This document shows, piece after piece, positions 1-63,802 of a stretch of 63,802 nucleotides of DNA. Made by a program: the position numbers and the translations under genes. This stretch comes from Microcystis aeruginosa Ma_MB_S_20031200_S102 (GTDB lineage: Bacteria; Cyanobacteriota; Cyanobacteriia; Cyanobacteriales; Microcystaceae): assembly GCA_007095845.1 (NCBI GenBank), contig SFBI01000108.1:1-63802 (forward strand), written 5' to 3'. Numbering within the stretch: position 1 is the stretch's first letter; every line of letters starts with the position of its first letter. A model generated the notes under the pieces. That model saw nothing but the letters and a program-made list of their open reading frames with translations, was not told where the DNA came from and did no database searches.

Positions 1-294
1 GGACGATTTTTGTCAATTGTTTTTGATCTAGAGCGAACTAATCAATTAAATCTTTTGCCAGATAAGGATTTAGTCGATTTATGCCCCCCTATCGAACCAT
101 AACAAGTCCCGAAGAGCCATATTGATTTAGTGAAAAAAATAAAAATTCCTCTGCCTCCTCTTGAAAAACAAATCGAAATTAGTGAGCATATCAACGCAAT
201 TCGTAATCAAGCCAAACAACTCCAACAACAAGCGAAAGACGACCTAGAAAAAGCTAAACAGGAAGTCGAAGCCATGATTTTAGGTGATGACTAA
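1..294 (+). pseudogene. C-terminal remnant of type I restriction specificity (HsdS-like) protein
   Basis: One frame runs from the window edge to the TAA at 292-294, interrupted by an in-frame TAA at 100-102. The downstream part has the signature end of HsdS target-recognition domains: a proline-rich segment (IPLPPLEKQIEISEHI) followed by a long glutamine/lysine-rich coiled coil ending in MILGDD. In the family this helix separates target-recognition domains and contacts HsdM. The 5' part lies outside the window. The single in-frame stop suggests a dead gene, although a sequencing error or a short re-start (GTG at 130) cannot be excluded. No hsdM or hsdR is visible here. Confidence 0.6.
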
Positions 295-308
295 AAGCCT
301 AATTTATC

Positions 309-474
309 GGCTCTTCTAGGTTCTGTGTGATCTCGCGTAGCGAGCGCGTTGCGACCAGTTTAACTTACATTATGATCGATCTTTGTGTCCTCTGTGTCTT
401 TGTGGTTCCTTCCACTCCCTCGCCAACAGGACTGTATCTTAGAATCCATTTTACCCACCAAACCTAAGAGAGCC
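309..474. repeat. Miniature element family A, copy 1
   Basis: Begins GGCTCTTCTAGGTTCTGTG and ends in the imperfect inverted counterpart (CCTAAGAGAGCC). Its internal sequence matches copies near 23.2 kb and 44.9 kb. It encodes nothing. No clear target-site duplication is visible at this copy, unlike the other three. It carries a small GC-rich palindromic insert (about 331-356) that sits at a different place in the 44.9-kb copy. It lies just beyond the cruG stop codon. Confidence 0.75.
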
Positions 475-480
475 ATATTT

Positions 481-1668
481 TTAATACAATCGACCGCGCC
501 AACTTTGGGGACGGGTAAAAGCAGAGATAAAAATGCGGATAACTGCCAGCGGATCCGCTAGGGGAGATAGCCAAAATAATCCTGAAGATAGATTGACTTT
601 TTCGCCGCGATAGTAGCTAGGAGAAACAGCCAATAAAAGGGCAAAACGAATCAATAACAGCAGCAGGTTTAAAGTCAAGACAATTTTTAAACTCAGGAAA
701 TCGTAGCCAAAAAACAAAGCTGTGAGCAGTAAAGGGGTGATAATTATCGGTAATCCCTGAGTAAGAGCTAATAAAGCTAAATCGCCCCATAATTGCCCCT
801 GATAGGAGGCATCTTTGAGGTCAAGAGATCTGCCCCATTCGCGCCAAGTTTCCCTGAGTCCTTCGTACATCCGCACGCGAATCAACTTCGCCCCATCGAG
901 AAATCCCACCCGATAGCCTTTCGTTGCCGCTAGACGGGCGAGGGTGACATCATCGCAAAAAGAACCTTTTGCCCCGCTATAACCGTCTAAAGCCGCTAAA
1001 ACTGACCGCCGGCAGAGAAAACATTGACCATTGGCCATGACTCGTTCGGGATCTTGCCCGCGCACTCCGGCCGCATCAAAGCGATAGAGCAAAGTCATCA
1101 ATAAAGCTGGCTGTAACCACCATTCTCCCGGATAGGAGAGGATAAATTGCGGCGACAGGGAAACTAAATCATAACCTTCTGCGATCGCAGCTTTGACCAA
1201 ACTAGCGACTAAATTTGCTTGGGGTTGGGTATCGGCATCAATGCCCAAAATCCAGTCACTTTCAGGAGAACTAAACAAAAAACCATTGTGTAACGCCCAG
1301 GGACGACCTACCCAATCAGGAGGCAAAGGATCATCGGTTTTCAAGCGAAAGCGGGGGTCTTTTGCCGCTATCTCCTTGACTTTTTCCCGCGTACCATCTT
1401 GGGAATTGCTATCGACAATCAGAATTTCTCGCACTTCGTAACTCTGTTGACTCAATCCCTGTAAACAACCGTCAATCCTGGCCACTTCGTTTAACGTCGG
1501 CACAATCACGCTTACCGTCCCTAACATCTCCGGGGTGGGAGGTTGGGGAGTCAGGGGAGGACGACGACTCGCCCCTTTTAGCAAACGGGAAAGAAGGATA
1601 AAAAAGGCAACAGCCTGAGACAGCAGTAGCCCCAGGCAGAATGCACCGAGAATTATCTCAGTTAACAA
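481..1668 (-). CDS. cruG: Carotenoid glycosyltransferase CruG-like, GT family 2
   Basis: A 395-residue membrane-anchored GT2 enzyme. It has an N-terminal hydrophobic segment (about 1-30), a nucleotide-sugar fold starting VSVIVPTLNE (about 52), a DAD-type metal site in ILGIDADTQP (about 142), and hydrophobic helices in the last 100 residues. In the family CruG attaches the sugar to the 2'-hydroxyl of myxol-type carotenoids, giving myxol glycosides of outer and thylakoid membranes. The assignment rests on length, topology and its place one base after cruF in the same operon; in cyanobacteria these two genes are commonly paired. The exact sugar cannot be read from sequence. An alternative is a generic membrane GT2. 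Confidence 0.8.
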   Translation of the reverse strand: MLTEIILGAFCLGLLLSQAVAFFILLSRLLKGASRRPPLTPQPPTPEMLGTVSVIVPTLNEVARIDGCLQGLSQQSYEVREILIVDSNSQDGTREKVKEIAAKDPRFRLKTDDPLPPDWVGRPWALHNGFLFSSPESDWILGIDADTQPQANLVASLVKAAIAEGYDLVSLSPQFILSYPGEWWLQPALLMTLLYRFDAAGVRGQDPERVMANGQCFLCRRSVLAALDGYSGAKGSFCDDVTLARLAATKGYRVGFLDGAKLIRVRMYEGLRETWREWGRSLDLKDASYQGQLWGDLALLALTQGLPIIITPLLLTALFFGYDFLSLKIVLTLNLLLLLIRFALLLAVSPSYYRGEKVNLSSGLFWLSPLADPLAVIRIFISAFTRPQSWRGRLY

Positions 1669-1669
1669 C

Positions 1670-2584
1670 TTATTTGGCTCCTCTCACCGAAACAACGGGG
1701 ATTTTTAGGGTTGTTACTTCGCTTGTCGGCACTGTTTGCCCGGAAGCAACAGTCTTGGCGCGATTATAGAGGAGTGTTAAAGGCAGAATACCGGTGAGTA
1801 ATCCTAAGAAAATCGGCGGATAAATACCAGCACCCATACTCATGACCGTCGCAAAGCCAAAATTACCCAAATACATCACAAAAGGCAGGGTTAAATCTTG
1901 ACTTGGCAGTTTCACCGGTTGCACTTGCCAAATTAAAGTGGCTACGGTCATAAAAACACAACCCGTGCCAAACCAACCGGCAAAATTTTCATAGGGCATC
2001 CCAAAAAAAGCCCCCGGTTGTTCCCAAATCCAGAAGGGGATGGTAGTTTGACTCATGGCCGGATCTAGGACAAAATCCCATGAAGTTAATAATACCGCCC
2101 CGATAGCGATCGCTCCTAGATTTTGTAGCCATTGGGGTATAGCAAGAGTGGATAAACCGACGCGAGCGATGATATAGGCACTAAAACCGAGATAAAACCA
2201 AGATAGGGGGATAGTAAAGGGGACTAAACCCGCAATTTTGTAACCTAAGCCCGAAAGATAACGATAATGACCGAAAGGAAAGCCGGTACTGGTTCCCAAG
2301 AGTTCGCTACAAAGGGATAAACTGATAGCAGGAACCATGAATCCTAACCAGTGCCACACTCCTAGAGTCCGATAGGCATAAACAGCCACGGCTGCCATTC
2401 CTAACACCATATACACCACACCCCCCCCGGCCATTGACCAAGCAAAGAAGGTTTTGCCAAAATCTGGTAAATTGGCCACAAATTCGGGATGGGGCAGAAC
2501 TAGCAACAATCCTGCTAGTCCAAAAGCCATCGATACAATATGACCGATGAGCAGAGCTTTTTCGATCGCAATTAGTCGTCTCAT
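1670..2584 (-). CDS. cruF: Gamma-carotene 1',2'-hydratase CruF
   Basis: A 304-residue polytopic membrane protein, about seven or eight hydrophobic segments, with polar motifs such as SELLGTSTGFPFGHYRY (about 95-111) and LTSWDFVLDPAMS (about 166-178). These match the CruF/CrtC-like carotenoid hydratase family (DUF422). CruF adds water to the psi end of gamma-carotene in the route to myxol. The gene stops one base before cruG begins, so the two are almost certainly co-transcribed and possibly translationally coupled. Start is ATG at 2582-2584. Confidence 0.85.
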   Translation of the reverse strand: MRRLIAIEKALLIGHIVSMAFGLAGLLLVLPHPEFVANLPDFGKTFFAWSMAGGGVVYMVLGMAAVAVYAYRTLGVWHWLGFMVPAISLSLCSELLGTSTGFPFGHYRYLSGLGYKIAGLVPFTIPLSWFYLGFSAYIIARVGLSTLAIPQWLQNLGAIAIGAVLLTSWDFVLDPAMSQTTIPFWIWEQPGAFFGMPYENFAGWFGTGCVFMTVATLIWQVQPVKLPSQDLTLPFVMYLGNFGFATVMSMGAGIYPPIFLGLLTGILPLTLLYNRAKTVASGQTVPTSEVTTLKIPVVSVRGAK

Positions 2585-3001
2585 TAAATCTCTAGCGCTG
2601 CGAAGGGATAATCATTTTCAAGTTTACAAATCTTTATTAAAGAATTATTACGCAGATCGGTCACTTTCGGCAAAAAAGTTTCCCAGGGGCTAGGGATTGG
2701 CCTGTATTAGTTGTTTAGGAGTCAGTAGGCAGCAGTTAGGAGGGAGAAAAATCAATTAAATGGTCTATTTAGAGATTTTATGCTACTTTATACTTAGTTT
2801 TCTCATTTTTTCAACCCCCGAAAATTAATTATCCGAGAGACAAGGACTGAAAATGCCTGAAAATATATGTTAACAATCATGCTTTTAGCCTAAAAAAAAG
2901 GCCATTCTAGGGTTAAGTCCTTTCGATTACCCAAGGATGACAGCGGTTCTTAAAAAAAACCTCTCCATCAGACTCACTATAATTAACACAGTAGCCTAGT
3001 T
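2585..3001. other. Divergent promoter region between cruF and kinase gene
   Basis: No coding region seen in 417 bases. At 2607-2619 lies GATAATCATTTTC, one base from the half-site-symmetric Fur/Zur pattern GATAATnATTATC and 23 bases before the cruF start; this could be chance in AT-rich DNA. The rest is AT-rich, with short homopolymer runs before the kinase start. Confidence 0.3.
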
Positions 3002-4507
3002 ATGTCAGCAGAATCTAGACATCGGCGCTTACTTGCCAATCGATACCAACTGGTCGAGTTGATCGGTAGTGGTGCCATGGGACAAGTATATCGAGCAGAA
3101 GATAAACTCTTAGGTGGCGTAACCGTCGCGGTGAAATTCCTCTCGCAAACTCTTCTCAACAATAGAATGCGTGAGCGTTTCGAGCGAGAGGCGACTATTT
3201 CGGCACTTTTAGGCGAAAAAAGTATTCATATTGTTAAAGTTCGTGATTATGGTGTAGATGAAAAAGAAGTCCCCTTCTACGTCATGGAATTTTTGCAGGG
3301 GGAAAATATGGCTGAAATCATCAAATATCACCCGCTGCCTCTCCCGCGCTTCTTTCATCTCACCCGTCAAATTGGTTTCGGCCTAGAATGCGCCCATAAG
3401 GGTATTATCTTCCAAGGCGAAATCTGTCCAATTATTCACCGGGATATCAAACCAAGCAACATTATCGTCATTCAGGACTCAGGATTAGGGGAATTGGTGA
3501 AAATTCTCGATTTTGGCATCGCTAAACTCATCCAATCGGGAGAATCCCAAACCCAATCGTTTATGGGAACCTTAGCCTATTGTTCCCCAGAACAGATGGA
3601 AGGTCAAGAACTCGATCATCGTTCCGATATCTACAGTTTCGGGATTATGATGTACCAGATGATCACGGGAGAAACGCCCCTTTTTACCGATAATTCCTCC
3701 TTTGGCAGTTGGTATGAGGTTCACCACTACGCTGAACCCCGTCCCTTTAATCCTAGCTTGCAATTACCCCCAGAATTAGAACAGTTAATCCTGCGCTGTT
3801 TAGCCAAAGCACCCAGCGATCGACCGCAAAGTGTTACAGATATACTACAACGTCTCGAACGACTTGAACCCCTAGTTAAAAATGAAATAGTCAAAAAAAC
3901 CGATAATGACACTGGCAAAACTAAAACCCTTGATGATTTAGATCGAACCAGTGTTGCTGCTAGTGCCAGGGATATCTGTCTCAAGTCCATTTGGCCCGAG
4001 GATAAACCGCGCCAAAAAATTGTCTTTCCACAATGTCTCTGGGCTGCTGACGGCGTTTTTGCCAGTTTATGGGTAATGTTGGATCGAGAAGATATCGCCG
4101 TTCGGGTTGCCAGTGTCCGTTATAATCAATTCCTCTTTTTACCCACACCCCACCCGATGATTCTCTGGATTACTGTCCTCTATCATCGTCAATGGGGACC
4201 CCGCTGGTTGCCCTGTTATTTGGACTTAAAAACCCCTCAGGGTCAAAAATTAGCGAAAACCCTCGCCAAAACCGGTCAATACTGGATTTTATTTTTCTCC
4301 CTCGAAGGCGGCCCGATCTGTGAAAATGTGATCACCGCTAATATTCCCCCCAATCAATGCCAAATTTTGCAGCAATGGCTGATCGATAGTCAATCTGTCC
4401 TGGGTGGCAGCCCGCAAATTAGCAAGCAAATGTTAAAACGGAAACTAGATGAACTTAAACCCCAGATTCTGGGCAAATTGGCTTCAGAATTACCCCCACA
4501 GCCCTAA
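3002..4507 (+). CDS. Hanks-type serine/threonine protein kinase
   Basis: A 501-residue protein with an N-terminal kinase domain (about 14-285): glycine loop GSGAMGQVY, ATP-binding lysine in VAVKF, catalytic loop HRDIKPSN, DFG motif in ILDFGIAKL, and the APE-equivalent in AYCSPEQ. All catalytic residues are present, so it should phosphorylate Ser/Thr. The C-terminal about 190 residues are not a recognised domain, and no transmembrane helix is evident, so it is probably cytosolic. It stands alone on the plus strand between oppositely oriented genes. No specific spk letter can be assigned. Confidence 0.9.
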   Translation: MSAESRHRRLLANRYQLVELIGSGAMGQVYRAEDKLLGGVTVAVKFLSQTLLNNRMRERFEREATISALLGEKSIHIVKVRDYGVDEKEVPFYVMEFLQGENMAEIIKYHPLPLPRFFHLTRQIGFGLECAHKGIIFQGEICPIIHRDIKPSNIIVIQDSGLGELVKILDFGIAKLIQSGESQTQSFMGTLAYCSPEQMEGQELDHRSDIYSFGIMMYQMITGETPLFTDNSSFGSWYEVHHYAEPRPFNPSLQLPPELEQLILRCLAKAPSDRPQSVTDILQRLERLEPLVKNEIVKKTDNDTGKTKTLDDLDRTSVAASARDICLKSIWPEDKPRQKIVFPQCLWAADGVFASLWVMLDREDIAVRVASVRYNQFLFLPTPHPMILWITVLYHRQWGPRWLPCYLDLKTPQGQKLAKTLAKTGQYWILFFSLEGGPICENVITANIPPNQCQILQQWLIDSQSVLGGSPQISKQMLKRKLDELKPQILGKLASELPPQP

Positions 4508-4561
4508 AAAATTAGGGAGGCATTAACTAACCCCCCTTTTTATCTATACTACTCACCCAGA

Positions 4562-6151
4562 TTACAGAGGTCGATAGACGCGATAATCAATATTGGGAAA
4601 AATATTGTCGATTTCCTCGACTTTTTCCAACCAACCAGCGTCAATCTTCTCGGATTTCACATCCTCATAGATTTTATTTAACCGCAGCAGATGGGAACGA
4701 GTGCGCCGGACAGCGTAGGGAACCATCGTACCGGTTCGCATAATAAACGCCCAGTCAGAAGATTGTGCTAATAATAACTCCCGGGCCGCCTGATTTAAAG
4801 CCCGTTCCTGCAATTCATCCTCCGCTTCATGATGACTTAATTCAATCATCCGTTCCGTGCCTTTGTGCAGGTGAGGATAGATCCAAGCGTTGGTTTCATT
4901 CAGCCAGTATTCGTGAAAACCCTTATAACCCCAACTGGATTGGGAAGGACGACAGACCTGCTGATGGGGGTTAGTCCGGAGATAATCGGCTAAATGGGTC
5001 ATTTGGTAGATATTTTGGTCATACCAGGACTTGCGGAACAGAAAATCAATAAACCAGGGTCCCTCATACCACCAGTGACCAAATAACTCGGCATCGTAGG
5101 GAGAAACAACCAGGGGGGGACGGCCCATAATTCCCGCTAAACTCTCCACTTGTCGCTCGCGATTATACATAAAATTGCCCGCGTGTTCGGCGGCTTTTTC
5201 TTTGGCCCAGTAGGGGTCATAAAGTCCTTTTTCCGATAAACCACCGTCCCGGCTAGTAATTTTGTGGTATTTAATGCCTATATTCTTGCGTTGACCGTTG
5301 GGCATGATATAGGGCTTAATATATTCGTATTCCGCTTCCCAGCCCAAATCTTTATAGAATTCCCGATAAACTATATCCCCCGGATAACCGACTTGGGAAG
5401 ACCAAACCTGTTGGGAAGATTCATGGTCACGACCGAAAGCGGCCACTCCGGTTTCTGTGAAAATAGGCGCATAACTGCCGTAACGGGGGCGCGGACGACC
5501 GTAGAGAATACCGTGGCCATCGACGAGGAAGTAACGAATGCCCGCATCGGCTAACATTCTTTCTACCCCTTCGTAGTAGGCACATTCCGGCAACCAAATG
5601 CCCTTGGGACGACGACCGAAATTTTCTTCGTAGTGTTGACAGGCCACCTCAATTTGCGCCCACACCGCTTGTGGGTACATTTTCATCAGGGGCATATAAC
5701 CATGAGTCGCACCACAGGTGATAATTTCTAGGTTATTACTGTCGAGGAATTGTTTAAATGCCTTGACCAGATCTCCATCGTATTTTTCCCAAGTTTGTCG
5801 GATACTTTGGAAGGATTCAGCGTAATATTCGGCTAAGTAGCGAATATGGCCATTATGTTGATTATGGTCGATTTCTTTAGCAATTAATTCTTCTAACTTA
5901 CCTAAGTGTTCTTCATAACGCTCTTGCAGTAACGGATCCCGCAGCATCGACACCAACGGCGGAGTCATGCTCATGGTCATTTTAAAATCGATACCGTCCC
6001 GCTTGAGACCTTCAAAAACTTGCAGGAGAGGGATGTAGGTTTCTGTGATTGCTTCGTATAACCATTCTTCTTCGAGGACGTAATCGCTTTCGGGATGGCG
6101 GACGAAAGGGAGATGCGCGTGGAGAACTAGGGCAACATAGCCAAAAGCCAT
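4562..6151 (-). CDS. GH57 1,4-alpha-glucan branching enzyme
   Basis: A 529-residue protein of the GH57/DUF1957 branching-enzyme type. It starts MAFGYVALVLHAHLPFVRHP (motif HAHLP). The catalytic glutamate lies in GIWLPECAY (near residue 190) and the catalytic aspartate in SPYDAELFGHWW (near 352). The family cleaves alpha-1,4 and forms alpha-1,6 links in glycogen; length and the C-terminal helical domain fit TK1436/TTHA1902-type enzymes. It is the lone minus-strand gene here, divergent from sasA. A second, different GH57 enzyme lies at 12.2 kb, so glycogen metabolism is represented twice in this window. Confidence 0.88.
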   Translation of the reverse strand: MAFGYVALVLHAHLPFVRHPESDYVLEEEWLYEAITETYIPLLQVFEGLKRDGIDFKMTMSMTPPLVSMLRDPLLQERYEEHLGKLEELIAKEIDHNQHNGHIRYLAEYYAESFQSIRQTWEKYDGDLVKAFKQFLDSNNLEIITCGATHGYMPLMKMYPQAVWAQIEVACQHYEENFGRRPKGIWLPECAYYEGVERMLADAGIRYFLVDGHGILYGRPRPRYGSYAPIFTETGVAAFGRDHESSQQVWSSQVGYPGDIVYREFYKDLGWEAEYEYIKPYIMPNGQRKNIGIKYHKITSRDGGLSEKGLYDPYWAKEKAAEHAGNFMYNRERQVESLAGIMGRPPLVVSPYDAELFGHWWYEGPWFIDFLFRKSWYDQNIYQMTHLADYLRTNPHQQVCRPSQSSWGYKGFHEYWLNETNAWIYPHLHKGTERMIELSHHEAEDELQERALNQAARELLLAQSSDWAFIMRTGTMVPYAVRRTRSHLLRLNKIYEDVKSEKIDAGWLEKVEEIDNIFPNIDYRVYRPL

Positions 6152-6298
6152 AGGATTTCTTCTTAGAATTAAGGAATAAAACTTTAAGATTAGGTTGAGT
6201 AGATTTTATACTATCTTAAGCTTCTACAATAAAGAATATGATAAAAGTCGATCAACGATCGATCGATCTCCGCAATCCCTAGGTTTACTAATTTTCCG

Positions 6299-7453
6299 AT
6301 GCTCCCATCTAACGAGCCACTGACTGCTTTAGGGAGAGAGACGACAACGCCTCTCTCGATTCAACTTTTGCTATTTGTTGATGACCGTCCCAGTTCTCAA
6401 GAAATTATCCGTCAAATTCAGGCCTATCTCCAGTCTTTAAAGTCTGATTACCCAATTGACCTACAGATCATCGAAATTCGCCAGCAGCCTCATTTAGTCG
6501 AACATTTTCGCCTTGTAGCTACTCCGGCCCTCGTCAAAATTGCCCCTGGCCCCCGTCATACTCTCGCAGGCAGTAATCTGGTGGAACAGTTTAAAAAATG
6601 GTTGGTACGCTGGCAAAAAGCGATTAAAGAGGAGGTCAAAAATCATCACGCTGAGGATGAACAACGTCAAGAGGTGGAACATTCGGGCGAACTCATCCGC
6701 ATTGCCGATGAGGTTTTTCGTCTTAAACAGGAAAAGGAAGAATTATTAGAACAATTAAAATTTAAAGACCAAATTTTGGCTATGTTAGCCCACGATTTAC
6801 GCAGTCCTCTCACCGCTGCTTCCATCGCTGTGGAAACCCTCGAATTAGCCTATCATCAACCAGATACGGAGCGCAGTCTGCAATTACGAGAACAACTGCA
6901 CCAACAGGCCCGCAAACAGTTCCGGATTATGAACCGTTTGATCACGGACATTCTACAAGCTTCTAAGAGCATGGCGGCGCAATTCACTCTCCAACAAAGT
7001 AAATTCTATCTGCAAGCCCTCTGTCAGGAAATTTTGTCTCAATTTACCGATATTTTTCAAGAAAAGACTTTAATTTTCCAAAGCGATATCCCCCAAGATC
7101 TGCCCCCCGTCTATGCTGATGAGGAGTTAATCCGACAGGTGATTATTAATCTCTTGGAGAATGGGATCAAATATACCCCCCCCGGCGGCGCAATTACCCT
7201 TTCTGTTCTCCATCGTACTACTCAAAAAGTACAGGTAAGCATCAGTGATACCGGCCCCGGCATTCCCGAAGAAAAACAAGAGCATATTTTTGAGGGTCAT
7301 GTGCGTCTCAAACGGGATGAGGGTAAAGAAGGTTATGGCATCGGTTTATCGGTCTGTCGCAAGATTATTCGCGCCCACTATGGTCAAATTTGGGTGGATA
7401 GTGTCCCTGACCAGGGCAGTAGTTTTCACTTTACTCTGCCAGTTTATCGCTAA
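6299..7453 (+). CDS. sasA: Circadian clock-output histidine kinase SasA
   Basis: A 384-residue protein with the diagnostic SasA architecture. The N-terminal KaiB-like thioredoxin-fold sensor (about 18-105) begins SIQLLLFVDDRPSS. A coiled coil leads to the histidine box LAHDLRSPLTAAS (His about 164), then N box NLLENGIKYTPPGG and G boxes SDTGPGIPEE and GYGIGLSVCRK. In the family it binds KaiC through the KaiB-like domain, autophosphorylates and transfers phosphate to RpaA to time transcription. kai genes are not in this window. Its 3' end overlaps the convergent hydrolase gene by 23 bases. Confidence 0.95.
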   Translation: MLPSNEPLTALGRETTTPLSIQLLLFVDDRPSSQEIIRQIQAYLQSLKSDYPIDLQIIEIRQQPHLVEHFRLVATPALVKIAPGPRHTLAGSNLVEQFKKWLVRWQKAIKEEVKNHHAEDEQRQEVEHSGELIRIADEVFRLKQEKEELLEQLKFKDQILAMLAHDLRSPLTAASIAVETLELAYHQPDTERSLQLREQLHQQARKQFRIMNRLITDILQASKSMAAQFTLQQSKFYLQALCQEILSQFTDIFQEKTLIFQSDIPQDLPPVYADEELIRQVIINLLENGIKYTPPGGAITLSVLHRTTQKVQVSISDTGPGIPEEKQEHIFEGHVRLKRDEGKEGYGIGLSVCRKIIRAHYGQIWVDSVPDQGSSFHFTLPVYR

Positions 7454-8258
7454 AATGCTCGGCTAACCAAGCATCAATATCCCCTAAAACTAAGTCGGGG
7501 ATTTCCCAGGGGAACAGATGGGCCGTGTCTGGGTAACATTTCCACTGAGACAGTTTTAGTTTTTCGGCCGTTTCTTGGCTCGAAGCACTGGTAATATGGC
7601 GATCATTTGCCCCTGCCAGAACTAAGCAGGGAATTGTGATTTTGTCAAGAGATTTTAAACAATTGTAACCTTTTTTTAAAGCCCGATTTAAAGCGCGATT
7701 AGCAGCTGGAGAAGTGCCTAAGTAGGCGGGAACAGCATCTTGAGCGAGATATTTATAAGATATCGCTTGATGTTGTGAAAAAAGGTACTGAAACAGGGAA
7801 CGACGGGCAAAAGTATCAATATTCCAACGCCATCCTGGTTTGATCTGATTGAGAATTGCCGCTATCCCCGTCAAGATCAGATCCGTGGTGGTGATGGGAG
7901 GATGACTACCCCAAGGCCGTCCGGCCGAGGCCACTAGAATTAAACCGGGAAAGCGATCGGGATGCCGCAATACTAATTCCAGTGCGATTATACCCCCCAA
8001 AGACCAACCGAGAATTAAACATTGCTGGATTTTTTGGCGATCGAGCAGCTCGATTAAATCCTCTAGATGTTCTTCTAGCTGAAAATCCCGGCGATAACGA
8101 CTTTTACCGTAGCCGCGCAGATCCGGGGCCAGGGTTTGCCAGCGTTGGCAAAAATGAACAGTAAATACATACATACTACCAGCCGAACCGGGATGACCGT
8201 GCAGACAGAGGATCGGGTAGCCATTACCTTTGATCTTAACGTTGAGAGCGATCGACAT
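7431..8258 (-). CDS. Alpha/beta hydrolase
   Basis: A 275-residue alpha/beta hydrolase fold protein with oxyanion-loop motif LHGHPGSAG, intact nucleophile elbow GWSLGG (Ser near 96), probable acid in AGANDRH and catalytic His in DTAHLFPW near the C-terminus, so a complete triad. No signal peptide. The substrate is unknown; the fold covers esterases, lactonases and C-C hydrolases. The gene is convergent with sasA and its last 23 bases overlap it. Confidence 0.85.
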   Translation of the reverse strand: MSIALNVKIKGNGYPILCLHGHPGSAGSMYVFTVHFCQRWQTLAPDLRGYGKSRYRRDFQLEEHLEDLIELLDRQKIQQCLILGWSLGGIIALELVLRHPDRFPGLILVASAGRPWGSHPPITTTDLILTGIAAILNQIKPGWRWNIDTFARRSLFQYLFSQHQAISYKYLAQDAVPAYLGTSPAANRALNRALKKGYNCLKSLDKITIPCLVLAGANDRHITSASSQETAEKLKLSQWKCYPDTAHLFPWEIPDLVLGDIDAWLAEHFSDKLAE

Positions 8259-8262
8259 TGAG

Positions 8263-8328
8263 CAGTTATCAGTTATCAGTTATCAGTTATCAGTTACCAG
8301 TTACCAGTTATCAGTTATCAGTTATCAG
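8263..8328. repeat. Short tandem heptamer repeat (CAGTTAT/CAGTTAC)
   Basis: About nine head-to-tail copies of the 7-mer CAGTTAT, two of them CAGTTAC, immediately upstream of the hydrolase start codon. The same heptamer family recurs near 9.06, 9.35, 14.47, 26.16, 36.42, 39.66 and 48.39 kb. These are STRR-type repeats common in some cyanobacteria. Confidence 0.9.
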
Positions 8329-8351
8329 ATTTGAGTTTTAAGTGAGCAGTA

Positions 8352-8452
8352 AGTAGTCTTGCAAAATAAATTTCCTAGTGAAGATAGGGAAGAGGCAATA
8401 GGCAAGAGGCAAAAGCTTTATCGAAATGTGTAATTAATTTTGCTTAGGTACT
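8352..8452 (+). repeat. Miniature element family B, copy 1
   Basis: Starts AGTAGTCTTGCAAAATAAAT and ends with the imperfect inverted complement (ATTTTGCTTAGGTACT); flanked on both sides by TA, the target duplication expected for IS630/Tc1-type elements. Non-coding. Related copies: 23275-23361, 48779-48865, 59086-59186, and a fragment at 14512-14548. Confidence 0.8.
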
Positions 8453-8459
8453 TATGTAT

Positions 8460-8644
8460 TAAACCTCTTGCATAATTAATTTTTCAGGGTTCAAAAATGG
8501 CAAAAATAAGGATTAAATGGCATAAAGTCTGTAAATAGACCATGTAACTGATTATTATTCATTCTTAATTCTCCTGACTACTGACTACTGGCTACTGACT
8601 CCTAACCCTAACAACAATTTTTGATTTTTACAAGAGGTCTATTA
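8460..8644 (+). repeat. Miniature element family E, copy 1
   Basis: Bounded by ACCTCTTGCATAA at the left and the inverted TTTACAAGAGGT at the right. It contains the triplicated motif TGACTACTGACTACTGGCTACTGACTCC. Internally almost the same as 59042-59283, where family B is inserted. Boundaries are accurate to a few bases. Confidence 0.65.
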
Positions 8645-8697
8645 AGCGAGCAGTATTAAATAGCAGTTTCCTACTGTCTTTTCACTGTTCACTGTTT

Positions 8698-8738
8698 ACT
8701 GTTTACTGGACGGCTACGCCGTGCCTTTGGCAACACTG
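8698..8738 (+). repeat. 41-bp arm of inverted repeat; partner lies inside rnpB
   Basis: This 41-base stretch is the exact reverse complement of 8941-8981 within the RNase P RNA gene. It contains the palindromic core ACGGCTACGCCGT. Confidence 0.9.
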
Positions 8739-8793
8739 ATTATTGACTAGGATATATGAGCGATCGAGTCTCTGGTATGTCAAACTAGAGAAT

Positions 8794-9340
8794 AGGAGAG
8801 AGTTGGTCTAGAGGTTGCGGAATCATTTTATCAATGATTCCGAGGAAAGTCCGAACTCCCGAAAGACCACACTTGCTGGATAACGTCCAGTGCGCGCGAG
8901 CGTGAGGATAGTGCCACAGAAAAATACCGCCCCCTTTTTTCAGTGTTGCCAAAGGCACGGCGTAGCCGTCCAGTAAACAGTGATCAGTAAACAGTAACGA
9001 AAGTAAATTCACTGATAACTAATAACTTTCCACTGATAACTTTCCACTGATAACTGATCACTGATCACTGATAACTGATAACTGATAACTGATTGGGGGT
9101 AAGGGTGCAAAGGTGCGGTAAGAGCGCACCAGCAGTATCGAGAGGTACTGGCTCGGTAAACCCCGGTGGGGAGCAAGGTGGAGGGACAAAGGTTGGTCTT
9201 TTTCCTGTCCCGTTTTTAGGAACCGCTTGAGGTAATTGGTAACAATTATCCCAGATAGATAACCTCTATTCCAACAAAGGTAAAAGCAATTTTACTGCTG
9301 TTGGAAAATACAGAATTCGGCTTATGTCTGACTCTCTCCT
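8794..9340 (+). ncRNA. rnpB: RNase P RNA (rnpB) with expanded P12 region
   Basis: Conserved blocks of bacterial class A RNase P RNA are present in order: 5' P4 strand GAGGAAAGTCCGAACTCC (8841-8858), CACAGAAAAATACCGCC (about 8914-8930), GGTAAGGGTGCAAAGGTGCG (about 9099-9118), GTAAACCCCGGTGGGGAGCA, and the 3' P4 strand in ACAGAATTCGGCTTATG. P1 pairs AGGAGAGAGT at the 5' end with ACTCTCTCCT at the 3' end, which sets the boundaries. At about 547 nt it is clearly longer than most cyanobacterial rnpB genes because repeats are inserted at 8935-9092. The RNA is the catalytic subunit that matures tRNA 5' ends. The minus-strand reading frame across it is not a gene. Confidence 0.95.
8935..9092 (+). repeat. 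STRR and dispersed-repeat insertion in the P12 region of rnpB
   Basis: Starting after the conserved ACCGCC and ending before GGGGGTAAGGGTGC there are about 158 extra bases. They comprise the inverted copy of 8698-8738, then many ACTGATA/ACTGATC heptamers. Flanking CCCCC and GGGGG can still pair and close the helix, so the insertion should extend a stem rather than break the core. STRRs in rnpB are known from heterocystous cyanobacteria. Confidence 0.85.
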
Positions 9341-9626
9341 TTATCAGTAATCAGTAATCAGTAATCAGTAATCAGTGATCAGTTACTGAAGGCAAAAGGC
9401 AAAGGCTCCAAAAAAGAATCTGGCAAATCTCCTACCTAAAAAGAAGGGTAGAAACTAAGTACATCAAAGCTTTTAGCTTAACAAATTAGGTTTTAGATTC
9501 GGCCTTTGTTACCAGTTCACTGTTTACTTTTTACTTTTTACTTTTTACTTTTTACTGATCATTGAAAAAAATCTCCCCACTTCATAATTCATAATTTATA
9601 ATTCATAATTTATAATTCCCGCTCCC
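9341..9626. repeat. Repeat-filled spacer between rnpB and rnc
   Basis: Starts with five ATCAGTA/ATCAGTG heptamers directly after the rnpB 3' end. Later there are runs of TTTTTACT (about 9525-9556) and ATAATTCATAATTTAT (about 9584-9616) just before the rnc start. No coding sequence seen. Confidence 0.7.
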
Positions 9627-10331
9627 ATGTCCTTAAGTGATCCGCGTCGCCAAAAACAATTAAAAACCCTAGTGGAAAAGCTGGGTTTATCAGCTGATGT
9701 CCCCGTCAGGTGGGATTTATTGGATTTAGCTCTAACTCATCCCAGTGTTTCCCGTGATAAGAATTATGAACAATTGGAATTTGTGGGCGATTCTGTGGTA
9801 AGACTCGTGGCGGCGGAGGTATTGTTAGAAACCTATCCAGAGGCACTCGTGGGAGAATTTGCCGCGCTGCGATCGATGATGGTTAGCGATCGCACTCTGG
9901 CGGAATTTGCGGATCGCTACGGTTTCGAGCGTTATTTGTTGGTGTCAAGTAGTACGAGTATTGATCAAGCGGGGCGAATTTCCCGACTAGCAGACGCTTT
10001 TGAGGCGGTCTTGGGAGCTTTATATCTTAGTACAAAGACGATGGTTTTAGTGCGTTCTTGGTTAGATGAACCACTGCGGGAAAAAGCGGCCGAAATTCGT
10101 CGAGATCCGGCCCGACAGAATTATAAGGATGCCTTGCAGGAGTGGACACAAGCAAAATACAAAAAACTGCCGCAATATTTAGTTAAAGAAATCAATGGTT
10201 TAGATCAAGAGCGTTTTTGTGCGGAAGTGTGGTTAAATGAGCAAAAATTAGGAGTGGGAACTGGCAGAAGCAAAAAAGCAGCGGAACAGGCAGCGGCGAA
10301 ATCAGCTTTTCTAGAAGTGTTTAAAGGCTAA
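9627..10331 (+). CDS. rnc: Ribonuclease III
   Basis: A 234-residue protein. The RNase III domain (about 10-145) carries the signature YEQLEFVGDSVVRL, and the distal catalytic Asp/Glu lie in RLADAFEAVLGALY. The C-terminal double-stranded-RNA-binding domain (about 160-232) ends in the typical SKKAAEQAAAKSAF helix. It cleaves dsRNA in rRNA precursor and mRNA processing. Length is normal. The gene is convergent with the WD40 gene, 16 bases apart. It lies downstream of rnpB, so two RNA-processing genes are neighbours, but repeats separate them. Confidence 0.93.
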   Translation: MSLSDPRRQKQLKTLVEKLGLSADVPVRWDLLDLALTHPSVSRDKNYEQLEFVGDSVVRLVAAEVLLETYPEALVGEFAALRSMMVSDRTLAEFADRYGFERYLLVSSSTSIDQAGRISRLADAFEAVLGALYLSTKTMVLVRSWLDEPLREKAAEIRRDPARQNYKDALQEWTQAKYKKLPQYLVKEINGLDQERFCAEVWLNEQKLGVGTGRSKKAAEQAAAKSAFLEVFKG

Positions 10332-10347
10332 ATGGAGGCATTTTTAC

Positions 10348-11418
10348 CTAACGGACGAATTGCCAGAGGCGAATTTTAAAATCATAATTACCACTAGCCA
10401 AATACTGCCCATCGGGACTAAAAGCTAGGGATTCCACCCAGTCGGAATTATTATCAAACCAGGCCAATTGTTTACCCGTGGTCACATCCCATAAACGCAC
10501 ACCGTCATTACTAGCACTAGCGAGAATTTGTCCGTTAGGATGGAGTGCGAGGGAACGGATTCGGGCCGTATGACCGATGAGGGTAAATAATAACTGATTA
10601 TTGCTCGTATCCCAGATTTTAATCGTGCGGTCTAAACTACCCGTAATTAAATTTTTACCGTCGGGAGTGTATAAAAGCTGGCTAACCGCTTGGGGATGGG
10701 CAGCAAATTTCGATAAAAATTTGCCCTCGCGGATGTCCCAAAAATGTACCTCACCGTCTTCATGACCACTAGCAAGGGTGACACCATCGGATTTCATCCC
10801 TAGGGAATAAACAAAATTACCCACCCAATTTAAACGATAGAGGGGACGACGGGGGGGTTGCACTGTCCAGAGGCGAATTCCTTCCAAACCACCACTAATT
10901 AACGTTTTACCATCGGGAGTAACGGTGAGGGCGAGGACAGTATTGCCGTGTTCGAGGGCAACTCCTAAATACTTGCCTTCCACCAGATTCCAAAAATTAA
11001 TAGAACCATCTAAACCGCTACTAACTAATAATCTTTCGTTAGGACTAATAGCTAAAGCTTTGACGCTGGTTCTTTGGGCGCGAGTTTGGGAGACTTTTTG
11101 CCCTGTTTTTACCGACCAAATTCTCAGGAGAGGATCCGTATCACTACCGCCAGCGAGAACCAATTGGTTATCGGGGCTGAAAATCACCGCATTAGGAGTG
11201 GATTGTTGCCCTTCTAAGGTTTTAGCGAGGGTAAGTCTGCCTAAACCTTCTACTAGGATAGTTTCTGGAGTTTTTTCGCCACTTTCAGCTGCGGGTTTAG
11301 GGGGGGCAATAGGACTTTGGGCATGACTAAGTTGATGTTGCCCGATTGTCAGCGTGGTTAGAACACTGACCACAATTGCCCCGACAAGTTTCTCCCCACC
11401 CGTAAATCGGAATTTCAT
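10348..11418 (-). CDS. WD40-repeat protein with N-terminal export signal
   Basis: A 356-residue protein. An N-terminal hydrophobic stretch (about 11-27, ending SHAQS) looks like a signal peptide, followed by a proline-rich linker and about seven WD40 repeats from residue 65 on (blades ending IWSVKTG, FWNLVEG, LWTVQPP, FWDIREG, IWDTSNN, LWDVTTG, LWQFVR), enough for one closed propeller. Such proteins act as binding scaffolds, here probably outside the cytoplasm. No partner can be named. Confidence 0.88.
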   Translation of the reverse strand: MKFRFTGGEKLVGAIVVSVLTTLTIGQHQLSHAQSPIAPPKPAAESGEKTPETILVEGLGRLTLAKTLEGQQSTPNAVIFSPDNQLVLAGGSDTDPLLRIWSVKTGQKVSQTRAQRTSVKALAISPNERLLVSSGLDGSINFWNLVEGKYLGVALEHGNTVLALTVTPDGKTLISGGLEGIRLWTVQPPRRPLYRLNWVGNFVYSLGMKSDGVTLASGHEDGEVHFWDIREGKFLSKFAAHPQAVSQLLYTPDGKNLITGSLDRTIKIWDTSNNQLLFTLIGHTARIRSLALHPNGQILASASNDGVRLWDVTTGKQLAWFDNNSDWVESLAFSPDGQYLASGNYDFKIRLWQFVR

Positions 11419-11505
11419 AAATTTACTTGAATATTAACAAATGAACGGTGCTATAGATTCTAGCCTTTGAGGGGATTGATTGCCAAGCAAGGTGGGATTT
11501 TTGAG

Positions 11506-11799
11506 CTAAGAAGGTCGATTTTTTTCGTTTTTCAGGTTTGGTAAAGCTACTTGACCTGATTGGGGCGGTAAATAGTATCTCGCCGCTTCTTCTTTGTTGA
11601 TTTGCTCGGTTTTTTGGCTCTGTTGCCACCTAGCGAATATAGCGATCGCCATAATCGTTGCCCCTAAAGATAGCAGTGTCCATCTTTGTCCTAGAACCCC
11701 GATGATGACATCTACTGCCGCTGCGGTAAAGATAAAGCTAGTTATTGGTTCTTGACGGTAAGCTTTCTTGAGAAAACGCGGCCAGAGGAGATTACTCAT
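11506..11799 (-). CDS. Small conserved-looking membrane protein
   Basis: A 97-residue protein, not assigned to a family. Two adjacent hydrophobic segments (about 18-36 and 40-57, the latter LLSLGATIMAIAIFARW) suggest a membrane hairpin, with a charged C-terminal tail. It is 87 bases upstream of the WD40 gene on the same strand and may be co-transcribed. The overlapping minus-strand frame at 11423-11629 is considered a shadow. Confidence 0.6.
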   Translation of the reverse strand: MSNLLWPRFLKKAYRQEPITSFIFTAAAVDVIIGVLGQRWTLLSLGATIMAIAIFARWQQSQKTEQINKEEAARYYLPPQSGQVALPNLKNEKNRPS

Positions 11800-11867
11800 T
11801 TTATCTATTATTTCTACGGTTTCGATAATTCCAGCTTATCCTAAATAGTTGGACAAAGGTAAAGTTA

Positions 11868-11983
11868 AGTAGCTGGTTATAATTAAATTAAAAAGGGATT
11901 TTAGGTTCGATCTCCCCTGCCCCCCTTGATAAGGGGGGTGCCGATAGGCGGGGGGATCTGAAAGTTTTTAATGCCTATCTACT
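11868..11983. repeat. Miniature element family C, copy 1
   Basis: Flanked by TA, with ends AGTAGCTGGTTATAATTAAA and (inverted) AGTAGATAGGCATTAAAAAC; the middle is a CCCCCTTGATAAGGGGGG hairpin. Related to 21365-21698 and 42777-42916. The rest of the 11800-12224 gap holds no gene that I can support. Confidence 0.8.
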
Positions 11984-12224
11984 TAACTGTGGGGTAAGGA
12001 GTCGGTCGTCAGTAAGAATTGCGGCAATTGAACTCCCAATACTCACCACCGGAGAATCCGATCCTTTAACAAATACAAAGAGACGATACCCTCTCAAAAC
12101 CCGTTGATAGGATTATGGTAGTGACCGAAATTAACTTTTAAGAATCTATAATGGGCTTTATTGTCGATTATTATCTAAATAACGGCTAAATAGTCTGTTA
12201 TATGCACTTTTTCTCGGTATTATC

Positions 12225-14465
12225 ATGACCCATCCTCTGTACGTCGCTTTTATTTGGCATCAACACCAACCCCTCTACAAATCCTCTCAAACTAGCACCG
12301 ATGCTTCGGGACAATATCGCTTACCCTGGGTGCGACTGCATGGAGTGAAAGATTATCTCGATTTAATCCTGATTCTAGAACGTTTTCCCAAATTACACCA
12401 AACCGTCAACCTTGTCCCCTCTTTAATCCTGCAATTAGAGGATTACGTCAACGGACTAGCTATAGACCCCTATCTTGCTCTCACCGTCACCCCAGAAGCG
12501 CAGTTAACCCTGGCACAAAAACACTTTATCCTCGAACACTTTTTCGATGCTAACCATCGTACCCTGATCGATCCGCACCCCCGTTACGCCCAATTATACG
12601 CACAGCGTCAAGAAAACGGTCATAGTTGGTGTATTAACCATTGGCATCTGCAAGATTATAGCGATCTTTTGGCTTGGCATAACCTCGCTTGGATCGATCC
12701 TATCTTTCACAGTGACCCAGAAATCGCTACTTGGTTAGAACAGGGAAAAAACTTTACTTTAAGCGATCGCCAGCGAATTATCTCCAAACAGCGTCAAATT
12801 CTGCGTCGTATCTTGCCGCAACATCGGTTAATGCAGGAAACCGGACAACTAGAAATCATTACCAGTCCCTACACCCATCCGATTTTACCCCTGCTGGCCA
12901 ACTCGGAAGCCGGCCGGGTAGCGGTGCCGAATATGACCCTTCCTCGCCAATATTTCCACTATCCTGAAGATATTTCGCGCCATCTCCGGAAAGCTTGGCA
13001 AATCTATATTGATCGCTTTGATAAACATCCTCGAGGACTTTGGCCCTCGGAACAATCCGTTAGTCCCGCAATTCTCCCCGCTGTCGCTAAACAGGGTTTT
13101 CAGTGGTTATGTTCCGATGAGGGGGTGTTAGGTTGGTCCCTGGGACATTACTTTCATCGCGACGAAAAAGGCAATATTAGCGAACCAGAATTGCTTTATC
13201 GTCCCTACCTTCTGGAAACTAGCAACGGCAATTTATCGATGGTTTTCCGCGATCATCGTCTCTCGGATCTGATCGGATTTAGCTATAGTGGCATGAAAGC
13301 GCAAGAGGCCGCTACAGACTTAGTTAAACACCTAGAAGCGATCGCCGAACAACTGAAAACTAACGCAAAAACCACGACGCTAGAAAAACCCTGGTTAGTT
13401 ACCATTGCGCTAGATGGCGAAAACTGCTGGGAAAACTATCATCAAGACGGTTTACCCTTCCTAGAGAACCTTTATCAACTTTTAAGCGACCACCAAGCGA
13501 TCGAATTAGTCACTGTCTCGGAATATCTCGATCGCTTTCCGGCTAATGCTAAAATCCCTGTCAATCAACTTCATAGCGGCTCTTGGATCGATGCCAATTT
13601 TACCACTTGGATCGGCGATCCCGCTAAAAATAAAGCTTGGGAATATCTAATTTTAGCCCGTCAAACCCTCGCTAATCACCCGGAAGCGACGGAAGATAAT
13701 AACCCCGATGCGTGGGAAGCATTGTATGCAGCGGAGGGTTCCGATTGGTTTTGGTGGTTTGGTTATGGCCATTCTTCTAATCATGACGCAATTTTTGACC
13801 AACTTTTCCGCGAACACCTAATCGCTCTTTATCAAGCTTTAAATGAGCCAATTCCCTCCTATTTGCTCGAACCGGTGGAAGAACACGGAGATAAACAAAG
13901 TAATCGTCCGCTGGCTTTCATTCACCCCATTATCGACGGTTTTGGTGACGAACAGGATTGGGATAAAGCTGGACGGATCGAAATTGGCGGCGCTAGTGGT
14001 ACAATGCACCGGACTTCCTTAGTACAAAGGCTCTTTTTCGGTTGGGATCACCTCAATTTTTATCTGCGTTTCGATTGGAAACCGGGGGCGGAATTAGGCA
14101 AAGATATCCCGCCTGAAGTGCATTTATACTGGTATTATGACGAAGTGCATCGTCTGCAAAGTCCAATTCCCCTAACAGATATTCCCCCTCGATCGCCCCT
14201 CGATTACGGTTATCATCATCATCTAGGAATAAATTTAATCACGGAATTTACTTGGTTAGAAGTCGCTCAAGAATATTTTACTTGGCAACGAGTTCCTAGT
14301 AATGCCAAAGCTTCTTTTAATCAATGTTTGGAGATTGCTGTCCCCTGGGAAGGATTACACATTGAACCCGATGCTCGTCTCCATCTAATCGCAGTTTTAG
14401 CTAATCAAGGTCAATACTATGATTTCCTCCCCGTTGAAGAATTAATCTTCCTGCAAAGACCTTAA
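12225..14465 (+). CDS. GH57 glycoside hydrolase (amylase/glucanotransferase type)
   Basis: A 746-residue GH57 protein of a subgroup different from the 4.6-kb branching enzyme. Motifs in order: FIWHQHQPLY (about 9-18), LHGVKDYLD, the nucleophile Glu in GLWPSEQSVS (near 276), CSDEGVLGW, and the acid/base Asp in ALDGENCWENY (near 396). A C-terminal beta-rich extension (about 560-746) probably binds carbohydrate. No signal peptide, so it likely acts on cytosolic glycogen or maltodextrin. Specificity (alpha-amylase, 4-alpha-glucanotransferase, amylopullulanase) cannot be settled by eye. Confidence 0.87.
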   Translation: MTHPLYVAFIWHQHQPLYKSSQTSTDASGQYRLPWVRLHGVKDYLDLILILERFPKLHQTVNLVPSLILQLEDYVNGLAIDPYLALTVTPEAQLTLAQKHFILEHFFDANHRTLIDPHPRYAQLYAQRQENGHSWCINHWHLQDYSDLLAWHNLAWIDPIFHSDPEIATWLEQGKNFTLSDRQRIISKQRQILRRILPQHRLMQETGQLEIITSPYTHPILPLLANSEAGRVAVPNMTLPRQYFHYPEDISRHLRKAWQIYIDRFDKHPRGLWPSEQSVSPAILPAVAKQGFQWLCSDEGVLGWSLGHYFHRDEKGNISEPELLYRPYLLETSNGNLSMVFRDHRLSDLIGFSYSGMKAQEAATDLVKHLEAIAEQLKTNAKTTTLEKPWLVTIALDGENCWENYHQDGLPFLENLYQLLSDHQAIELVTVSEYLDRFPANAKIPVNQLHSGSWIDANFTTWIGDPAKNKAWEYLILARQTLANHPEATEDNNPDAWEALYAAEGSDWFWWFGYGHSSNHDAIFDQLFREHLIALYQALNEPIPSYLLEPVEEHGDKQSNRPLAFIHPIIDGFGDEQDWDKAGRIEIGGASGTMHRTSLVQRLFFGWDHLNFYLRFDWKPGAELGKDIPPEVHLYWYYDEVHRLQSPIPLTDIPPRSPLDYGYHHHLGINLITEFTWLEVAQEYFTWQRVPSNAKASFNQCLEIAVPWEGLHIEPDARLHLIAVLANQGQYYDFLPVEELIFLQRP

Positions 14466-14511
14466 ATCAGTAATCAGTGATCAGTTATCAAACGTCAGCT
14501 AAAATTAGTTA

Positions 14512-14548
14512 AGTACCTAAGCAAAATTAATTAAACATATCTAACCAC
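14512..14548 (-). repeat. Fragment of miniature element family B
   Basis: AGTACCTAAGCAAAATTAAT matches the right terminus of family B in inverted orientation, after a TA. The opposite terminus is absent; the fragment abuts the IS30 remnant, whose reading frame ends here. Confidence 0.6.
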
Positions 14549-15000
14549 CTCTTGATAGATGGTTTCGTGACTGAGAGATTCTGGACTGGCTCTTTTGAGA
14601 CGACCTGCTATTCGTTCGGGGCTATGATAATCTTTCAATCCTTTTTTAAGCAACTCTAAGACCGACTCGCTGACATTTTAAAATGGTTGTTTGGCATTTT
14701 TGGTGCGCGTCTCGCTTTCAGCTTGTGCTGTATCAGATAAATAGCAGCCGAGGGAACTTTAATTCCTTCTTAATTTTCGTGATATCGTGCTTTGATGACA
14801 TCCGATCTAGAGGGCTATTTGCCGTTGAGATAAATTTCCCTCTTGACTAAGTTGGTAGAGCAAGTTTCTTTGTTCCATGTTAGGATGTTGGGGGCTTCGT
14901 TTTTGGGTCTGATTTGTTTTTGTTGATGATCAGACAGCGCCTGATCAGCTTTTCTCTGTCAACTCTTGAGGTTGATGCGTTTCATTTTTGAGTTGGCGAA
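14549..15000 (-). pseudogene. IS30-family transposase remnant
   Basis: Translation of the minus strand, with frame changes and stops, gives the IS30 N-terminal helix-turn-helix (QIALxIGCHQSTISRKL, x being a stop) and the later GGRLKRASPESLSHETIYQ. It is frameshifted, contains internal stops, and is cut at its 3' side by a family B fragment. No intact DDE core or terminal inverted repeats were found. The remnant stops next to the wzy-like gene, so it marks an old insertion at the edge of the polysaccharide block. Confidence 0.75.
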
Positions 15001-15001
15001 T

Positions 15002-16375
15002 TCATATTTTATGTCCTTTGTATTTCTTGTATTTTTTTGTGTAGTATTCTCTGGTTAAAAATATCAACCAAATAATCAAAAAAAGAACGGTATAGCCTAG
15101 GCTTAATGATATTAAATTCAGAGCAAGAAAAGAAGTAAAAATAATCAAGAAATTATTTCTTGTAGAATCTCCAAATCTACACACTAATGCAAGTGTCATC
15201 GGACCGATAAACGCTCCTACCCAACCAAAATTAGACAAGGATTCCGCAATCCAAGTCCCTGTTAGAGCGAAGGAGCGAATATTAATATCTTTAGGGGATA
15301 TGTTAAATGAGGCCGCTGTTATATATACTTGGTAATCATAAGGAAGGGGCTTACCTGGCCACAAAAAGCGAGGAATATGTAAAATTAAAGCATGATAAAC
15401 TGTCTGAAGTCGATGATCCAGTATCTTAAGTTTATCAGGATTTAATTCTGAATAAATAGACAGTTTAAGCATAGGGTCTCTAGAATAGTCAAAACGGGAT
15501 ATTTCATAGACTTGCTTTGTGGCTACACTCCTGACCAAGGAAGTTTGATAAGAATAGGAAAAAATGCCAAAAGCCAATAATAAACCCAAGAAAAATACTA
15601 AGATTTTTACTCTACTAAAAGCTTTTTTTAACAGTAAAATCAGAATCAAAGCAAAAATCACGAAAGCAATAATATATCGCTTGCCGTTAAGCCATACTGA
15701 TATGAATGTTGGTATTAAAACACTTGCCCAAAAATACAAATTCATTAATGACAAATTTTTATTTTTTTGCAGGGCAATTATTGTTATTAGTCCACCCAAA
15801 CTAAGTACAGAAGAAAGATGTATAAAATCATGAAATTTGTCCTCTGCTTCCGACAACATACTAACACCTTTTACTCCGTAAGTACTGTAGACACCTGGAT
15901 TAGGACTAAATGCCCAAAGAATGATAGGTAAGAATAAAATAAAGTAACCAATAAGTATGATTAATAACTTAAATTGTTTACCGAGCTTATACCTATTGCC
16001 GAAACCAGCTAAGTTAACTAAAAATGTTTGATTATTGACTAATAATCTCCCATGATTCTCCTTATCTTTAGGTATTCCATTGTACCACAATATTACTGGC
16101 ACGATAGCAATGTACAGGCAGTAAACTAAAAGGGTTGTTTCATCCCTAACAGCCACTCTTAGATTATCAAGTCCAGCGAAAAAACTGTACTTAGGTTCAC
16201 CGATTACTACATCTAATAACAACGGCACACCAAAAAATAGAAAACTAATGATAATTACTAAGTAGGCAGAGTAATAGCGCTTAAATATTATATTCTTGGC
16301 AGACAAAAAAGCCCAAAATAAAAGCCAGGCAAAGGTTACTATTTTAACTAAGTTAATCTCATTTTCGCTCATCAT
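15002..16375 (-). CDS. Wzy-like O-antigen/oligosaccharide polymerase
   Basis: A 457-residue polytopic membrane protein with about ten to twelve hydrophobic segments. A large loop (about 270-360, including YHALILHIPRFLWPGKPLP) is typical of Wzy-like oligosaccharide repeat-unit polymerases. Sequence conservation in these proteins is low, so the call rests on topology and on the wzx-like and wzc-like neighbours. The gene is more AT-rich than its surroundings, as is common for polysaccharide loci acquired by transfer. It is upstream-linked to the flippase gene on the same strand, with a miniature element between them. Confidence 0.65.
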   Translation of the reverse strand: MMSENEINLVKIVTFAWLLFWAFLSAKNIIFKRYYSAYLVIIISFLFFGVPLLLDVVIGEPKYSFFAGLDNLRVAVRDETTLLVYCLYIAIVPVILWYNGIPKDKENHGRLLVNNQTFLVNLAGFGNRYKLGKQFKLLIILIGYFILFLPIILWAFSPNPGVYSTYGVKGVSMLSEAEDKFHDFIHLSSVLSLGGLITIIALQKNKNLSLMNLYFWASVLIPTFISVWLNGKRYIIAFVIFALILILLLKKAFSRVKILVFFLGLLLAFGIFSYSYQTSLVRSVATKQVYEISRFDYSRDPMLKLSIYSELNPDKLKILDHRLQTVYHALILHIPRFLWPGKPLPYDYQVYITAASFNISPKDINIRSFALTGTWIAESLSNFGWVGAFIGPMTLALVCRFGDSTRNNFLIIFTSFLALNLISLSLGYTVLFLIIWLIFLTREYYTKKYKKYKGHKI

Positions 16376-16421
16376 ATCTCCTTAAGTAGGCTTTCCATGA
16401 TAACACCGAAATGCAAATACT

Positions 16422-16554
16422 GGCTCTTCTGGTTTCTGTGTGAAAACAGGGTCTATACTGATAGTTTCTTCAGCAAAATAGTCCTAAAAGTCTTTCCAGG
16501 TAAATATTTCACGATTCTATAAGCAAAAATTATCACACAAAGTCGAGAAGAGCC
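16422..16554. repeat. Miniature element family A, copy 2
   Basis: A 133-bp element with inverted ends GGCTCTTCTGGTTTCTGTGT and GGCTCTTCTCGACTTTGTGT (reverse complement of the right end). It is flanked by the 7-bp direct repeat AAATACT at 16415-16421 and 16555-16561. The right-hand repeat supplies one base of the flippase gene's stop codon. No coding capacity. Confidence 0.9.
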
Positions 16555-16560
16555 AAATAC

Positions 16561-17862
16561 TTAAATGACCGTGGACTTGATTCCCAATTTTTGGCGTACC
16601 CAGACAGCACAGATAACACTACTCGCAATCATGGAAATTGTGGTGGCAGTGGCTGCCCCATTTACCCCCCACTTCGGTATTAGTAGCCAGTTAAGACACA
16701 CATTTAACAAAGCGGCAAAGGCCGTAGTTGCCGAAATAAGTTTAGTATGGCGCGTCATATAAAGCAATATACCAACGGAACCCGTCAGAGCATTAACCAG
16801 ATAGCCAATACTTAAAATTATCAAAGCTGTTTGTCCCTGTATAAACTCAGCACCGAAAATCTGTAAAACCCAGTATCTCAATGTAATCAATCCCAAAGTC
16901 ATGACTAGAGCAAACAAGCTAATTAAACGTGTGCTATGAGTAACCATCTTTTGCAATTCTTCCCGTTTCCCCTCCGCATAAAGTGTCGCAAAAGTTGGCG
17001 AAAGGACATTATTCAAGATTCCCAAGCCAAAAACAATCAGAGAAGTCACTCGATTGGCTACTGCGTAAACTCCCACAGCACCTGCACCCTTAAAGGCACT
17101 AAGCATCAACATATCGATACGCGAGTTAATCAGCACTAGTCCTCCCAACAAAATAAATGGCAAGCTATCCTTCAGCCAAGTCAAAATTCTGTACTCAGGT
17201 TTAGCCTTTTTAACCTCTTGGGGAAGCACTCTGACTAATAATACCACACCAGCAACAAAAGTAGTGCCAAGAGCTATCAATTTTAAGCCCACCACCCAGA
17301 CGGTGATATTTTCTTGATTTCTAAGAAACCAGTAACTAGAAATCGTCAGAATAATAAAAATTAAAGGAGATAGTAGATCCTCTGGCATTTGCCCTAAAAC
17401 CACTCGGTGTAAACCCTGCATCGTCGCTAGTCTCAAGCTGGTTAAAGAGACAATTGGTAAGGAAATCATCGCTAAACACAGGGAGGGTAATAAACCTGGT
17501 TCACCGACTTGTTCTAGATTCCAAAAAATAACAATAGTAACTAATGCAATTAGGGTAGAAAATATTAAGACAATTGCATTTGCCCATTGCAATAAACCAC
17601 GCATTAATCCCCAAGCTGACTGACTGCTATAGATAGCCACTTCTCTGACTAATAAGTCATTAAAGCCCAGAGTCGCAGGAATGCCTAGCAAAAGCGGCCA
17701 AGTCATCGCGTAGGTATAAACCCCAAAGCCACTTTTGCCGAGCTGGCGAGCTAGAATAATACTGGTTAGAAAACTAAGAGCCACAAAAGCAACTCTTAAA
17801 CCAAGAGAACCCGTCGCATCTCGAATTAAACGTTCTGTCAGTTTTAAGGGAGTTTTCTTCAT
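16561..17862 (-). CDS. Wzx-like oligosaccharide flippase
   Basis: A 433-residue membrane protein of the MATE/MVF polysaccharide-transporter superfamily with about twelve hydrophobic helices. It has a typical start (TERLIRDATGSLGLRVAFV, then LARQLGKSGFGVYTYAM) and the internal SRIDMLMLSAFKGAGAVGVY motif. Such flippases move undecaprenyl-linked repeat units across the inner membrane. Neighbours (Wzy-like downstream, Wzc-like divergent upstream) support a Wzy-dependent exopolysaccharide or O-antigen system. The stop codon overlaps the target duplication of a miniature element. Confidence 0.82.
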   Translation of the reverse strand: MKKTPLKLTERLIRDATGSLGLRVAFVALSFLTSIILARQLGKSGFGVYTYAMTWPLLLGIPATLGFNDLLVREVAIYSSQSAWGLMRGLLQWANAIVLIFSTLIALVTIVIFWNLEQVGEPGLLPSLCLAMISLPIVSLTSLRLATMQGLHRVVLGQMPEDLLSPLIFIILTISSYWFLRNQENITVWVVGLKLIALGTTFVAGVVLLVRVLPQEVKKAKPEYRILTWLKDSLPFILLGGLVLINSRIDMLMLSAFKGAGAVGVYAVANRVTSLIVFGLGILNNVLSPTFATLYAEGKREELQKMVTHSTRLISLFALVMTLGLITLRYWVLQIFGAEFIQGQTALIILSIGYLVNALTGSVGILLYMTRHTKLISATTAFAALLNVCLNWLLIPKWGVNGAATATTISMIASSVICAVWVRQKLGIKSTVI

Positions 17863-18994
17863 CTTTTTCGTTGCTCTAGAGATGCTACTAAGTCCATAGT
17901 GAATAAACTTTTTTGATTTCTTCCTTCGTATGAAAATAATTAAAGTATTTAGAACTGCACATCTACTCTAAATAAGATAGTGGTAGTTGTAGATTTGTGC
18001 TTAAATTTCTCATACATATCTCGATAATTTTTATCTTCTCCTGCTTTTGTCCTTACTAATTTAAATTTTTTTGACCCCAGAAAACTGTCAAATCTAACTC
18101 CATATCTTGCTGAATAATGCTCGACAGATAGGTCAAGTTATCAAGCAATTTAGGCATACTTTTCTGGTGATTGTATTTTAATTTTTTACTTTACACCAGT
18201 GATACAGACGATCCGCTCCTAAGTTTAATCGATTTCAGCCTCCTTGTCAACCCAGGATTGTAGTTTCGGTAATTCTCAAATCTACGTTTTCTGTTCACAA
18301 GGCGTACATTATCGATGCTGAAAAGCTTAATTAGCAAAGGGTTTATTTGATCGATCCACACGGGTGCGAGAAACGCCATAGTTGAGCAACTGTCTTGAAA
18401 ATTAAGCATATTGACTAAATAAACAGCCTTTACTGGTTTAAAAGCTGTTTTTAGGCATGAATAAACTATTTTTCTGGGCACTGTCTGTTAATTCTCTCTC
18501 CTTATCCTAATTTTACCCCTTTACTCTGAAAAAATTCTTGGTCATCTAACCGATTAACTATTTACTGCGGCTCCTCTATCCATCTGGCACAGACAAATCC
18601 TTATTGCATAAACCTTTCCACTGAGAAGCTCTACCAGACTGAGCCTAAATCCACCGTATTCCTGAGTTTAGAATAGCTACCTATGGATTTTCTGATCTGT
18701 TGTCAAGATTAAGCTATTCTGAATTTAAGCTGCGTATTGGAAATTTTAGTACAAATGCTCAAACTTCCTTTCCCTGCTCCCTTATCCCAACTCTGGTGCA
18801 GTCTTGATGAGTAATTTAGATAGTCAACAGCTTATCAGCAAGCTTGACTATAAGACGAGGCGGGACAAAAATTAGCGGTTCTGGAAAAACTAGGGTTATC
18901 ATCGTAGCACGGTGTTATGATTGAGCGGTGACTGATCGAGCCAGATTGCTACCGCAAAATCTTTTAATAAAGTTATCCCTTGACTATTCGATTA
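17863..18994. other. Long AT-rich gap upstream of wzx and wzc
   Basis: About 1.1 kb without a gene I can support. A 96-residue minus-strand frame (18191-18481) has no recognisable motif and may be decayed coding DNA. An imperfect inverted pair AGAATAGCT/AGCTATTCT sits near 18670-18722. The region is presumably the divergent promoter area of the polysaccharide genes plus remnants. Confidence 0.4.
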
Positions 18995-21331
18995 ATGATG
19001 AACAACCAACAAAACGGGACGATGAACAACCAACAAAACGGGGCTTTGAAAACCCAAAGCCAAGGAAATCTACCAGTTTTCACTCAGGCTGCTTTTATCT
19101 CCTCCGTGGCACAGGAAGAAGATGAACTCAACCTGCGCCAAGTTTTTTCTGTCGTCAAGCATCGCTGGTGGTTAATCGCCGGCATCACCCTAGGGGTGAC
19201 AGGAGCGATCGCTGCTTGGACTTTCTTAAAAACCCCTATCTATGAAGGTAGATTCCTGCTGCTCATCGGTCAACCGATTGAGGAAAATAAAAATTCTCTC
19301 AAACTGGCAGCCCAAGATATCCTGCCTCAGTTGGGTGGAGAGAACATCGATTATGAAACCCAAATCGCCGTCCTGAAAAGTCCTCAACTCCTTAACCCCA
19401 TCCTTAGTAAAATAACTCCTAAATATCCCGACTTTACCTACAGCGATTTAATTAGTAAAACTGGCACATCTGATCTCAAAATTAGTCAACAAAAAGAGAC
19501 GAAAGTTTTAGAAATTTCCTATCAAGATGCGGAACCGGAAAAAATCAACCTGGTTTTAAACAATTTGGCTAGTCACTACCTAAACTATAGTTCTCAGGAA
19601 CGGAAGACCGAAATTAATCAAGGGTTAGATTTCGTCAATGCACAATTGCCCGTGCTGCGAGAACGAGTCAATACTCTACAAAAACAAATGCAGCAATTCC
19701 GGCAGCAATACAATTTCCTCGATCCTGATAAAGAAGCGACTCGTTTATCAGAACAGTTAACCACTACCGAACAAGATTATCAGGCAGCCCAAGTCGCCCT
19801 TAACGAAATTAACTCTCGCTATCAAGCTTTACAGCAACAGGTGGGATTAGCCCCTAATCAAGCAATTGTCGCTACTTATCTCAGTGAATCTCCCGGTTAT
19901 CAAGATTTGCTCAAGCAGCTGCAGGAAGTGGAAGTGGAACTGGCGAAACAATCGGCAGTTTTCGCCAAAGATAGCCCGATAATCGCCACCCTAGAGGAAA
20001 AACGGGCTAATTTACTGCCCCTACTGCAAAACGAAGCCCAGAGAACCCTAGGGGAAAAACTGCCCCAGACAGTGGGTGACTCCCCCGGTTTGGTGTCACA
20101 AAGCACTCTGCGGGTAGAATTAACCGAGCAATTGGTAGAAGCCGCGAACACTCGCCAAACCCTAGAAATTAAAGTCAAATCCCTTGCCCAAGCCCTCGAA
20201 CAACAAAAAGCATCGGTCAAAAATCTGGCGGTTTTAGCTCGTCGTTATACGGATTTGCAGCGAGAATTGGAAATCGCCACCACCAGTCTCGGCCGTTTTC
20301 TGGAGGAACAACAAAAACTCCAACTCAAGGTGGCACAACAGGTCGTTCCTTGGCAACTAATTGCCCCACCACAAGTGGAAGAAGAACTCGTTTCCCCTAA
20401 ACCTGTGCGAAATCTGGCTTTAGGGGTAATCGGTGGCCTTGTATTAGGACTAGGGGCGGCCTTTTTGGCTGAAAGATTAGACCCCGTTCATCATAGTGCA
20501 GACGAACTAAAAGAAGATGCTAATCTACCCCTTTTAGGCGCAATTCCCTGGCAAAAAGACCTTGGCATGCTCGAAAAGGTGATCACCGCTGCCCTACCCC
20601 AGTTAACAGTCGGTGATCGCAGAATTACTGTCCCTAACACTACCCCAAAATCGGTCTACGAAAACCCTTCCCACTATAATTTCTCCCCTTTTTCGGAAGC
20701 TTTCCGCACTCTTAACACCAATATTCGCCTCCTCGGTTCCGATTCCCCCCTCAAGTCCCTTGTAATTAGTTCTGTGTCACCGGGAGATGGTAAAACCACC
20801 ATGGCAATAAATATCGCTAAGGCCGCCGCTAGTATGGGACAAAAAGTCTTGGTGGTGGATGCCGACCTGCGACGACCTCAGATTCACCATCGACTTAATC
20901 TCGATAACAACCACGGCCTTAGTAATGTCATTGCCGAGGGTCTCGATTGGAACGAGGCAATTCAATCCCTACCCTGCTACGAGAATTTATCAATTCTTAC
21001 TGCGGGTTCAATTCCCCCAGACCCAACCCGCTTGCTTTCTTCCCAGAGAATGCAGGAAATTATTTTGCAATTACAGCAAGATCACGCATTCGATCTAATT
21101 ATCTACGATTTACCACCGCTTGCCGCCTTTGCCGATGCCAAAATTCTCGCCGCCATGGCCACTGGACTGATTCTCGTCACCAAACTGGGCAAAACCGATC
21201 GCTTTGCCCTGAAAAATCTGCTCGAAGACCTGAGACTATCCCATATTTCCGTATTAGGTTTAGTGGCTAATAATGTTAGTCGGAAAGACCACAATTATAG
21301 TTACTATGGTGATTACTACGGCAAAAGATAA
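18995..21331 (+). CDS. Wzc-like polysaccharide copolymerase / BY-tyrosine kinase
   Basis: About 778 residues from the ATG at 18995. Domains: N-terminal Wzz domain (first TM helix HRWWLIAGITLGVTGAIAAW), long coiled coil (about 200-430), second TM helix (LALGVIGGLVLGLGAAF), then a BY-kinase domain with Walker A SPGDGKTT (about 593-600), Walker A' VLVVDADLRRP, and the C-terminal tyrosine cluster NYSYYGDYYGKR (five Tyr). It controls chain length and export of polysaccharide through autophosphorylation cycles. Start choice: a TTG at 18980 is in frame, but ATGs at 18995, 18998 and 19022 are better. The first codons are a 24-bp tandem duplication encoding MNNQQNG twice. Confidence 0.9.
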   Translation: MMNNQQNGTMNNQQNGALKTQSQGNLPVFTQAAFISSVAQEEDELNLRQVFSVVKHRWWLIAGITLGVTGAIAAWTFLKTPIYEGRFLLLIGQPIEENKNSLKLAAQDILPQLGGENIDYETQIAVLKSPQLLNPILSKITPKYPDFTYSDLISKTGTSDLKISQQKETKVLEISYQDAEPEKINLVLNNLASHYLNYSSQERKTEINQGLDFVNAQLPVLRERVNTLQKQMQQFRQQYNFLDPDKEATRLSEQLTTTEQDYQAAQVALNEINSRYQALQQQVGLAPNQAIVATYLSESPGYQDLLKQLQEVEVELAKQSAVFAKDSPIIATLEEKRANLLPLLQNEAQRTLGEKLPQTVGDSPGLVSQSTLRVELTEQLVEAANTRQTLEIKVKSLAQALEQQKASVKNLAVLARRYTDLQRELEIATTSLGRFLEEQQKLQLKVAQQVVPWQLIAPPQVEEELVSPKPVRNLALGVIGGLVLGLGAAFLAERLDPVHHSADELKEDANLPLLGAIPWQKDLGMLEKVITAALPQLTVGDRRITVPNTTPKSVYENPSHYNFSPFSEAFRTLNTNIRLLGSDSPLKSLVISSVSPGDGKTTMAINIAKAAASMGQKVLVVDADLRRPQIHHRLNLDNNHGLSNVIAEGLDWNEAIQSLPCYENLSILTAGSIPPDPTRLLSSQRMQEIILQLQQDHAFDLIIYDLPPLAAFADAKILAAMATGLILVTKLGKTDRFALKNLLEDLRLSHISVLGLVANNVSRKDHNYSYYGDYYGKR

Positions 21332-21364
21332 TTAAATCCCATCCTAGTTACTATTTATTAGTTA

Positions 21365-21698
21365 ATTAGGTAGGTGTTGAAAATTTTCAGGCACCCCCCT
21401 TATCAAGCTATCCATTATAGGGATCTTTCTTAACAATTTTTGCAGTAAGCACTCCAACCCTTATCCTGACTTGATTTCAGTTTTTTGTTTGTCAGTAAGG
21501 GTGTCAACAAGCAATATTACAAATTGTTAACCGAGTCTTGAAAGCCTTGTGCTACAAGGGTTTGAAATGTTAAGAAAGATGTGACTAAAGGACAGCTGAT
21601 CAAGGGGGGCAGGGGGGATCGGCACCCCCCTTATCAAGGGGGAATTAAGAGGGGATCGAACCCAAAATCTCTTTTCTATTTAACTAGAACCACTTACT
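21365..21698. repeat. Miniature element family C, copy 2, with nested insert
   Basis: TA-flanked, left end ATTAGGTAGGTGTTGAAAAT, right end (inverted) AGTAAGTGGTTCTAGTTAAA. Compared with the other copies it contains about 180 extra bases whose ends form an inverted pair (ATCTTTCTTAACA near 21421 and its complement near 21570), probably a second element nested inside. It ends only 23 bases before the cry-DASH start codon, so it lies in that gene's upstream region. Confidence 0.7.
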
Positions 21699-21721
21699 TA
21701 TCGACTTTTAATTGATGTTAA

Positions 21722-23209
21722 ATGCGGGTTTTAATTTGGTATCGCAACGATCTACGGGTTCACGATCACGAGGCAATTTATCAAGCCATTCAAGAACAAT
21801 TAGAGATAATTCCCTTCTATTGTTTTGATGAGCGTCAATTTGGTTTTACTTCCTACGGGTTTCCAAAAACTGGCAAGTTCCGCGCCAAATTTTTATTAGA
21901 AAGCGTAGCAAATTTACGACAATCTCTAGAAGGTTTAGGCAGTAATTTAATTATCCGACGAGGAAAACCCGAAGAAATTATCCCGCAATTAGTTCAAGAA
22001 TTGCAGATAGCTAGGGTTTATTATCATCAAGAGGTGACAGCAGAGGAATTAGCGGTAGAAAAAGCTGTTGATAAGGCTTTATCTGAGTTTCCCGTGCAGA
22101 TAAAAACTTTTTGGACAGCCACCTTATACCATCCTGATGACTTACCTTTTGCCCTTAATCAACTGCCGGAATTATTTACTAATTTTCGTAAACAAGTAGA
22201 ACGTCATTGGGAAATAAGAACAACTTATCCCAGTCCGAGAAAGTTGACAAAATTGCCTAACATAGATTGGGGAACCCTCCCTAATTTTAATGATTTAGGC
22301 TTAACAGAACCCATTCTAGACCGGCGAGGTATTTTGTCGTTTCAAGGAGGTGAAATGGCAGGAAAATCACGGGTTAAAGAATATATTTGGGATAGTGAGT
22401 CCTTAAAAACCTATAAGGAAACCCGTAATGAAATGTTAGGGACTAATTATTCCTCAAAATTCTCAGCTTGGTTAAGTTTTGGCTGTCTTTCCCCCCGTTA
22501 TATCTATGAGGAAGTAAAAAAATATGAGCAAACAAGAGTGAAAAATGACTCTACCTATTGGCTGATTTTTGAATTATTATGGCGAGATTTTTTCCGATTG
22601 ATTTGCAGTAAGCACGGGAATAAAATCTTCTATAAATCTGGTTTGCAAGAACTTAACTTACCCTGGTTAGAAGACTGGCAAAGCTTTAATCTTTGGTGTG
22701 AGGGAAAAACCGGTTATCCCCTTGTAGATGCTAATATGAGAGAGTTAGCCGCTACAGGATTTATGTCAAATCGTGGCCGGCAAAATGTCGCTAGTTTTCT
22801 GACCAAAAATCTCGGTATTGATTGGCGCATGGGAGCAGAATGGTTCGAGTCATTATTAATTGATTATGATGTTTGTAGCAATTGGGGTAATTGGAATTAC
22901 ACTGCTGGTGTCGGCAATGATGCGCGAGCGTTTCGTTATTTTAATATCCCGAAACAGTCGAAAGATTATGATCCCAAAGGTGATTATTTACGTCACTGGT
23001 TGCCCGAATTAGCCCTAATAAAAGGCGATAAAATTCACGAACCTTATAAATTATCTCATGAGGAACAAAAGCGTTATGGGGTGATGTTAGGGGTTAATTA
23101 TCCTCGTCCCATTGTCGATTTTTTTCAATCAATCAAACATAATGAAAAAATTTATAGCAGTTATCTGGCTCTCCCCGGTTTGGTGGGTAAAATGTATTCT
23201 AAGATATAG
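21722..23209 (+). CDS. Cryptochrome DASH (C-terminus rewritten by a repeat)
   Basis: A 495-residue photolyase/cryptochrome. The N-terminal alpha/beta antenna domain starts VLIWYRNDLRVHDHEA. The FAD-binding helical domain contains NYSSKFSAWLSFGCLSPRYI and the DASH-type LLWRDFFRLICSKHG, MRELAATGFMSNRGRQNVAS and DYDVCSNWGNWNYTAGVGND. Family role: blue-light flavoprotein with photolyase activity on single-stranded DNA. Residues after Leu482 (ALPGLVGKMYSKI) are encoded by a family A element. With the element and one 7-bp duplication removed, the frame reads on to NDEVSG and a TGA, giving 488 residues, close to the usual length. The FAD core is untouched, so it is probably still active. Confidence 0.93.
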   Translation: MRVLIWYRNDLRVHDHEAIYQAIQEQLEIIPFYCFDERQFGFTSYGFPKTGKFRAKFLLESVANLRQSLEGLGSNLIIRRGKPEEIIPQLVQELQIARVYYHQEVTAEELAVEKAVDKALSEFPVQIKTFWTATLYHPDDLPFALNQLPELFTNFRKQVERHWEIRTTYPSPRKLTKLPNIDWGTLPNFNDLGLTEPILDRRGILSFQGGEMAGKSRVKEYIWDSESLKTYKETRNEMLGTNYSSKFSAWLSFGCLSPRYIYEEVKKYEQTRVKNDSTYWLIFELLWRDFFRLICSKHGNKIFYKSGLQELNLPWLEDWQSFNLWCEGKTGYPLVDANMRELAATGFMSNRGRQNVASFLTKNLGIDWRMGAEWFESLLIDYDVCSNWGNWNYTAGVGNDARAFRYFNIPKQSKDYDPKGDYLRHWLPELALIKGDKIHEPYKLSHEEQKRYGVMLGVNYPRPIVDFFQSIKHNEKIYSSYLALPGLVGKMYSKI

Positions 23210-23400
23210 TGTTGTGGGCGAGTGAGTGGAACGAACCACAGAGACACAAAGGACACAAAGATCGATCTCTACTAAGTAGTCGTACAAAATAAATTTCCTA
23301 GTGAAGAAAGGCAAAAGGCAAGGGGGGGTTAGATATGTGTAATTAATTTTGCTTAGGCACTTATATAAGTTACACTTATTACACAAAATCGAGAAGAGCC
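23167..23400 (-). repeat. Miniature element family A, copy 3, inside cry-DASH 3' end
   Basis: Starts GGCTCTCCCCGGTTTGGTGG, ends AAAATCGAGAAGAGCC, flanked by the 7-bp direct repeat GTTATCT (23160-23166 and 23401-23407). It carries a complete family B element at 23275-23361, which accounts for its larger size (234 bp). It provides the present stop codon of cry-DASH. Confidence 0.92.
23275..23361 (+). repeat. Miniature element family B, copy 2, nested in family A
   Basis: AGTAGTCGTACAAAATAAAT to GCTTAGGCACT, with TA on both sides, lying wholly within family A copy 3. Family B therefore moved after family A had inserted. Confidence 0.8.
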
Positions 23401-23542
23401 GTTATCTCAATGATGAGGTAAGCGGTTGACTATCTAGAGTTTGCTAAAAAAGTTTTTCGTAGGGTGTCCGGTGTGGGAATTATGAATTGGGGTGTGGGGA
23501 GAATAAAGCTGCCGACCGACTCCTGATGACTGATTACAAAGG

Positions 23543-23572
23543 AAAAAAGAGAAGGGAAAACAGCCCCTTCTC
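23543..23572 (-). terminator. Rho-independent terminator of ycf23
   Basis: Read on the minus strand: stem GAGAAGGG paired with CCCTTCTC around a short loop, followed directly by TTTTTT. It lies 25 bases downstream of the ycf23 stop codon. Confidence 0.8.
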
Positions 23573-23596
23573 CGCCGTATCTAGACAAAAATTGTT

Positions 23597-24340
23597 CTAG
23601 TTGCCAACATAGACCGGTTGTGCTTGCAGAGATTCGACTAAACCGCGCACAGCTGCCACCATAGCTACTTCATTATCCAATTGATTGATCGCCGAACCAA
23701 CACCGATACCAGCCGCTCCAGCAGCGATCGCCATAGGTGCAGTGACGATGGATAAACCAGAAGCGCAGAGGATGGGAACCTTAACTGCGTGGGAAATAGC
23801 GTGGGCTGCCGCTAAAGTCGGGGCAGCTTTTTCAATCAGTCCCAAAATGCCGGCGTGACGGGGTTGACTGCTAGTGCCGCCTTCGGTTTGAATAATGTCA
23901 GCACCCTGACTAACTAAAGCTTCCGCTAGTCTCACCTGTTGATCGAGGGGTAGGAGATGGGGAACTGTCACAGACAGGGTAATTTCGGGCAGTAAGTTGC
24001 GAGTTTGACGGGTTAGGGCTAAAACTTCCGCCGCTTCAAAAATGCGTCCTTGAGCATAAAAACTATCGAAATTACCGATCTCAATTAAATCGGCTCCCGC
24101 GTCCACTGCCATCACCAACAATTCTGGCTCGACGGCCGATACACATACGGGTAAATTTGTCAAGGCTTTTACCGCCCGAATTAGGTCAGCATTAGCGGCA
24201 ATATCGACAAAGGTTGCTCCTCCGGCCGTGGCAGCTTTAACTACTGAGAGAACCTGCGAGCGATCAAAATTATTTAACCCACTGATCACTTTCAGGGCAT
24301 GACGACGGGCGAAGGCTTGCTGTAAGGCAAAATTGATCAT
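23597..24340 (-). CDS. ycf23: Ycf23 / DUF561 TIM-barrel protein
   Basis: A 247-residue protein from the ATG at 24338-24340 (MINFALQQAFARRHALKVIS). Beta/alpha-barrel segments are evident: FVDIAANADLI, VCVSAVEPELLV, GADLIEIGNFDSFY, GADIIQTEGGTSS, VPILCASGLS and the phosphate-binding-like GAAGIGVGSAIN. This is the DUF561 family, encoded as ycf23 in some plastid genomes and universal in cyanobacteria; its biochemical function is not established. A 14-residue upstream extension is open but would run through a strong hairpin, so the shorter start is preferred. Confidence 0.85.
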   Translation of the reverse strand: MINFALQQAFARRHALKVISGLNNFDRSQVLSVVKAATAGGATFVDIAANADLIRAVKALTNLPVCVSAVEPELLVMAVDAGADLIEIGNFDSFYAQGRIFEAAEVLALTRQTRNLLPEITLSVTVPHLLPLDQQVRLAEALVSQGADIIQTEGGTSSQPRHAGILGLIEKAAPTLAAAHAISHAVKVPILCASGLSIVTAPMAIAAGAAGIGVGSAINQLDNEVAMVAAVRGLVESLQAQPVYVGN

Positions 24341-24357
24341 TAATCTACACCTATCTG

Positions 24358-24417
24358 GAATTCTCAAAAAACATTTTCCCACCTTCTCGCCGATCAGAGG
24401 GTGGGATTTGAGAATTC
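24358..24417 (-). promoter_or_regulatory. Large two-tier hairpin in the ycf23 leader
   Basis: Outer arms GAATTCTCAAA (24358-24368) and TTTGAGAATTC (24407-24417), inner arms CCCACC (24378-24383) and GGTGGG (24400-24405). It lies 18 bases upstream of the chosen ycf23 start and downstream of the 55-residue gene on the same strand. It could end the upstream transcript, act as an attenuator, or stabilise the ycf23 mRNA. Confidence 0.55.
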
Positions 24418-24432
24418 TTAGGGAAATTTTCT

Positions 24433-24600
24433 TTAATTTAGGTTTTGATTCTCTTGATTTTTGCGCTTGAGGTTTTGCAGTTGTTGCAGCAGTACCTCGA
24501 TTTCCGCTTCTAAATGGAGATATTTAACCTGTTGGTCAGCTTGGTAGGTGGTGCGAATCTGTTTCATGGCGGAGGATTCCTTCGTTAGTACATTTGTCAT
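24433..24600 (-). CDS. Small coiled-coil protein, 55 residues
   Basis: Open frame from ATG at 24598-24600 to TAA at 24433-24435, starting MTNVLTKESSAMKQIRTTYQ and ending in an amphipathic helix (KYLHLEAEIEVLLQQLQNLK). It resembles a small conserved cyanobacterial protein of unknown role, from memory. A single coiled coil suggests a dimer or a binding partner. It is divergent from glmU and upstream of ycf23. Confidence 0.65.
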   Translation of the reverse strand: MTNVLTKESSAMKQIRTTYQADQQVKYLHLEAEIEVLLQQLQNLKRKNQENQNLN

Positions 24601-24785
24601 AGCGGTATCTATAGAGTGCTAATTATGTTCAATTGTTTCAATTTGTGTATTGTACCTTAACAATGTCTTAAAGAAAACCTTTTTATGGTAGTTTCTCAAC
24701 TGGCACAGGATCAAAGAGGGAAAAAATTCTTGCAACCAAGGGGATCGGAGTGCGATATACTCAGTCGCGAACCATATTGGCAAGC

Positions 24786-26144
24786 ATGACCATGGTAGCG
24801 GTAGCAATTTTAGCAGCGGGTAAGGGAACCCGAATGAAGTCCAGCCTTCCGAAAGTTTTACATCCCCTCGGCAGTCGATCGCTAGTGGAACGAGTCCTTA
24901 ATGTCAGCGAATCCTTACATCCCCGGCGAAAACTGGTAATTATCGGTTATCAAGGGCAACAGGTGCGAAATACTCTACAGCATCTTGTGGATATCGAATT
25001 TGTCGAACAAAAGGAACAGTTAGGCACTGGCCATGCTATTCAGCAGTTAATCCCCCATTTAGAGGATTTTCAGGGGGATTTGTTGGTCTTAAATGGCGAT
25101 GTTCCCCTGTTGCGTCCCGAAACCTTGCAAAATCTTCTCCAGATTCATAAAAACCATGGTAACGCTGCCACCCTCCTAACTGCTAACCTCCCTAACCCGA
25201 AAGGTTACGGTCGAGTTTTTTGTGATAGCAATAATCTCGTTAAGCAGATTGTCGAAGAAAGAGACTGTACCGATGCCCAAAGACAAAACCACCGGATTAA
25301 TGGGGGTATATACTGCTTTAATTGGTTAAAATTAGCGGCGATACTGCCTAATTTAACCCCCAATAACGATCAGGGTGAGTATTATCTCACGGATGTGGTC
25401 AATTTTCTCGATCCCGTCATGGCTGTGGATGTGGAGGATTGTTTAGAAATTAGCGGCATTAACGATCGCAAACAATTGGCCGCCGCCTATGATATCCTGC
25501 AAACTAGAGTCAAAGATGATTGGATGGCCGCCGGAGTCACCATTATTGACCCCGATAGTGTCACCATTGAGGATACTGTCACCCTCAGTGCCGATGTGAT
25601 TATTGAACCCCAAACCCATTTGCGCGGTGAGACGATAATCGCTTCTGGTTGTCGTATAGGTCCGGGGAGTTTAATCGAAAATAGTCGCATAGGCAGCGAT
25701 GTAACGGTCTTGTTTTCAGTTATTTCTGATAGTCAGGTGGATTCTGGTTGTCGCATCGGTCCCTATGCTCATTTGCGCGGAGAAGCGAAAATTGGGGCTA
25801 ATTGTCGAGTCGGTAATTTTGTTGAAATTAAAAAAAGTGACATCGGAAATAAAACCAATATTGCCCATTTATCCTATCTGGGAGATGCCACTTTAGGGGA
25901 AAAAGTTAACGTTGGTGCGGGAACAATCACTGCCAATTACGATGGTGTGAAAAAACATCAAACTATGATCGGCAGTGGCACAAAAACTGGTGCAAATAGT
26001 GTTTTAGTGGCTCCTCTAGAATTAGGAAAAAATGTCACTGTGGCCGCTGGTTCAACTATCACTAGAAATGTCCCCGATAATGCTTTAGTTATTGCTCGCG
26101 AAAGTCAGCGTGTAATCGAAAATTGGTCAAATCAGTTTCAGTAA
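24786..26144 (+). CDS. glmU: Bifunctional GlcNAc-1-P uridyltransferase / GlcN-1-P acetyltransferase
   Basis: About 452 residues from the ATG at 24786 ([19 protein letters not shown]); the in-frame GTG at 24750 is a less likely start, and ATG at 24792 is also possible. The N-terminal pyrophosphorylase domain has the [11 protein letters not shown] and LPKVLHPL signature. The C-terminal left-handed beta-helix of hexapeptide repeats (about 255-440) contains the acetyl-CoA and active-site segments [24 protein letters not shown] and [10 protein letters not shown]. It makes UDP-GlcNAc for peptidoglycan and polysaccharide. Length is normal. Confidence 0.96.
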
Positions 26145-26154
26145 ATTATGGCAG

Positions 26155-26330
26155 TTATCAGTTATCAGTTTTCAGACGTGAGTTTTCAGTTATCAGCTTT
26201 TTTTCTCTCATCTCCCCACTTCCCTACTTCCCCATTTCCATGCAGCTCTAACCAGCAATTTAGATAGGTCAATGGCTTATCAGTTCACTGATAACTGATA
26301 ACTGATTACTGATTACTGTTTACTGATTAA
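26155..26330. repeat. STRR heptamers before the thioredoxin-like gene
   Basis: CAGTTATCAGTTATCAGTTTTCAG at the left and ACTGATAACTGATAACTGATTACTGATTACTG in inverted sense at the right; the two clusters can pair with each other. No gene in the 26145-26406 gap. Confidence 0.75.
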
Positions 26331-26406
26331 GGCGTTAAATTTGCGCGATGAAGCATGAAATGCTATAAAAATCTCAGTCCTCCCTATAGAAAAGAGTAGA
26401 AACTTT

Positions 26407-26988
26407 ATGGCACGCACCGAGTCCACAATGTTAGATTTGGGGACAAAAGCTCCCAGTTTTGCCTTACCTGATGTGGTTTCGGGTGAAACTATCTCTCTGG
26501 ACAGCTTTGCGGCTAAAACCGCTCTGTTAGTCATCTTTCTCTGTGAACATTGTCCCTTTGTTAAACACATTCAAGAAGAACTTACCCGTCTAGGTCGCGA
26601 TTATGCTAACACTAATCTCGGCATCCTCGCAATTAGTTCTAATGATGTGGAGAAATATCCCGATGATTCGCCAGAAAATTTGAAAAAAATGGCGATAACT
26701 CTTGACTTTAAATTCAATTTATGCTATGACGAAAGCCAAGAAGTGGCGAAAGCTTACACGGCAGCCTGTACTCCCGATTTTTTCCTCTTTGATAGTCAGC
26801 GCATTCTAGTCTATCGCGGTCAATTGGATGATAGTCGTCCTAGTAATGGTGTACCAGTGACAGGCAAAGATCTCCGGGCCGCTATTGACAAGGTTTTAAC
26901 TGGTCAACCAGTGCCGACGGACCAAAAACCCAGTTTAGGCTGTAATATCAAATGGAAACTGGGTAATGAGCCACCCTATTATGGTTAA
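26407..26988 (+). CDS. Thioredoxin-fold peroxiredoxin-like protein
   Basis: A 193-residue AhpC/TSA-type thioredoxin-fold protein: strand LLVIFLCEHCPFVKHIQEEL with a CEHC redox pair (about 46-49), the third conserved Cys in AACTPDFFLF, and the cis-Pro region. This resembles the cytosolic PRX-like 'CNHCPF' family. It probably acts in thiol or peroxide handling; the electron donor is unknown. No signal peptide. Confidence 0.82.
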   Translation: MARTESTMLDLGTKAPSFALPDVVSGETISLDSFAAKTALLVIFLCEHCPFVKHIQEELTRLGRDYANTNLGILAISSNDVEKYPDDSPENLKKMAITLDFKFNLCYDESQEVAKAYTAACTPDFFLFDSQRILVYRGQLDDSRPSNGVPVTGKDLRAAIDKVLTGQPVPTDQKPSLGCNIKWKLGNEPPYYG

Positions 26989-27000
26989 TTAACGAAGGGT

Positions 27001-27087
27001 GTGGGGAAGTGGGGAAGTGGAGAAGTGGGGAAGTGGGGTAGTGGATAAGTGGGGAAGTGGGGAAGTGGGGAAGTGGGGAAGTGGGGG
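27001..27087. repeat. Tandem 8-mer GGGGAAGT array
   Basis: About ten or eleven copies of GTGGGGAA/GGGGAAGT with a few variants. The G-runs are regularly spaced, so quadruplex formation in the plus strand is conceivable. It sits between convergent genes. Confidence 0.85.
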
Positions 27088-27196
27088 AATTTCAACTAAA
27101 ACTCTAACACCTCAACACCTTAAACCCCCAAATCCCTATCACCCTATCACCCTATCTCCTGAATACTGACTCCTGACGACCGACTCCGTTATGAGA

Positions 27197-28447
27197 TTAT
27201 TTCAATAGCGTAACCGATTGCTGTGCTAATAAGGCAGTACCATAGGCTGCTTGATCCTGTTGAGATAAAAGCACGGGAACCCCTAAATGACGCTGACGAA
27301 TTATTCTCCAAGTCGGATTTTTTGCCCCACCACCCGCACTATAAACTCGCTCTAATTTATTGGCCCCCAATTCCTGTAAACGCTGATAACCTAAAGCTTC
27401 AATGCGGGCAATACTTTCTAGTAAACCATGCAAAAATTCTAAAGGATTATCGGGGCGAGGAGTCAGTTTTGCGGGTAAAAAAGGATCATTAATGGGAAAG
27501 CGCTCGCCCGCTTTTAGGAGGGGATAATAATCTAAATGACTTTCTTTTTGTCCATCTATTGCTAAACTATAATTTCTCAATTCTTCATGAGAAAAAAACT
27601 TCTTTAACACTGCTCCCCCCGTATTAGATGCCCCACCAGTTAACCACAAATTTCCTAAACGATGACTATAGATGCCATAGTTACTATTATCAACTTTCTG
27701 GCTACTTAATAATTTTAAAACTAAAGTTGAACCTAAAGATGTCACCGCATCCCCTAAAGAATTAGCACCACTGGCCAAAAATGCCGCTATGCTGTCGGTG
27801 GTTCCCGTATAAATTAAACAATCTTTCGGGATAGCAAAACGAGTCACTAAATCTGGTTTAATAGTATCGATCGCTGTACCCGGTGGAAAAATTTGCGGTA
27901 ACAAATTAAACATCGGTAAATTCTCTAACCAATCGGGATAACAGAGATTTTCGAGATCATAACCTAACTTTAAGGCATTGTGATAATCACTAATTCCCAG
28001 TTTACCGTGCAGGAGAAATGCTAACCAATCCGCTTGCGAGAGAAAATAACGCGCTTGCGAAAAAATTTCTTGTTCACTCCACCAAAGTAATTTGGCTAAA
28101 CTAGAGGTGGCACTAATCACAGGATGATGAGGGGGTGCTATAGCTTTAATTGCTTCTAAAAACGCAATTCCTCGCGCGTCATTGTATAATATTGCCTCAG
28201 AAAGAGGATTACCCCAATTATCACATAATAACACCGTCGAGGAAGTACCATTAATAGCGATCGATTTAAGTTCTGAACGCACCGAATCCCCTAGATTATC
28301 CAATAAATAAAATAGGGCCTTTTGCCAATCCTGAAAATTGGCATTAGTGAAGGGATAATGAACCTCAGCGATGATATTTCTGCTAGAATCAATAGCAATC
28401 GCTCGCGCTCCCGATGTGCCAAAATCAATACCTAAAGATAAACTCAT
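27197..28447 (-). CDS. FGGY-family carbohydrate kinase
   Basis: A 416-residue sugar kinase: N-terminal phosphate motif LGIDFGTSGARAIAID, AINGTSSTVLL, TDSIAAFLASGA and the C-terminal adenosine motif YSAGGGAKNPTWRIIRQ. Both actin-like halves are present. Probable substrate is a ketose or polyol (xylulokinase-like); it is shorter than most FGGY kinases. The ATG at 28445-28447 is chosen; a GTG at 28457-28459 preceded by GAGGGGG is an alternative. The start lies 2 bases from the divergent tocopherol cyclase start. Confidence 0.82.
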   Translation of the reverse strand: MSLSLGIDFGTSGARAIAIDSSRNIIAEVHYPFTNANFQDWQKALFYLLDNLGDSVRSELKSIAINGTSSTVLLCDNWGNPLSEAILYNDARGIAFLEAIKAIAPPHHPVISATSSLAKLLWWSEQEIFSQARYFLSQADWLAFLLHGKLGISDYHNALKLGYDLENLCYPDWLENLPMFNLLPQIFPPGTAIDTIKPDLVTRFAIPKDCLIYTGTTDSIAAFLASGANSLGDAVTSLGSTLVLKLLSSQKVDNSNYGIYSHRLGNLWLTGGASNTGGAVLKKFFSHEELRNYSLAIDGQKESHLDYYPLLKAGERFPINDPFLPAKLTPRPDNPLEFLHGLLESIARIEALGYQRLQELGANKLERVYSAGGGAKNPTWRIIRQRHLGVPVLLSQQDQAAYGTALLAQQSVTLLK

Positions 28448-28449
28448 TG

Positions 28450-29508
28450 ATGTTTTCACAACCCCCTCATTCTGGCTACCATTGGGATGGTATCACTTCT
28501 CGATTTTTTGAAGGTTGGTACTTCCGAGTCATGATTCCGCAATTAGCCGACGGATTCGCCTTTATGTATTCTATTCAAGATCCAAGCGGCGGTCAAGTCA
28601 ATAGCGGCGGAGCAGTACAAATTTTAGCCATAGAATCTAATTATCTTTGTCGCACTTTTCCCGATACGGATAAATTTTGGGGAAGTCGTCAGGAATTAGC
28701 TATCATCCATTGGGGAAAAACTAACTTAAAAATCCGTCCCCGTCTGCTTTCTCCGTCAGATTTTTTTGAGTCTATTCAAGAGGGTTATCAAGCAACAGCA
28801 AACCAGCAGCAAGGACGAATTTATGATCCCGTCACTGGAGAAATCTGTCAATGGGATTATTGCGTTGAAACTAGGTACAGTTGGGGAGATAACAAGCGTT
28901 CACCCGAAGCAACAGCAGGAATATTATCTTATTTACCGATTTTTGACCCGGGTTGGCAGATTTTAACTGCCCATGGTTTAGCAACGGGAATGATTACCTA
29001 TGGGGGAAAAAATTACCCATTTGAGAATGTACCTTTTTATAGCGAGAAAAATTGGGGTTATTCTTTCCCTGAAAAGTGGTTTTGGATTAATTGTAATGCT
29101 TTCCCTGAAAATCCCGATTTAACCTTAACCGCAGTGGGTTCTACCCGGAAAGTTCTCCACTGGACGGAATCGGTGGGAATTATCGGCATTCACTGGCAAA
29201 ATCGCTTTTATAAGTTTGATATCTGGGATTCTCAACTAACGTGGACAGTGCAACCCTGGGGATACTGGGAAATGAGGGCAACTAACGAGAATTATACCAT
29301 TGTCTTAATCGGTATCAGTGAGCATCCTCCCGATCGCGTGCGTGTACCCACAGAAAAAGGTCTCTGTTTTGCTTGTCAAGATACTCTCAAAGGTCAATTA
29401 TCAATAAAATTGACTGACGGTTGCGGTAAAATCCTTATAAATACTTCCAGTAGTCTAGCTGCTCTGGAAATTGGCGGTATTTGGCCATCAGCTTGGATAA
29501 AACAGTGA
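28450..29508 (+). CDS. Tocopherol cyclase
   Basis: A 352-residue protein from ATG at 28450 (MFSQPPHSGYHWDG). Features typical of VTE1/Slr1737-type cyclases: FFEGWYFRVMIP near the N-terminus, GMITYGGKNYPFENVPFY, EKNWGYSFPEKWFWINCNAF and HWTESVGIIGIHWQ. The enzyme closes the chromanol ring of gamma- and delta-tocopherol. The MPBQ methyltransferase of the same pathway is also in this window (52.4 kb), although not linked. The start nearly touches the divergent kinase start, so their promoters must lie inside each other's coding sequence. Confidence 0.9.
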   Translation: MFSQPPHSGYHWDGITSRFFEGWYFRVMIPQLADGFAFMYSIQDPSGGQVNSGGAVQILAIESNYLCRTFPDTDKFWGSRQELAIIHWGKTNLKIRPRLLSPSDFFESIQEGYQATANQQQGRIYDPVTGEICQWDYCVETRYSWGDNKRSPEATAGILSYLPIFDPGWQILTAHGLATGMITYGGKNYPFENVPFYSEKNWGYSFPEKWFWINCNAFPENPDLTLTAVGSTRKVLHWTESVGIIGIHWQNRFYKFDIWDSQLTWTVQPWGYWEMRATNENYTIVLIGISEHPPDRVRVPTEKGLCFACQDTLKGQLSIKLTDGCGKILINTSSSLAALEIGGIWPSAWIKQ

Positions 29509-29601
29509 GTTAAATCACCATTACGACGGGATAATATCACCCTATTATTTATCGATCAGTATTAATATAGAATCACTTTCTGATCGCTAAGAAATTGTTT
29601 C

Positions 29602-29928
29602 ATGAACCAACCTCCTCTAAATTTTGTTGAGCAGTTAGTGATGGCAGAAGTGCAGGAACAGTTAAGGAATTTACCCGATTCTTTTCGCCAGTATTGCTCG
29701 GAAATTAAAGTCGATCAAGTCATTAATAATGCTATCCAAATTCTGCCCCGTAGTTTCAAAACTTTGGGAGAGAAATATCACGATCCCCACACCCGAAGAT
29801 TAAGAATAAGAATTGCTGTGGAAAAAGCGATCACCGATAGCCTGCATGAGCTAGAATTTTATTATGTAGAGCAGACAGAAGTGGAAGATGAAGAAAATAT
29901 TCCCACGAAACCATATTATAACAATTGA
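29602..29928 (+). CDS. ComFB-family protein
   Basis: A 108-residue protein matching the pattern of late-competence ComFB domains: FVEQLVMAEV near the N-terminus, then VDQVINNAIQILPRSF, where the family has a conserved AL-x-LP segment. The N-terminal CxC pair of some members is reduced to one Cys. ComFB domains in cyanobacteria have been linked to cyclic dinucleotide signalling and motility or competence; the role of this short member is unknown. Confidence 0.6.
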   Translation: MNQPPLNFVEQLVMAEVQEQLRNLPDSFRQYCSEIKVDQVINNAIQILPRSFKTLGEKYHDPHTRRLRIRIAVEKAITDSLHELEFYYVEQTEVEDEENIPTKPYYNN

Positions 29929-29942
29929 GATAACAGTCATCT

Positions 29943-29974
29943 GGCTGCATCTCAGACAAAATCGAGATGCAGCC
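29943..29974. terminator. Hairpin between convergent genes
   Basis: Perfect 11-bp stem GGCTGCATCTC/GAGATGCAGCC with a 10-base loop, between the convergent ComFB-like and DsrE-like genes. No U-run follows on either strand, so termination is inferred from position. Confidence 0.55.
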
Positions 29975-29999
29975 TCTAGATTCTCTAGAAGTTCTCGAT

Positions 30000-30485
30000 T
30001 TACCAGCTAATTACTTTAACCGTTTCCTTAAATAAATTTGCTTCTAGGGAGTCCGGGGAACTTGTCACCACACCAGCAATTAGATCTTCGGGTTTTATTG
30101 CCGCTTGTTTCATACAGGAAGGACAAATTAACACTTTTCCCCCTTGACTAATGAAATCTACTAACATTGCTTGCAGGGTTTTACCGGTGATACCGTTAGT
30201 GTGTTGAGGAATTGTCGTCGCGGCAAGGTGTACCCCTGTAATATTCAAAAAAATGGTGGTTGAGTGACCTTTTTTCAGCATATTAGTAGCGACACCAATG
30301 GCCATTGCAGCTCGCCAAGGATCATCGGTGGTTAAATTAACAAATAAACCGGATTTTTGTTGACCGACAGCAATTATTGCTTCGTCAGTTTGTACTGGAG
30401 AAACGGCAGGATTTGCCAAGACTGGGACAGATGTAACTAAGGATAATCCCACAAGGGAACCAAGGGTTAGAGATTTTAACAACAT
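30000..30485 (-). CDS. Exported DsrE-family protein
   Basis: A 161-residue protein with a signal peptide (SLTLGSLVGLSLVTSVPVLANP, cleavage after about residue 25) and a DsrE/DsrF-like domain. The domain contains LFVNLTTDDPWRAAMAIG and the cysteine pair in VLICPSCMKQAAI. DsrE domains handle persulfide sulfur; an exported member could act on periplasmic thiols. Function not established. Confidence 0.75.
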   Translation of the reverse strand: MLLKSLTLGSLVGLSLVTSVPVLANPAVSPVQTDEAIIAVGQQKSGLFVNLTTDDPWRAAMAIGVATNMLKKGHSTTIFLNITGVHLAATTIPQHTNGITGKTLQAMLVDFISQGGKVLICPSCMKQAAIKPEDLIAGVVTSSPDSLEANLFKETVKVISW

Positions 30486-30627
30486 TTTCTTGTCCTCTTG
30501 CTGCTAGGTACAATGAAAACACTTTACATTGTGATAATTTTTGGAAAATCTTGTCAACAGACAGCCTGTCAAACTTTAATTTTTGTTGCGAACAACAAAA
30601 ACAATACAGTGAGACAACAGTTATCTA

Positions 30628-30685
30628 GGGTCTGCTGAAAAAGTTTTTCGTAGGTGTAGGGTTTTACCGATTTTGAGGCAGACCC
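30628..30685. repeat. Miniature element family D, copy 1 (short)
   Basis: 58 bp with perfect 11-base end complementarity (GGGTCTGC...GCAGACCC), flanked by TA. Start resembles 53421-53609 and 54994-55266 (GGGTTTGCTGAA). Also contains AAAAAGTTTTTCGTAGG, found again near 23451. Confidence 0.8.
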
Positions 30686-30709
30686 TAAATATTATTGCAT
30701 CAATGGTAG

Positions 30710-30751
30710 GGGCGCACCGTGGTTAGTCAGTTTATCAAACTGAGTGCGCCC
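30710..30751. repeat. GC-rich hairpin
   Basis: GGGCGCAC/GTGCGCCC outer stem and CAGTTT/AAACTG inner stem. Lies upstream of the DsrE gene and downstream of ispH (both minus). It might serve as an ispH terminator, but it lacks a U-run. The rest of 30486-30814 holds no gene. Confidence 0.6.
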
Positions 30752-30814
30752 AAAATAGATATTTCTTTAAAATTGAGATGCAGCCGTTGCCAAAGACTAA
30801 TACACCTAGGCTAA

Positions 30815-32023
30815 TTAACGAGAGATCAAAGAAGATTTGAGAGCAAAAATTTTCTCGATCACCTCTTCTACCACCTTATCAGGAGTGGAAGCACCGGAAG
30901 TCACTCCGACGATAATTTTTCCCTCATTTAACCAGTTATCAGTGATGATTAAATCGCCACCTAAAGGTTTATGTTCGATGCGATTACTAGGGAGAATACG
31001 CTCGGCACTATCGATATGATAGGAGGGAATACCACGCTCGATCGCTATTTCCTGTAGGTGAGTGGTATTAGAGGAATTATAACCACCAATTACCACCATT
31101 AAAGAAAGCGGTTCTTTCACCAGTTCAAACATGGCATCTTGACGCTCTTGAGTGGCATCACAGATGGTATTAAAACTCATAAAATGATCTTTAAAATTGA
31201 TCGGTCCGTACTTTCTCAACATAGTATGCTCGAAAAGTTTGCCAATTTCCTCAGTTTCACTTTTCAGCATCGTGGTTTGATTGGCAATACCGATATAATC
31301 CAGATTGCGATCGGGATCGAAACCCGGGGAATGGGCATTTTTAAACTTCTCTAAGAACTCATTTTTATCGCCACCGTGGAGAATATAATTAGCGACATAA
31401 TTAGCTTGAGCCAAATTTAAAACGATTAGATAGGTGCCGGCAAAAGAGCTAGTGGCGATCGTTTCTTCGTGATTATATTTCCCGTGAATAATCGAAGTGT
31501 GGTCGCTTTTTTTGTGTTTTTCCACGGAATTCCACACCTTAGAAACCCAAGGACAAGTGGTATCCACAATCATGCAACCCTTGTCGTTAAGGATTTGCAT
31601 TTCCGAGGCACTGGCCCCAAAAGCAGGTAAAATCACCACATCCCCCGATTCCACCACAGTAAAGTCTTTTTGGCCATTTTCCATCGGAATAAAACCCACG
31701 GCCATGGAACGCAGACGCTGATTAACCGAGGGATTGTGAATAATTTCGTTAGTAATCCAGAGACGTTCCTGGGGAAAATGTTGACGAGTTTCGTAGGCCA
31801 TAGCGACAGCGCGTTCTACCCCCCAACAAAAACCAAAAGCTTGAGCGAGATAGATCGTCACGTCACCCCGTTGTAAACGATAATTATTTTCACGAATTTC
31901 TTGGATCAGGTCGCTTTGATACTCATTGGTCATCGCATCCATCACTTCGTCCTTATGACCGAATCCCTTGCGGTTATATTTATCCGATTGCTGTAAGGTG
32001 CGTTTAAAGGATTTTGTATCCAT
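30815..32023 (-). CDS. ispH: 4-hydroxy-3-methylbut-2-enyl diphosphate reductase
   Basis: A 402-residue IspH of the long cyanobacterial/plant type with an N-terminal extension of about 65 residues. The three iron-sulfur-cluster cysteines are visible in [20 protein letters not shown] and [12 protein letters not shown]. The substrate-binding HGKYNHEET and TSGASTPD are present. It catalyses the last MEP-pathway step, giving IPP and DMAPP for carotenoids, chlorophyll tail, tocopherol and quinones. Start ATG as given. Confidence 0.96.
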
Positions 32024-32117
32024 GATTCTCTGATAGGGGTATTGGTGGCGCTAAATTGGGCGAGACAGTAGCTTGCCATATATTTAAAATACCCTATCTA
32101 GTCAGCCAGGGGAGTCT

Positions 32118-32591
32118 TTAGAGACGAGAGAGAAATTCCTCGTCGATATCGTAACCAAACTGTTGAGCGAAAAATTTTAAGCGAGATAAAGCGGGAATTT
32201 GCTGACTTTTCAGCCAATCAGACAAAATAAAGATTTTTTGCATCACAAAAATCTCTAAAGCTTCGGGGTTATATTGAATTCCTTCCCCGCGATGGAATTG
32301 ATGGGGAACCAACATAGCAGCATAGCGAGCGATTTCTCCATGTTTTGGGTCAAGAATAAAGATTAACCAGGGATAAACCGCATCTAAACGCAGAAACCAC
32401 AGCCTAACTTCTGGTATCTCTGATAATTCCCGCACATCACCCTCCGCACGAGGATAATCTATCTCTAATTGTAGAGCTTGTTCCAGTTTGGCGATCGCTG
32501 CTTGCGACTGATAATCTTGAATAACAGTCTCTAAAGATGAGAGATCGAGATTTTGAATCTGATTGGGTTTAAGAGCAATTTTGACAGTCAT
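32118..32591 (-). CDS. crr6: CRR6-type NDH-1 assembly factor
   Basis: A 157-residue protein matching chlororespiratory reduction 6 (DUF1817). The central block VRLWFLRLDAVYPWLIFILD is followed by GEIARYAAMLVPHQ and NPEALEIFVMQKIFILSDWL. In plants and cyanobacteria CRR6 helps assemble NdhI into NDH-1, the complex of cyclic electron flow. No signal peptide. No ndh gene is adjacent. Confidence 0.82.
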   Translation of the reverse strand: MTVKIALKPNQIQNLDLSSLETVIQDYQSQAAIAKLEQALQLEIDYPRAEGDVRELSEIPEVRLWFLRLDAVYPWLIFILDPKHGEIARYAAMLVPHQFHRGEGIQYNPEALEIFVMQKIFILSDWLKSQQIPALSRLKFFAQQFGYDIDEEFLSRL

Positions 32592-32766
32592 AAGGGCAAA
32601 TAAAAGGTTATATCGGGTGAAATGACAGTTTTTTATCCTTAGATTGATAATGATCTATCTCAGAATATACTCTCGTTCGGGACAAAAAAACTAAGTTTGA
32701 CTATTCTGCTTCCAAGTGGGGGACAAAATGAAGTAAGGTAAAAAAGCTGTGCCTATAACCGAGACT

Positions 32767-33600
32767 ATGAGCGTTGAATGGCAATCCGTAAAAACTTACG
32801 AGGATATTCTTTACCATAAATGGGGGGGAATCGCCAAAATTACCATTAATCGCCCCCATAAGCGTAATGCCTTCCGTCCGAAGACAGTTTTTGAGCTTTA
32901 CGACGCTTTCTGTGATGCTCGCGAGGATGCCCGCATTGGGGTAGTATTGCTCACGGGTGCAGGTCCCCACAGCGACGGCAAATATGCTTTTTGTTCCGGC
33001 GGCGATCAGACGGTGCGCGGTCAGGCGGGTTATATTGGCGATGATGGCGTACCCCGGCTCAATGTGCTGGATTTACAGAAATTAATTCGCTCCATCCCCA
33101 AGGTAGTTATCGCGCTGGTGGCAGGTTATGCGGTCGGGGGCGGTCATGTTTTACACTTGGTTTGTGATTTAACCTTAGCAGCGGATAACGCCATTTTTGG
33201 CCAGACCGGTCCGAAAGTGGGCAGTTTTGACGGCGGTTTTGGCTCTAGTTATCTGGCCCGGGTAGTGGGTCAAAAAAAAGCTCGCGAGATTTGGTTTCTC
33301 TGTCGGCAGTATAACGCCCAACAAGCTCTGGCAATGGGTTTGGTTAACCATGTCGTCCCGGTGGCGGAATTAGAGCAGGAAGGGGTTAAATGGTCTCTAG
33401 AAATTCTCGAAAAAAGTCCCTTGGCGATTCGCTGCCTAAAATCGGCTTTTAATGCTGATTGTGATGGTCAAGCGGGTTTACAGGAGTTGGCGGGTAATGC
33501 CACTTTACTCTACTATATGACCGCCGAAGGAGCCGAAGGTAAACAGGCTTTCCTCGAAAAACGTCCCCCCGATTTTAGTCAATATCCTTGGCTGCCCTAA
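32767..33600 (+). CDS. menB: 1,4-dihydroxy-2-naphthoyl-CoA synthase
   Basis: A 277-residue crotonase-fold enzyme from ATG at 32767 ([14 protein letters not shown]); a GTG at 32749 is in frame but unlikely. MenB signatures: [56 protein letters not shown] and the C-terminal [13 protein letters not shown]. It closes the second ring of the naphthoquinone; in cyanobacteria this leads to phylloquinone of photosystem I. Confidence 0.96.
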
Positions 33601-33819
33601 TCAGTGATCAGTGAAAACAAAGCAGAAAACTGCCCTATAATACTGCTCACTTAATACTCCATATTCCTACTGATCACTGATAAGCTATGCTAGTTTAGAG
33701 AGAGTAGTTAGGTTCGGTAGCAGCATTGGTTTCAAACAGAAGTGGTTTTTCCCTGATGGCCTTGACTGGGTTGTATCCGATCTCCTTCTCGAAATGGCTG
33801 TGATATTGGGAGACAATCC

Positions 33820-34122
33820 ATGACGATTTACGTTGGTAATCTGGTTTATGAAGTCACGAAAGAGGACTTGCAGGGCGTATTCGCTGAATACGGCACGGTT
33901 GTTCGCGTTTACTTGCCCGTAGATCAAGCAACGGGTAAAATGCGCGGTTTTGGTTTTGTGGAAATGTCCTCCGATGAGGAAGAGGCAAAAGCGATCGAAA
34001 CTCTTGACGGGGCCGAATGGATGGGACGACAGATGAAAGTCAACAAAGCTCGTCCCAGAGAAGATAATTTTGGTGGTGGTGGCGGCGGTGAGCGGAAAAA
34101 CTTCGGGCGCCGCGAACGTTAA
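33820..34122 (+). CDS. RRM-type RNA-binding protein, glycine-rich tail
   Basis: A 100-residue single-RRM protein: RNP2 IYVGNLVYEV (residues 3-12), RNP1 RGFGFVEMS (about 47-55), then an Arg/Gly tail (GGGGGGERKNFGRRER). This is the cyanobacterial Rbp class, several members of which are cold-inducible or locate photosystem mRNAs at thylakoids. About 220 bases of non-coding leader precede it, and a stem-loop follows. Confidence 0.9.
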   Translation: MTIYVGNLVYEVTKEDLQGVFAEYGTVVRVYLPVDQATGKMRGFGFVEMSSDEEEAKAIETLDGAEWMGRQMKVNKARPREDNFGGGGGGERKNFGRRER

Positions 34123-34144
34123 AGAGATTCTTGTAAAATTCCAG

Positions 34145-34169
34145 AAGCGGTTATCACAAATAACCGCTT
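34145..34169 (+). terminator. Stem-loop terminator after the RRM gene
   Basis: AAGCGGTTAT/ATAACCGCTT perfect 10-bp stem with a 5-base loop followed by a T-rich stretch, 23 bases past the stop codon. Confidence 0.75.
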
Positions 34170-34394
34170 TCCTATTGATAATTAATCAATCTGCGTTTGT
34201 TTTCTAACATCCTAATACTCCATAGGGATATTTCATCGTTTTGACGAAAAAAGCCAACGGACGCGAGGATATCCGTTCGTCCATAGATTCATAGATAGGA
34301 AAAATCAAGATTTGATTCGCACCTACTCCTGTCCACCTTATTTGTTCTGATTTTCCCATCATCATCCAACCGCTGCCATAAACTTTGACAAAAA

Positions 34395-35480
34395 ATGAAG
34401 ATAGCAATCATCACAGCAACTCCCCAAAATGTCAAGCTCGGAAGTGGTACTTTCGTCACCAATATCCATCTGACTAACGAGTTACGCTCCCAGGGTCATA
34501 TCGTTGATGTCTTCTCGCCAACCAAAGCATCGGGGCCGTTAGGCTATATGGCGCATCGTTTTCTTTGGAATTGGCGACTCGATCCCCGTCAATTTGACCA
34601 CTATGATGTGGTGGTGGGTTACGATATGGATGGTTACGCCATAAGCGATCGCCTGAAAGTCCCTTTTATCGTTTATATTCTTGGTATTATTGCCGATGAA
34701 GCTACCTTTGAGCGGGGTTGGGTGCGAACTTCCTTAGAATTGATGGCAAAGGCCGAGAAAGTGAGCGTCCATCGTGCGGATCTGGTCGTCTCTATCAGTG
34801 AGTATTCGCGTACTATACTCAAGCAACTTTATCAGTATGATGGCAATATCGAAATTGTTCACTCTCTAATTGATCTCAAAGGTTGGGATGCAGCGGTCGC
34901 CTCAGTCAAGTATGAGGAAAGAAACGGCGAGCAGAGGAGGCCGACTGTGTTTTGTGTCGGTGTCCAGTATCCCCGCAAAAATGTTGCCACTTTGATCCGC
35001 GCCGCCGCAATTCTCCGCCGTCAAATACCTGATGTAGAGGTACGAATTGCCAGCAAAGGTCCTGAATGGAATAATTTACGCCGTCTGGCACAAGAACTCA
35101 ATTTAGAGCAAAATGTTACTTTTCTCGGCTATCTTTCCTATCAAGAACTAATTCAAGAATATCTTGATTGTCAAGTTTTTTGTTTACCTAGTCTGCAAGA
35201 AGGATTTGGCATAGTTTTTGCTGAAGCTATGGCCAGTTATAAACCGATTGTCGCCAGTCGTTCTTCCTCGACACCAGAGTTGATTGAAGATGGTGTACAA
35301 GGTCTATTAGCCCATCCCTTAGATGCTGAAGATTTAGCCAGTAAATTAGCAGAAGTGCTTCTCAATCCAGAAAAAGCTCGTTCCTTAGGGAAGGCAGGTA
35401 GAGCAAAAGTTTCAGAATTTGATGCGCCGATTATTGCCCAACGTTTCAGTCAGTTATTAACCAATTTTCTGGAAAAATAG
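34395..35480 (+). CDS. Glycosyltransferase family 4
   Basis: A 361-residue GT4 (GT-B fold) enzyme: N-terminal acceptor-domain start GSGTFVTNIHLTNELRSQGH, linker VVSISEYSRTIL, nucleotide-sugar domain with FCVGVQYPRKNVATLI and the EX7E motif GFGIVFAEAMASYKPIVAS. It probably transfers a sugar to a lipid or polysaccharide acceptor. It is convergent with an FkbM methyltransferase 28 bases away. It is separate from the wzx/wzy block. Confidence 0.87.
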   Translation: MKIAIITATPQNVKLGSGTFVTNIHLTNELRSQGHIVDVFSPTKASGPLGYMAHRFLWNWRLDPRQFDHYDVVVGYDMDGYAISDRLKVPFIVYILGIIADEATFERGWVRTSLELMAKAEKVSVHRADLVVSISEYSRTILKQLYQYDGNIEIVHSLIDLKGWDAAVASVKYEERNGEQRRPTVFCVGVQYPRKNVATLIRAAAILRRQIPDVEVRIASKGPEWNNLRRLAQELNLEQNVTFLGYLSYQELIQEYLDCQVFCLPSLQEGFGIVFAEAMASYKPIVASRSSSTPELIEDGVQGLLAHPLDAEDLASKLAEVLLNPEKARSLGKAGRAKVSEFDAPIIAQRFSQLLTNFLEK

Positions 35481-35508
35481 ATTAACTTTGAGAATAAAAG
35501 TTCAACTA

Positions 35509-36279
35509 CTAACGCACAGCGTATAAATGGAAAATATCCACGAATGTCAAAGGTAGTAATTCTCTTTTTTCTAGTTGAACTTTGAAGCCATTGTCTGCCA
35601 GCATTTGGCTTATTTGCTTTAAGCGTCCCTTTTTATCGTGAATTTCAGCCACTATTTGCTTAATTTTTGGCCAGTCTTTAGCTTCGATGCTTTCAAATAC
35701 TTCGTATTCTTCTCCTTCCACGTCAATTTTCAATAAATCGATTGAGTCAATACCGAGTTCATTAATTACGGAAGATAGAGTTCTTACTTCACAGGCTACT
35801 TGTTCTTTTTCTTGGAAAAACTCTTCAAACAAATTTTCTATTTTTTGGGAATTCTGATCGACTTGAATATCTTCTAATTCAGCCAAGGTATCCTCTGGCT
35901 TTGTGGTTGAATTAGCAGACATATTAGGATAAAAAGTAAAGATTTTTGCTGGGTTATTCTCTGAACTTAATCCACAGTTAAATAAAACAACATCCTCTAA
36001 AGAATGCAAATGAATATTTTTTTGCAAAACCTCAAAAGTTGCCTTGATTGGCTCAAAGGCGAAAACTTTTGCTGTTGGTTCAACTCCCTTGACAAAAATA
36101 GAGAATAGACCGATATTAGCTCCAACATCAAAGATCACATCGCCTTCTTTGATGACTATATTATGGCCTTCATATTGCCTTTCAGTAAATATTTCCGAAA
36201 AAATGTATTCTGTTTCCTCTTTGCTACTACTGTAGTAACATTCCAATCCATTAGAAAAAGTAATTTTTTTGGCTATCAC
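35509..36279 (-). CDS. FkbM-family methyltransferase
   Basis: A 256-residue SAM-dependent methyltransferase: motif I VIFDVGANIGLFSIF, acidic motif II KVFAFEPIKATFE, and the FkbM hallmark IDLLKIDVEGEEYEVFE. Such enzymes O-methylate sugars or natural products. The neighbouring glycosyltransferase fits a glycan-modification role, but no substrate can be read. Confidence 0.85.
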   Translation of the reverse strand: MIAKKITFSNGLECYYSSSKEETEYIFSEIFTERQYEGHNIVIKEGDVIFDVGANIGLFSIFVKGVEPTAKVFAFEPIKATFEVLQKNIHLHSLEDVVLFNCGLSSENNPAKIFTFYPNMSANSTTKPEDTLAELEDIQVDQNSQKIENLFEEFFQEKEQVACEVRTLSSVINELGIDSIDLLKIDVEGEEYEVFESIEAKDWPKIKQIVAEIHDKKGRLKQISQMLADNGFKVQLEKRELLPLTFVDIFHLYAVR

Positions 36280-36443
36280 CGTTGATGTATATTTGTAATC
36301 TTGGACAAAATTATATTAACACCACGAATCGCTCACCGTCAAGAATCAGGTAATAAGCCTTCTTTTTAGGTAGGAGAATTGTCAGATTCTGTCTTTTGCC
36401 TGTTGCCTTCAAAAGCTGATAACTGATAACTGAAATGACGGAC

Positions 36444-37061
36444 TTAAGCCACCTTTTTCCGTGACTCAAGGATGGGGTGAATAATTGTCCAGGCTAGGAC
36501 GATAATTAAAGCCAAGATACCAAAACGAGCCATAGAACTAACTAACTGGTGCAAGGGGAACAAACGGCCTAAAAAGAAAGATAATGTCACCATAATCGTC
36601 GCCCACACCGTCGCCCCACCCAGATTACAGAGGAAAAAGCGACCGTAGGGCATTCGGGCAATTCCCGCCATGGGACCTGCAAAGATTCTTAACAAAGCCA
36701 CGAAACGACCGAAAAAGACCGCCCGGGGTGCATTTTTACTAAATTGATCCTTGGCTAATTCTAGTTTTTGAGGCGGAATCCGAAAGAATTTGCCAACTTT
36801 TAACAAAAACGGCCAACCTCCAGCGCGACCGAGCCAATAGCCAAAATTATCGCCCAAAACTGCTCCTGTAATTGCGCTGACTAAAACTAACCAATAGTTT
36901 AAATCACCGCTACCGGCAAGGAAGCCGCCGACAATGGTGATGGTTTCTCCTGGGATAGGAATCCCGGTATTTTCGAGGGTGATACCGATAAATACTGCCC
37001 AGTATCCGTATTGGTGGGCGATTTCTTCAATATTTTCTAGGGATAATAGCTCTAGGGACAT
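36444..37061 (-). CDS. DedA-family membrane protein
   Basis: About 205 residues from ATG at 37059-37061 (MSLELLSLENIEEI); the longer frame needs a TTG start. DedA/VTT domain hallmarks: ENTGIPIPGETITIVGGFLAG, AITGAVLGDNFGYWLGR, and FFGRFVALLRIFAGPMAGIARM with the conserved basic FxGRFxxxxR and G-PxAG elements. Family members scramble or flip phospholipid or undecaprenyl phosphate carriers and support membrane homeostasis. Confidence 0.88.
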   Translation of the reverse strand: MSLELLSLENIEEIAHQYGYWAVFIGITLENTGIPIPGETITIVGGFLAGSGDLNYWLVLVSAITGAVLGDNFGYWLGRAGGWPFLLKVGKFFRIPPQKLELAKDQFSKNAPRAVFFGRFVALLRIFAGPMAGIARMPYGRFFLCNLGGATVWATIMVTLSFFLGRLFPLHQLVSSMARFGILALIIVLAWTIIHPILESRKKVA

Positions 37062-37130
37062 GGAGCGCTTTCTTAACAAAGGTTTACGAATATTCTAAGA
37101 TATTTTTACAGTATTTAACCGTGGCTGAAC

Positions 37131-37670
37131 ATGACTTTTCCCAGTATTGATTTATTAGCAATTCGTCGGGGTGAGATAAAAGATTTAGGGGGCATGAACT
37201 TGTCAGGGGCTGATTTAGCGGGTGCAGACCTAGCCGGGGCGAATTTACGGGCAAATTTACGCGGTGCTGACCTGACGGGGGCAAATTTAAGGGGAGCAGA
37301 TTTTCGTAATGCCGATTTACGCGGGGCAATTCTCCTCGATGCGATCGTGACTGGGGCAAGTTTGGCCGGCGCTTTTTTAGCCGGGGCGGTTTTTAATCAT
37401 CTAGATTTGTCTGGGGCGGATTTTCGCGGTGTCGATGGCCGGGGAGTGAGTTTTGTCGGGGCGATTTTAACCCAAGCGGATTTTACTAGCGCTAATCTGT
37501 CCGGAGCAGATCTGTCAGCTACCGATTTAGAGGAAGCAATTTTTTTCGGGGCGATTTTACGGGGAACAAATTTTACTGATGCCAATCTTCTTTGTGCTAG
37601 TTTAGCCTCGGCAGTAACCACGGGGGCAATTTTCGATCGAGCTTGTTTAGAAGGGACAGGATTAACCTAA
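37131..37670 (+). CDS. Pentapeptide-repeat protein
   Basis: A 179-residue protein made almost wholly of A(D/N)LxG-type pentapeptides from about residue 18 to the end (GADLAGADLAGANLRANLRG and so on), forming a right-handed quadrilateral beta-helix. No signal peptide. Such proteins are very common in cyanobacteria and the role is usually unknown. It is divergent from dedA, 70 bases apart. Confidence 0.9.
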   Translation: MTFPSIDLLAIRRGEIKDLGGMNLSGADLAGADLAGANLRANLRGADLTGANLRGADFRNADLRGAILLDAIVTGASLAGAFLAGAVFNHLDLSGADFRGVDGRGVSFVGAILTQADFTSANLSGADLSATDLEEAIFFGAILRGTNFTDANLLCASLASAVTTGAIFDRACLEGTGLT

Positions 37671-38016
37671 ATGGCTGATAGATAAAAGAAGATGAGTTTC
37701 TAATCAGTTGCCGCCACCTGATCTAGGTTTAAAAATCTTGACCATTTCCCTGTTTATCGGCCTCCATAGCTCCAGCTATTCTGAACCATTTAACCCCTTT
37801 GCTGCTCTGGGTCTTCCTCTTGGTCAAATTGATCAAGTTTTTGCCATCCTCCACCAGAAAATTTAGTTTAATTGTCTGGGTAATCAGTGCAGTTATTGAA
37901 GAATTTTTCCCAACCAATTAGGCAATCAACCTAGTTCCTTAAGGGAACCTAGAAGGAAAGATTATGCACAAAAATGATAGGATTGATTGATACCTAGCTG
38001 CCGTTAATAGCCATCG
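37671..38016. other. Gap before the peptide-binding protein gene
   Basis: About 346 bases. A minus-strand frame of 62 codons (37729-37917) has no supporting features. A short inverted pair GGTTCCTTAAGGGAACC (about 37931-37948) could be an operator or processing hairpin. Nothing else seen. Confidence 0.35.
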
Positions 38017-39633
38017 ATGAGACCTTTACGCCAACTTTATCGCTATTTAAGTTTATTTTGCCTATGTCTTCTTCTGACTGTGGGCTGTCAGTCCACTAAT
38101 TCCAATTTACCCCAGGGGAATAGCGATCGCCTGATAATTGGGACAACCCTAAAACCACGCTCGCTCGATCCTGCCGATAGTTATGAGTTAGCGGGACTTT
38201 TTATTATTTATAATCTCGGTGAAACTCTCTACACCTACGCCGAAGGAACCACTAATTTAAAGCCTCTCCTAGCCACGGAATTACCCAAAATTAGCCCCGA
38301 TGGTTTGACTTATACTATCCCAGTACGTCGAGGAGTTATCTTTCATGATGGCACGGTTTTTAACGCAGAGGCGATGAAGTTTTCCCTAGAAAGATTTATT
38401 AAAAATGGTGGCGAACCTTCCTTTCTGCTCCGGGATACAATTGATAACATCACCGCCAGCAAAGAAGACGAAATTACTATTAAATTAACTAAACCTTTTG
38501 CCGCCTTTCCCGCTCTTTTAGCTTATCCCGGAGCCTGTGCAGTTTCACCCAAATTTTATCAAATTGGCGAGGGTAAATTTAAACCTGAAGAATTTATCGG
38601 CACAGGACATTATCGATTAAAAGCAGTTACTAGCGATTATTTTAGTTTAGAAGCCTTTGATCGCTATTGGGGAGAACCAGCCAAAAATAAGGGAGTTGAT
38701 GTGCAAATTTATCTCTCCAATCCTGCCAATTTATTTAACGGTTTTCAGACGGGAGCGGTGGATATTGCCTATCAATCTTTACTGCCTCCTCAAGTGAGAA
38801 AATTACGCACAGAAGCAGCCCAGGGAAAATGGCAAGCGATCGAATCTTCTGGGTCAGCAATTAACTTTATGAGCGTCAATCTCAAAAGTGAACCCACCGA
38901 TAATATTTTAGTGCGACAAGCAATTGCTTCTCTAGTAGATCGAGATTTACTTAATGATCGCATTTTACAAGGTCAAGGCATCCCTCTTTTTAGTCTCATT
39001 CCTACTACTTTTTCCGAGTCACAACCGGTGTTTAAAGAGCGCTATGGCAACCATAATATAGAACAAGCCAAACAATTACTAAAAACTGCTGGTTATAGTC
39101 CAGAAAACCCCGCAATTGTAGAAGTTTGGCACTCCTCGGGATCGATCACTTCCAGCAGCGTGGCAGCAGTGATGAAAGCTCTAGCAAAACGGGATTTAGA
39201 TAATATGATTCAATTTGAACCCAATAGTATTCTAGGAGCGGCCTTTTTTCGTAATATTAGCCGGGGACTTTATACCACTGCTCTATCTAATTGGTATCCC
39301 GATTTTTTGGATGCAGATAACTACATTTATCCCTTTTTAGATTGTGCTAAAGGTTCTCCAGAAACTGGCTGCGAAGAGGGAGGAGCCCAAAGTCAAGGCT
39401 CATTTTTTTATAGTCAAGAAATGAATGAATTAATTGCCCAATCCCGTCGGGAAAGTAACCCAGCCAAAAGAAGGCAAATTTTTGGTAAAATTCAAGAAAT
39501 TCTCGCCGATGAAGTTCCTTATATTCCCCTTTGGCAAACCAAGGAATACGCTTTTGCTCGTCATGGCATCACGGGAGTTATCATTAATCCCAGTCAAACT
39601 TTTCCCTTTTGGACAATCGCCAAAAAACCCTGA
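38017..39633 (+). CDS. ABC transporter substrate-binding lipoprotein (peptide type, family 5)
   Basis: A 538-residue SBP_bac_5 protein. The lipoprotein signal peptide has lipobox LTVGC with Cys24. Then IIGTTLKPRSLDPADSYELA and YTIPVRRGVIFHDGTVFNAEAMKFSLER, the family signature. It binds oligopeptides, glutathione or a metal chelate in the periplasm. The fused two-domain ATPase at 42.9-44.8 kb is of the matching transporter class, but no permease genes are nearby, so the link is inferred. Confidence 0.9.
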   Translation: MRPLRQLYRYLSLFCLCLLLTVGCQSTNSNLPQGNSDRLIIGTTLKPRSLDPADSYELAGLFIIYNLGETLYTYAEGTTNLKPLLATELPKISPDGLTYTIPVRRGVIFHDGTVFNAEAMKFSLERFIKNGGEPSFLLRDTIDNITASKEDEITIKLTKPFAAFPALLAYPGACAVSPKFYQIGEGKFKPEEFIGTGHYRLKAVTSDYFSLEAFDRYWGEPAKNKGVDVQIYLSNPANLFNGFQTGAVDIAYQSLLPPQVRKLRTEAAQGKWQAIESSGSAINFMSVNLKSEPTDNILVRQAIASLVDRDLLNDRILQGQGIPLFSLIPTTFSESQPVFKERYGNHNIEQAKQLLKTAGYSPENPAIVEVWHSSGSITSSSVAAVMKALAKRDLDNMIQFEPNSILGAAFFRNISRGLYTTALSNWYPDFLDADNYIYPFLDCAKGSPETGCEEGGAQSQGSFFYSQEMNELIAQSRRESNPAKRRQIFGKIQEILADEVPYIPLWQTKEYAFARHGITGVIINPSQTFPFWTIAKKP

Positions 39634-39747
39634 TAATTAATTATTAGAAGTCAGCCTTGAATCAGTTATCAGATGTGAGTTTACTGTTTACTGTTCACTG
39701 ACAAAACTCTCCACTCCCTAATTCATAATTACCTTCCCCATTTTCCT

Positions 39748-40530
39748 ATGAAACTAACAGCAATGTCCTTTAATATTCGCTACGATAAACCCGATGCTGA
39801 TGAGCGTAATTGGCGAATAAGAAGGGAAGCAGTAGCGGCTTTAATTGCTCACTATTCTCCTGATATAATTGGTACTCAGGAAGCTCGCGCTAATCAATTA
39901 TTAGATTTACACCGTCTATTGCCAGAATACCAAAGTTTAGGATGCGATCGTAGAGGTACAGGATTAGATGAACATTGTGCGATTTTATATCAACCAAGTC
40001 GGTTAAAATGTTTAGAAATATACGAATTTTGGCTATCAGAAACTCCCGATATCATTGGCAGTATCACTGAAGCTTGGGGTAATCGTTATCCCCGTATGGT
40101 AACGGGGGCTAAATTTCGTACTCTTGAGGGGCAAACTTTGCAGTTTTATAATACCCATCTCGATTACTATAGTGACAAAGCTAAGGACTTAGGTGCTAAG
40201 TGCATACAGGAGCATTTTTGTCAACTAGATTTAACAAAAGATTACCTGTTTTTAACGGGGGATTTTAATGTTAATTCTCAGCAATTACCCCGTCAGATTT
40301 TAACTCAACCTCTCCAGTCAGAAATTAAATTAAAGGATGCTTTAGCCGATTTGGAATTAGCAGAACAAATGAGCTTTAATAATTACACTGATACCCCTTA
40401 TTTAGCCATCGATACCATTTATTATGATAGCCGTTTGCAGTTAGATTGGGCAAAAGTTGATCGTTCCCGTTGGTTGAATCTGATTCCTTCCGATCATTAT
40501 CCTGTAATTGCCGCTTTTACCTTGCCATAA
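39748..40530 (+). CDS. Endonuclease/exonuclease/phosphatase-family hydrolase
   Basis: A 260-residue EEP-fold enzyme with every catalytic block: SFNIRYD (Asn), GTQEA (Glu), FYNTHLDY (His), LTGDFNVNS (Asp, Asn) and SDHYPV (Asp-His). No signal peptide. Substrates in the family range from nucleic acids to inositol phosphates; the N-terminal style (MSFNIRYDKPDADERNW) resembles bacterial secreted or cytosolic sugar-phosphatase-like members. Confidence 0.85.
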   Translation: MKLTAMSFNIRYDKPDADERNWRIRREAVAALIAHYSPDIIGTQEARANQLLDLHRLLPEYQSLGCDRRGTGLDEHCAILYQPSRLKCLEIYEFWLSETPDIIGSITEAWGNRYPRMVTGAKFRTLEGQTLQFYNTHLDYYSDKAKDLGAKCIQEHFCQLDLTKDYLFLTGDFNVNSQQLPRQILTQPLQSEIKLKDALADLELAEQMSFNNYTDTPYLAIDTIYYDSRLQLDWAKVDRSRWLNLIPSDHYPVIAAFTLP

Positions 40531-40614
40531 AAATAGATTATTTTTGTATTTAGCAAATATATAGAGGGTAAAAGTTTCAGCACACTTTGTTGATTTGATG
40601 GTTAAATTTGTTCA

Positions 40615-40722
40615 GTGCTTTCAACAGGAAAAAACTCAAGAACTGCTATTTTTGCCGCTATTATCGAAGCAATTCTGTTTATTTTGCTCTGGGGATTAGT
40701 TACCAATTATCTGTTTATTTGA
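40615..40722 (+). CDS. Possible 35-residue single-span membrane peptide
   Basis: Frame from GTG at 40615 to TGA at 40720-40722. It has a short polar start followed by one clean hydrophobic helix ([20 protein letters not shown]) and a short tail. Its last 8 bases overlap the convergent pyrR stop. Cyanobacteria encode many such photosystem- or NDH-associated peptides; I do not recognise this one. The start is uncertain. Confidence 0.4.
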
Positions 40723-41248
40723 TTAATTCCACTCCATCTTTACCGTCAATCTCTTGTAGATAAACTTTTACCTGTTCCTCGGCTGCAGTGGGGAGTTTTT
40801 TGCCCGTAAAATCCGGGTGAATTGGTAATTCCCGATGACCACGATCAACGAGGACTAATAAGCGGATTTTTTGCGGTCTGCCATACTCAATAATAGCATT
40901 AAAAGCGGCGCGGATTGTGCGACCTTTGTAGATAACATCATCGACTAAAATCACAGTTTTTCCCGTGACATCTAGGGGCATTTTGGTTTTAGCAGGAGTG
41001 CGGGTTTTAATGCGATCGAGATCGTCGCGATAGAAGGTAATATCGATCGCTCCCACGGGAACTTTTACCCCTTCTAAGCTCTCAATTTGACTAGCAATTA
41101 AATTAGCTAAAGGCACTCCTCGCGTGTAGATACCGATCAAAATCAAATTATTTAAATCGCCACTTTTTTCGATAACTTCGGAAGCTAAACGGGTAATAGT
41201 GCGACGAATTTCGTCAGCCGAGAGAATTTCAATTAACTGTGAGGTCAT
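40715..41248 (-). CDS. pyrR: PyrR bifunctional pyrimidine regulator / uracil phosphoribosyltransferase
   Basis: A 177-residue protein from ATG at 41246-41248 ([16 protein letters not shown]); the longer frame needs TTG. PRPP loop [18 protein letters not shown] and the family-specific DITFYRDDL and [18 protein letters not shown] are present. In Gram-positives it binds pyr mRNA; in cyanobacteria its RNA role is less certain and UPRT activity may dominate. It stands alone; no pyr genes are adjacent. Confidence 0.93.
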
Positions 41249-41383
41249 AATTTTCCAAAACAAGGTGGGATAGGGAAATTGTTATAGTAATGGTCTTTTT
41301 TACTTTTTCTTTTTTCCTTTAAAACCATCTCTATCATTAAAGAATATAATTGTTTTCATCTACTTATTTTACCTCGATCGCTC

Positions 41384-42781
41384 ATGAGTGATGAATTATT
41401 GCAAAAATCTGCCCTAGAATTAGCCCAACTGATTCGCACTAAACAAATCTCCCCCCTAGAATTAACCCATTTATACCTCGACAGAATTGAAAAATTTGAC
41501 AGTCAAATTGGTAGTTTTGTCCATGTCGCCGGGGAAAGCGCCCTAGCCACCGCCAGCACCCAAACGGAACAATTAAGTCAAATCACCGATACTGCCGAAT
41601 TACCGCCTTTTTTTGGAGTTCCCACCGCCATTAAAGACTTAAATGCCGTCGCTGGAATGCCGGTTAGTTACGGAGTCGCCGCTTTACAGGGAAATATCGC
41701 CCAATACGACGAAGGAATCGTCACCAGAATGAAAATGGCGGGTTTTATCCTTCTGGGCAAAACTGCCACTTCCCAGCTAGGTTCCTTTCCCTACACCGAA
41801 AATCCGGGTTTTTTGCCGACTCGTAACCCCTTCAACCGCGATTATACCGCAGGAGGTTCCAGTGGCGGCGCGGCGGCGGCGGTAGCGGCGGGTTTCTGCC
41901 CGATTGCCCAGGGTTCCGACGGTGGTGGTTCCATTCGTACTCCGGCGGGTTGTTGCGGTTTGGTGGGGATAAAACCCAGTCGTGGGCGCGTTTCCTATGC
42001 CCCAGTGGGGGAATTTCAAAGCGGTATCGCCACTAACGGCACTCTTTCTAAGACGGTGGCAGATGGGGCGGCACTGCTTACCGTGATTTCGGGCTATACG
42101 ACGGGCGATCCCTACTGGCTACCCGATCCGCCCTTTTCTTTCCTAGAAGCCACTCAGAGAGGCGTAAAACCCCTAAAAATCGCTTTTTCTACTTCCATAT
42201 CCCCCTTCGGTGAGGCGGCTTCCGTTTATAAAAATGCTGTCCTCGCTACGGCTAAAATTTTAGAGGGTATGGGGCATCATTTAACCGAATATTCCCCCGA
42301 TTTACAGGCTTTAATCGCTCCTTTTCGCTGTATTTGGCAAGCGGGAACGGCAGCGACAGGAATTCCCAAGCAGTTATTAAGTCCCCTTAACCAATGGTTA
42401 TTAGAGAATTCTGGCAGCGCGGGGGAGTACCTGCAAGCAGTCCAGCAGATGCACGTTATTTCGCGGCAAATTGTGGCGATGTTTGATAATTTTGATGTCT
42501 TACTTTTGCCCATTTTCCTACATCAACCTCCCGGAATTGGTGAGTGGGAAAATTTACCACCGCAAGAAGCGGTTGACAGAATGATTCGTTGGATTGCACC
42601 TTCTCCTATTGCTAATGCGAGTGGTTTACCCGCGATTGCTTTACCCACAGGAGTGGATAGTCAGGGTTTACCTGTGGGAATTCAGTTAGTGGGTAAACCT
42701 GCTGATGAAATTACTTTGTTAGGTTTATCGGCACAATTAGAGGCAGCTAATCCTTTACGTTTGACTGCTAATTTTAACTAG
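41384..42781 (+). CDS. Amidase-signature family amidase
   Basis: A 465-residue AS-family enzyme: catalytic Lys in [14 protein letters not shown] (about 86), cis-Ser and nucleophile Ser in [16 protein letters not shown], and [14 protein letters not shown]. The C-terminus ([15 protein letters not shown]) is complete. It resembles GatA, but a separate gatA is expected elsewhere; substrate unknown. The stop codon TAG lies within the left end of a family C element. Confidence 0.88.
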
Positions 42782-42916
42782 GTAGGTGTTAAAAGTTGTC
42801 AGACACCCCCCTTATTAAGGGGGGAATAAGGGGGGATCGGCACCCCCCTTATTAAGGGGGGAATAAGGGGGGATCGAAGCTAAAATCCATTTTTAATTTA
42901 ATTATAACCAGCTACT
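42777..42916. repeat. Miniature element family C, copy 3, between two stop codons
   Basis: 140 bp, TA-flanked (42775-42776 and 42917-42918), left end ACTAGGTAGGTGTTAAAAGT, right end (inverted) AGTAGCTGGTTATAATTAAA. It contains two CCCCCCTTATTAAGGGGGG hairpins that could stop transcription in both directions. Both neighbouring genes end inside its borders. Confidence 0.9.
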
Positions 42917-44790
42917 TAACTAGCAAGACTTTCGGTAAATTGGGGAATAGAAGCGATAAGCTTACGGGTGTAATCGCTTTGGGGAGAGTTGATAATTTCG
43001 TTAGCTGTACCAATTTCCTCAATTTTACCTTTATTCATCACCATAATTCGATCGCTCATAAATCTGACAACACTTAAATCGTGGGAAATAAAGATATAAG
43101 TGAGATTAAATTCCTGCTGTAATTCTTTGAGTAAATTTAAGACTCCCGCTTGCACAGAAACATCTAAAGCAGAGACAGATTCATCACAGATAATAAACTG
43201 AGGATTTAAGGCTAAAGCGCGAGCAATACACACCCTTTGTCGTTGTCCTCCCGATAATTGATGGGGATAGCGATCGAACCAATTAGGATCAAGTTTAACT
43301 CGTTCTAATAAATATTCTACTCGTTGCCGTCGCTTTTGGGAATTGCCGCCGGTATGATGAATAATCATCGGTTCTAAAATTGCTTTACCAATGGATAAAC
43401 GGGGATTTAGGGAGTTGTAGGGATTCTGAAAAACTATCTGTAATTCCCGGCGTAGTGATCTTAATTTTGGCTCACTGGGGTTTAATTTAGCCAGATTTTC
43501 TCCTCGGAAATAGATATTTCCAGAAGTAGCAGGAATTAAGCGCAGAATTGTCCTTGCTAAGGTGGATTTTCCGCAACCCGACTCACCGACTAAACCGAGG
43601 GTTTCCCCCTGTTTAACAGCAAAACTGACGTGATCTACGGCATTAAAAAAGGTCTTTACTTGCCCGAAAACTCCCTTAACTGGAAATCTAACGGATAAAT
43701 TTTCTACTGATAAAATATTCTCGTGATGTTGTAAACCTTCGATTCTGCTTTCTTCCTCCTGGAGAGTAATAAATTTAACTGCTGGTGGAGTAATTTCCTG
43801 TAGTTCAATAATCTTACCTTGAGAGTCTTTTTCCACTTGTAAAAAATCGCTGACGGTGGGCAATTTTTCGGGACGAGAGTTTAAGCGGGGACGACAGGCA
43901 AGTAAACCTTTTGTGTAGGGATGTTGGGGATAATTTAATACTTCTTCTTTAGTTCCCTGTTCGACAATTTCTCCTTGATACATTACGACAATTTGATCGG
44001 CAATTTCGTTAATAACTCCTAAATCGTGGGAGATAAAAACCATCGACATTTCTCGATCACTTTTACATAAATCGCGTAATAATCTTAATATTTCTGCTTG
44101 GACAGTTACATCTAAAGCGGTGGTTGGTTCATCAGCAATTAATAGGGTAGGATTACAAGAAATCGCCATGGCAATCATTACCCTTTGTAATTGTCCCCCC
44201 GATAATTCGTGGGGATAACGCTTGAGAATTGCTTCTTTTTGTTCCTGAATATAAGTTCTAATTTTTTCTCTGACATGACCCTTATTTTCTAAGGGAAAAG
44301 TTTCTATATATTTCTCCTCTAACTGTTCATCACTGGGTAATAAGCGCACTTCTTGCAGTAGAGAGATTGCTTGATTTTTTGCCTGTTCGGGGGTGACTTT
44401 TTGATGCAGTAAAATGGCTTCGGTAATTTGAAACTCGATGTTATACACTGGATTAAGAGAACTCATGGGTTCTTGGAAAATCATCGCCATTTCTCCCCCG
44501 CGATAATAACGCAATTCTTCCGGAGGAATAGATAATAAATCTACTGCTTGCATTGACTGACCTTTTGCCGGACGAAAGCAAATTTCTCCCCCGGTAATTT
44601 TCCCCGGAGAGGGAACCAATCCCATGAGTGCGAGGGAGGTGACAGATTTTCCTGAACCCGACTCCCCCACACAACCGAGAACTTGACCTTTCTGCAAGCT
44701 AAAACTAATGTTATTAACGGCGACTGTTGTTCTTTTCTGATTAGAAAATTCAACGGTGAGATGGTGAACGTCGAGAATTTTGTTATCCAT
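42916..44790 (-). CDS. Fused two-domain ABC ATPase, dipeptide/oligopeptide (DppD-DppF) type
   Basis: 624 residues holding two complete ATPase domains. First: GESGSGKS, LSGGQLQRV, LLIADEPTTALD. Second (from about 355): GESGCGKS, LSGGQRQRV, FIICDESVSALD. The layout matches GsiA/YliA and DppDF fusions that energise peptide, glutathione or nickel importers. A peptide-type binding protein lies 3.3 kb away; no permease is nearby, so the transporter is dispersed. Its TAA stop is shared with the border of a family C element. Confidence 0.93.
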   Translation of the reverse strand: MDNKILDVHHLTVEFSNQKRTTVAVNNISFSLQKGQVLGCVGESGSGKSVTSLALMGLVPSPGKITGGEICFRPAKGQSMQAVDLLSIPPEELRYYRGGEMAMIFQEPMSSLNPVYNIEFQITEAILLHQKVTPEQAKNQAISLLQEVRLLPSDEQLEEKYIETFPLENKGHVREKIRTYIQEQKEAILKRYPHELSGGQLQRVMIAMAISCNPTLLIADEPTTALDVTVQAEILRLLRDLCKSDREMSMVFISHDLGVINEIADQIVVMYQGEIVEQGTKEEVLNYPQHPYTKGLLACRPRLNSRPEKLPTVSDFLQVEKDSQGKIIELQEITPPAVKFITLQEEESRIEGLQHHENILSVENLSVRFPVKGVFGQVKTFFNAVDHVSFAVKQGETLGLVGESGCGKSTLARTILRLIPATSGNIYFRGENLAKLNPSEPKLRSLRRELQIVFQNPYNSLNPRLSIGKAILEPMIIHHTGGNSQKRRQRVEYLLERVKLDPNWFDRYPHQLSGGQRQRVCIARALALNPQFIICDESVSALDVSVQAGVLNLLKELQQEFNLTYIFISHDLSVVRFMSDRIMVMNKGKIEEIGTANEIINSPQSDYTRKLIASIPQFTESLAS

Positions 44791-44912
44791 AGGTCTTTAA
44801 ACAGAAAGACAGATTCGATTTACTTATTAAATATAGCTTTTTCTGTTCCCAGTAGCTGGGTGCAATTAATTGGTAGATAGCTGGGGGAATCTCCCTTGCA
44901 AGAGAGAATTTT

Positions 44913-45081
44913 GGCTCTCTTATTCTTTGTGTGATAAGTTTAACTTATATAGTAGTGATCGATCTCTGTGTCCTTTGTGTCTCTGTGGTTCCTTCCACTC
45001 GGTCTCGCGTAGCGAGCGCGTTGCGACCGCCAGCAGGACTGTATCTTAGAATACATTTTACCCACCAAACCCAAGAGAGCC
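44913..45081. repeat. Miniature element family A, copy 4
   Basis: Left end GGCTCTCTTATTCTTTGTGT, right end (inverted) GGCTCTCTTGGGTTTGGTGG, flanked by the 7-bp direct repeat GAATTTT (44906-44912 and 45082-45088). It carries the GC-rich palindromic mini-insert (about 45000-45029), in another position than in copy 1. Non-coding; it is about 120 bases upstream of the Fur-like box. Confidence 0.9.
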
Positions 45082-45200
45082 GAATTTTTCGGCATTAAGA
45101 ATATTTTCGTCCCTCAGCGATCGCCATTTACCAGAGACTTGTGACTTTTTTAAAGAAATATTTTTCTTTTCTGTCTCCCCTTTGGGATTACACTGGTAAT

Positions 45201-45215
45201 TGAGAATAATTAGCA
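45201..45215 (+). promoter_or_regulatory. Fur-like operator upstream of feoA
   Basis: TGAGAATAATTAGCA matches the 7-1-7 Fur pattern TGATAATnATTATCA at 12 of 14 defined positions and keeps its own dyad symmetry. It is 167 bases upstream of the feoA start, so a long leader would be needed. Confidence 0.5.
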
Positions 45216-45381
45216 TTTATTTAAGCGATCGCAATTCTGAGACAGTTCAAAAACCGTTGACTGAGGCTGACATTAGGGGAGTTGTTACCCTTTAGCTACT
45301 TCAGTAAACTCGATGAGCTATCAAGAAATTATTGTCACTCTTGAATGAAAGACCTTCATTACCTTTGGAGATAAGAAAAGC

Positions 45382-46017
45382 ATGGACGATAAAATTAGAG
45401 CTAATGAACCAGAAAAACCAGAAAACTGGCAAAAAGACGACCAATTCTCCTATTGGGGCGGTACAGAGGCAGAATTAGATAATATCACTCCCCGGGGTAA
45501 TGACTTGGCTGCCACCTATCCCCTCGCACAAGTGGAAATGGGAAAAACCGTCTGGTTAGCGGGATTTCAGGGGACGGGAGGGATTAATCGACTCCTAGGT
45601 ATGGGATTAAACCCCGGTATTCAATTACAGGTGATTAGTTCCCAACCGAGGGGATCAGTTTTAATTGCCATTCAAGACAATCGTATTGGTATCGGGGCAG
45701 AAATGGCCGAAAAAATCCTCGTTAGTGACAGTCAACCGAAAAAACTGGAACCCAAAAAAGACCTACCTGAAGTAAGAACATTTCTGCGGGAGATACCCAT
45801 AGGAAAAGCGGGTAAAGTCGTCGGTTATGACCGAGCATTACGAGGATACAAAGGAAAATTGTTATCAATGGGATTAACTCCGGGGACAGAGTTTACCGTC
45901 ATTCGTGTGGCACCTTTGGGGGATCCCGTCGAGATTCGAGTGCGGGGATTTCATCTCAGTCTGCGTAAACAGGAAGCAGACGCTTTAATCGTCGAAGAAA
46001 TAGAGCCAGAAAGCTAA
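45382..46017 (+). CDS. feoA: Tandem FeoA-domain protein
   Basis: 211 residues with two SH3-like FeoA domains in one chain: about 50-115 (LAQVEMGKTVWLAGF, INRLLGMGLNPG) and about 130-208 (LREIPIGKAGKVVGYD, KLLSMGLTPGTEFTVI, GFHLSLRKQEADALIV). Usual FeoA is a single domain of about 75 residues. The role is as a cytosolic partner of the FeoB ferrous-iron transporter. feoB follows 42 bases downstream. Confidence 0.92.
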   Translation: MDDKIRANEPEKPENWQKDDQFSYWGGTEAELDNITPRGNDLAATYPLAQVEMGKTVWLAGFQGTGGINRLLGMGLNPGIQLQVISSQPRGSVLIAIQDNRIGIGAEMAEKILVSDSQPKKLEPKKDLPEVRTFLREIPIGKAGKVVGYDRALRGYKGKLLSMGLTPGTEFTVIRVAPLGDPVEIRVRGFHLSLRKQEADALIVEEIEPES

Positions 46018-46059
46018 ATTTAATCATCTAAGCCTATTTGTAACTATATATCCTAAATT

Positions 46060-48384
46060 ATGGTCAAACCGATTATCGCCTTAATTGGCAATCCTAACTG
46101 TGGCAAAACTACCCTTTTTAATGCTCTCACAGGAGCCAATCAACGGACCGGCAACTGGCCGGGAGTAACAGTCGATCGCAAAGAGGGACGATTTCAAGTT
46201 AACGGGGAAGATATCACCCTTGTGGATTTACCCGGAGTCTATTCCCTTGATGTGGAAGAAGGGGAGACAGGAATGGATGAATTAGTCGCTAGGGACTATC
46301 TGCTGTCAGGAGAGGCGGATTTAGTGATTAATATCGTCGATGCTTCTAATTTAGAGCGTAATCTCTACCTAACTACCCAAATCATGGAGATGCGTTTACC
46401 GATGTTGATTGCCCTAAATATGATGGATGTGGCCAAAACTAGGGGTATTCTGGTTAATCCGCAACTCTTAAGCGTTCGCATGGATGCAATTGTCGTGGCG
46501 ATTAGTGCGGTTAAAGGGGAAGGAATCGGAGAATTAAAGCAAAAAATTGGGGAATTAGTCAGTAATATTAGCCATACTGCCGCTTATGTCGCTTATCCTG
46601 CGGTAATTGAGGAAGCTCTTAACGAGATTGTTGCCTACATTGACGACCATAGCAGTAAAAGGATCGTTGAGCCAAGATGGACTGCTTTAAACCTACTGCA
46701 ATACGAGGATCGCATCGCCCCAGAATTGCGCTCCCAGGAACTATTAAGCATTATCGTCAAGCATAGACGACAAATACACCAAGTTTTAGGGGAAGACCTT
46801 GATATTTTAATTGCTGATACTCGTTATGGCTTTATTCAGCAAGTTACCCAGGGAGCCACTCAACGGACTGGACAGATAAATGATACCATGTCCGATCGCC
46901 TCGATCGGATTGTTCTTGATCGCTGGTGGGGAATTCCGATATTTTTGGGCGTAATGTACCTAATGTTCTTGTTTACCATCAATGTTAGTGCTGCCTTTAT
47001 CGATTTCTTCGATTTAACTGCCCAGACTATCTTTGTCGATGGTTTTGCCCAAGTTTTACAAAAAATCCATACCCCCGGTTGGCTAATTGCTCTGCTCGCT
47101 GATGGAGCGGGGGGAGGTGTGCAAACCGTCGCCACTTTTATCCCCGTAATTGGCTTTATGTTCCTCTTTTTGTCAATTTTAGAGGATTCTGGCTATATGG
47201 CCCGGGCAGCCTTCGTCATGGACCGATTGATGCGTTTGGTGGGATTGCCGGGTAAATCCTTTGTTCCCATGCTAGTGGGATTTGGTTGCAATGTGCCGGC
47301 AATTATGGCCACTAGGACTCTGGAAAATTCTCGCGATCGTTTAATGACGATTATGATGAACCCTTTTATGTCCTGTGGGGCCAGATTACCTGTTTATGCC
47401 CTATTTGCGGCGGCTTTTTTCCCCATAGGTGGTCAAAACATCGTTTTTGGTCTTTACATCTTAGGAATTCTCGCCGCTATTTTGACGGGATTGGTGATGA
47501 AAAAAACCCTACTCAAGGGAGAAGTCAGTCACTTTATTATGGAATTGCCTCCCTATCATCTACCGCGTCTAAAAGGGGTTTTAATTCGCACTTGGGAACG
47601 TCTGCAAGCGTTTTTATGGAAAGCTGGACGAATTATCGTTTTAATGGTGATGATTTTGGGACTACTCAACTCCGTCAGTTTTGATGGTTCTTTTGGTAAT
47701 CAAGACAGCGAGCGATCGGTTTTAAGTGCCACCAGTAAAGCTGTAACTCCTATTTTCTCACCCATGGGACTAGAGCAGCAAAATTGGCCGGCAACGGTGG
47801 GCATTTTTACGGGAGTTTTTGCCAAAGAAGCGATGGTAGGCACATTAAACTCGATTTACAGCCAACTAGCAGGGGAAGATAACCCGAATAAGGGGGCAAC
47901 ACAGGTAAAATTCGACTTTTGGGGGCAAATTCAGGAAGCTATCGCCACTATTCCCGCCAATTTAGCGGAATTACCCAATCAATTACTTGATCCCTTGGGT
48001 TTGAATATTGGTGATCTGCAAGATCAAAAAACGGCTGCCGAGAAGCAAGAGGTAGATTTAGGAATCTTTGGGGCGATGGCGAAAAGATTTGATGGTCAAG
48101 CGGGTGCTTTTGCCTATCTATTGTTTGTTCTGCTCTATTTTCCCTGTGTTTCGGCCACATCGGCCGTATATCGCGAAACTAATGCCGGTTGGACTGTTTT
48201 TATTGCCCTCTGGACCACAGGAATGGCCTATATTGTTGCCACTTCCTTCTATCAAATCGCCACTTTTTCTCGACATCCGGGATTTTCTCTCTTTTGGATA
48301 GTCTTGATGGGTTTAACCGTAGTCGGGGTTTTATTCACCTTAAAAAATCTCCCTCCCCGAAAAATCAACCGTCCCGCAATTTAA
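46060..48384 (+). CDS. feoB: Ferrous iron transporter FeoB
   Basis: 774 residues. The N-terminal G domain has G1 GNPNCGKTTLFN, G3 DLPGVYSL and G4 NMMD, followed by the helical switch region. The membrane domain has two Gate motifs (about 385-420: GLPGKSFVPMLVGFGCNVPA, with the conserved Cys) and several helices to the C-terminus. It imports Fe2+ across the inner membrane. In operon with feoA; STRR heptamers separate it from feoC. Confidence 0.96.
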   Translation: MVKPIIALIGNPNCGKTTLFNALTGANQRTGNWPGVTVDRKEGRFQVNGEDITLVDLPGVYSLDVEEGETGMDELVARDYLLSGEADLVINIVDASNLERNLYLTTQIMEMRLPMLIALNMMDVAKTRGILVNPQLLSVRMDAIVVAISAVKGEGIGELKQKIGELVSNISHTAAYVAYPAVIEEALNEIVAYIDDHSSKRIVEPRWTALNLLQYEDRIAPELRSQELLSIIVKHRRQIHQVLGEDLDILIADTRYGFIQQVTQGATQRTGQINDTMSDRLDRIVLDRWWGIPIFLGVMYLMFLFTINVSAAFIDFFDLTAQTIFVDGFAQVLQKIHTPGWLIALLADGAGGGVQTVATFIPVIGFMFLFLSILEDSGYMARAAFVMDRLMRLVGLPGKSFVPMLVGFGCNVPAIMATRTLENSRDRLMTIMMNPFMSCGARLPVYALFAAAFFPIGGQNIVFGLYILGILAAILTGLVMKKTLLKGEVSHFIMELPPYHLPRLKGVLIRTWERLQAFLWKAGRIIVLMVMILGLLNSVSFDGSFGNQDSERSVLSATSKAVTPIFSPMGLEQQNWPATVGIFTGVFAKEAMVGTLNSIYSQLAGEDNPNKGATQVKFDFWGQIQEAIATIPANLAELPNQLLDPLGLNIGDLQDQKTAAEKQEVDLGIFGAMAKRFDGQAGAFAYLLFVLLYFPCVSATSAVYRETNAGWTVFIALWTTGMAYIVATSFYQIATFSRHPGFSLFWIVLMGLTVVGVLFTLKNLPPRKINRPAI

Positions 48385-48528
48385 TTTCAGTTATCAGTTA
48401 TCAGTTATCAGTTATCAGATTGGAGTTTTAAGTGAGCAGTATTAAATGCAGTTTTCTGCTGTCTTTTCACCGATTACTGATTACTGAAATTCCCTAACTC
48501 CTAAATTTACCTTTATAGGTTTATAAAG

Positions 48529-48768
48529 ATGATTTTAACCGATATACAGGCTTATCTTGCCAAAAATCAGAAAGCATCTCTGGCTGACTTATCCACACAC
48601 TTTCGGATGTCAGCGGATGCCCTAAGTCCCATGCTCGATCGCTTGCTAAAAAAAGGGCGAATTCGTCTGATTTCCCTAGAAAAATGCGGAGGATGCAGCC
48701 GTTGTCCCCCGGAATCTATGGCTTTTTACGAATGGATTGAGGGCAATTCCACAGGGACAAACAACTAA
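48529..48768 (+). CDS. feoC: FeoC-like [Fe-S] winged-helix protein
   Basis: 79 residues: a winged helix (ILTDIQAYLAKNQKASLADL, then MSADALSPMLDRLLKKGRIR) followed by the cysteine cluster EKCGGCSRCPPE, which in FeoC binds an iron-sulfur cluster. Position after feoB fits. The 144-base gap before it contains four CAGTTAT heptamers and a GTGAGCAGTATTAAAT module also seen near 8.65 kb. Confidence 0.85.
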   Translation: MILTDIQAYLAKNQKASLADLSTHFRMSADALSPMLDRLLKKGRIRLISLEKCGGCSRCPPESMAFYEWIEGNSTGTNN

Positions 48769-48778
48769 GAGTTGAATA

Positions 48779-48865
48779 AGTACCTAGGCAAAATTAATTA
48801 CACATTTTGATAAAGCTTTTGCCTTTTGCCCATCTTCACTAGGAAATTTATTTTGCACGACTACT
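48779..48865 (-). repeat. Miniature element family B, copy 3
   Basis: Inverted relative to copy 1: AGTACCTAGGCAAAATTAAT to ATTTTGCACGACTACT, TA on both sides. It starts 10 bases after the feoC stop codon and ends 27 bases before the next gene. Confidence 0.85.
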
Positions 48866-48892
48866 TACTATCTTTTTGTAGGAGATAAAATT

Positions 48893-49441
48893 ATGATCAC
48901 TAACACAGAAATTGTCTCGACACAATCGGCCACCAGCGAGGATCCGCAAATACAATTGGCCGAATTTCTGCGAGAACATAATGAAGTGGAGATGATTATT
49001 CCAGTTTTAATGGGATTATTTATTACCAGTCGTTTTCAACTGCGAGGGGCCAATGCACTATTAGTTAATTTAGCCGTAGCCAGTATCTCGCGACAAATTT
49101 TCCAACAGTTAAAATCTCCCTTCACCAGTAACCCAAAAACTGCCGAAAAAAGCCCAGATTATAGCAATCAGGAAATAATACCGGGTTGTCGCATTGTTCA
49201 CTCGGTACCGGGACGAATTCGCCTTCGTATCGACCGTTTAAGTCAAGATGCTGCCTTTGCTAAAAGATTAAACCACCTCCTCGCAGCTGAGACAATTGTT
49301 CTTAGTCATCGCCTTAATCCTACCGCTGCCTCTCTGGCAATTACCTACGAAGCAGCCGGCCTCTCCGAGTTAGATTTAGGCTTTCGTCTGATCAATCTAC
49401 TTAATTTAGCCAATTCTGACAGTAATCTTGAAACTAGCTAG
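48893..49441 (+). CDS. HMA_2-domain protein (P-type ATPase-associated)
   Basis: 182 residues. The N-terminal half has a hydrophobic stretch (VEMIIPVLMGLFITSRF, about 32-48). The C-terminal half is a ferredoxin-like HMA_2 domain (about 98-165) beginning IVHSVPGRIRLRIDRL and lacking the CxxC metal site. The same motif opens the downstream ATPase (VVHSLPGRLRLRISRL). It is 12 bases upstream of that gene, so they are co-transcribed. It may be a membrane-associated partner of the ATPase. Confidence 0.75.
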   Translation: MITNTEIVSTQSATSEDPQIQLAEFLREHNEVEMIIPVLMGLFITSRFQLRGANALLVNLAVASISRQIFQQLKSPFTSNPKTAEKSPDYSNQEIIPGCRIVHSVPGRIRLRIDRLSQDAAFAKRLNHLLAAETIVLSHRLNPTAASLAITYEAAGLSELDLGFRLINLLNLANSDSNLETS

Positions 49442-49452
49442 ATTTTACTCCG

Positions 49453-51615
49453 ATGAACTTAAGCAAACTTTCCCTCAATTCCGTAAGCGTTGTTCACTCT
49501 CTCCCTGGTCGGCTGCGCTTGCGAATTTCCCGCCTAGCATCTGATAGGCATTTTGTCAAGACCTTAGAACAAAAATTAACTTCCCATCCCGCCATTACCC
49601 ATTTCCGCATCAACGCCGCCGCCGCCTCTCTGGTGATCGAGTATGCCCCCGCCCTCACCCCTGAAATAAACAGGGATTTTGGCTTGCTTTGGCAAAAAAT
49701 GCTCAATCAGCCCAACGAGTCTTCGATCGAGCCAGACAAGCCCCAAAAACTAGGGAAAGAAGAATGGTCTAACCTTGCCCTTCCCACCGCCGCCACCCTC
49801 CTCGCGATCGCCTGTCAACGTTTTCCCCAACCCGGTTTGAGCATCTTGGCCAGAAGCGTCCTTTTAGCCGCAGCTTTTCCCGTGGCAGCCCGGGCGCTGA
49901 AAAGTATCTTCGGAGAGCGTAAACTAAATATCGATTGTTTAGACCTCTTAGCCCTGATTTTTAGCGGTTTTCAAGGGAAATTATTGACACCTTCCCTGAT
50001 TATCACCCTCCATGAATTGGGGGACATTATTCGCGATCGTACCGCTAGGGCAACGGAAAAACGAACGGCTAATTTATTAGATACAATCGGTCATTACGCT
50101 TGGGTGGAAAAAGACGGCGAAATCAAGCAAATTACCAGTGATGCTGTCCAAATTGGCGAGACAGTGGTGGTTTATCCCGGAGAAAGCATCCCCGTTGATG
50201 GCACAGTCTGGCAAGGGGAAGCGGTAATCGACCAACAGCAACTAACCGGGGAATCCTTGCCTATTGTCGCCCGAAAAGGAACTCTCGTTTATGCCTCCAC
50301 CTTAGTTCGTTCCGGTCAGATCCGCCTCACCTGTGAACGAGTCGGTCAACAAACTCGCGCCGCTGCCAGTATCGAACTTCTGCAAAAAGCTCCTGTCCAT
50401 GATACCCGCATGGCCAATTATGCCGCTAATCTGGCTGATCGCCTGATTTTGCCTTCTTTAGGGTTAGCATCACTAATTTTTCTCACTACCCGAGATGCAG
50501 CCCGGGCCGCCGCTATTCTCACCCTCGATTTTGTCACGGGGATTCGGGTATCTTTACCTACAGCTTTTTTAGGCGCGTTGAATCATACCACCCGTCACGG
50601 GGTTTTGGTACGCAGTGGCAGAACTTTGGAGTTATTGGCAGATATCGATACGATTGTTTTTGATAAGACGGGAACTTTGACCACGGGGGAAGTGATGGTG
50701 GTGGGAGTGGAAACTATCCCTGGCCGCTTATCCCCAGAACGAATTCTTCAATTAGCGGCCTCGGCCGAACAAAGGATCACCCATCCCGTCGCTATGGCGA
50801 TCGCTAATTATGCCCAGCGCCAGGGTGTGGAAATCTTACCGAGGGGAGATTGGGATTACCAGTTAGGACTAGGAATGCGGGCAGAAATTGATGGTAATCA
50901 GGTATTGGTGGGCAGTGACAAGTTTTTACGCCAGCAAGGGGTCAATTTAGACGAATTTAGCGGTGATTTAGCCAACCCCGCCAGTGCTTGGGTGTCTCGC
51001 AATTATCTCGCCTGTAATGGGCAATTTCAGGGGGTAATCCACTATACTGACCCTTTGCGTGCCGATAGTCGTTGGTTAATCGATCGCCTACAGCAAGATT
51101 ATGGCATGACTGTGCATCTGTTGACGGGGGATAATCAACAAAGGGCGAAAGAAGTGGCGCAAGCGTTAAATATTCCCTTTGGCCAGGTTCATGCTGAGGC
51201 TTTTCCCGAACAAAAGGCTAAAATAGTTCGAGAATTGCATCGCTCTGGCCATACAGTCGCTTTTGTTGGCGATGGTCTCAATGATTCCGTGGCTTTGGCC
51301 TATGCAGATGTGTCGATTTCTTTCGAGAAGGGTTCGGAAGTGGCAAGAGAAACCGCCGACGTGGTACTGATGAATAATGATCTGAGCAGTTTACTAGAGG
51401 CGATCGCTATTGCCCAAGAAACTAAAGCTTTAATTGAACAAAATATTTTTCTAGTGGTCGCCCCGAATTTAGTCGCCCTCGTTTTGGCCACTAGCATCGG
51501 TCTTAATCCACTTTTAGCCACCGCAATTCATAACGGGACAGCAATTATTGCCGGTTTAAATAGTTTGCGTCCTCTGGTTTTTCATCAACTACAAGGTCAA
51601 AGGGAGACTCCATGA
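49453..51615 (+). CDS. P1B-like heavy-metal ATPase without CPC motif
   Basis: 720 residues. N-terminal HMA_2-type domain (about 10-75), TM helices, actuator domain with LTGESLPI, phosphorylation motif FDKTGTLTTG (Asp about 403), HP signature in ITHPVAMAI, and hinge GDGLNDSVALAYADVS. All P-ATPase catalytic residues are intact. In TM4 the expected CPC aligns with FVT in LDFVTGIRVSLPTAF, so it is neither a Cu+ nor a standard Zn/Cd pump. The context with feoABC suggests iron. The stop overlaps the next start (ATGA). Confidence 0.88.
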   Translation: MNLSKLSLNSVSVVHSLPGRLRLRISRLASDRHFVKTLEQKLTSHPAITHFRINAAAASLVIEYAPALTPEINRDFGLLWQKMLNQPNESSIEPDKPQKLGKEEWSNLALPTAATLLAIACQRFPQPGLSILARSVLLAAAFPVAARALKSIFGERKLNIDCLDLLALIFSGFQGKLLTPSLIITLHELGDIIRDRTARATEKRTANLLDTIGHYAWVEKDGEIKQITSDAVQIGETVVVYPGESIPVDGTVWQGEAVIDQQQLTGESLPIVARKGTLVYASTLVRSGQIRLTCERVGQQTRAAASIELLQKAPVHDTRMANYAANLADRLILPSLGLASLIFLTTRDAARAAAILTLDFVTGIRVSLPTAFLGALNHTTRHGVLVRSGRTLELLADIDTIVFDKTGTLTTGEVMVVGVETIPGRLSPERILQLAASAEQRITHPVAMAIANYAQRQGVEILPRGDWDYQLGLGMRAEIDGNQVLVGSDKFLRQQGVNLDEFSGDLANPASAWVSRNYLACNGQFQGVIHYTDPLRADSRWLIDRLQQDYGMTVHLLTGDNQQRAKEVAQALNIPFGQVHAEAFPEQKAKIVRELHRSGHTVAFVGDGLNDSVALAYADVSISFEKGSEVARETADVVLMNNDLSSLLEAIAIAQETKALIEQNIFLVVAPNLVALVLATSIGLNPLLATAIHNGTAIIAGLNSLRPLVFHQLQGQRETP

Positions 51616-51776
51616 GTAAATATGATAAATTAGCTAATAAAATTGCCAAAAAAGTTACTAAAAAATTGAGCAAAAAGTTAATTAAAGCCATCTATAACCG
51701 ACTGGATTTAGAAAATATTCTCTCCTCCCGTTCTTTTCCATTAGAAGAATTCGAGCGAGGTGATAATAGACATTAG
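51612..51776 (+). CDS. Small lysine-rich amphipathic protein, 54 residues
   Basis: ATG at 51612 overlaps the ATPase stop in an ATGA junction, a strong sign of translational coupling. The product begins MSKYDKLANKIAKKVTKKLS, continues as a basic amphipathic helix, and ends in an acidic tail (PLEEFERGDNRH). No family recognised. The helix could bind membranes or nucleic acid. Confidence 0.65.
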   Translation: MSKYDKLANKIAKKVTKKLSKKLIKAIYNRLDLENILSSRSFPLEEFERGDNRH

Positions 51777-52012
51777 ACCTCCGATAAAAATCCAAGATTG
51801 TTATGATGGTTTAAGAGTCGGTATCTGGGGAAGTCTTGACCCATCCACTAATAACTGATAGGTGAATATCTAGGCTATGTTCTCTTGAAAAAAAACTTAA
51901 TAATATTCCCTCAAAAACTATTCTATAATGGTACTCGTGTAGATAATGCTTCTAAGTTAAAAACTTTTGCTATCTACAGACTGAAGGCAACAAAATCAAT
52001 GGTTTAAAGCTC

Positions 52013-52321
52013 ATGGAAAAAACACAGATGTTAGAACAAACGAGAAAACTAGCACAAATTACTCCAGGGAAAGCGATCGTTTTCGGAATCGGTGCGCTGC
52101 TGTTGGCCCCCACCGTGATTTCTTTACTGAAACCGGTCGCCAAAGCAACGATTAAAACTGGCGTTGTTCTCTACGAAAAAACTAAGAGTTCCTTGGCCGA
52201 AACAGCAGAAGTGCTGGGGGATATAGTCGCCGAGGCCAAAGCAGAAGTCATAGCCGAACGCGATCATCAAGTGGTTCTACCCAGTGGGGTTAATTCGGAA
52301 CCCTCATTACACGATAGTTAA
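52013..52321 (+). CDS. DUF5132-like membrane protein
   Basis: 102 residues with one hydrophobic segment (GKAIVFGIGALLLAPTVISL, about 18-37) followed by LKPVAKATIKTGVVLYEKTK and a charged helix. It resembles DUF5132 proteins, which I recall as neighbours of HMA_2 proteins and metal ATPases. It shares the LxP-x(5-10)-K-x-IK-x-G pattern with the product at 53628-53879. Function unknown. Confidence 0.6.
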   Translation: MEKTQMLEQTRKLAQITPGKAIVFGIGALLLAPTVISLLKPVAKATIKTGVVLYEKTKSSLAETAEVLGDIVAEAKAEVIAERDHQVVLPSGVNSEPSLHDS

Positions 52322-52437
52322 TTTCTGGCGAGTAACCAAAGTCACTCAACCCTGTTGGCCCTCAACCCGCAGAACCTCAAAGTTGTATAATCTTTAAGAG
52401 TTATTAAGCTTTGTGTCAGTTTGCCCAGCAGGATTGA

Positions 52438-53421
52438 ATGAATATACTTTTGGTGACATCATCTTTAGGGTTACTCCTAGCGATCGCTATCGTCGTCTAT
52501 TTTGTTTCCTCTCGCAAGTACCAATCATCGGACTCGGTGGCCAATTCCTACGACCAATGGACCGAGGACGGGATTTTAGAATATTATTGGGGGGAACACA
52601 TCCATTTAGGTCACTACGGTTCCCCACCAGAAAAAAAAGACTTTCTAGCGGCAAAAGCCGACTTTGTGGCGGAAATGGTCTCTTGGGGAGGTTTGGATAA
52701 ACTACCCGCCGGTGCAACTCTCCTTGATGTCGGTTGTGGTATTGGTGGCAGCAGTCGCATTCTGGCCCGCGACTACGGATTTGCCGTTACCGGTGTCACT
52801 ATTAGTCCCAAACAAGTGGCACGGGCCAAAGAACTAACACCCCCAGATGTAAATGCTCGCTTTTTGGTCGATGATGCCATGGACCTTTCTTTTCCTGACG
52901 AGAGTTTTGATGTGGTCTGGTCAATTGAAGCCGGTCCCCATATGCCGGACAAAGCCGTTTTTGCTGGGGAATTACTGCGAGTTCTCAAACCAGGGGGAGT
53001 CCTGGTGGTAGCGGACTGGAATCAGCGAGATGACCGTCAAAAACCGCTTAATTTCTGGGAACGTCCCGTCATGCGCCAACTTTTGGATCAGTGGTCTCAC
53101 CCCGCTTTTGCCAGCATCGAAGGTTTTGCCGAACAGTTAGCGGCCACGGGATTGGTAGATGGGGAAGTGATGACTGCTGACTGGACAACAGCCACTCTAC
53201 CCTCTTGGATTGATACCATTTGGCAGGGGGTGATTCGTCCCCAAGGTTGGTGGCAATTTGGTCTAACTGGGTTGCTTAAATCCGTCCGAGAAGTGCCGAC
53301 AATTCTGCTGATGCGTTTGGCCTTTGGCACGGGTTTATGTCGTTTTGGGATGTTCCGCGCTGTTCGCGCTCAATCCCATCTGCAACCAAGTCAGCAAGAG
53401 TCTCTTACCTCAGTTATGTAG
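52438..53421 (+). CDS. MPBQ/MSBQ methyltransferase (tocopherol/plastoquinone pathway)
   Basis: 327 residues: N-terminal membrane anchor (LLVTSSLGLLLAIAIVVYFV), then the SAM-binding core LLDVGCGIGGSSRILARDYG and WSIEAGPHMPDKAVF, plus QSSDSVANSYDQWTEDGIL and QLLDQWSHPAFASIEGFAE. These match Synechocystis Sll0418 closely. It methylates 2-methyl-6-phytyl- and solanesyl-benzoquinol. Start ATG with AGGA upstream. The TAG stop uses the first base of a family D element; before insertion it would have been TAA. Confidence 0.92.
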   Translation: MNILLVTSSLGLLLAIAIVVYFVSSRKYQSSDSVANSYDQWTEDGILEYYWGEHIHLGHYGSPPEKKDFLAAKADFVAEMVSWGGLDKLPAGATLLDVGCGIGGSSRILARDYGFAVTGVTISPKQVARAKELTPPDVNARFLVDDAMDLSFPDESFDVVWSIEAGPHMPDKAVFAGELLRVLKPGGVLVVADWNQRDDRQKPLNFWERPVMRQLLDQWSHPAFASIEGFAEQLAATGLVDGEVMTADWTTATLPSWIDTIWQGVIRPQGWWQFGLTGLLKSVREVPTILLMRLAFGTGLCRFGMFRAVRAQSHLQPSQQESLTSVM

Positions 53422-53609
53422 GGTTTGCTGAATAAATCTAAAAATCTTATTGGGTAAGACTTTTGGACTTTTTTTTCCTCAAAAAGTCCCAACCATTGGA
53501 GTGATCGGGGGGAAAATTCCTGGACTTTTTCCCTGAAAATTAGGTAATTGACCCCCTCAAAATCGATAAAACCCCACACCCCACAGGAAAAACTTTTTGC
53601 CACAAACCC
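53421..53609. repeat. Miniature element family D, copy 3
   Basis: 189 bp, TA-flanked (53419-53420, 53610-53611), left GGGTTTGCTGAATAAATC, right (inverted) GGGTTTGTGGCAAAAAGT. Internally near-identical to 54994-55266. The left TA plus first G form the stop codon of the methyltransferase gene. Confidence 0.85.
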
Positions 53610-53627
53610 TAACTAGAGGCAATCCAA

Positions 53628-53879
53628 TTAATTATTGATCGGGTTGTGGGGAATAGTAGGAGTTTTGATCAGTGACGATCGAGCTTGGAGAGATAGGCCA
53701 CTTTTGATAATTTGTTTGAGAATTGGTCGGCCTAATTTGACCGCAGCTGGCAGCACAACCGCACCGATAACAACTGTTCCCAAACCAAAGAGAGCCGTTC
53801 GATCTCCAGATTCGTGATCTTCGATAATTTCTTTGAGATGAAAAGTCAGAATCGATTTATCCCAGTGAATAATCGCCAT
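53628..53879 (-). CDS. DUF5132-like membrane protein, second copy
   Basis: 83 residues: polar start, hydrophobic segment (ALFGLGTVVIGAVVLPAAVK, about 29-48), then LGRPILKQIIKSGLSLQARS, the core of DUF5132-like proteins. It lies 11 bases downstream of the Crp-type regulator on the same strand, so the two are probably one operon. Function unknown. Confidence 0.6.
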   Translation of the reverse strand: MAIIHWDKSILTFHLKEIIEDHESGDRTALFGLGTVVIGAVVLPAAVKLGRPILKQIIKSGLSLQARSSLIKTPTIPHNPINN

Positions 53880-53890
53880 AGGTTTATCTC

Positions 53891-54451
53891 CTAATAAGGA
53901 TGAAATTGGGTGTCAGCAGAAGGTAAAACAATAATATGTCCTCCCGCACGAGAAATCAGACCTTGTTGCTCGAATTCATTGATGAGTCGGGTAATGCTCA
54001 CTCTGGTCATCCCGACCATTTCGGCTAATTCCCGATGAGTGAAACGGATATCGATACGCTGGCCCGTTTCTGCGGGACGACCGAACTTTTGGGATAATTG
54101 AATTAGAGTTTTCAGAAAACGCAGCCTAGGCCGATCGCGACGCAGGGAACAGAGCCAATGCTCAGTTTGTTGAACGTGACGACAGAGAGCCGAGGAAAGA
54201 CTGCTACCCCGTTCAAGAGGAAGACAAGTAGCTTCAACGCTAGTGCAGCACTGCATCTCGTAGGGTTGAATCTGCGATAGGGGACGGCCGACCACATCAT
54301 TTTCTCCCCAATAGCCGAGGATGACGATTTCTCCTTCCTCATCCCACGTCATCACCTTAACCACACCGCGATTGATTAACCAAAGAGCATCCAGACGCGA
54401 GGGTAGGGGGTCACGGGGTTGAAATAGACGAGTGACGAGAGGTTCCCGCAT
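53891..54451 (-). CDS. Crp/Fnr-family transcription regulator
   Basis: 186 residues from ATG at 54449-54451. A short cyclic-nucleotide-binding-like beta-barrel (about 1-100; glycine-poor, without the classical RxS phosphate site, so the ligand is unclear) and a C-terminal winged helix RFTHRELAEMVGMTRVSITRLINEFEQ (helix-turn-helix about 140-160). A CC pair (MQCCTSVEATC) and another Cys in the sensor half could be redox- or metal-responsive. Transcribed together with the DUF5132-like gene. Confidence 0.83.
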   Translation of the reverse strand: MREPLVTRLFQPRDPLPSRLDALWLINRGVVKVMTWDEEGEIVILGYWGENDVVGRPLSQIQPYEMQCCTSVEATCLPLERGSSLSSALCRHVQQTEHWLCSLRRDRPRLRFLKTLIQLSQKFGRPAETGQRIDIRFTHRELAEMVGMTRVSITRLINEFEQQGLISRAGGHIIVLPSADTQFHPY

Positions 54452-54732
54452 AAGTACCACCGCTAGTAGAATTACCTTCTCCTCTAATTATTGCATAATT
54501 TTCTCAATAAAATCAACAGGGATCTTCCAGAAAAATTTCCTCCAACTGATGGGACTTACCAAAAATGAGCTTCCTTATACCCCTCATTCAAAGCTGTCAA
54601 CAGCCAAAGACCAAGATTTCACCTCGAAATATCCCCTCGATCGAGACTGAGAATGATTGCGATTAGCTTTCAAGCAATTGATAATTATTTGCAACTGTGT
54701 GATAATGAAGTTATAAGATTTCCCCCGCAACC

Positions 54733-54990
54733 ATGAATAGTCCCCCCGAAAAACTCCTTTACTCCCCACCTCTCTCCTCTGGGGAAAGACGGGAAGTCTA
54801 TTATCGTCTTCTTTCCCTTGGTATTTGCTGTCAATGTCCAATGTACTCCCCCCTGACGGTGCAGATCGAGTCACCCTACGATTTAGTTCAGCTTTTGGGT
54901 GTGTTGCGTTCTCTCCATTGCTCTAGAGGGGAATTAATTCAATTATTGAAAGATTGCTGGCGCTTAGAAGTTAGCGGTGTCGATCATTAA
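54733..54990 (+). CDS. Small hypothetical protein with CxxC
   Basis: 85 residues, family not recognised. It contains LSLGICCQCPMYSPL (a CCQC cluster near 32-35), followed by a helical C-terminus (SPYDLVQLLGVLRSLHCSR, LIQLLKDCW). Composition and codon use resemble a real gene. It is divergent from the Crp-type regulator. Confidence 0.5.
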   Translation: MNSPPEKLLYSPPLSSGERREVYYRLLSLGICCQCPMYSPLTVQIESPYDLVQLLGVLRSLHCSRGELIQLLKDCWRLEVSGVDH

Positions 54991-54993
54991 TTA

Positions 54994-55266
54994 GGGTTGG
55001 CTGAATAAATCTAAAAACCTTGTTGGGTAAGACTTTTAGACTTTTTGTCAATCAAAAAGTACCAAATATGAGAGTGATTGGGGGGAAAATCCCTGGACTT
55101 TTTCCCTGAAAATTAGGTAATTGACCCCGGCGGTTCGACAAGCTCACCGTCCACTCGACTGAGCGTTCGACTGAGCTCACGCCGAAGTCTCGCCGAACGT
55201 CCTCAAAATCAGTAAAACCCTACACCCCACACCCTGCCTCCACCAACAAACTTTTTCAGCAAACCC
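54994..55266. repeat. Miniature element family D, copy 4, with insert
   Basis: TA-flanked, ends GGGTTGGCTGAATAAATC and (inverted) GGGTTTGCTGAAAAAGTT. Relative to copy 3 it carries about 75 extra bases (55128-55202) of a separate GC-rich repeat starting CGGTTCGACAAGCTCACCG. No gene in 54991-55425. Confidence 0.8.
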
Positions 55267-55425
55267 TAATTATAATTGCTATTGTTTGACTTTTTATTGC
55301 TAATCAAAGTGTCGGTGTTTTTGACCCATTTTTTGACTCATGATAGTTTAACTACTGCTTTCGTCGGTCAATGAAAACTAGGAGTTAAATTCGGTTTGGG
55401 TAGAAAATCTCCTATAATCCCGAAC

Positions 55426-56304
55426 TTAGCCTAAAAAAGGCAATATTACCTCACTTACAGGGATGGGATATTCTTCATGAATTCCTAGAGTTCCTCGTAG
55501 TTTTAGCGTTTGTACTTGGGGTAAAGTCCCTAAAGCTTCCATTTCTGCTTTCGATTTTGGGGGTGCATTTTCGGCGATAATTACTAACACTGGCAGCTCT
55601 AAAACAGCAAAATAATCGAGAAATTGCTGACGATTAGTCACTGGATCCAGTTTACCCGTCACAAAGGCAGCTGGGGCAAATCTAGCGTGAGGATGTTGAG
55701 TAATTTTATGTTTCTGGGCAATTAATTCGGGTGTTAATTTTTTCCCATCTACATAAACATGACGACTAGACATAAAACGCAGGAAAGCAGGAGTGGTATT
55801 GAGAAAATATAACCCTTCTCCTAACAAAGGAAAACGCACCATTTCCCGCAAGAAATTACGCATTTCTGGGGACAATCCCATGGCACACAATGGACCCAAC
55901 CAAGTGGGAGCAACTAAGACTAATTTATCTAGTAAATTGGGGTAATTTTTGGCTAAATTGAGGGCATATCCCGCCGCATGACCTGCCGCAATAATGGTGA
56001 CTGGTTGCTTAAAAGTGGACTGAACAAAATCAATTAATAATTGTTTAAAAATAGCGGGTTCGTAGTTGAGAATTGGTCGTTCAGAATCACCAAAACCCAG
56101 CCAATCTAAGCTATATATTTGAAACTTTGTCGATAATATTTTCCCTATCCCTGCCATTTCTCTGCGACTGGAAACGGTACTAAAAGCAGGTAATAATAAA
56201 ACGGGTGTACCTTGTCCTTGAATATCGTAAACAATCTCAAAAGTTTGATTTTGCCACTGCCAAGAAAATTTCTGGAGATTAGCTGCGTCTGAAGTGACCA
56301 CCAT
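55426..56304 (-). CDS. Alpha/beta-hydrolase fold protein with altered nucleophile elbow
   Basis: 292 residues of the alpha/beta hydrolase fold (VLLLPAFSTVSSRREMAG, LDWLGFGDSERP). At the nucleophile elbow the sequence is AAGHAAGYAL: the Ser/Cys/Asp position is Ala (codon GCG). The acid loop (IAENAPPKSKAEME) is also not canonical, while a His is kept in LGIHEEYP. It may be a non-catalytic binding protein, or homologues may have Ser there. It follows the metallophosphoesterase pair on the same strand after 131 bases. Confidence 0.8.
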   Translation of the reverse strand: MVVTSDAANLQKFSWQWQNQTFEIVYDIQGQGTPVLLLPAFSTVSSRREMAGIGKILSTKFQIYSLDWLGFGDSERPILNYEPAIFKQLLIDFVQSTFKQPVTIIAAGHAAGYALNLAKNYPNLLDKLVLVAPTWLGPLCAMGLSPEMRNFLREMVRFPLLGEGLYFLNTTPAFLRFMSSRHVYVDGKKLTPELIAQKHKITQHPHARFAPAAFVTGKLDPVTNRQQFLDYFAVLELPVLVIIAENAPPKSKAEMEALGTLPQVQTLKLRGTLGIHEEYPIPVSEVILPFLG

Positions 56305-56435
56305 AACTATTACCTCATAGTTAACTAGATTGATTCTATCTTTAATCTAACCCAAAATAATTGCTTTTACTCGGCATTATATCATAATCAAGAGCAACCA
56401 AATTAATCTTTAATATTTAATTAATCTATGAAAGA

Positions 56436-57134
56436 TTAATAAGATACGGTTCTAAACTCCACGCAATTATTACTAGGATTATAGAGAGTGTAAACTGCTT
56501 TATTTAATTCTTTACCAACGCTACCAACCCCAATTAAACGCTTATCTTGAATCGTCAAAGTTTGACTTGGTTGCCGTTTATCTAAAGTAGTAACAGTGCT
56601 AGTTAAATTAGCGGACTGTAAAGAATAATCAAAAACTTTTCCTGCACGACCACAAAATAGATTATTAACTCCCATCCGTTGCAGTCGATCTAAAATTTGC
56701 CATGGAGGAGTATCGGAGGTTAATTCTTCACTAACACTGACAGTGCTGCCATGAATTAATAAACAATCTAACTCGACAAAACCAAAATCGAGATTTCGTA
56801 ACCATTGCACCGTTTCTAAAGAAACTGCGTCCCAGAGTTGTTTAGTGCTGTCAATTCCATGTTTATCGATTAATTCCTTCGGTTCTCCTGTGGCTCCTAA
56901 ACTGTGTAAAATTAGACATTGTTCTTCCCACCATCCCCGACAAACCTGTGGATATAAGTTATTTTTAGTGGGATAACGTATTTGTTCTACCAGCATTTCA
57001 CTATCGGGATTAACACCGATAAAATCTCCTAAAATATATAAATTTTCTACAGTAACTGACCGTTGCTGAATATCTGCTAAGACCGCTTGATAGGCTGGTA
57101 AATTGCCTTGAATACCGCTTAAAATTGCCCACAT
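56436..57134 (-). CDS. Degenerate metallophosphoesterase paralogue
   Basis: 232 residues from ATG at 57132-57134 (MWAILSGIQGNLPAYQAVL), which aligns with the start of the upstream paralogue (MKIAVLSCIHGNMPAFNAVL). Metal-binding motifs are mostly lost: DxH is GIQ, the GNH site is RGWWEE, GHTH is GRAG; LGDFIG and LLIHGS are kept. The fold seems preserved over the whole length, including VGSVG near the C-terminus. Probably catalytically inactive, perhaps a regulatory partner of the neighbour. Confidence 0.78.
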   Translation of the reverse strand: MWAILSGIQGNLPAYQAVLADIQQRSVTVENLYILGDFIGVNPDSEMLVEQIRYPTKNNLYPQVCRGWWEEQCLILHSLGATGEPKELIDKHGIDSTKQLWDAVSLETVQWLRNLDFGFVELDCLLIHGSTVSVSEELTSDTPPWQILDRLQRMGVNNLFCGRAGKVFDYSLQSANLTSTVTTLDKRQPSQTLTIQDKRLIGVGSVGKELNKAVYTLYNPSNNCVEFRTVSY

Positions 57135-57155
57135 AATTTCTTGACTTATCACAAA

Positions 57156-57965
57156 TTAACGTTCGCAAACATGAGTCGGATCATCGGCTTTTTCTGCATA
57201 TTCTAGACCCTTAGCCAATCGCCAAGCGAAAATAGGAGGTAAACCCGATGCTAAAATAGCCTGACAGGTTTCTTGATAGTTATAGGCCACTTCTCGCAGT
57301 TGTACCGCTGCCGTTTCTCGATCGTAAATCACATAGGTGGCATTTGGACGACCGTGACGTGGTTCTCCCACCGATCCCACGTTGATGATACGCTTGACCG
57401 GTGTGGTAAATTGCCGCGACTGTTCCCCATCCGGTTGATACACTTTTATTTGCAAGCTTCCCGCGTCGAGAGTGCGAATGTAGGGGATGTGGGTATGTCC
57501 ACAGAATAAAACCTCTGTATCTACCGATAAAACCCGTTCTAAAGCCGTAAAAGCGTCCATTTCGGCTAAAAGGTACTCATGGTTACTTTGGGGACTACCA
57601 TGGACAAAACAGAGGTGATCTAGCTTAAAAATTTCGGGCAGTTTTGACAAATAATTACGGTTTTCTGGGGTGATTATTTGATTTGTCCACTCATGAGCTA
57701 ATCTACCGCGTTTTTCTGCTAAAAGCGACGGATAACTGCATTCACAGGCATTTAATCCCTCAACGATATCCTCATCCCAACACCCTTGTACTGTAGTAAT
57801 CCCCAGTTGACGGATTTTTTCCACCACTTGGTTAGGATGGGGTCCATACCCGACTAAATCCCCTAAACAGTAGATTTCTTGACAACCCTGTTGGTCTAAA
57901 TCTTGCAAAACAGCATTAAAAGCGGGCATATTGCCATGAATACAGGATAAAACGGCTATTTTCAT
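57156..57965 (-). CDS. Calcineurin-like metallophosphoesterase
   Basis: 269 residues. Motifs: LSCIHGN (the usual SDIHGN with Cys for Asp), LGDLVGYGP, GCWDE (instead of GNHD), CFVHGSP and FCGHTHIPY, and VGSVGEPRHGRPNATY typical of YfcE/Icc-like phosphoesterases. The first and third motifs deviate at metal ligands, so metal use may be unusual. Its ATG overlaps the CobW-like stop (ATGA), which indicates translational coupling to that gene. Confidence 0.85.
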   Translation of the reverse strand: MKIAVLSCIHGNMPAFNAVLQDLDQQGCQEIYCLGDLVGYGPHPNQVVEKIRQLGITTVQGCWDEDIVEGLNACECSYPSLLAEKRGRLAHEWTNQIITPENRNYLSKLPEIFKLDHLCFVHGSPQSNHEYLLAEMDAFTALERVLSVDTEVLFCGHTHIPYIRTLDAGSLQIKVYQPDGEQSRQFTTPVKRIINVGSVGEPRHGRPNATYVIYDRETAAVQLREVAYNYQETCQAILASGLPPIFAWRLAKGLEYAEKADDPTHVCER

Positions 57966-58744
57966 CAGATTAACTCCATTTCTGGCTCTAAAGATTCTTG
58001 AAATTGTTGTTGATAATAAAAAAGTGCCTCATCGGACAGACAACAATCACTCAGGGTATCGGCAATTGTCGGTTTATCGAGATTGCGACCGACGATTTCA
58101 ATCCCACTAAAGCGATTCGGTCTCCCATCGAGATTTAAGGGGAAATTTAGGCTTTGAAAGTCTTTTTCTGGCCATTCATCCATAAATTCCCCATAAATAC
58201 ACTGACCATCGATGATATCGAAGATACTTTTAACCCGCAGCACTTCCCCATAGGCCCCTTGGGTTAATTCTGTCCAAAAGGTGGTTAAACTGGAAAAATC
58301 GAGGACTTCTCCCGTTAAAACGGCTCTATAAATCTGTATTTCTCGTTTTTTTAACCATTGATTACCTTTTATGGTTGTTTTGACGGGACTGATGACAATT
58401 TCATCGACGGGAACTTGTCCTTCGGGGATTTCTTCGTCTGGAGACGTAATCGCTACCCGATGACAATTGAGGGGTTTTAGAAAGCTTTCGAGGGATTGCG
58501 TGTCTAAATGCCATGGTACTTCCATATAGACCGTGTTTTCCATGGATAAACTGCTCAAAAGGTCTTCTTCTTCCCTAGAAATAGAGGACAACTGGGGAAA
58601 GTCACTCTGTAAAGTGAGATGATCAATGGGAAAAGTTTCCGTCTGGGGACTAAAATATAGGCTTGGCTGCTTGCTCTGAGCGATTTGTTCGCGAATCCAA
58701 TGGGTTTTTCCCGCAGCTATACCCCCCGTCACCACGATAATCAT
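57965..58744 (-). CDS. Short CobW-like P-loop protein
   Basis: 259 residues. N-terminal Walker A GGIAAGKTHW (about 7-16), but no recognisable NKxD and no CxCC motif. The C-terminal part (GIEIVGRNLDKPTIADTLSD) resembles the CobW C-terminal domain of the larger GTPase at 59.3 kb (LVFIGRNLNKEEILTQLNE). It looks like a reduced COG0523 family member. A Zur-like palindrome lies 22-38 bases upstream, and metallophosphoesterase genes follow in the same operon. A zinc-starvation role is inferred. Confidence 0.7.
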   Translation of the reverse strand: MIIVVTGGIAAGKTHWIREQIAQSKQPSLYFSPQTETFPIDHLTLQSDFPQLSSISREEEDLLSSLSMENTVYMEVPWHLDTQSLESFLKPLNCHRVAITSPDEEIPEGQVPVDEIVISPVKTTIKGNQWLKKREIQIYRAVLTGEVLDFSSLTTFWTELTQGAYGEVLRVKSIFDIIDGQCIYGEFMDEWPEKDFQSLNFPLNLDGRPNRFSGIEIVGRNLDKPTIADTLSDCCLSDEALFYYQQQFQESLEPEMELI

Positions 58745-58765
58745 TCTGCTCCTTCTCTACTGTGG

Positions 58766-58782
58766 TAATGATAATCATTCTA
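58766..58782 (-). promoter_or_regulatory. Zur-like operator before the CobW-like operon
   Basis: TAATGATAATCATTCTA, a near-palindrome sharing GATAATCATT with the site before thrS. Located 22-38 bases upstream of the start codon, a position suited to repression. Confidence 0.65.
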
Positions 58783-58874
58783 GCATAAGTCAGATTGGGG
58801 CAAGTAATCTTCCTTAACCAATCCTCTAGACTTAGCCAGGTTATTTTGGGAAAAATTGGCGGTTTCTTGGGATA

Positions 58875-58997
58875 TTAATCATGGTTATGGCTCTTTTCTC
58901 TAGGATACCATTGGCTTTGTCCATCGGGTAAATCAACTAAGGTAATTCCCCTCGTTTTTAATTGTTCCCTTAATCGATCGCTTTCGGGATAGTTTTT
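58875..58997 (-). pseudogene. cysS: C-terminal remnant of cysteinyl-tRNA synthetase
   Basis: Minus-strand frame ending at TAA 58875-58877 reads KNYPESDRLREQLKTRGITL then VDLPDGQSQWYPREK, the typical last 35 or so residues of CysRS. Upstream it is cut by a hairpin repeat (58998-59041), and the rest of the gene is missing. It could be the tail of a former second cysS. Confidence 0.7.
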
Positions 58998-59041
58998 TCA
59001 GCGAGAAAACGGGTTTCTTGAAGAGATCGTTTTCTCGCTGA
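58998..59041. repeat. Hairpin repeat family F, copy 1
   Basis: TCAGCGAGAAAAC paired with GTTTTCTCGCTGA, loop containing GGGTTTCTTGAAGAGATC. Shares AAAACGGGTTTCTTGAAGA with 62490-62520. It interrupts the cysS remnant. Confidence 0.8.
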
Positions 59042-59283
59042 ATTGATCGCCGCAAAAATAAGGGTTAAATGGCATAAAATCTGTAAGTAGTCGTGCAAAA
59101 CTAATTTCCTAGTAAAGATAGGCAAAAGGCAAGAGGCAAAAGGCAAGAGGGGGTTAGATATGTGTAATTAATTTTGCTTAGGTACTTAATTGATTATTAT
59201 TCATTCTTAATTCTCCTGACTACTGACTACTGGCTACTGACTCCTAACCCTAAAAACGATTTTTGATTTCTGCAAGAGGTCTA
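59042..59283. repeat. Miniature element family E, copy 2, split by family B copy 4
   Basis: Sequence collinear with 8490-8644 (TAAGGGTTAAATGGCATAAA, later TGATTATTATTCATTC, TGACTACTGGCTACTGACTC, GCAAGAGGTCTATT). At 59086-59186 a TA-flanked family B element interrupts it. The left end is truncated. The right end stops 1-2 bases before the stop codon of the CobW gene. Confidence 0.75.
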
Positions 59284-59284
59284 T

Positions 59285-60310
59285 TCATAGTTTGTGCTTT
59301 TGAATTTTTTGCGAACTAGCCAAGCATTCGTTTAGTTGTGTCAAGATTTCCTCTTTATTCAAATTTCTGCCGATAAAAACTAACTGATTTTTAGGAGATG
59401 TATCCCATTCTACCGCTTGCAGATCGTAACGAAGACCGCTCAATTGAAAAATATGTTTTAAATCGCTTTGTTGAAACCAGAGAATCCCTTTAGCTCGAAA
59501 AACATTTATCGGCATTTTTTCCGTGAGAAAAGGTTCAAATTTATCTAGATTAAATGGTTTATCGCTAACAAAGGAGACAAAATTAAAGTCTTCAGGAGAT
59601 TGATTATTACTGGAGCTTGGGCGATTTTTTTGAAAGTCTCTCAACTGGTTTTTATACAATTCTTCTTTAGTCAAACCTAGATCTAACAATAAACCTAAAG
59701 GAACCTGACCATAACTACTTTTTAGGAGTCTTATACCCTGTTTTTCTCGACGAATAAACTTTTCTAGATTATCTAATTTTTTGCCACTGACTCGATCTAT
59801 CTTATTGAGAATTACCACGTCACCGTAACGAATTTGACTAAGGGCAATATTACTATCAAAATGATCAGCAGTAAAGGTTTCAGAATCCACGAGGGTAATA
59901 ATAGAATCTAAGCGAGTCAAATATTTTAATTCTGTGGCTAAAAAAGTCAGAATAATTGGCAAAGGATCGGCTAATCCTGTGGTTTCAATGATTAGATAGT
60001 CCACGGGTATTTCTTTTTCTAAGACCTGATAGACTGTCTCAATTAAACTATCATTAATCGTACAACAAATACAGCCATTACTCAATTCTACCATATCTTC
60101 ATCAATGGAAACAAGCAATTGAGAATCAATATTAATATCTCCAAATTCATTAACTAATACGGCAACTTTTAAACCTTCTTTATTGTCAAGAATATGATTT
60201 AGTAAGGTAGTTTTTCCACTACCCAAAAAACCAGTAATAATCGTCACAGGCATTCCCGATTTTGGTAAGCAAGGGAGGGAATCGGAGAGAGGAATTATCA
60301 AAGAACTCAT
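59285..60310 (-). CDS. COG0523/CobW GTPase metallochaperone
   Basis: 341 residues. G domain: Walker A ITGFLGSGKTTLLNHIL, ELSNGCICCTI with the metal-binding CxCC motif, IIETTGLADPLPI, and guanine-specificity NKID in VVILNKIDRVS. CobW C-terminal domain from about 245 (FVSFVSDKPFNL). No His-rich tail. COG0523 proteins such as ZigA and ZNG1 deliver zinc to client enzymes in deficiency. It lies 114 bases downstream of thrS, which has a Zur-like box, so both probably respond to zinc. Confidence 0.92.
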   Translation of the reverse strand: MSSLIIPLSDSLPCLPKSGMPVTIITGFLGSGKTTLLNHILDNKEGLKVAVLVNEFGDINIDSQLLVSIDEDMVELSNGCICCTINDSLIETVYQVLEKEIPVDYLIIETTGLADPLPIILTFLATELKYLTRLDSIITLVDSETFTADHFDSNIALSQIRYGDVVILNKIDRVSGKKLDNLEKFIRREKQGIRLLKSSYGQVPLGLLLDLGLTKEELYKNQLRDFQKNRPSSSNNQSPEDFNFVSFVSDKPFNLDKFEPFLTEKMPINVFRAKGILWFQQSDLKHIFQLSGLRYDLQAVEWDTSPKNQLVFIGRNLNKEEILTQLNECLASSQKIQKHKL

Positions 60311-60424
60311 GGCAGCTAACCCACTTTTAAGTTAATTAATTGGCAGAAAATAGGCTTTTCTCAACCCTGTTAAATTCGCTTGGAGGGGATCGATATCCAC
60401 TAATTGCTGGTTTATACAAAAGTT

Positions 60425-62281
60425 TCAGAGATTAGTTTTAGATAGGATCGCTGTTTGCATTTTTTCTAATAAATCTGCCAGCGTCATCAAACCTAAATCT
60501 CCCCCTTGTCGAGTGCGAATGCTTAGAGTTTTACTGCTAACTTCTCGTTTTCCAATCACAGCTAAGACAGGGATTTTTTCCAGTTCTCCTGTACGAATTT
60601 GTTTGCCTAAACGCTCACCACTTTTATCGATTTCCACTCGATAACCAGCTTGTTTTAACTGCATTGCTACCTCTAAAGCATAATGCTGCTGTTCATCACT
60701 AACGGGTAATAAACGGACTTGAATAGGTGCTAACCAGAGAGGAAAATCTCCCGCATAATTCTCGATTAAGATACCAAAAAATCTTTCCAAAGAGCCAAAA
60801 ATAGCTCGATGAATCATAATCGGTCTTTCCCGAGTACCATCCCTAGCGACATATTGCATATCAAAGCGTTCTGGCAAGTTAAAATCGACCTGAATCGTGG
60901 AACATTGCCACATTCTACCGATCGCATCTTGAATTTTTATATCAATTTTCGGACCATAAAAAGCCCCACCTCCCTGATCCTCAATATAGTCCCACTTTTT
61001 AGCATTTAAGGCCTCAATTAGAGCCGCCGTTGCCAATTCCCAAACACTATCACTACCCACGGATTTACTGGGGCGAGTCGATAAATTTATCTGATAATTA
61101 GTAAAGCCAAAATCGGAGAGAATTTTCTCGGTTAAGTTCAAAACTCCTAGAATCTCTGCGGCAATTTGTTCGGGCAAACAAAAAATATGAGCATCATCTT
61201 GAGTAAAACCTCTTACCCGCATTAATCCGTGTAAAACCCCCGATCGCTCGTAACGATAAACTGTGCCTAATTCTGCCCATCTGAGGGGAAATTCTCGATA
61301 GGAATGCAGGTCATTTTGATAGGTTAAAACATGAAAAGGACAATTCATCGGCTTAATTTGATAGCTTTGCTGTTCTAACTCGATCGCCTCAAACATATTG
61401 TCGCGATAAAAGTCCCAATGTCCAGAAGTTTTCCACAGATCTAAATTAGCTAGATGGGGAGTATAAAGAAATTGATAACCCGCTTCTAAATGAGCTTGGC
61501 GCCAATAATCTTCGATTAAATAACGCATTGTTGCACCCCGGGGATGCCAAAAAACTAAGCCACCACCGGCATCTTCTTGGATGCTAAATAATTTTAATTG
61601 TTGTCCCAATTTGCGATGATCTCGTCGCTGCGCTTCTTCTTTTTGTTGGAGATAATTTTGTAATTCTGCGGGGGTTTGCCAAGCTGTGCCGTAAATTCGC
61701 TGTAATTGCGGCTGTTTTTCATCTCCTTGCCAATAAGCACCCGCTACACTCTCCAAGACGAAAGCATTCGGGTTAATTTCCCCCGTCGAGTTGAGATGGG
61801 GTCCCGCACACAGATCCCACCAAAATTCTTCCGGGGGAGAAACAGCGCCGTCAATTAACGAGGGTTCTCGATCGCTCCGTCCTGCGTCCGGACTACCGAT
61901 AAAATAACGGGTAATGGTTTCATCTGGGGGAATTCTCTCTAAAATTAACTTTTTGTAGGGTTGATTAAGGCGCTCGATTTCTGCGGTAATTTCGCTTTTT
62001 TCCACCACTTCTCGGATAATTGGCAGGTTTTTCCCGATAATTCGCCCCATTTCTGCCGCTATTTTCTCCAAATCTTCGGGGGTAAAGGGTGTTTGGCGAT
62101 CAAAATCGTAGTAAAATCCCGTTTCTGTCCAAGGACCAATAGCGACTTTGGTTTCAGGAAAGAGAGTTTGTACGGCCATTGCTAAGACATGGGCGCAAGT
62201 ATGACGTATTTTTACGATTTTTTGCGAATCTTCCTCGATAACGGGGCTTTCTGTTAGAGGATACCTAATTTGATTGACCAT
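60425..62281 (-). CDS. thrS: Threonyl-tRNA synthetase
   Basis: 618 residues, class II. No N-terminal TGS domain; it starts almost directly with the editing domain (RHTCAHVLAMAV, HxxxH). Catalytic domain zinc ligands: Cys in KPMNCPFHVLTYQ, His in TQDDAHIFC, His in MIHRAIFGSLERF. C-terminal anticodon domain from about 510. The enzyme needs active-site zinc. A Zur-like palindrome directly before the gene and the CobW gene after it suggest that this is the zinc-regulated ThrRS paralogue (T2-type, as described in Anabaena) rather than the constitutive one. Confidence 0.93.
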   Translation of the reverse strand: MVNQIRYPLTESPVIEEDSQKIVKIRHTCAHVLAMAVQTLFPETKVAIGPWTETGFYYDFDRQTPFTPEDLEKIAAEMGRIIGKNLPIIREVVEKSEITAEIERLNQPYKKLILERIPPDETITRYFIGSPDAGRSDREPSLIDGAVSPPEEFWWDLCAGPHLNSTGEINPNAFVLESVAGAYWQGDEKQPQLQRIYGTAWQTPAELQNYLQQKEEAQRRDHRKLGQQLKLFSIQEDAGGGLVFWHPRGATMRYLIEDYWRQAHLEAGYQFLYTPHLANLDLWKTSGHWDFYRDNMFEAIELEQQSYQIKPMNCPFHVLTYQNDLHSYREFPLRWAELGTVYRYERSGVLHGLMRVRGFTQDDAHIFCLPEQIAAEILGVLNLTEKILSDFGFTNYQINLSTRPSKSVGSDSVWELATAALIEALNAKKWDYIEDQGGGAFYGPKIDIKIQDAIGRMWQCSTIQVDFNLPERFDMQYVARDGTRERPIMIHRAIFGSLERFFGILIENYAGDFPLWLAPIQVRLLPVSDEQQHYALEVAMQLKQAGYRVEIDKSGERLGKQIRTGELEKIPVLAVIGKREVSSKTLSIRTRQGGDLGLMTLADLLEKMQTAILSKTNL

Positions 62282-62294
62282 TGCCAGTTAAAAC

Positions 62295-62307
62295 GATAAT
62301 CATTATC
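62295..62307 (-). promoter_or_regulatory. Zur-like operator before thrS
   Basis: GATAATCATTATC is a perfect palindrome around one central base, matching the Zur/Fur-type GATAATnATTATC pattern, 14-26 bases upstream of the thrS start codon. Confidence 0.72.
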
Positions 62308-62390
62308 ATCTTAGCAGAGCAGGGCTGATGTCTGAGAGAAAAATGCGCTCAAATCCTCTAGCGGCAAGCTCAACGCTGATAGCTTACCGC

Positions 62391-62768
62391 TCAAACTGGA
62401 AGTTTCCCCGTTTTAAAAACAGGGATTATCGACGATATTCTCGACTTAACGGACAGAATCCAGGTTATGATGACGAGAAAAGAAACTGAGAAAACGGGTT
62501 TCTTGAAGAAACCCGTTTTCTGATTTTCCTGAATTTCTCGCTCAAAATCCTGACAATCGATCGCCTCTTCCGAAAAGGCACGCATTGGATGCACCGCACA
62601 TTTCAAGCGATAATCTCCAGTACAAAAAACACAGCGACTACAGGGAATCCGATGCAGCTTTTGCAACTGCCGGCGTCCTTGGGCAACAGCAAGAAAAAGA
62701 GCAGTAAAAAAGAACAGCAGCGTTATCCAGATTGCGATCGGACAAAAGAACGGTATTAGCCTTAACAT
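62391..62768 (-). CDS. Cys-rich membrane protein with repeat-derived C-terminus
   Basis: 125 residues. N-terminal transmembrane helix (FFCPIAIWITLLFFFTALFL), then a conserved-looking cysteine region (IPCSRCVFCTGDYRLKCAVH, later EEAIDCQDFE) that could bind metal. From about residue 83 the protein (KTGFFKKPVFS and beyond) is encoded by a hairpin repeat and the DNA after it. The original protein was probably about 83-90 residues. Family not named; function unknown. Confidence 0.65.
   Translation of the reverse strand: MLRLIPFFCPIAIWITLLFFFTALFLAVAQGRRQLQKLHRIPCSRCVFCTGDYRLKCAVHPMRAFSEEAIDCQDFEREIQENQKTGFFKKPVFSVSFLVIITWILSVKSRISSIIPVFKTGKLPV
62490..62520. repeat. Hairpin repeat family F, copy 2
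   Basis: Perfect inverted repeat: GAAAACGGGTTTCTT, one central G, AAGAAACCCGTTTTC. It lies within the 3' part of the Cys-rich membrane protein gene. Related to 58998-59041. Confidence 0.9.
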
Positions 62769-62787
62769 AAATCTCGATTTTTGTCAA

Positions 62788-63510
62788 TTAAGGAATAATT
62801 ACAGTTTGCTCAGAAAGAAATTCCTGTGGAACTAGAGATCGCCAGAAACTAAAAATCTCTTGACTGACGCTGTAGGGGTGGGAATAGTGAAAAAAATAAC
62901 GCCCTTTGTGACAACTCCAAATGCGATCGCCTGACTTTAACCAGGGTTGCCATCCCTGCAATAAATGCTGATCGATAATCGTATCGATATCTCCCCCACA
63001 GACTAACAGGGGTACGGGAACTGTCCCCGGGGCGAAATGGGCATTCTGATAGAGATTATGGGGAGAAAGGGACAATAATAAATCTTCTTCCAAGAGATAG
63101 CGATATTCTTGGGTTAAAGCGCAGGGTTGATGGCCAAAAAGATTGTGAACCGATTGATTGAGCAGAGTTTGACGAGAACAAGGCAGTAATTTTGATAGCA
63201 CATAATAATGAGCTTGCCAATCGATCGCCGGATAGACTCCCACAGAGAGCAAAGTTAACGATTTTACCCTTTCTGGATAACGACGCGCATACAGTAATCC
63301 TACTAATCCCCCCGTGCCGTGGCCGACTAAATGCAGCGGTCGATCGCATTGTTTCAGGTAATCTTGTAGTAATACCAAGGCGATATCAAGAGAAGCTGGC
63401 TGATCAAGAGATTGACAGTATTGCCAATCAGCGATCGCAATTTCCCGGGCTAAAAAATCCAACACCGGGCGATCAAAACGGCGAAAACTGGGGTTAACCA
63501 CAGAAACCAA
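62788..63510 (-). CDS. Alpha/beta-hydrolase fold protein, nucleophile elbow lacks Ser
   Basis: 240 residues from a TTG at 63508-63510 (no ATG in frame upstream before a stop). Start VNPSFRRFDRPVLDFLA, elbow HLVGHGTGGLVGLLYARRYP, then VPLLVCGGDIDTIID and a C-terminal His-rich FFHYSHP. The nucleophile position in GHGTGG is Gly (codon GGC, one base from AGC Ser). It may be catalytically dead or part of a family with another mechanism. The N-terminus is close to the TnpB element and could be shortened. Confidence 0.75.
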   Translation of the reverse strand: MVSVVNPSFRRFDRPVLDFLAREIAIADWQYCQSLDQPASLDIALVLLQDYLKQCDRPLHLVGHGTGGLVGLLYARRYPERVKSLTLLSVGVYPAIDWQAHYYVLSKLLPCSRQTLLNQSVHNLFGHQPCALTQEYRYLLEEDLLLSLSPHNLYQNAHFAPGTVPVPLLVCGGDIDTIIDQHLLQGWQPWLKSGDRIWSCHKGRYFFHYSHPYSVSQEIFSFWRSLVPQEFLSEQTVIIP

Positions 63511-63619
63511 AAACCTACCTAAAGCTTTTTAAAACTACTCATTTCTGTAGCTAGATAGCTAAAATAAGTAACTTTGGCCACCGATAGATTTTAAGAACGT
63601 TATCAGGTATAATCAAGAT

Positions 63620-63802
63620 ATGAAGCTAGTTGAACGTCATATTATCAGTCAAAACCATCCCTTATGGTCAGAAATCGACCATCATGCCTTCTTGTCAAAA
63701 AATTTGTTCAATCTAGCTAACTACCATTATCGCCAATATTTCTTTGAAAACTCCCAAAAACTGAGTTTTAATCAACTCTATCATCTGGTATCTAAAACCT
63801 CA
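63620..63802 (+). CDS. tnpB: TnpB (IS200/IS605 family), N-terminal part only
   Basis: Frame from ATG at 63620 runs off the window. The first 61 residues begin MKLVERHIISQNHPLWSEID and continue HHAFLSKNLFNLANYHYRQY, the start of one class of TnpB proteins. TnpB is an RNA-guided nuclease ancestral to Cas12. No tnpA is seen upstream. An inverted pair in GTAGCTAGATAGCTA near 63547-63561 may belong to the left end of the element. Confidence 0.75.
   Translation, partial: MKLVERHIISQNHPLWSEIDHHAFLSKNLFNLANYHYRQYFFENSQKLSFNQLYHLVSKTS

What the first reader, a model, noticed from the sequence alone, without database searches (positions are those of the whole stretch)
45201..54451. Candidate iron-storage (ferrosome-like) locus next to feoABC in a cyanobacterium
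In one run lie a Fur-like box, feoA (tandem), feoB, feoC, an HMA_2 protein, a P1B-like ATPase with a matching N-terminal HMA_2 domain, a coupled 54-residue amphipathic protein, two DUF5132-like membrane proteins and a Crp-type regulator. Seen directly: gene order, the shared VHSxPGRxRLRI motif in two consecutive proteins, the ATGA coupling, and intact P-ATPase catalysis with no CPC. Known: ferrosome (fez) clusters pair a P1B-6-type ATPase (FezB) with small membrane or HMA-like partners, often near iron-uptake genes. Inference: this set may build an iron-loading compartment or an intracellular metal store.
Basis: partly seen in the sequence, partly recalled or inferred. Interest (0 to 1): 0.75.

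Follow-up and report, generated by a model that had tools for sequence, protein, structure and literature searches.

The report
Feo-linked FezB-sister iron pump module
In this cyanobacterium, genes that take up ferrous iron sit beside a metal pump and small membrane helpers related to those that build bacterial iron-storage compartments, so it may be an iron store of a kind not yet shown in oxygen-producing photosynthesizers; only experiments can tell.

Summary
The gene run is real: feoA (two domains), feoB, feoC, an HMA_2 protein, an HMA_2 P-type ATPase and two related small membrane proteins. With the TM4 motif masked, the ATPase falls in a P1B-6-like group (100/98), apart from the Cu-, Zn/Cd- and Co-type pumps sampled. 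It lies in a D-x-T-G clade (98/95), sister (100/99) to a D-x-x-C clade (98/95) that holds fez-type operon ATPases; placing it inside the fez-operon clade is rejected. Feo linkage holds: feoA and/or feoB stands near the ATPase in 19 of 29 loci of its subclade, 0 of 11 paralog loci and 0 of 20 CPC-pump controls; three FeoB architectures recur, ferritin in 3 of 29. A FezC-like cytochrome was found in 0 of 28 cyanobacterial genomes. Crp regulator, methyltransferase and 54-residue protein were not found in related loci; the Fur box is weak. Best reading: a Feo-coupled Fe(II) pump, sister to FezB-type pumps, probably loading an internal store; plasma-membrane Fe(II) efflux is the main rival. "Ferrosome locus" is not shown.

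The parts
45196..45220 (.). weak Fur-box-like pair upstream of feoA (two overlapping 13-of-19 matches)
   Evidence: not above chance alone
45382..46017 (+). FeoA, two FeoA domains in one protein (211 aa)
   Evidence: Pfam FeoA, 2 stretches, 6e-33
46060..48384 (+). FeoB, ferrous iron transporter (774 aa)
   Evidence: Pfam FeoB_N, Gate, FeoB_C, FeoB_Cyto; NCBIfam FeoB 1.7e-248, over its cut-off
48529..48768 (+). FeoC-like protein (79 aa)
   Evidence: Pfam FeoC 3.1e-18
48893..49441 (+). HMA_2 helper protein: a moderately hydrophobic N-terminal stretch (possible membrane anchor) plus a C-terminal HMA_2 domain, one cysteine (182 aa)
   Evidence: Pfam HMA_2 6.6e-8; hydropathy; cysteine; a small HMA_2 gene within 4 kb in 23 of 29 subclade loci (L200 counted as a miss because its ATPase was not called)
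49453..51615 (+). P1B-6-related P-type ATPase with N-terminal HMA_2 domain; TM4 LDFVTGIRVSLPT, TM6 HNGT (720 aa)
51612..51776 (+). 54-aa lysine-rich ORF overlapping the ATPase stop (ATGA); conservation not found
52013..52321 (+). DUF5132 small protein with one strongly hydrophobic stretch and an acidic Ala/Glu-rich tail (102 aa); possible scaffold (inference)
   Evidence: Pfam DUF5132 3.5e-16; hydropathy; DUF5132 family near 22 of 29 subclade ATPases
53628..53879 (-). 83-aa hydrophobic protein of a DUF5132-related family (MAIIHWDKSILTFHLKEI)
   Evidence: hhalign to the DUF5132 alignment, probability 90%, E 1.9e-6; near 20 of 29 subclade ATPases

Best explanation
A Feo-coupled Fe(II) handling module. 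FeoABC brings Fe(II) into the cytosol (established family function). The HMA_2 ATPase, a P1B-6-related pump in the clade sister to the one with fez-operon ATPases, then moves Fe(II) out of the cytosol using ATP (direction from P-type ATPase knowledge; the metal is inferred from Feo linkage). The HMA_2 helper may hand over metal or regulate the pump, and the DUF5132-type proteins may cluster pumps in the membrane as PacL does for CtpC (inferred). Most likely the pumps fill a membrane-bounded internal iron store, as FezB is thought to do in ferrosomes, because an exporter built in with an iron-uptake operon makes most sense as storage (inferred). Shown here: gene content, clade, recurrent Feo linkage. 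Not shown: metal, direction, location, any compartment.
For: Tree with TM4 masked, 60 rows: D-x-T-G clade with the window (98/95), sister to a D-x-x-C clade with fez-type operon ATPases (98/95), joined 100/99, inside a P1B-6-like group 100/98 apart from the Cu-, Zn/Cd- and Co-type pumps sampled (the 79-row quick tree has the same order, with 95, 94, 99 and 99). TM6 HN, named a P1B6 feature in PMC9374683 (passage read), is present (HNGT). FeoA and/or FeoB near 19 of 29 subclade loci, in 9 of 11 families, versus 0 of 11 paralog loci and 0 of 20 control loci, all 20 of which hold a CPC pump; FeoB alone 18 of 29. Three FeoB architectures (whole canonical, whole divergent, split) and three FeoA families recur. 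A ferritin gene lies in the stretch in 3 of 29 (Pfam Ferritin 6.5e-38 for the one tested). Among 11 Desulfovibrionaceae loci with D-x-x-C ATPases, 4 also have feoAB alongside. The DUF5132 family aligns with the YtxH-like protein of fez-type operons, hhalign probability 76%, E 2.2e-5. In Synechocystis feoB and feoA rise with iron lack (PMC11221513, passages read).
Against: FezC-like cytochrome 0 of 28 cyanobacterial genomes. ATPase inside the fez-operon clade rejected (group named after the tree was seen). TM4 Cys and Lys of the D-x-x-C pumps are Thr and Arg here. No feoA or feoB in 10 of 29 subclade stretches (three of these stretches are under 10 kb, seven are 18-20 kb). One genome of the same genus has feoB at 98% but no such ATPase, another has neither (the feoB contig of the first ends close by). 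Fur box weak. Location unknown: plasma-membrane export would give the same genes. PMC4932525 (2016, passage) says no P1B-6 pump had then been examined biochemically.
Confidence: 0.48

Rival explanations
1. Plasma-membrane Fe(II) safety valve: the same Feo-coupled pump sends surplus Fe(II) out to the periplasm after re-supply, without any compartment.
For: Same clade and Feo linkage. Ferritin stands in the stretch in 3 of 29 loci, so a vesicle store is not required. FezC-like protein 0 of 28 genomes.
Against: A pump next to an uptake operon that is induced by iron lack would be a futile cycle unless controlled separately; no Fur-type site above background was found before the HMA_2 gene. The known Fe(II) effluxers PfeT and FrvA are P1B-4 (recalled), another subgroup.
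Confidence: 0.3
2. PacL/CtpC-like efflux platform for another divalent metal such as Mn or Zn, with DUF5132 as scaffold; the Feo neighbour would then reflect a Mn or mixed-metal transporter.
For: DUF5132 proteins share with PacL the layout of a membrane stretch plus an Ala/Glu-rich tail (PMC9374683, abstract and passages). Split and divergent FeoB forms in some loci could carry other metals (inference). A TM4 without Cys suits harder ions (inference).
Against: The two DUF1490-type ATPases sampled (L067, L083) keep CPC and fall outside the joined D-x-T-G/D-x-x-C clade (both, L067). No DUF1490 match at E up to 1 in the ten window proteins tested and no DLHDHDH tail here (the sequence ends SLHDS). 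The window's own FeoB is canonical and over the NCBIfam cut-off.
Confidence: 0.14
3. Chance or operon-convenience linkage: the ATPase has no functional tie to Feo.
For: 10 of 29 subclade stretches show no feoA or feoB; the module is patchy within the genus.
Against: 19 of 29 versus 0 of 31 controls, with three FeoB architectures, in 9 of 11 families.
Confidence: 0.05

Closest known systems
FezB and fez operons (ferrosomes; the primary paper, Grant 2022, could not be read; passages of PMC12016538, PMC10979944, PMC12574912 read)
   Same: P1B-6-like ATPase with N-terminal HMA_2 (PGRxR) domain and HN in TM6; small HMA_2 proteins and small membrane proteins with acidic tails alongside; feo genes next door in part of the loci
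   Different: sister clade, not inside; TM4 D-x-T-G-x-R instead of D-x-x-C-x-x-K; no FezC-like cytochrome found; other small proteins (DUF5132 and the 83-aa family)
PacL-CtpC effluxosome (PMC9374683, passages read)
   Same: P1B6-like pump next to a small membrane protein with an Ala/Glu-rich tail that may scaffold pumps
   Different: CtpC has CPC in TM4; DUF1490 and the DLHDHDH metal motif are lacking here; Zn context versus Feo context
DUF6110-P1B6 pairs (PMC9374683 discussion; L109 by Pfam, L068 by annotation)
   Same: small membrane protein encoded with a P1B6 ATPase
   Different: another small-protein family; D-x-x-C TM4
FeoABC ferrous iron uptake
   Same: all three genes present
   Different: tandem FeoA domains in one protein; joined to the ATPase module

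Membership tests
fez / ferrosome locus | P1B-6-type ATPase (HN in TM6, N-terminal HMA_2 domain, not CPC) | tested here: met
   the HN feature from PMC9374683
fez / ferrosome locus | ATPase inside the clade of fez-type operon ATPases (operons named here by gene content) | tested here: not met
   sister clade; joint clade rejected by AU test
fez / ferrosome locus | TM4 D-x-x-C of the fez-type operon ATPases sampled here (feature derived here, not from the fez paper) | tested here: not met
   D-x-T-G in 29 of 29 subclade members (28, L200)
fez / ferrosome locus | FezC, a DUF4405-like cytochrome (PMC10979944) | tested here: not met
   0 of 28 cyanobacterial genomes; 3 of 3 fez-type genomes hit, but these supplied rows of the model
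fez / ferrosome locus | small membrane partner proteins homologous to those of fez-type operons | tested here: inconclusive
   small HMA_2 partner present; DUF5132 versus YtxH-like hhalign 76%
fez / ferrosome locus | control by Fur (C. difficile FezA and FezB; PMC12574912, passage) | tested here: inconclusive
   weak box, not above chance in the window alone; 2 of 7 tandem-feoA upstream regions at P 0.01 or less
fez / ferrosome locus | published FezB N-terminal motif and operon tables | not tested
   primary papers not held
fez / ferrosome locus | forms membrane-bounded iron granules | not testable with these tools
   needs microscopy
P1B-6-like ATPase group | clade apart from Cu-, Zn/Cd-, Co-type pumps; HN in TM6 | tested here: met
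   100/98; HNGT
P1B-6-like ATPase group | transports Fe(II) | not testable with these tools
   a table in PMC7558416 lists Fe(II) for P1B-6 (passage); PMC4932525 says none examined (passage)
PacL-CtpC effluxosome | DUF1490 partner with C-terminal His/Asp metal motif | tested here: not met
   no DUF1490 match at E up to 1; DUF5132 instead
PacL-CtpC effluxosome | CPC in TM4 | tested here: not met
   LDFVTGIRVSLPT
P1B-1/2/4 Cu, Zn/Cd, Co exporters | CPC or SPC in TM4 and placement with those pumps | tested here: not met
Feo system | FeoA, FeoB, FeoC domains | tested here: met

The most novel reading that the evidence does not exclude
The D-x-T-G clade is a second line of ferrosome-building pumps without the TM4 cysteine, and its Feo-linked subclade makes ferrosome-like iron stores in oxygen-producing cyanobacteria, with DUF5132-family proteins in place of the fez scaffold proteins and no FezC.
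Probability: 0.32. Interest if true: 0.85.

Novelty: new variant of a known kind. Interest (0 to 1): 0.64.

Why it matters
Ferrosomes are proposed as iron-storage organelles in anaerobiosis (PMC12016538, passage). It also gives a clean test of metal choice: the same pump frame with Thr in place of the TM4 Cys.

Tried and rejected
Rejected: a Cu/Zn/Cd/Co exporter (the types of the outgroup pumps are named from TM4 motifs by recall); membership inside the fez-operon clade; Crp regulator, methyltransferase and 54-aa protein as conserved parts; a convincing Fur box. Promoter and terminator scans of the region gave no more than shuffles (13 versus 15.4; 11 versus 11.4). Profile comparison of DUF5132 with the fez-type YtxH-like proteins gave a lead (76%), not proof.

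Led nowhere: the two primary ferrosome papers and two further papers are not held, so the published FezB motif and operon tables could not be checked. A search for DUF5132 found 0 papers; one for HMA_2 or PF19991 found 369, of which the 20 listed are on plant HMA2 and other unrelated matters. DUF4405 matches there are all below Pfam's cut-off (E 0.0036 to 0.46).

Rows dropped or chosen: the trees used 79 and 60 of 214 extracted P-type ATPases, many of these near-copies, chosen by me for spread. The label D-x-T-G in the trees also covers a few rows that read S or H at the T position (L061, L055_1; also L053_1, L058). Only 8 of the 29 subclade loci are in the trees; the other 21 were assigned by score (E 1e-219 or better, or the broken copy L057) and TM4. 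In one search genome G003 (a likely subclade member split over short contigs, L020) and L183 (nearest relative just outside) were left out; L057, a broken ATPase copy, was kept. A weak FeoB hit in L057 did not pass. The 20 control loci were picked by me from the CPC-type hits; a check found a CPC pump in 20 of 20. The 11 Desulfovibrionaceae loci were picked by me from 62 genomes with a match. The P-values (FeoB 3.7e-8, FeoA 9.8e-9) treat loci as independent, which near-relatives are not.


Full report
What is there. Between 45382 and 52321 on the plus strand lie feoA (two FeoA domains), feoB, feoC, a 182-aa HMA_2 protein, a 720-aa P-type ATPase that begins with its own HMA_2 domain, a 54-aa ORF overlapping the ATPase stop, and a DUF5132 protein; after a methyltransferase-family ORF, an 83-aa hydrophobic protein and a Crp-type regulator follow on the minus strand. 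HMA_2 gene and ATPase are 11 bases apart, and feoC and the HMA_2 gene 124 bases (coordinates), so one transcript is possible but not shown. The catalytic motifs are intact; TM4 reads LDFVTGIRVSLPT where Cu and Zn pumps have CPC.

What kind of pump. By sequence the best solved relatives are CopA structures, with ZntA lower in the list, which only shows the P1B kind. I therefore gathered P-type ATPases from the own genome, other cyanobacterial genomes, named plasmids and named genome contigs and read TM4 and TM6 of 214 of them, near-copies included. Two kinds without CPx stand out: D-x-x-C (mostly DYSCALK) and D-x-T-G-x-R. With TM4 masked, a 60-row tree puts each in its own clade (98/95 both; the Priestia pump L062, also D-x-x-C, falls outside), makes them sisters (100/99), joins them with L062, a CtpC-like and two Desulfovibrionaceae CPC pumps (100/98), and leaves the Cu-, Zn/Cd- and Co-type pumps sampled outside. 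The 79-row quick tree has the same order. The window ATPase is D-x-T-G. HN in TM6, given as a P1B6 feature in PMC9374683 (passage read), is present.

Where fez-type operons fall. D-x-x-C pumps of Vibrio sp. THAF190c, Azospirillum, Arcobacter, Cereibacter, Hahella and Desulfovibrionaceae sit in runs with small HMA_2-type proteins, small membrane proteins, a YtxH-like protein and, in several, a DUF4405-like protein with conserved His. FezC is reported to be a DUF4405-like cytochrome (PMC10979944, passages read), and R. palustris CGA009 makes ferrosomes from six fez genes (PMC12016538, passage read). I take these runs as fez-type by content; the primary paper could not be read. Holding the window subclade together with the fez-operon clade is rejected (AU p 2.8e-62; the group was named after the tree was seen). 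So: sister, not member.

Is the linkage to iron uptake real? In a draw of 388 genomes of the class, 28 carry the window's subclade, the window's genome among them (hits at E 1e-219 or better; 32 of 388 at 1e-190). I read stretches of 5 to 20 kb around 29 loci: these 28 and a broken copy in G022. FeoB homologs lie in 18 of 29, FeoA in 19, FeoC in 7, DUF5132 proteins in 22, the 83-aa family in 20, ferritin in 3 and the Crp gene in 1. Among 11 loci of D-x-T-G paralogs FeoA and FeoB are 0 of 11, while DUF5132 is 7 of 11; among 20 control loci, each with a CPC pump, all of these are 0 of 20. Nine of 11 families show Feo. The FeoB partners are of three architectures: whole canonical (7 loci), whole divergent (5), and split into a GTPase ORF and a membrane ORF (6, one of them partial); Pfam confirmed four of the divergent and split ORFs. 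The association has therefore probably arisen or been reshuffled more than once (inference). Against it: 10 of 29 show none, three of them on stretches under 10 kb; a second genome of the genus has feoB (98%) without the ATPase, though its contig ends close by, and a third has neither.

The small proteins. DUF5132 (window 52013-52321) has one strongly hydrophobic stretch and an acidic Ala/Glu-rich tail. The 83-aa family is related to it (hhalign 90%). The YtxH-like proteins of fez-type operons align with it over the hydrophobic stretch and tail (76%, E 2.2e-5). PacL1, a membrane protein with Glu/Ala repeats, is reported to assemble CtpC into platforms (PMC9374683, abstract and passages). A scaffold role for DUF5132 is an inference from this likeness.

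Mechanism, with what is shown and what is inferred. Shown: gene content, clade, linkage. From established knowledge: FeoB imports Fe(II); P-type ATPases of this kind move their ion out of the cytosol. Inferred: the metal is Fe(II) (Feo linkage; ferritin in some loci; a TM4 without cysteine suits harder ions); the target is an internal compartment rather than the periplasm (an exporter tied to an uptake operon; the sister clade holds the ferrosome-type pumps). In Synechocystis feoB rises 3.48-fold with iron lack (PMC11221513, passages). The window's Fur-like box does not beat chance alone, 2 of 7 orthologous tandem-feoA regions do, and no site above background stands before the HMA_2 gene. I give 0.48 to the store, 0.30 to plasma-membrane efflux of Fe(II), 0.14 to another metal, 0.05 to no tie.

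What is known. Paper searches for ferrosome (30 papers), FezB (4), P1B-6 (3), DUF5132 (0), feoB with cyanobacteria, P-type ATPase and Fur (14), ferrosome with cyanobacteria (4), Microcystis with feoB and iron (11) and PCC 7002 terms (18) listed no title or abstract start on such a module in cyanobacteria. This rests on listings plus passages of ten papers, and on the open library only. From memory, intracellular iron deposits have been described in an iron-tolerant filamentous cyanobacterium; the paper I tried for this is not held.

Verdict.

Noticed in passing
window 57965-62300, minus strand: A CobW/COG0523-type GTPase (59285-60310) and a second threonine-tRNA ligase (60425-62281; another copy elsewhere in the genome, 54% identical) with the window's two best Fur/Zur-type boxes (16 of 19) at 62289 and 58764, just upstream of two of the minus-strand genes: looks like a zinc-starvation (Zur) island (the Zur link is recalled).
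   Followed up: partly
window 53425-53560 and 54993-55130: A similar stretch of about 130 bases (gctgaataaatctaaaaa ... attaggtaattgacccc) stands on both sides of the 83-aa gene and the Crp gene, like a small repeated element; seen by eye.
   Followed up: no
L168-L173 (Desulfovibrionaceae genomes): Each of these six loci holds two or three different P-type ATPases (CPC, DYSC-type and in some a second D-x-x-C), with a roughly 247-aa FeoA-containing protein next to one in some (Pfam tested on L168 only); feoAB beside the cluster in 4 of the 11 loci L168-L178.
   Followed up: partly
L187, L188, L045, L046, L200: FeoB appears split into a roughly 200-aa GTPase ORF and a roughly 485-aa membrane ORF near this ATPase module; Pfam checked on L187 only.
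   Followed up: partly
L057 (G022): The orthologous ATPase is broken by a stop codon and frame change in this genome while DUF5132 and HMA_2 neighbours remain.
   Followed up: no
G000:C219:4899-6977 (L052): The window's genome carries a second D-x-T-G ATPase (46% identical) with two weak DUF5132-like hits and no Feo neighbour on its 10-kb contig.
   Followed up: partly
L065 (Cereibacter azotoformans plasmid): A D-x-x-C HMA_2 ATPase run beside a FeoA gene and siderophore TonB receptors on a plasmid typed as conjugative: a possibly mobile fez-type cluster.
   Followed up: no
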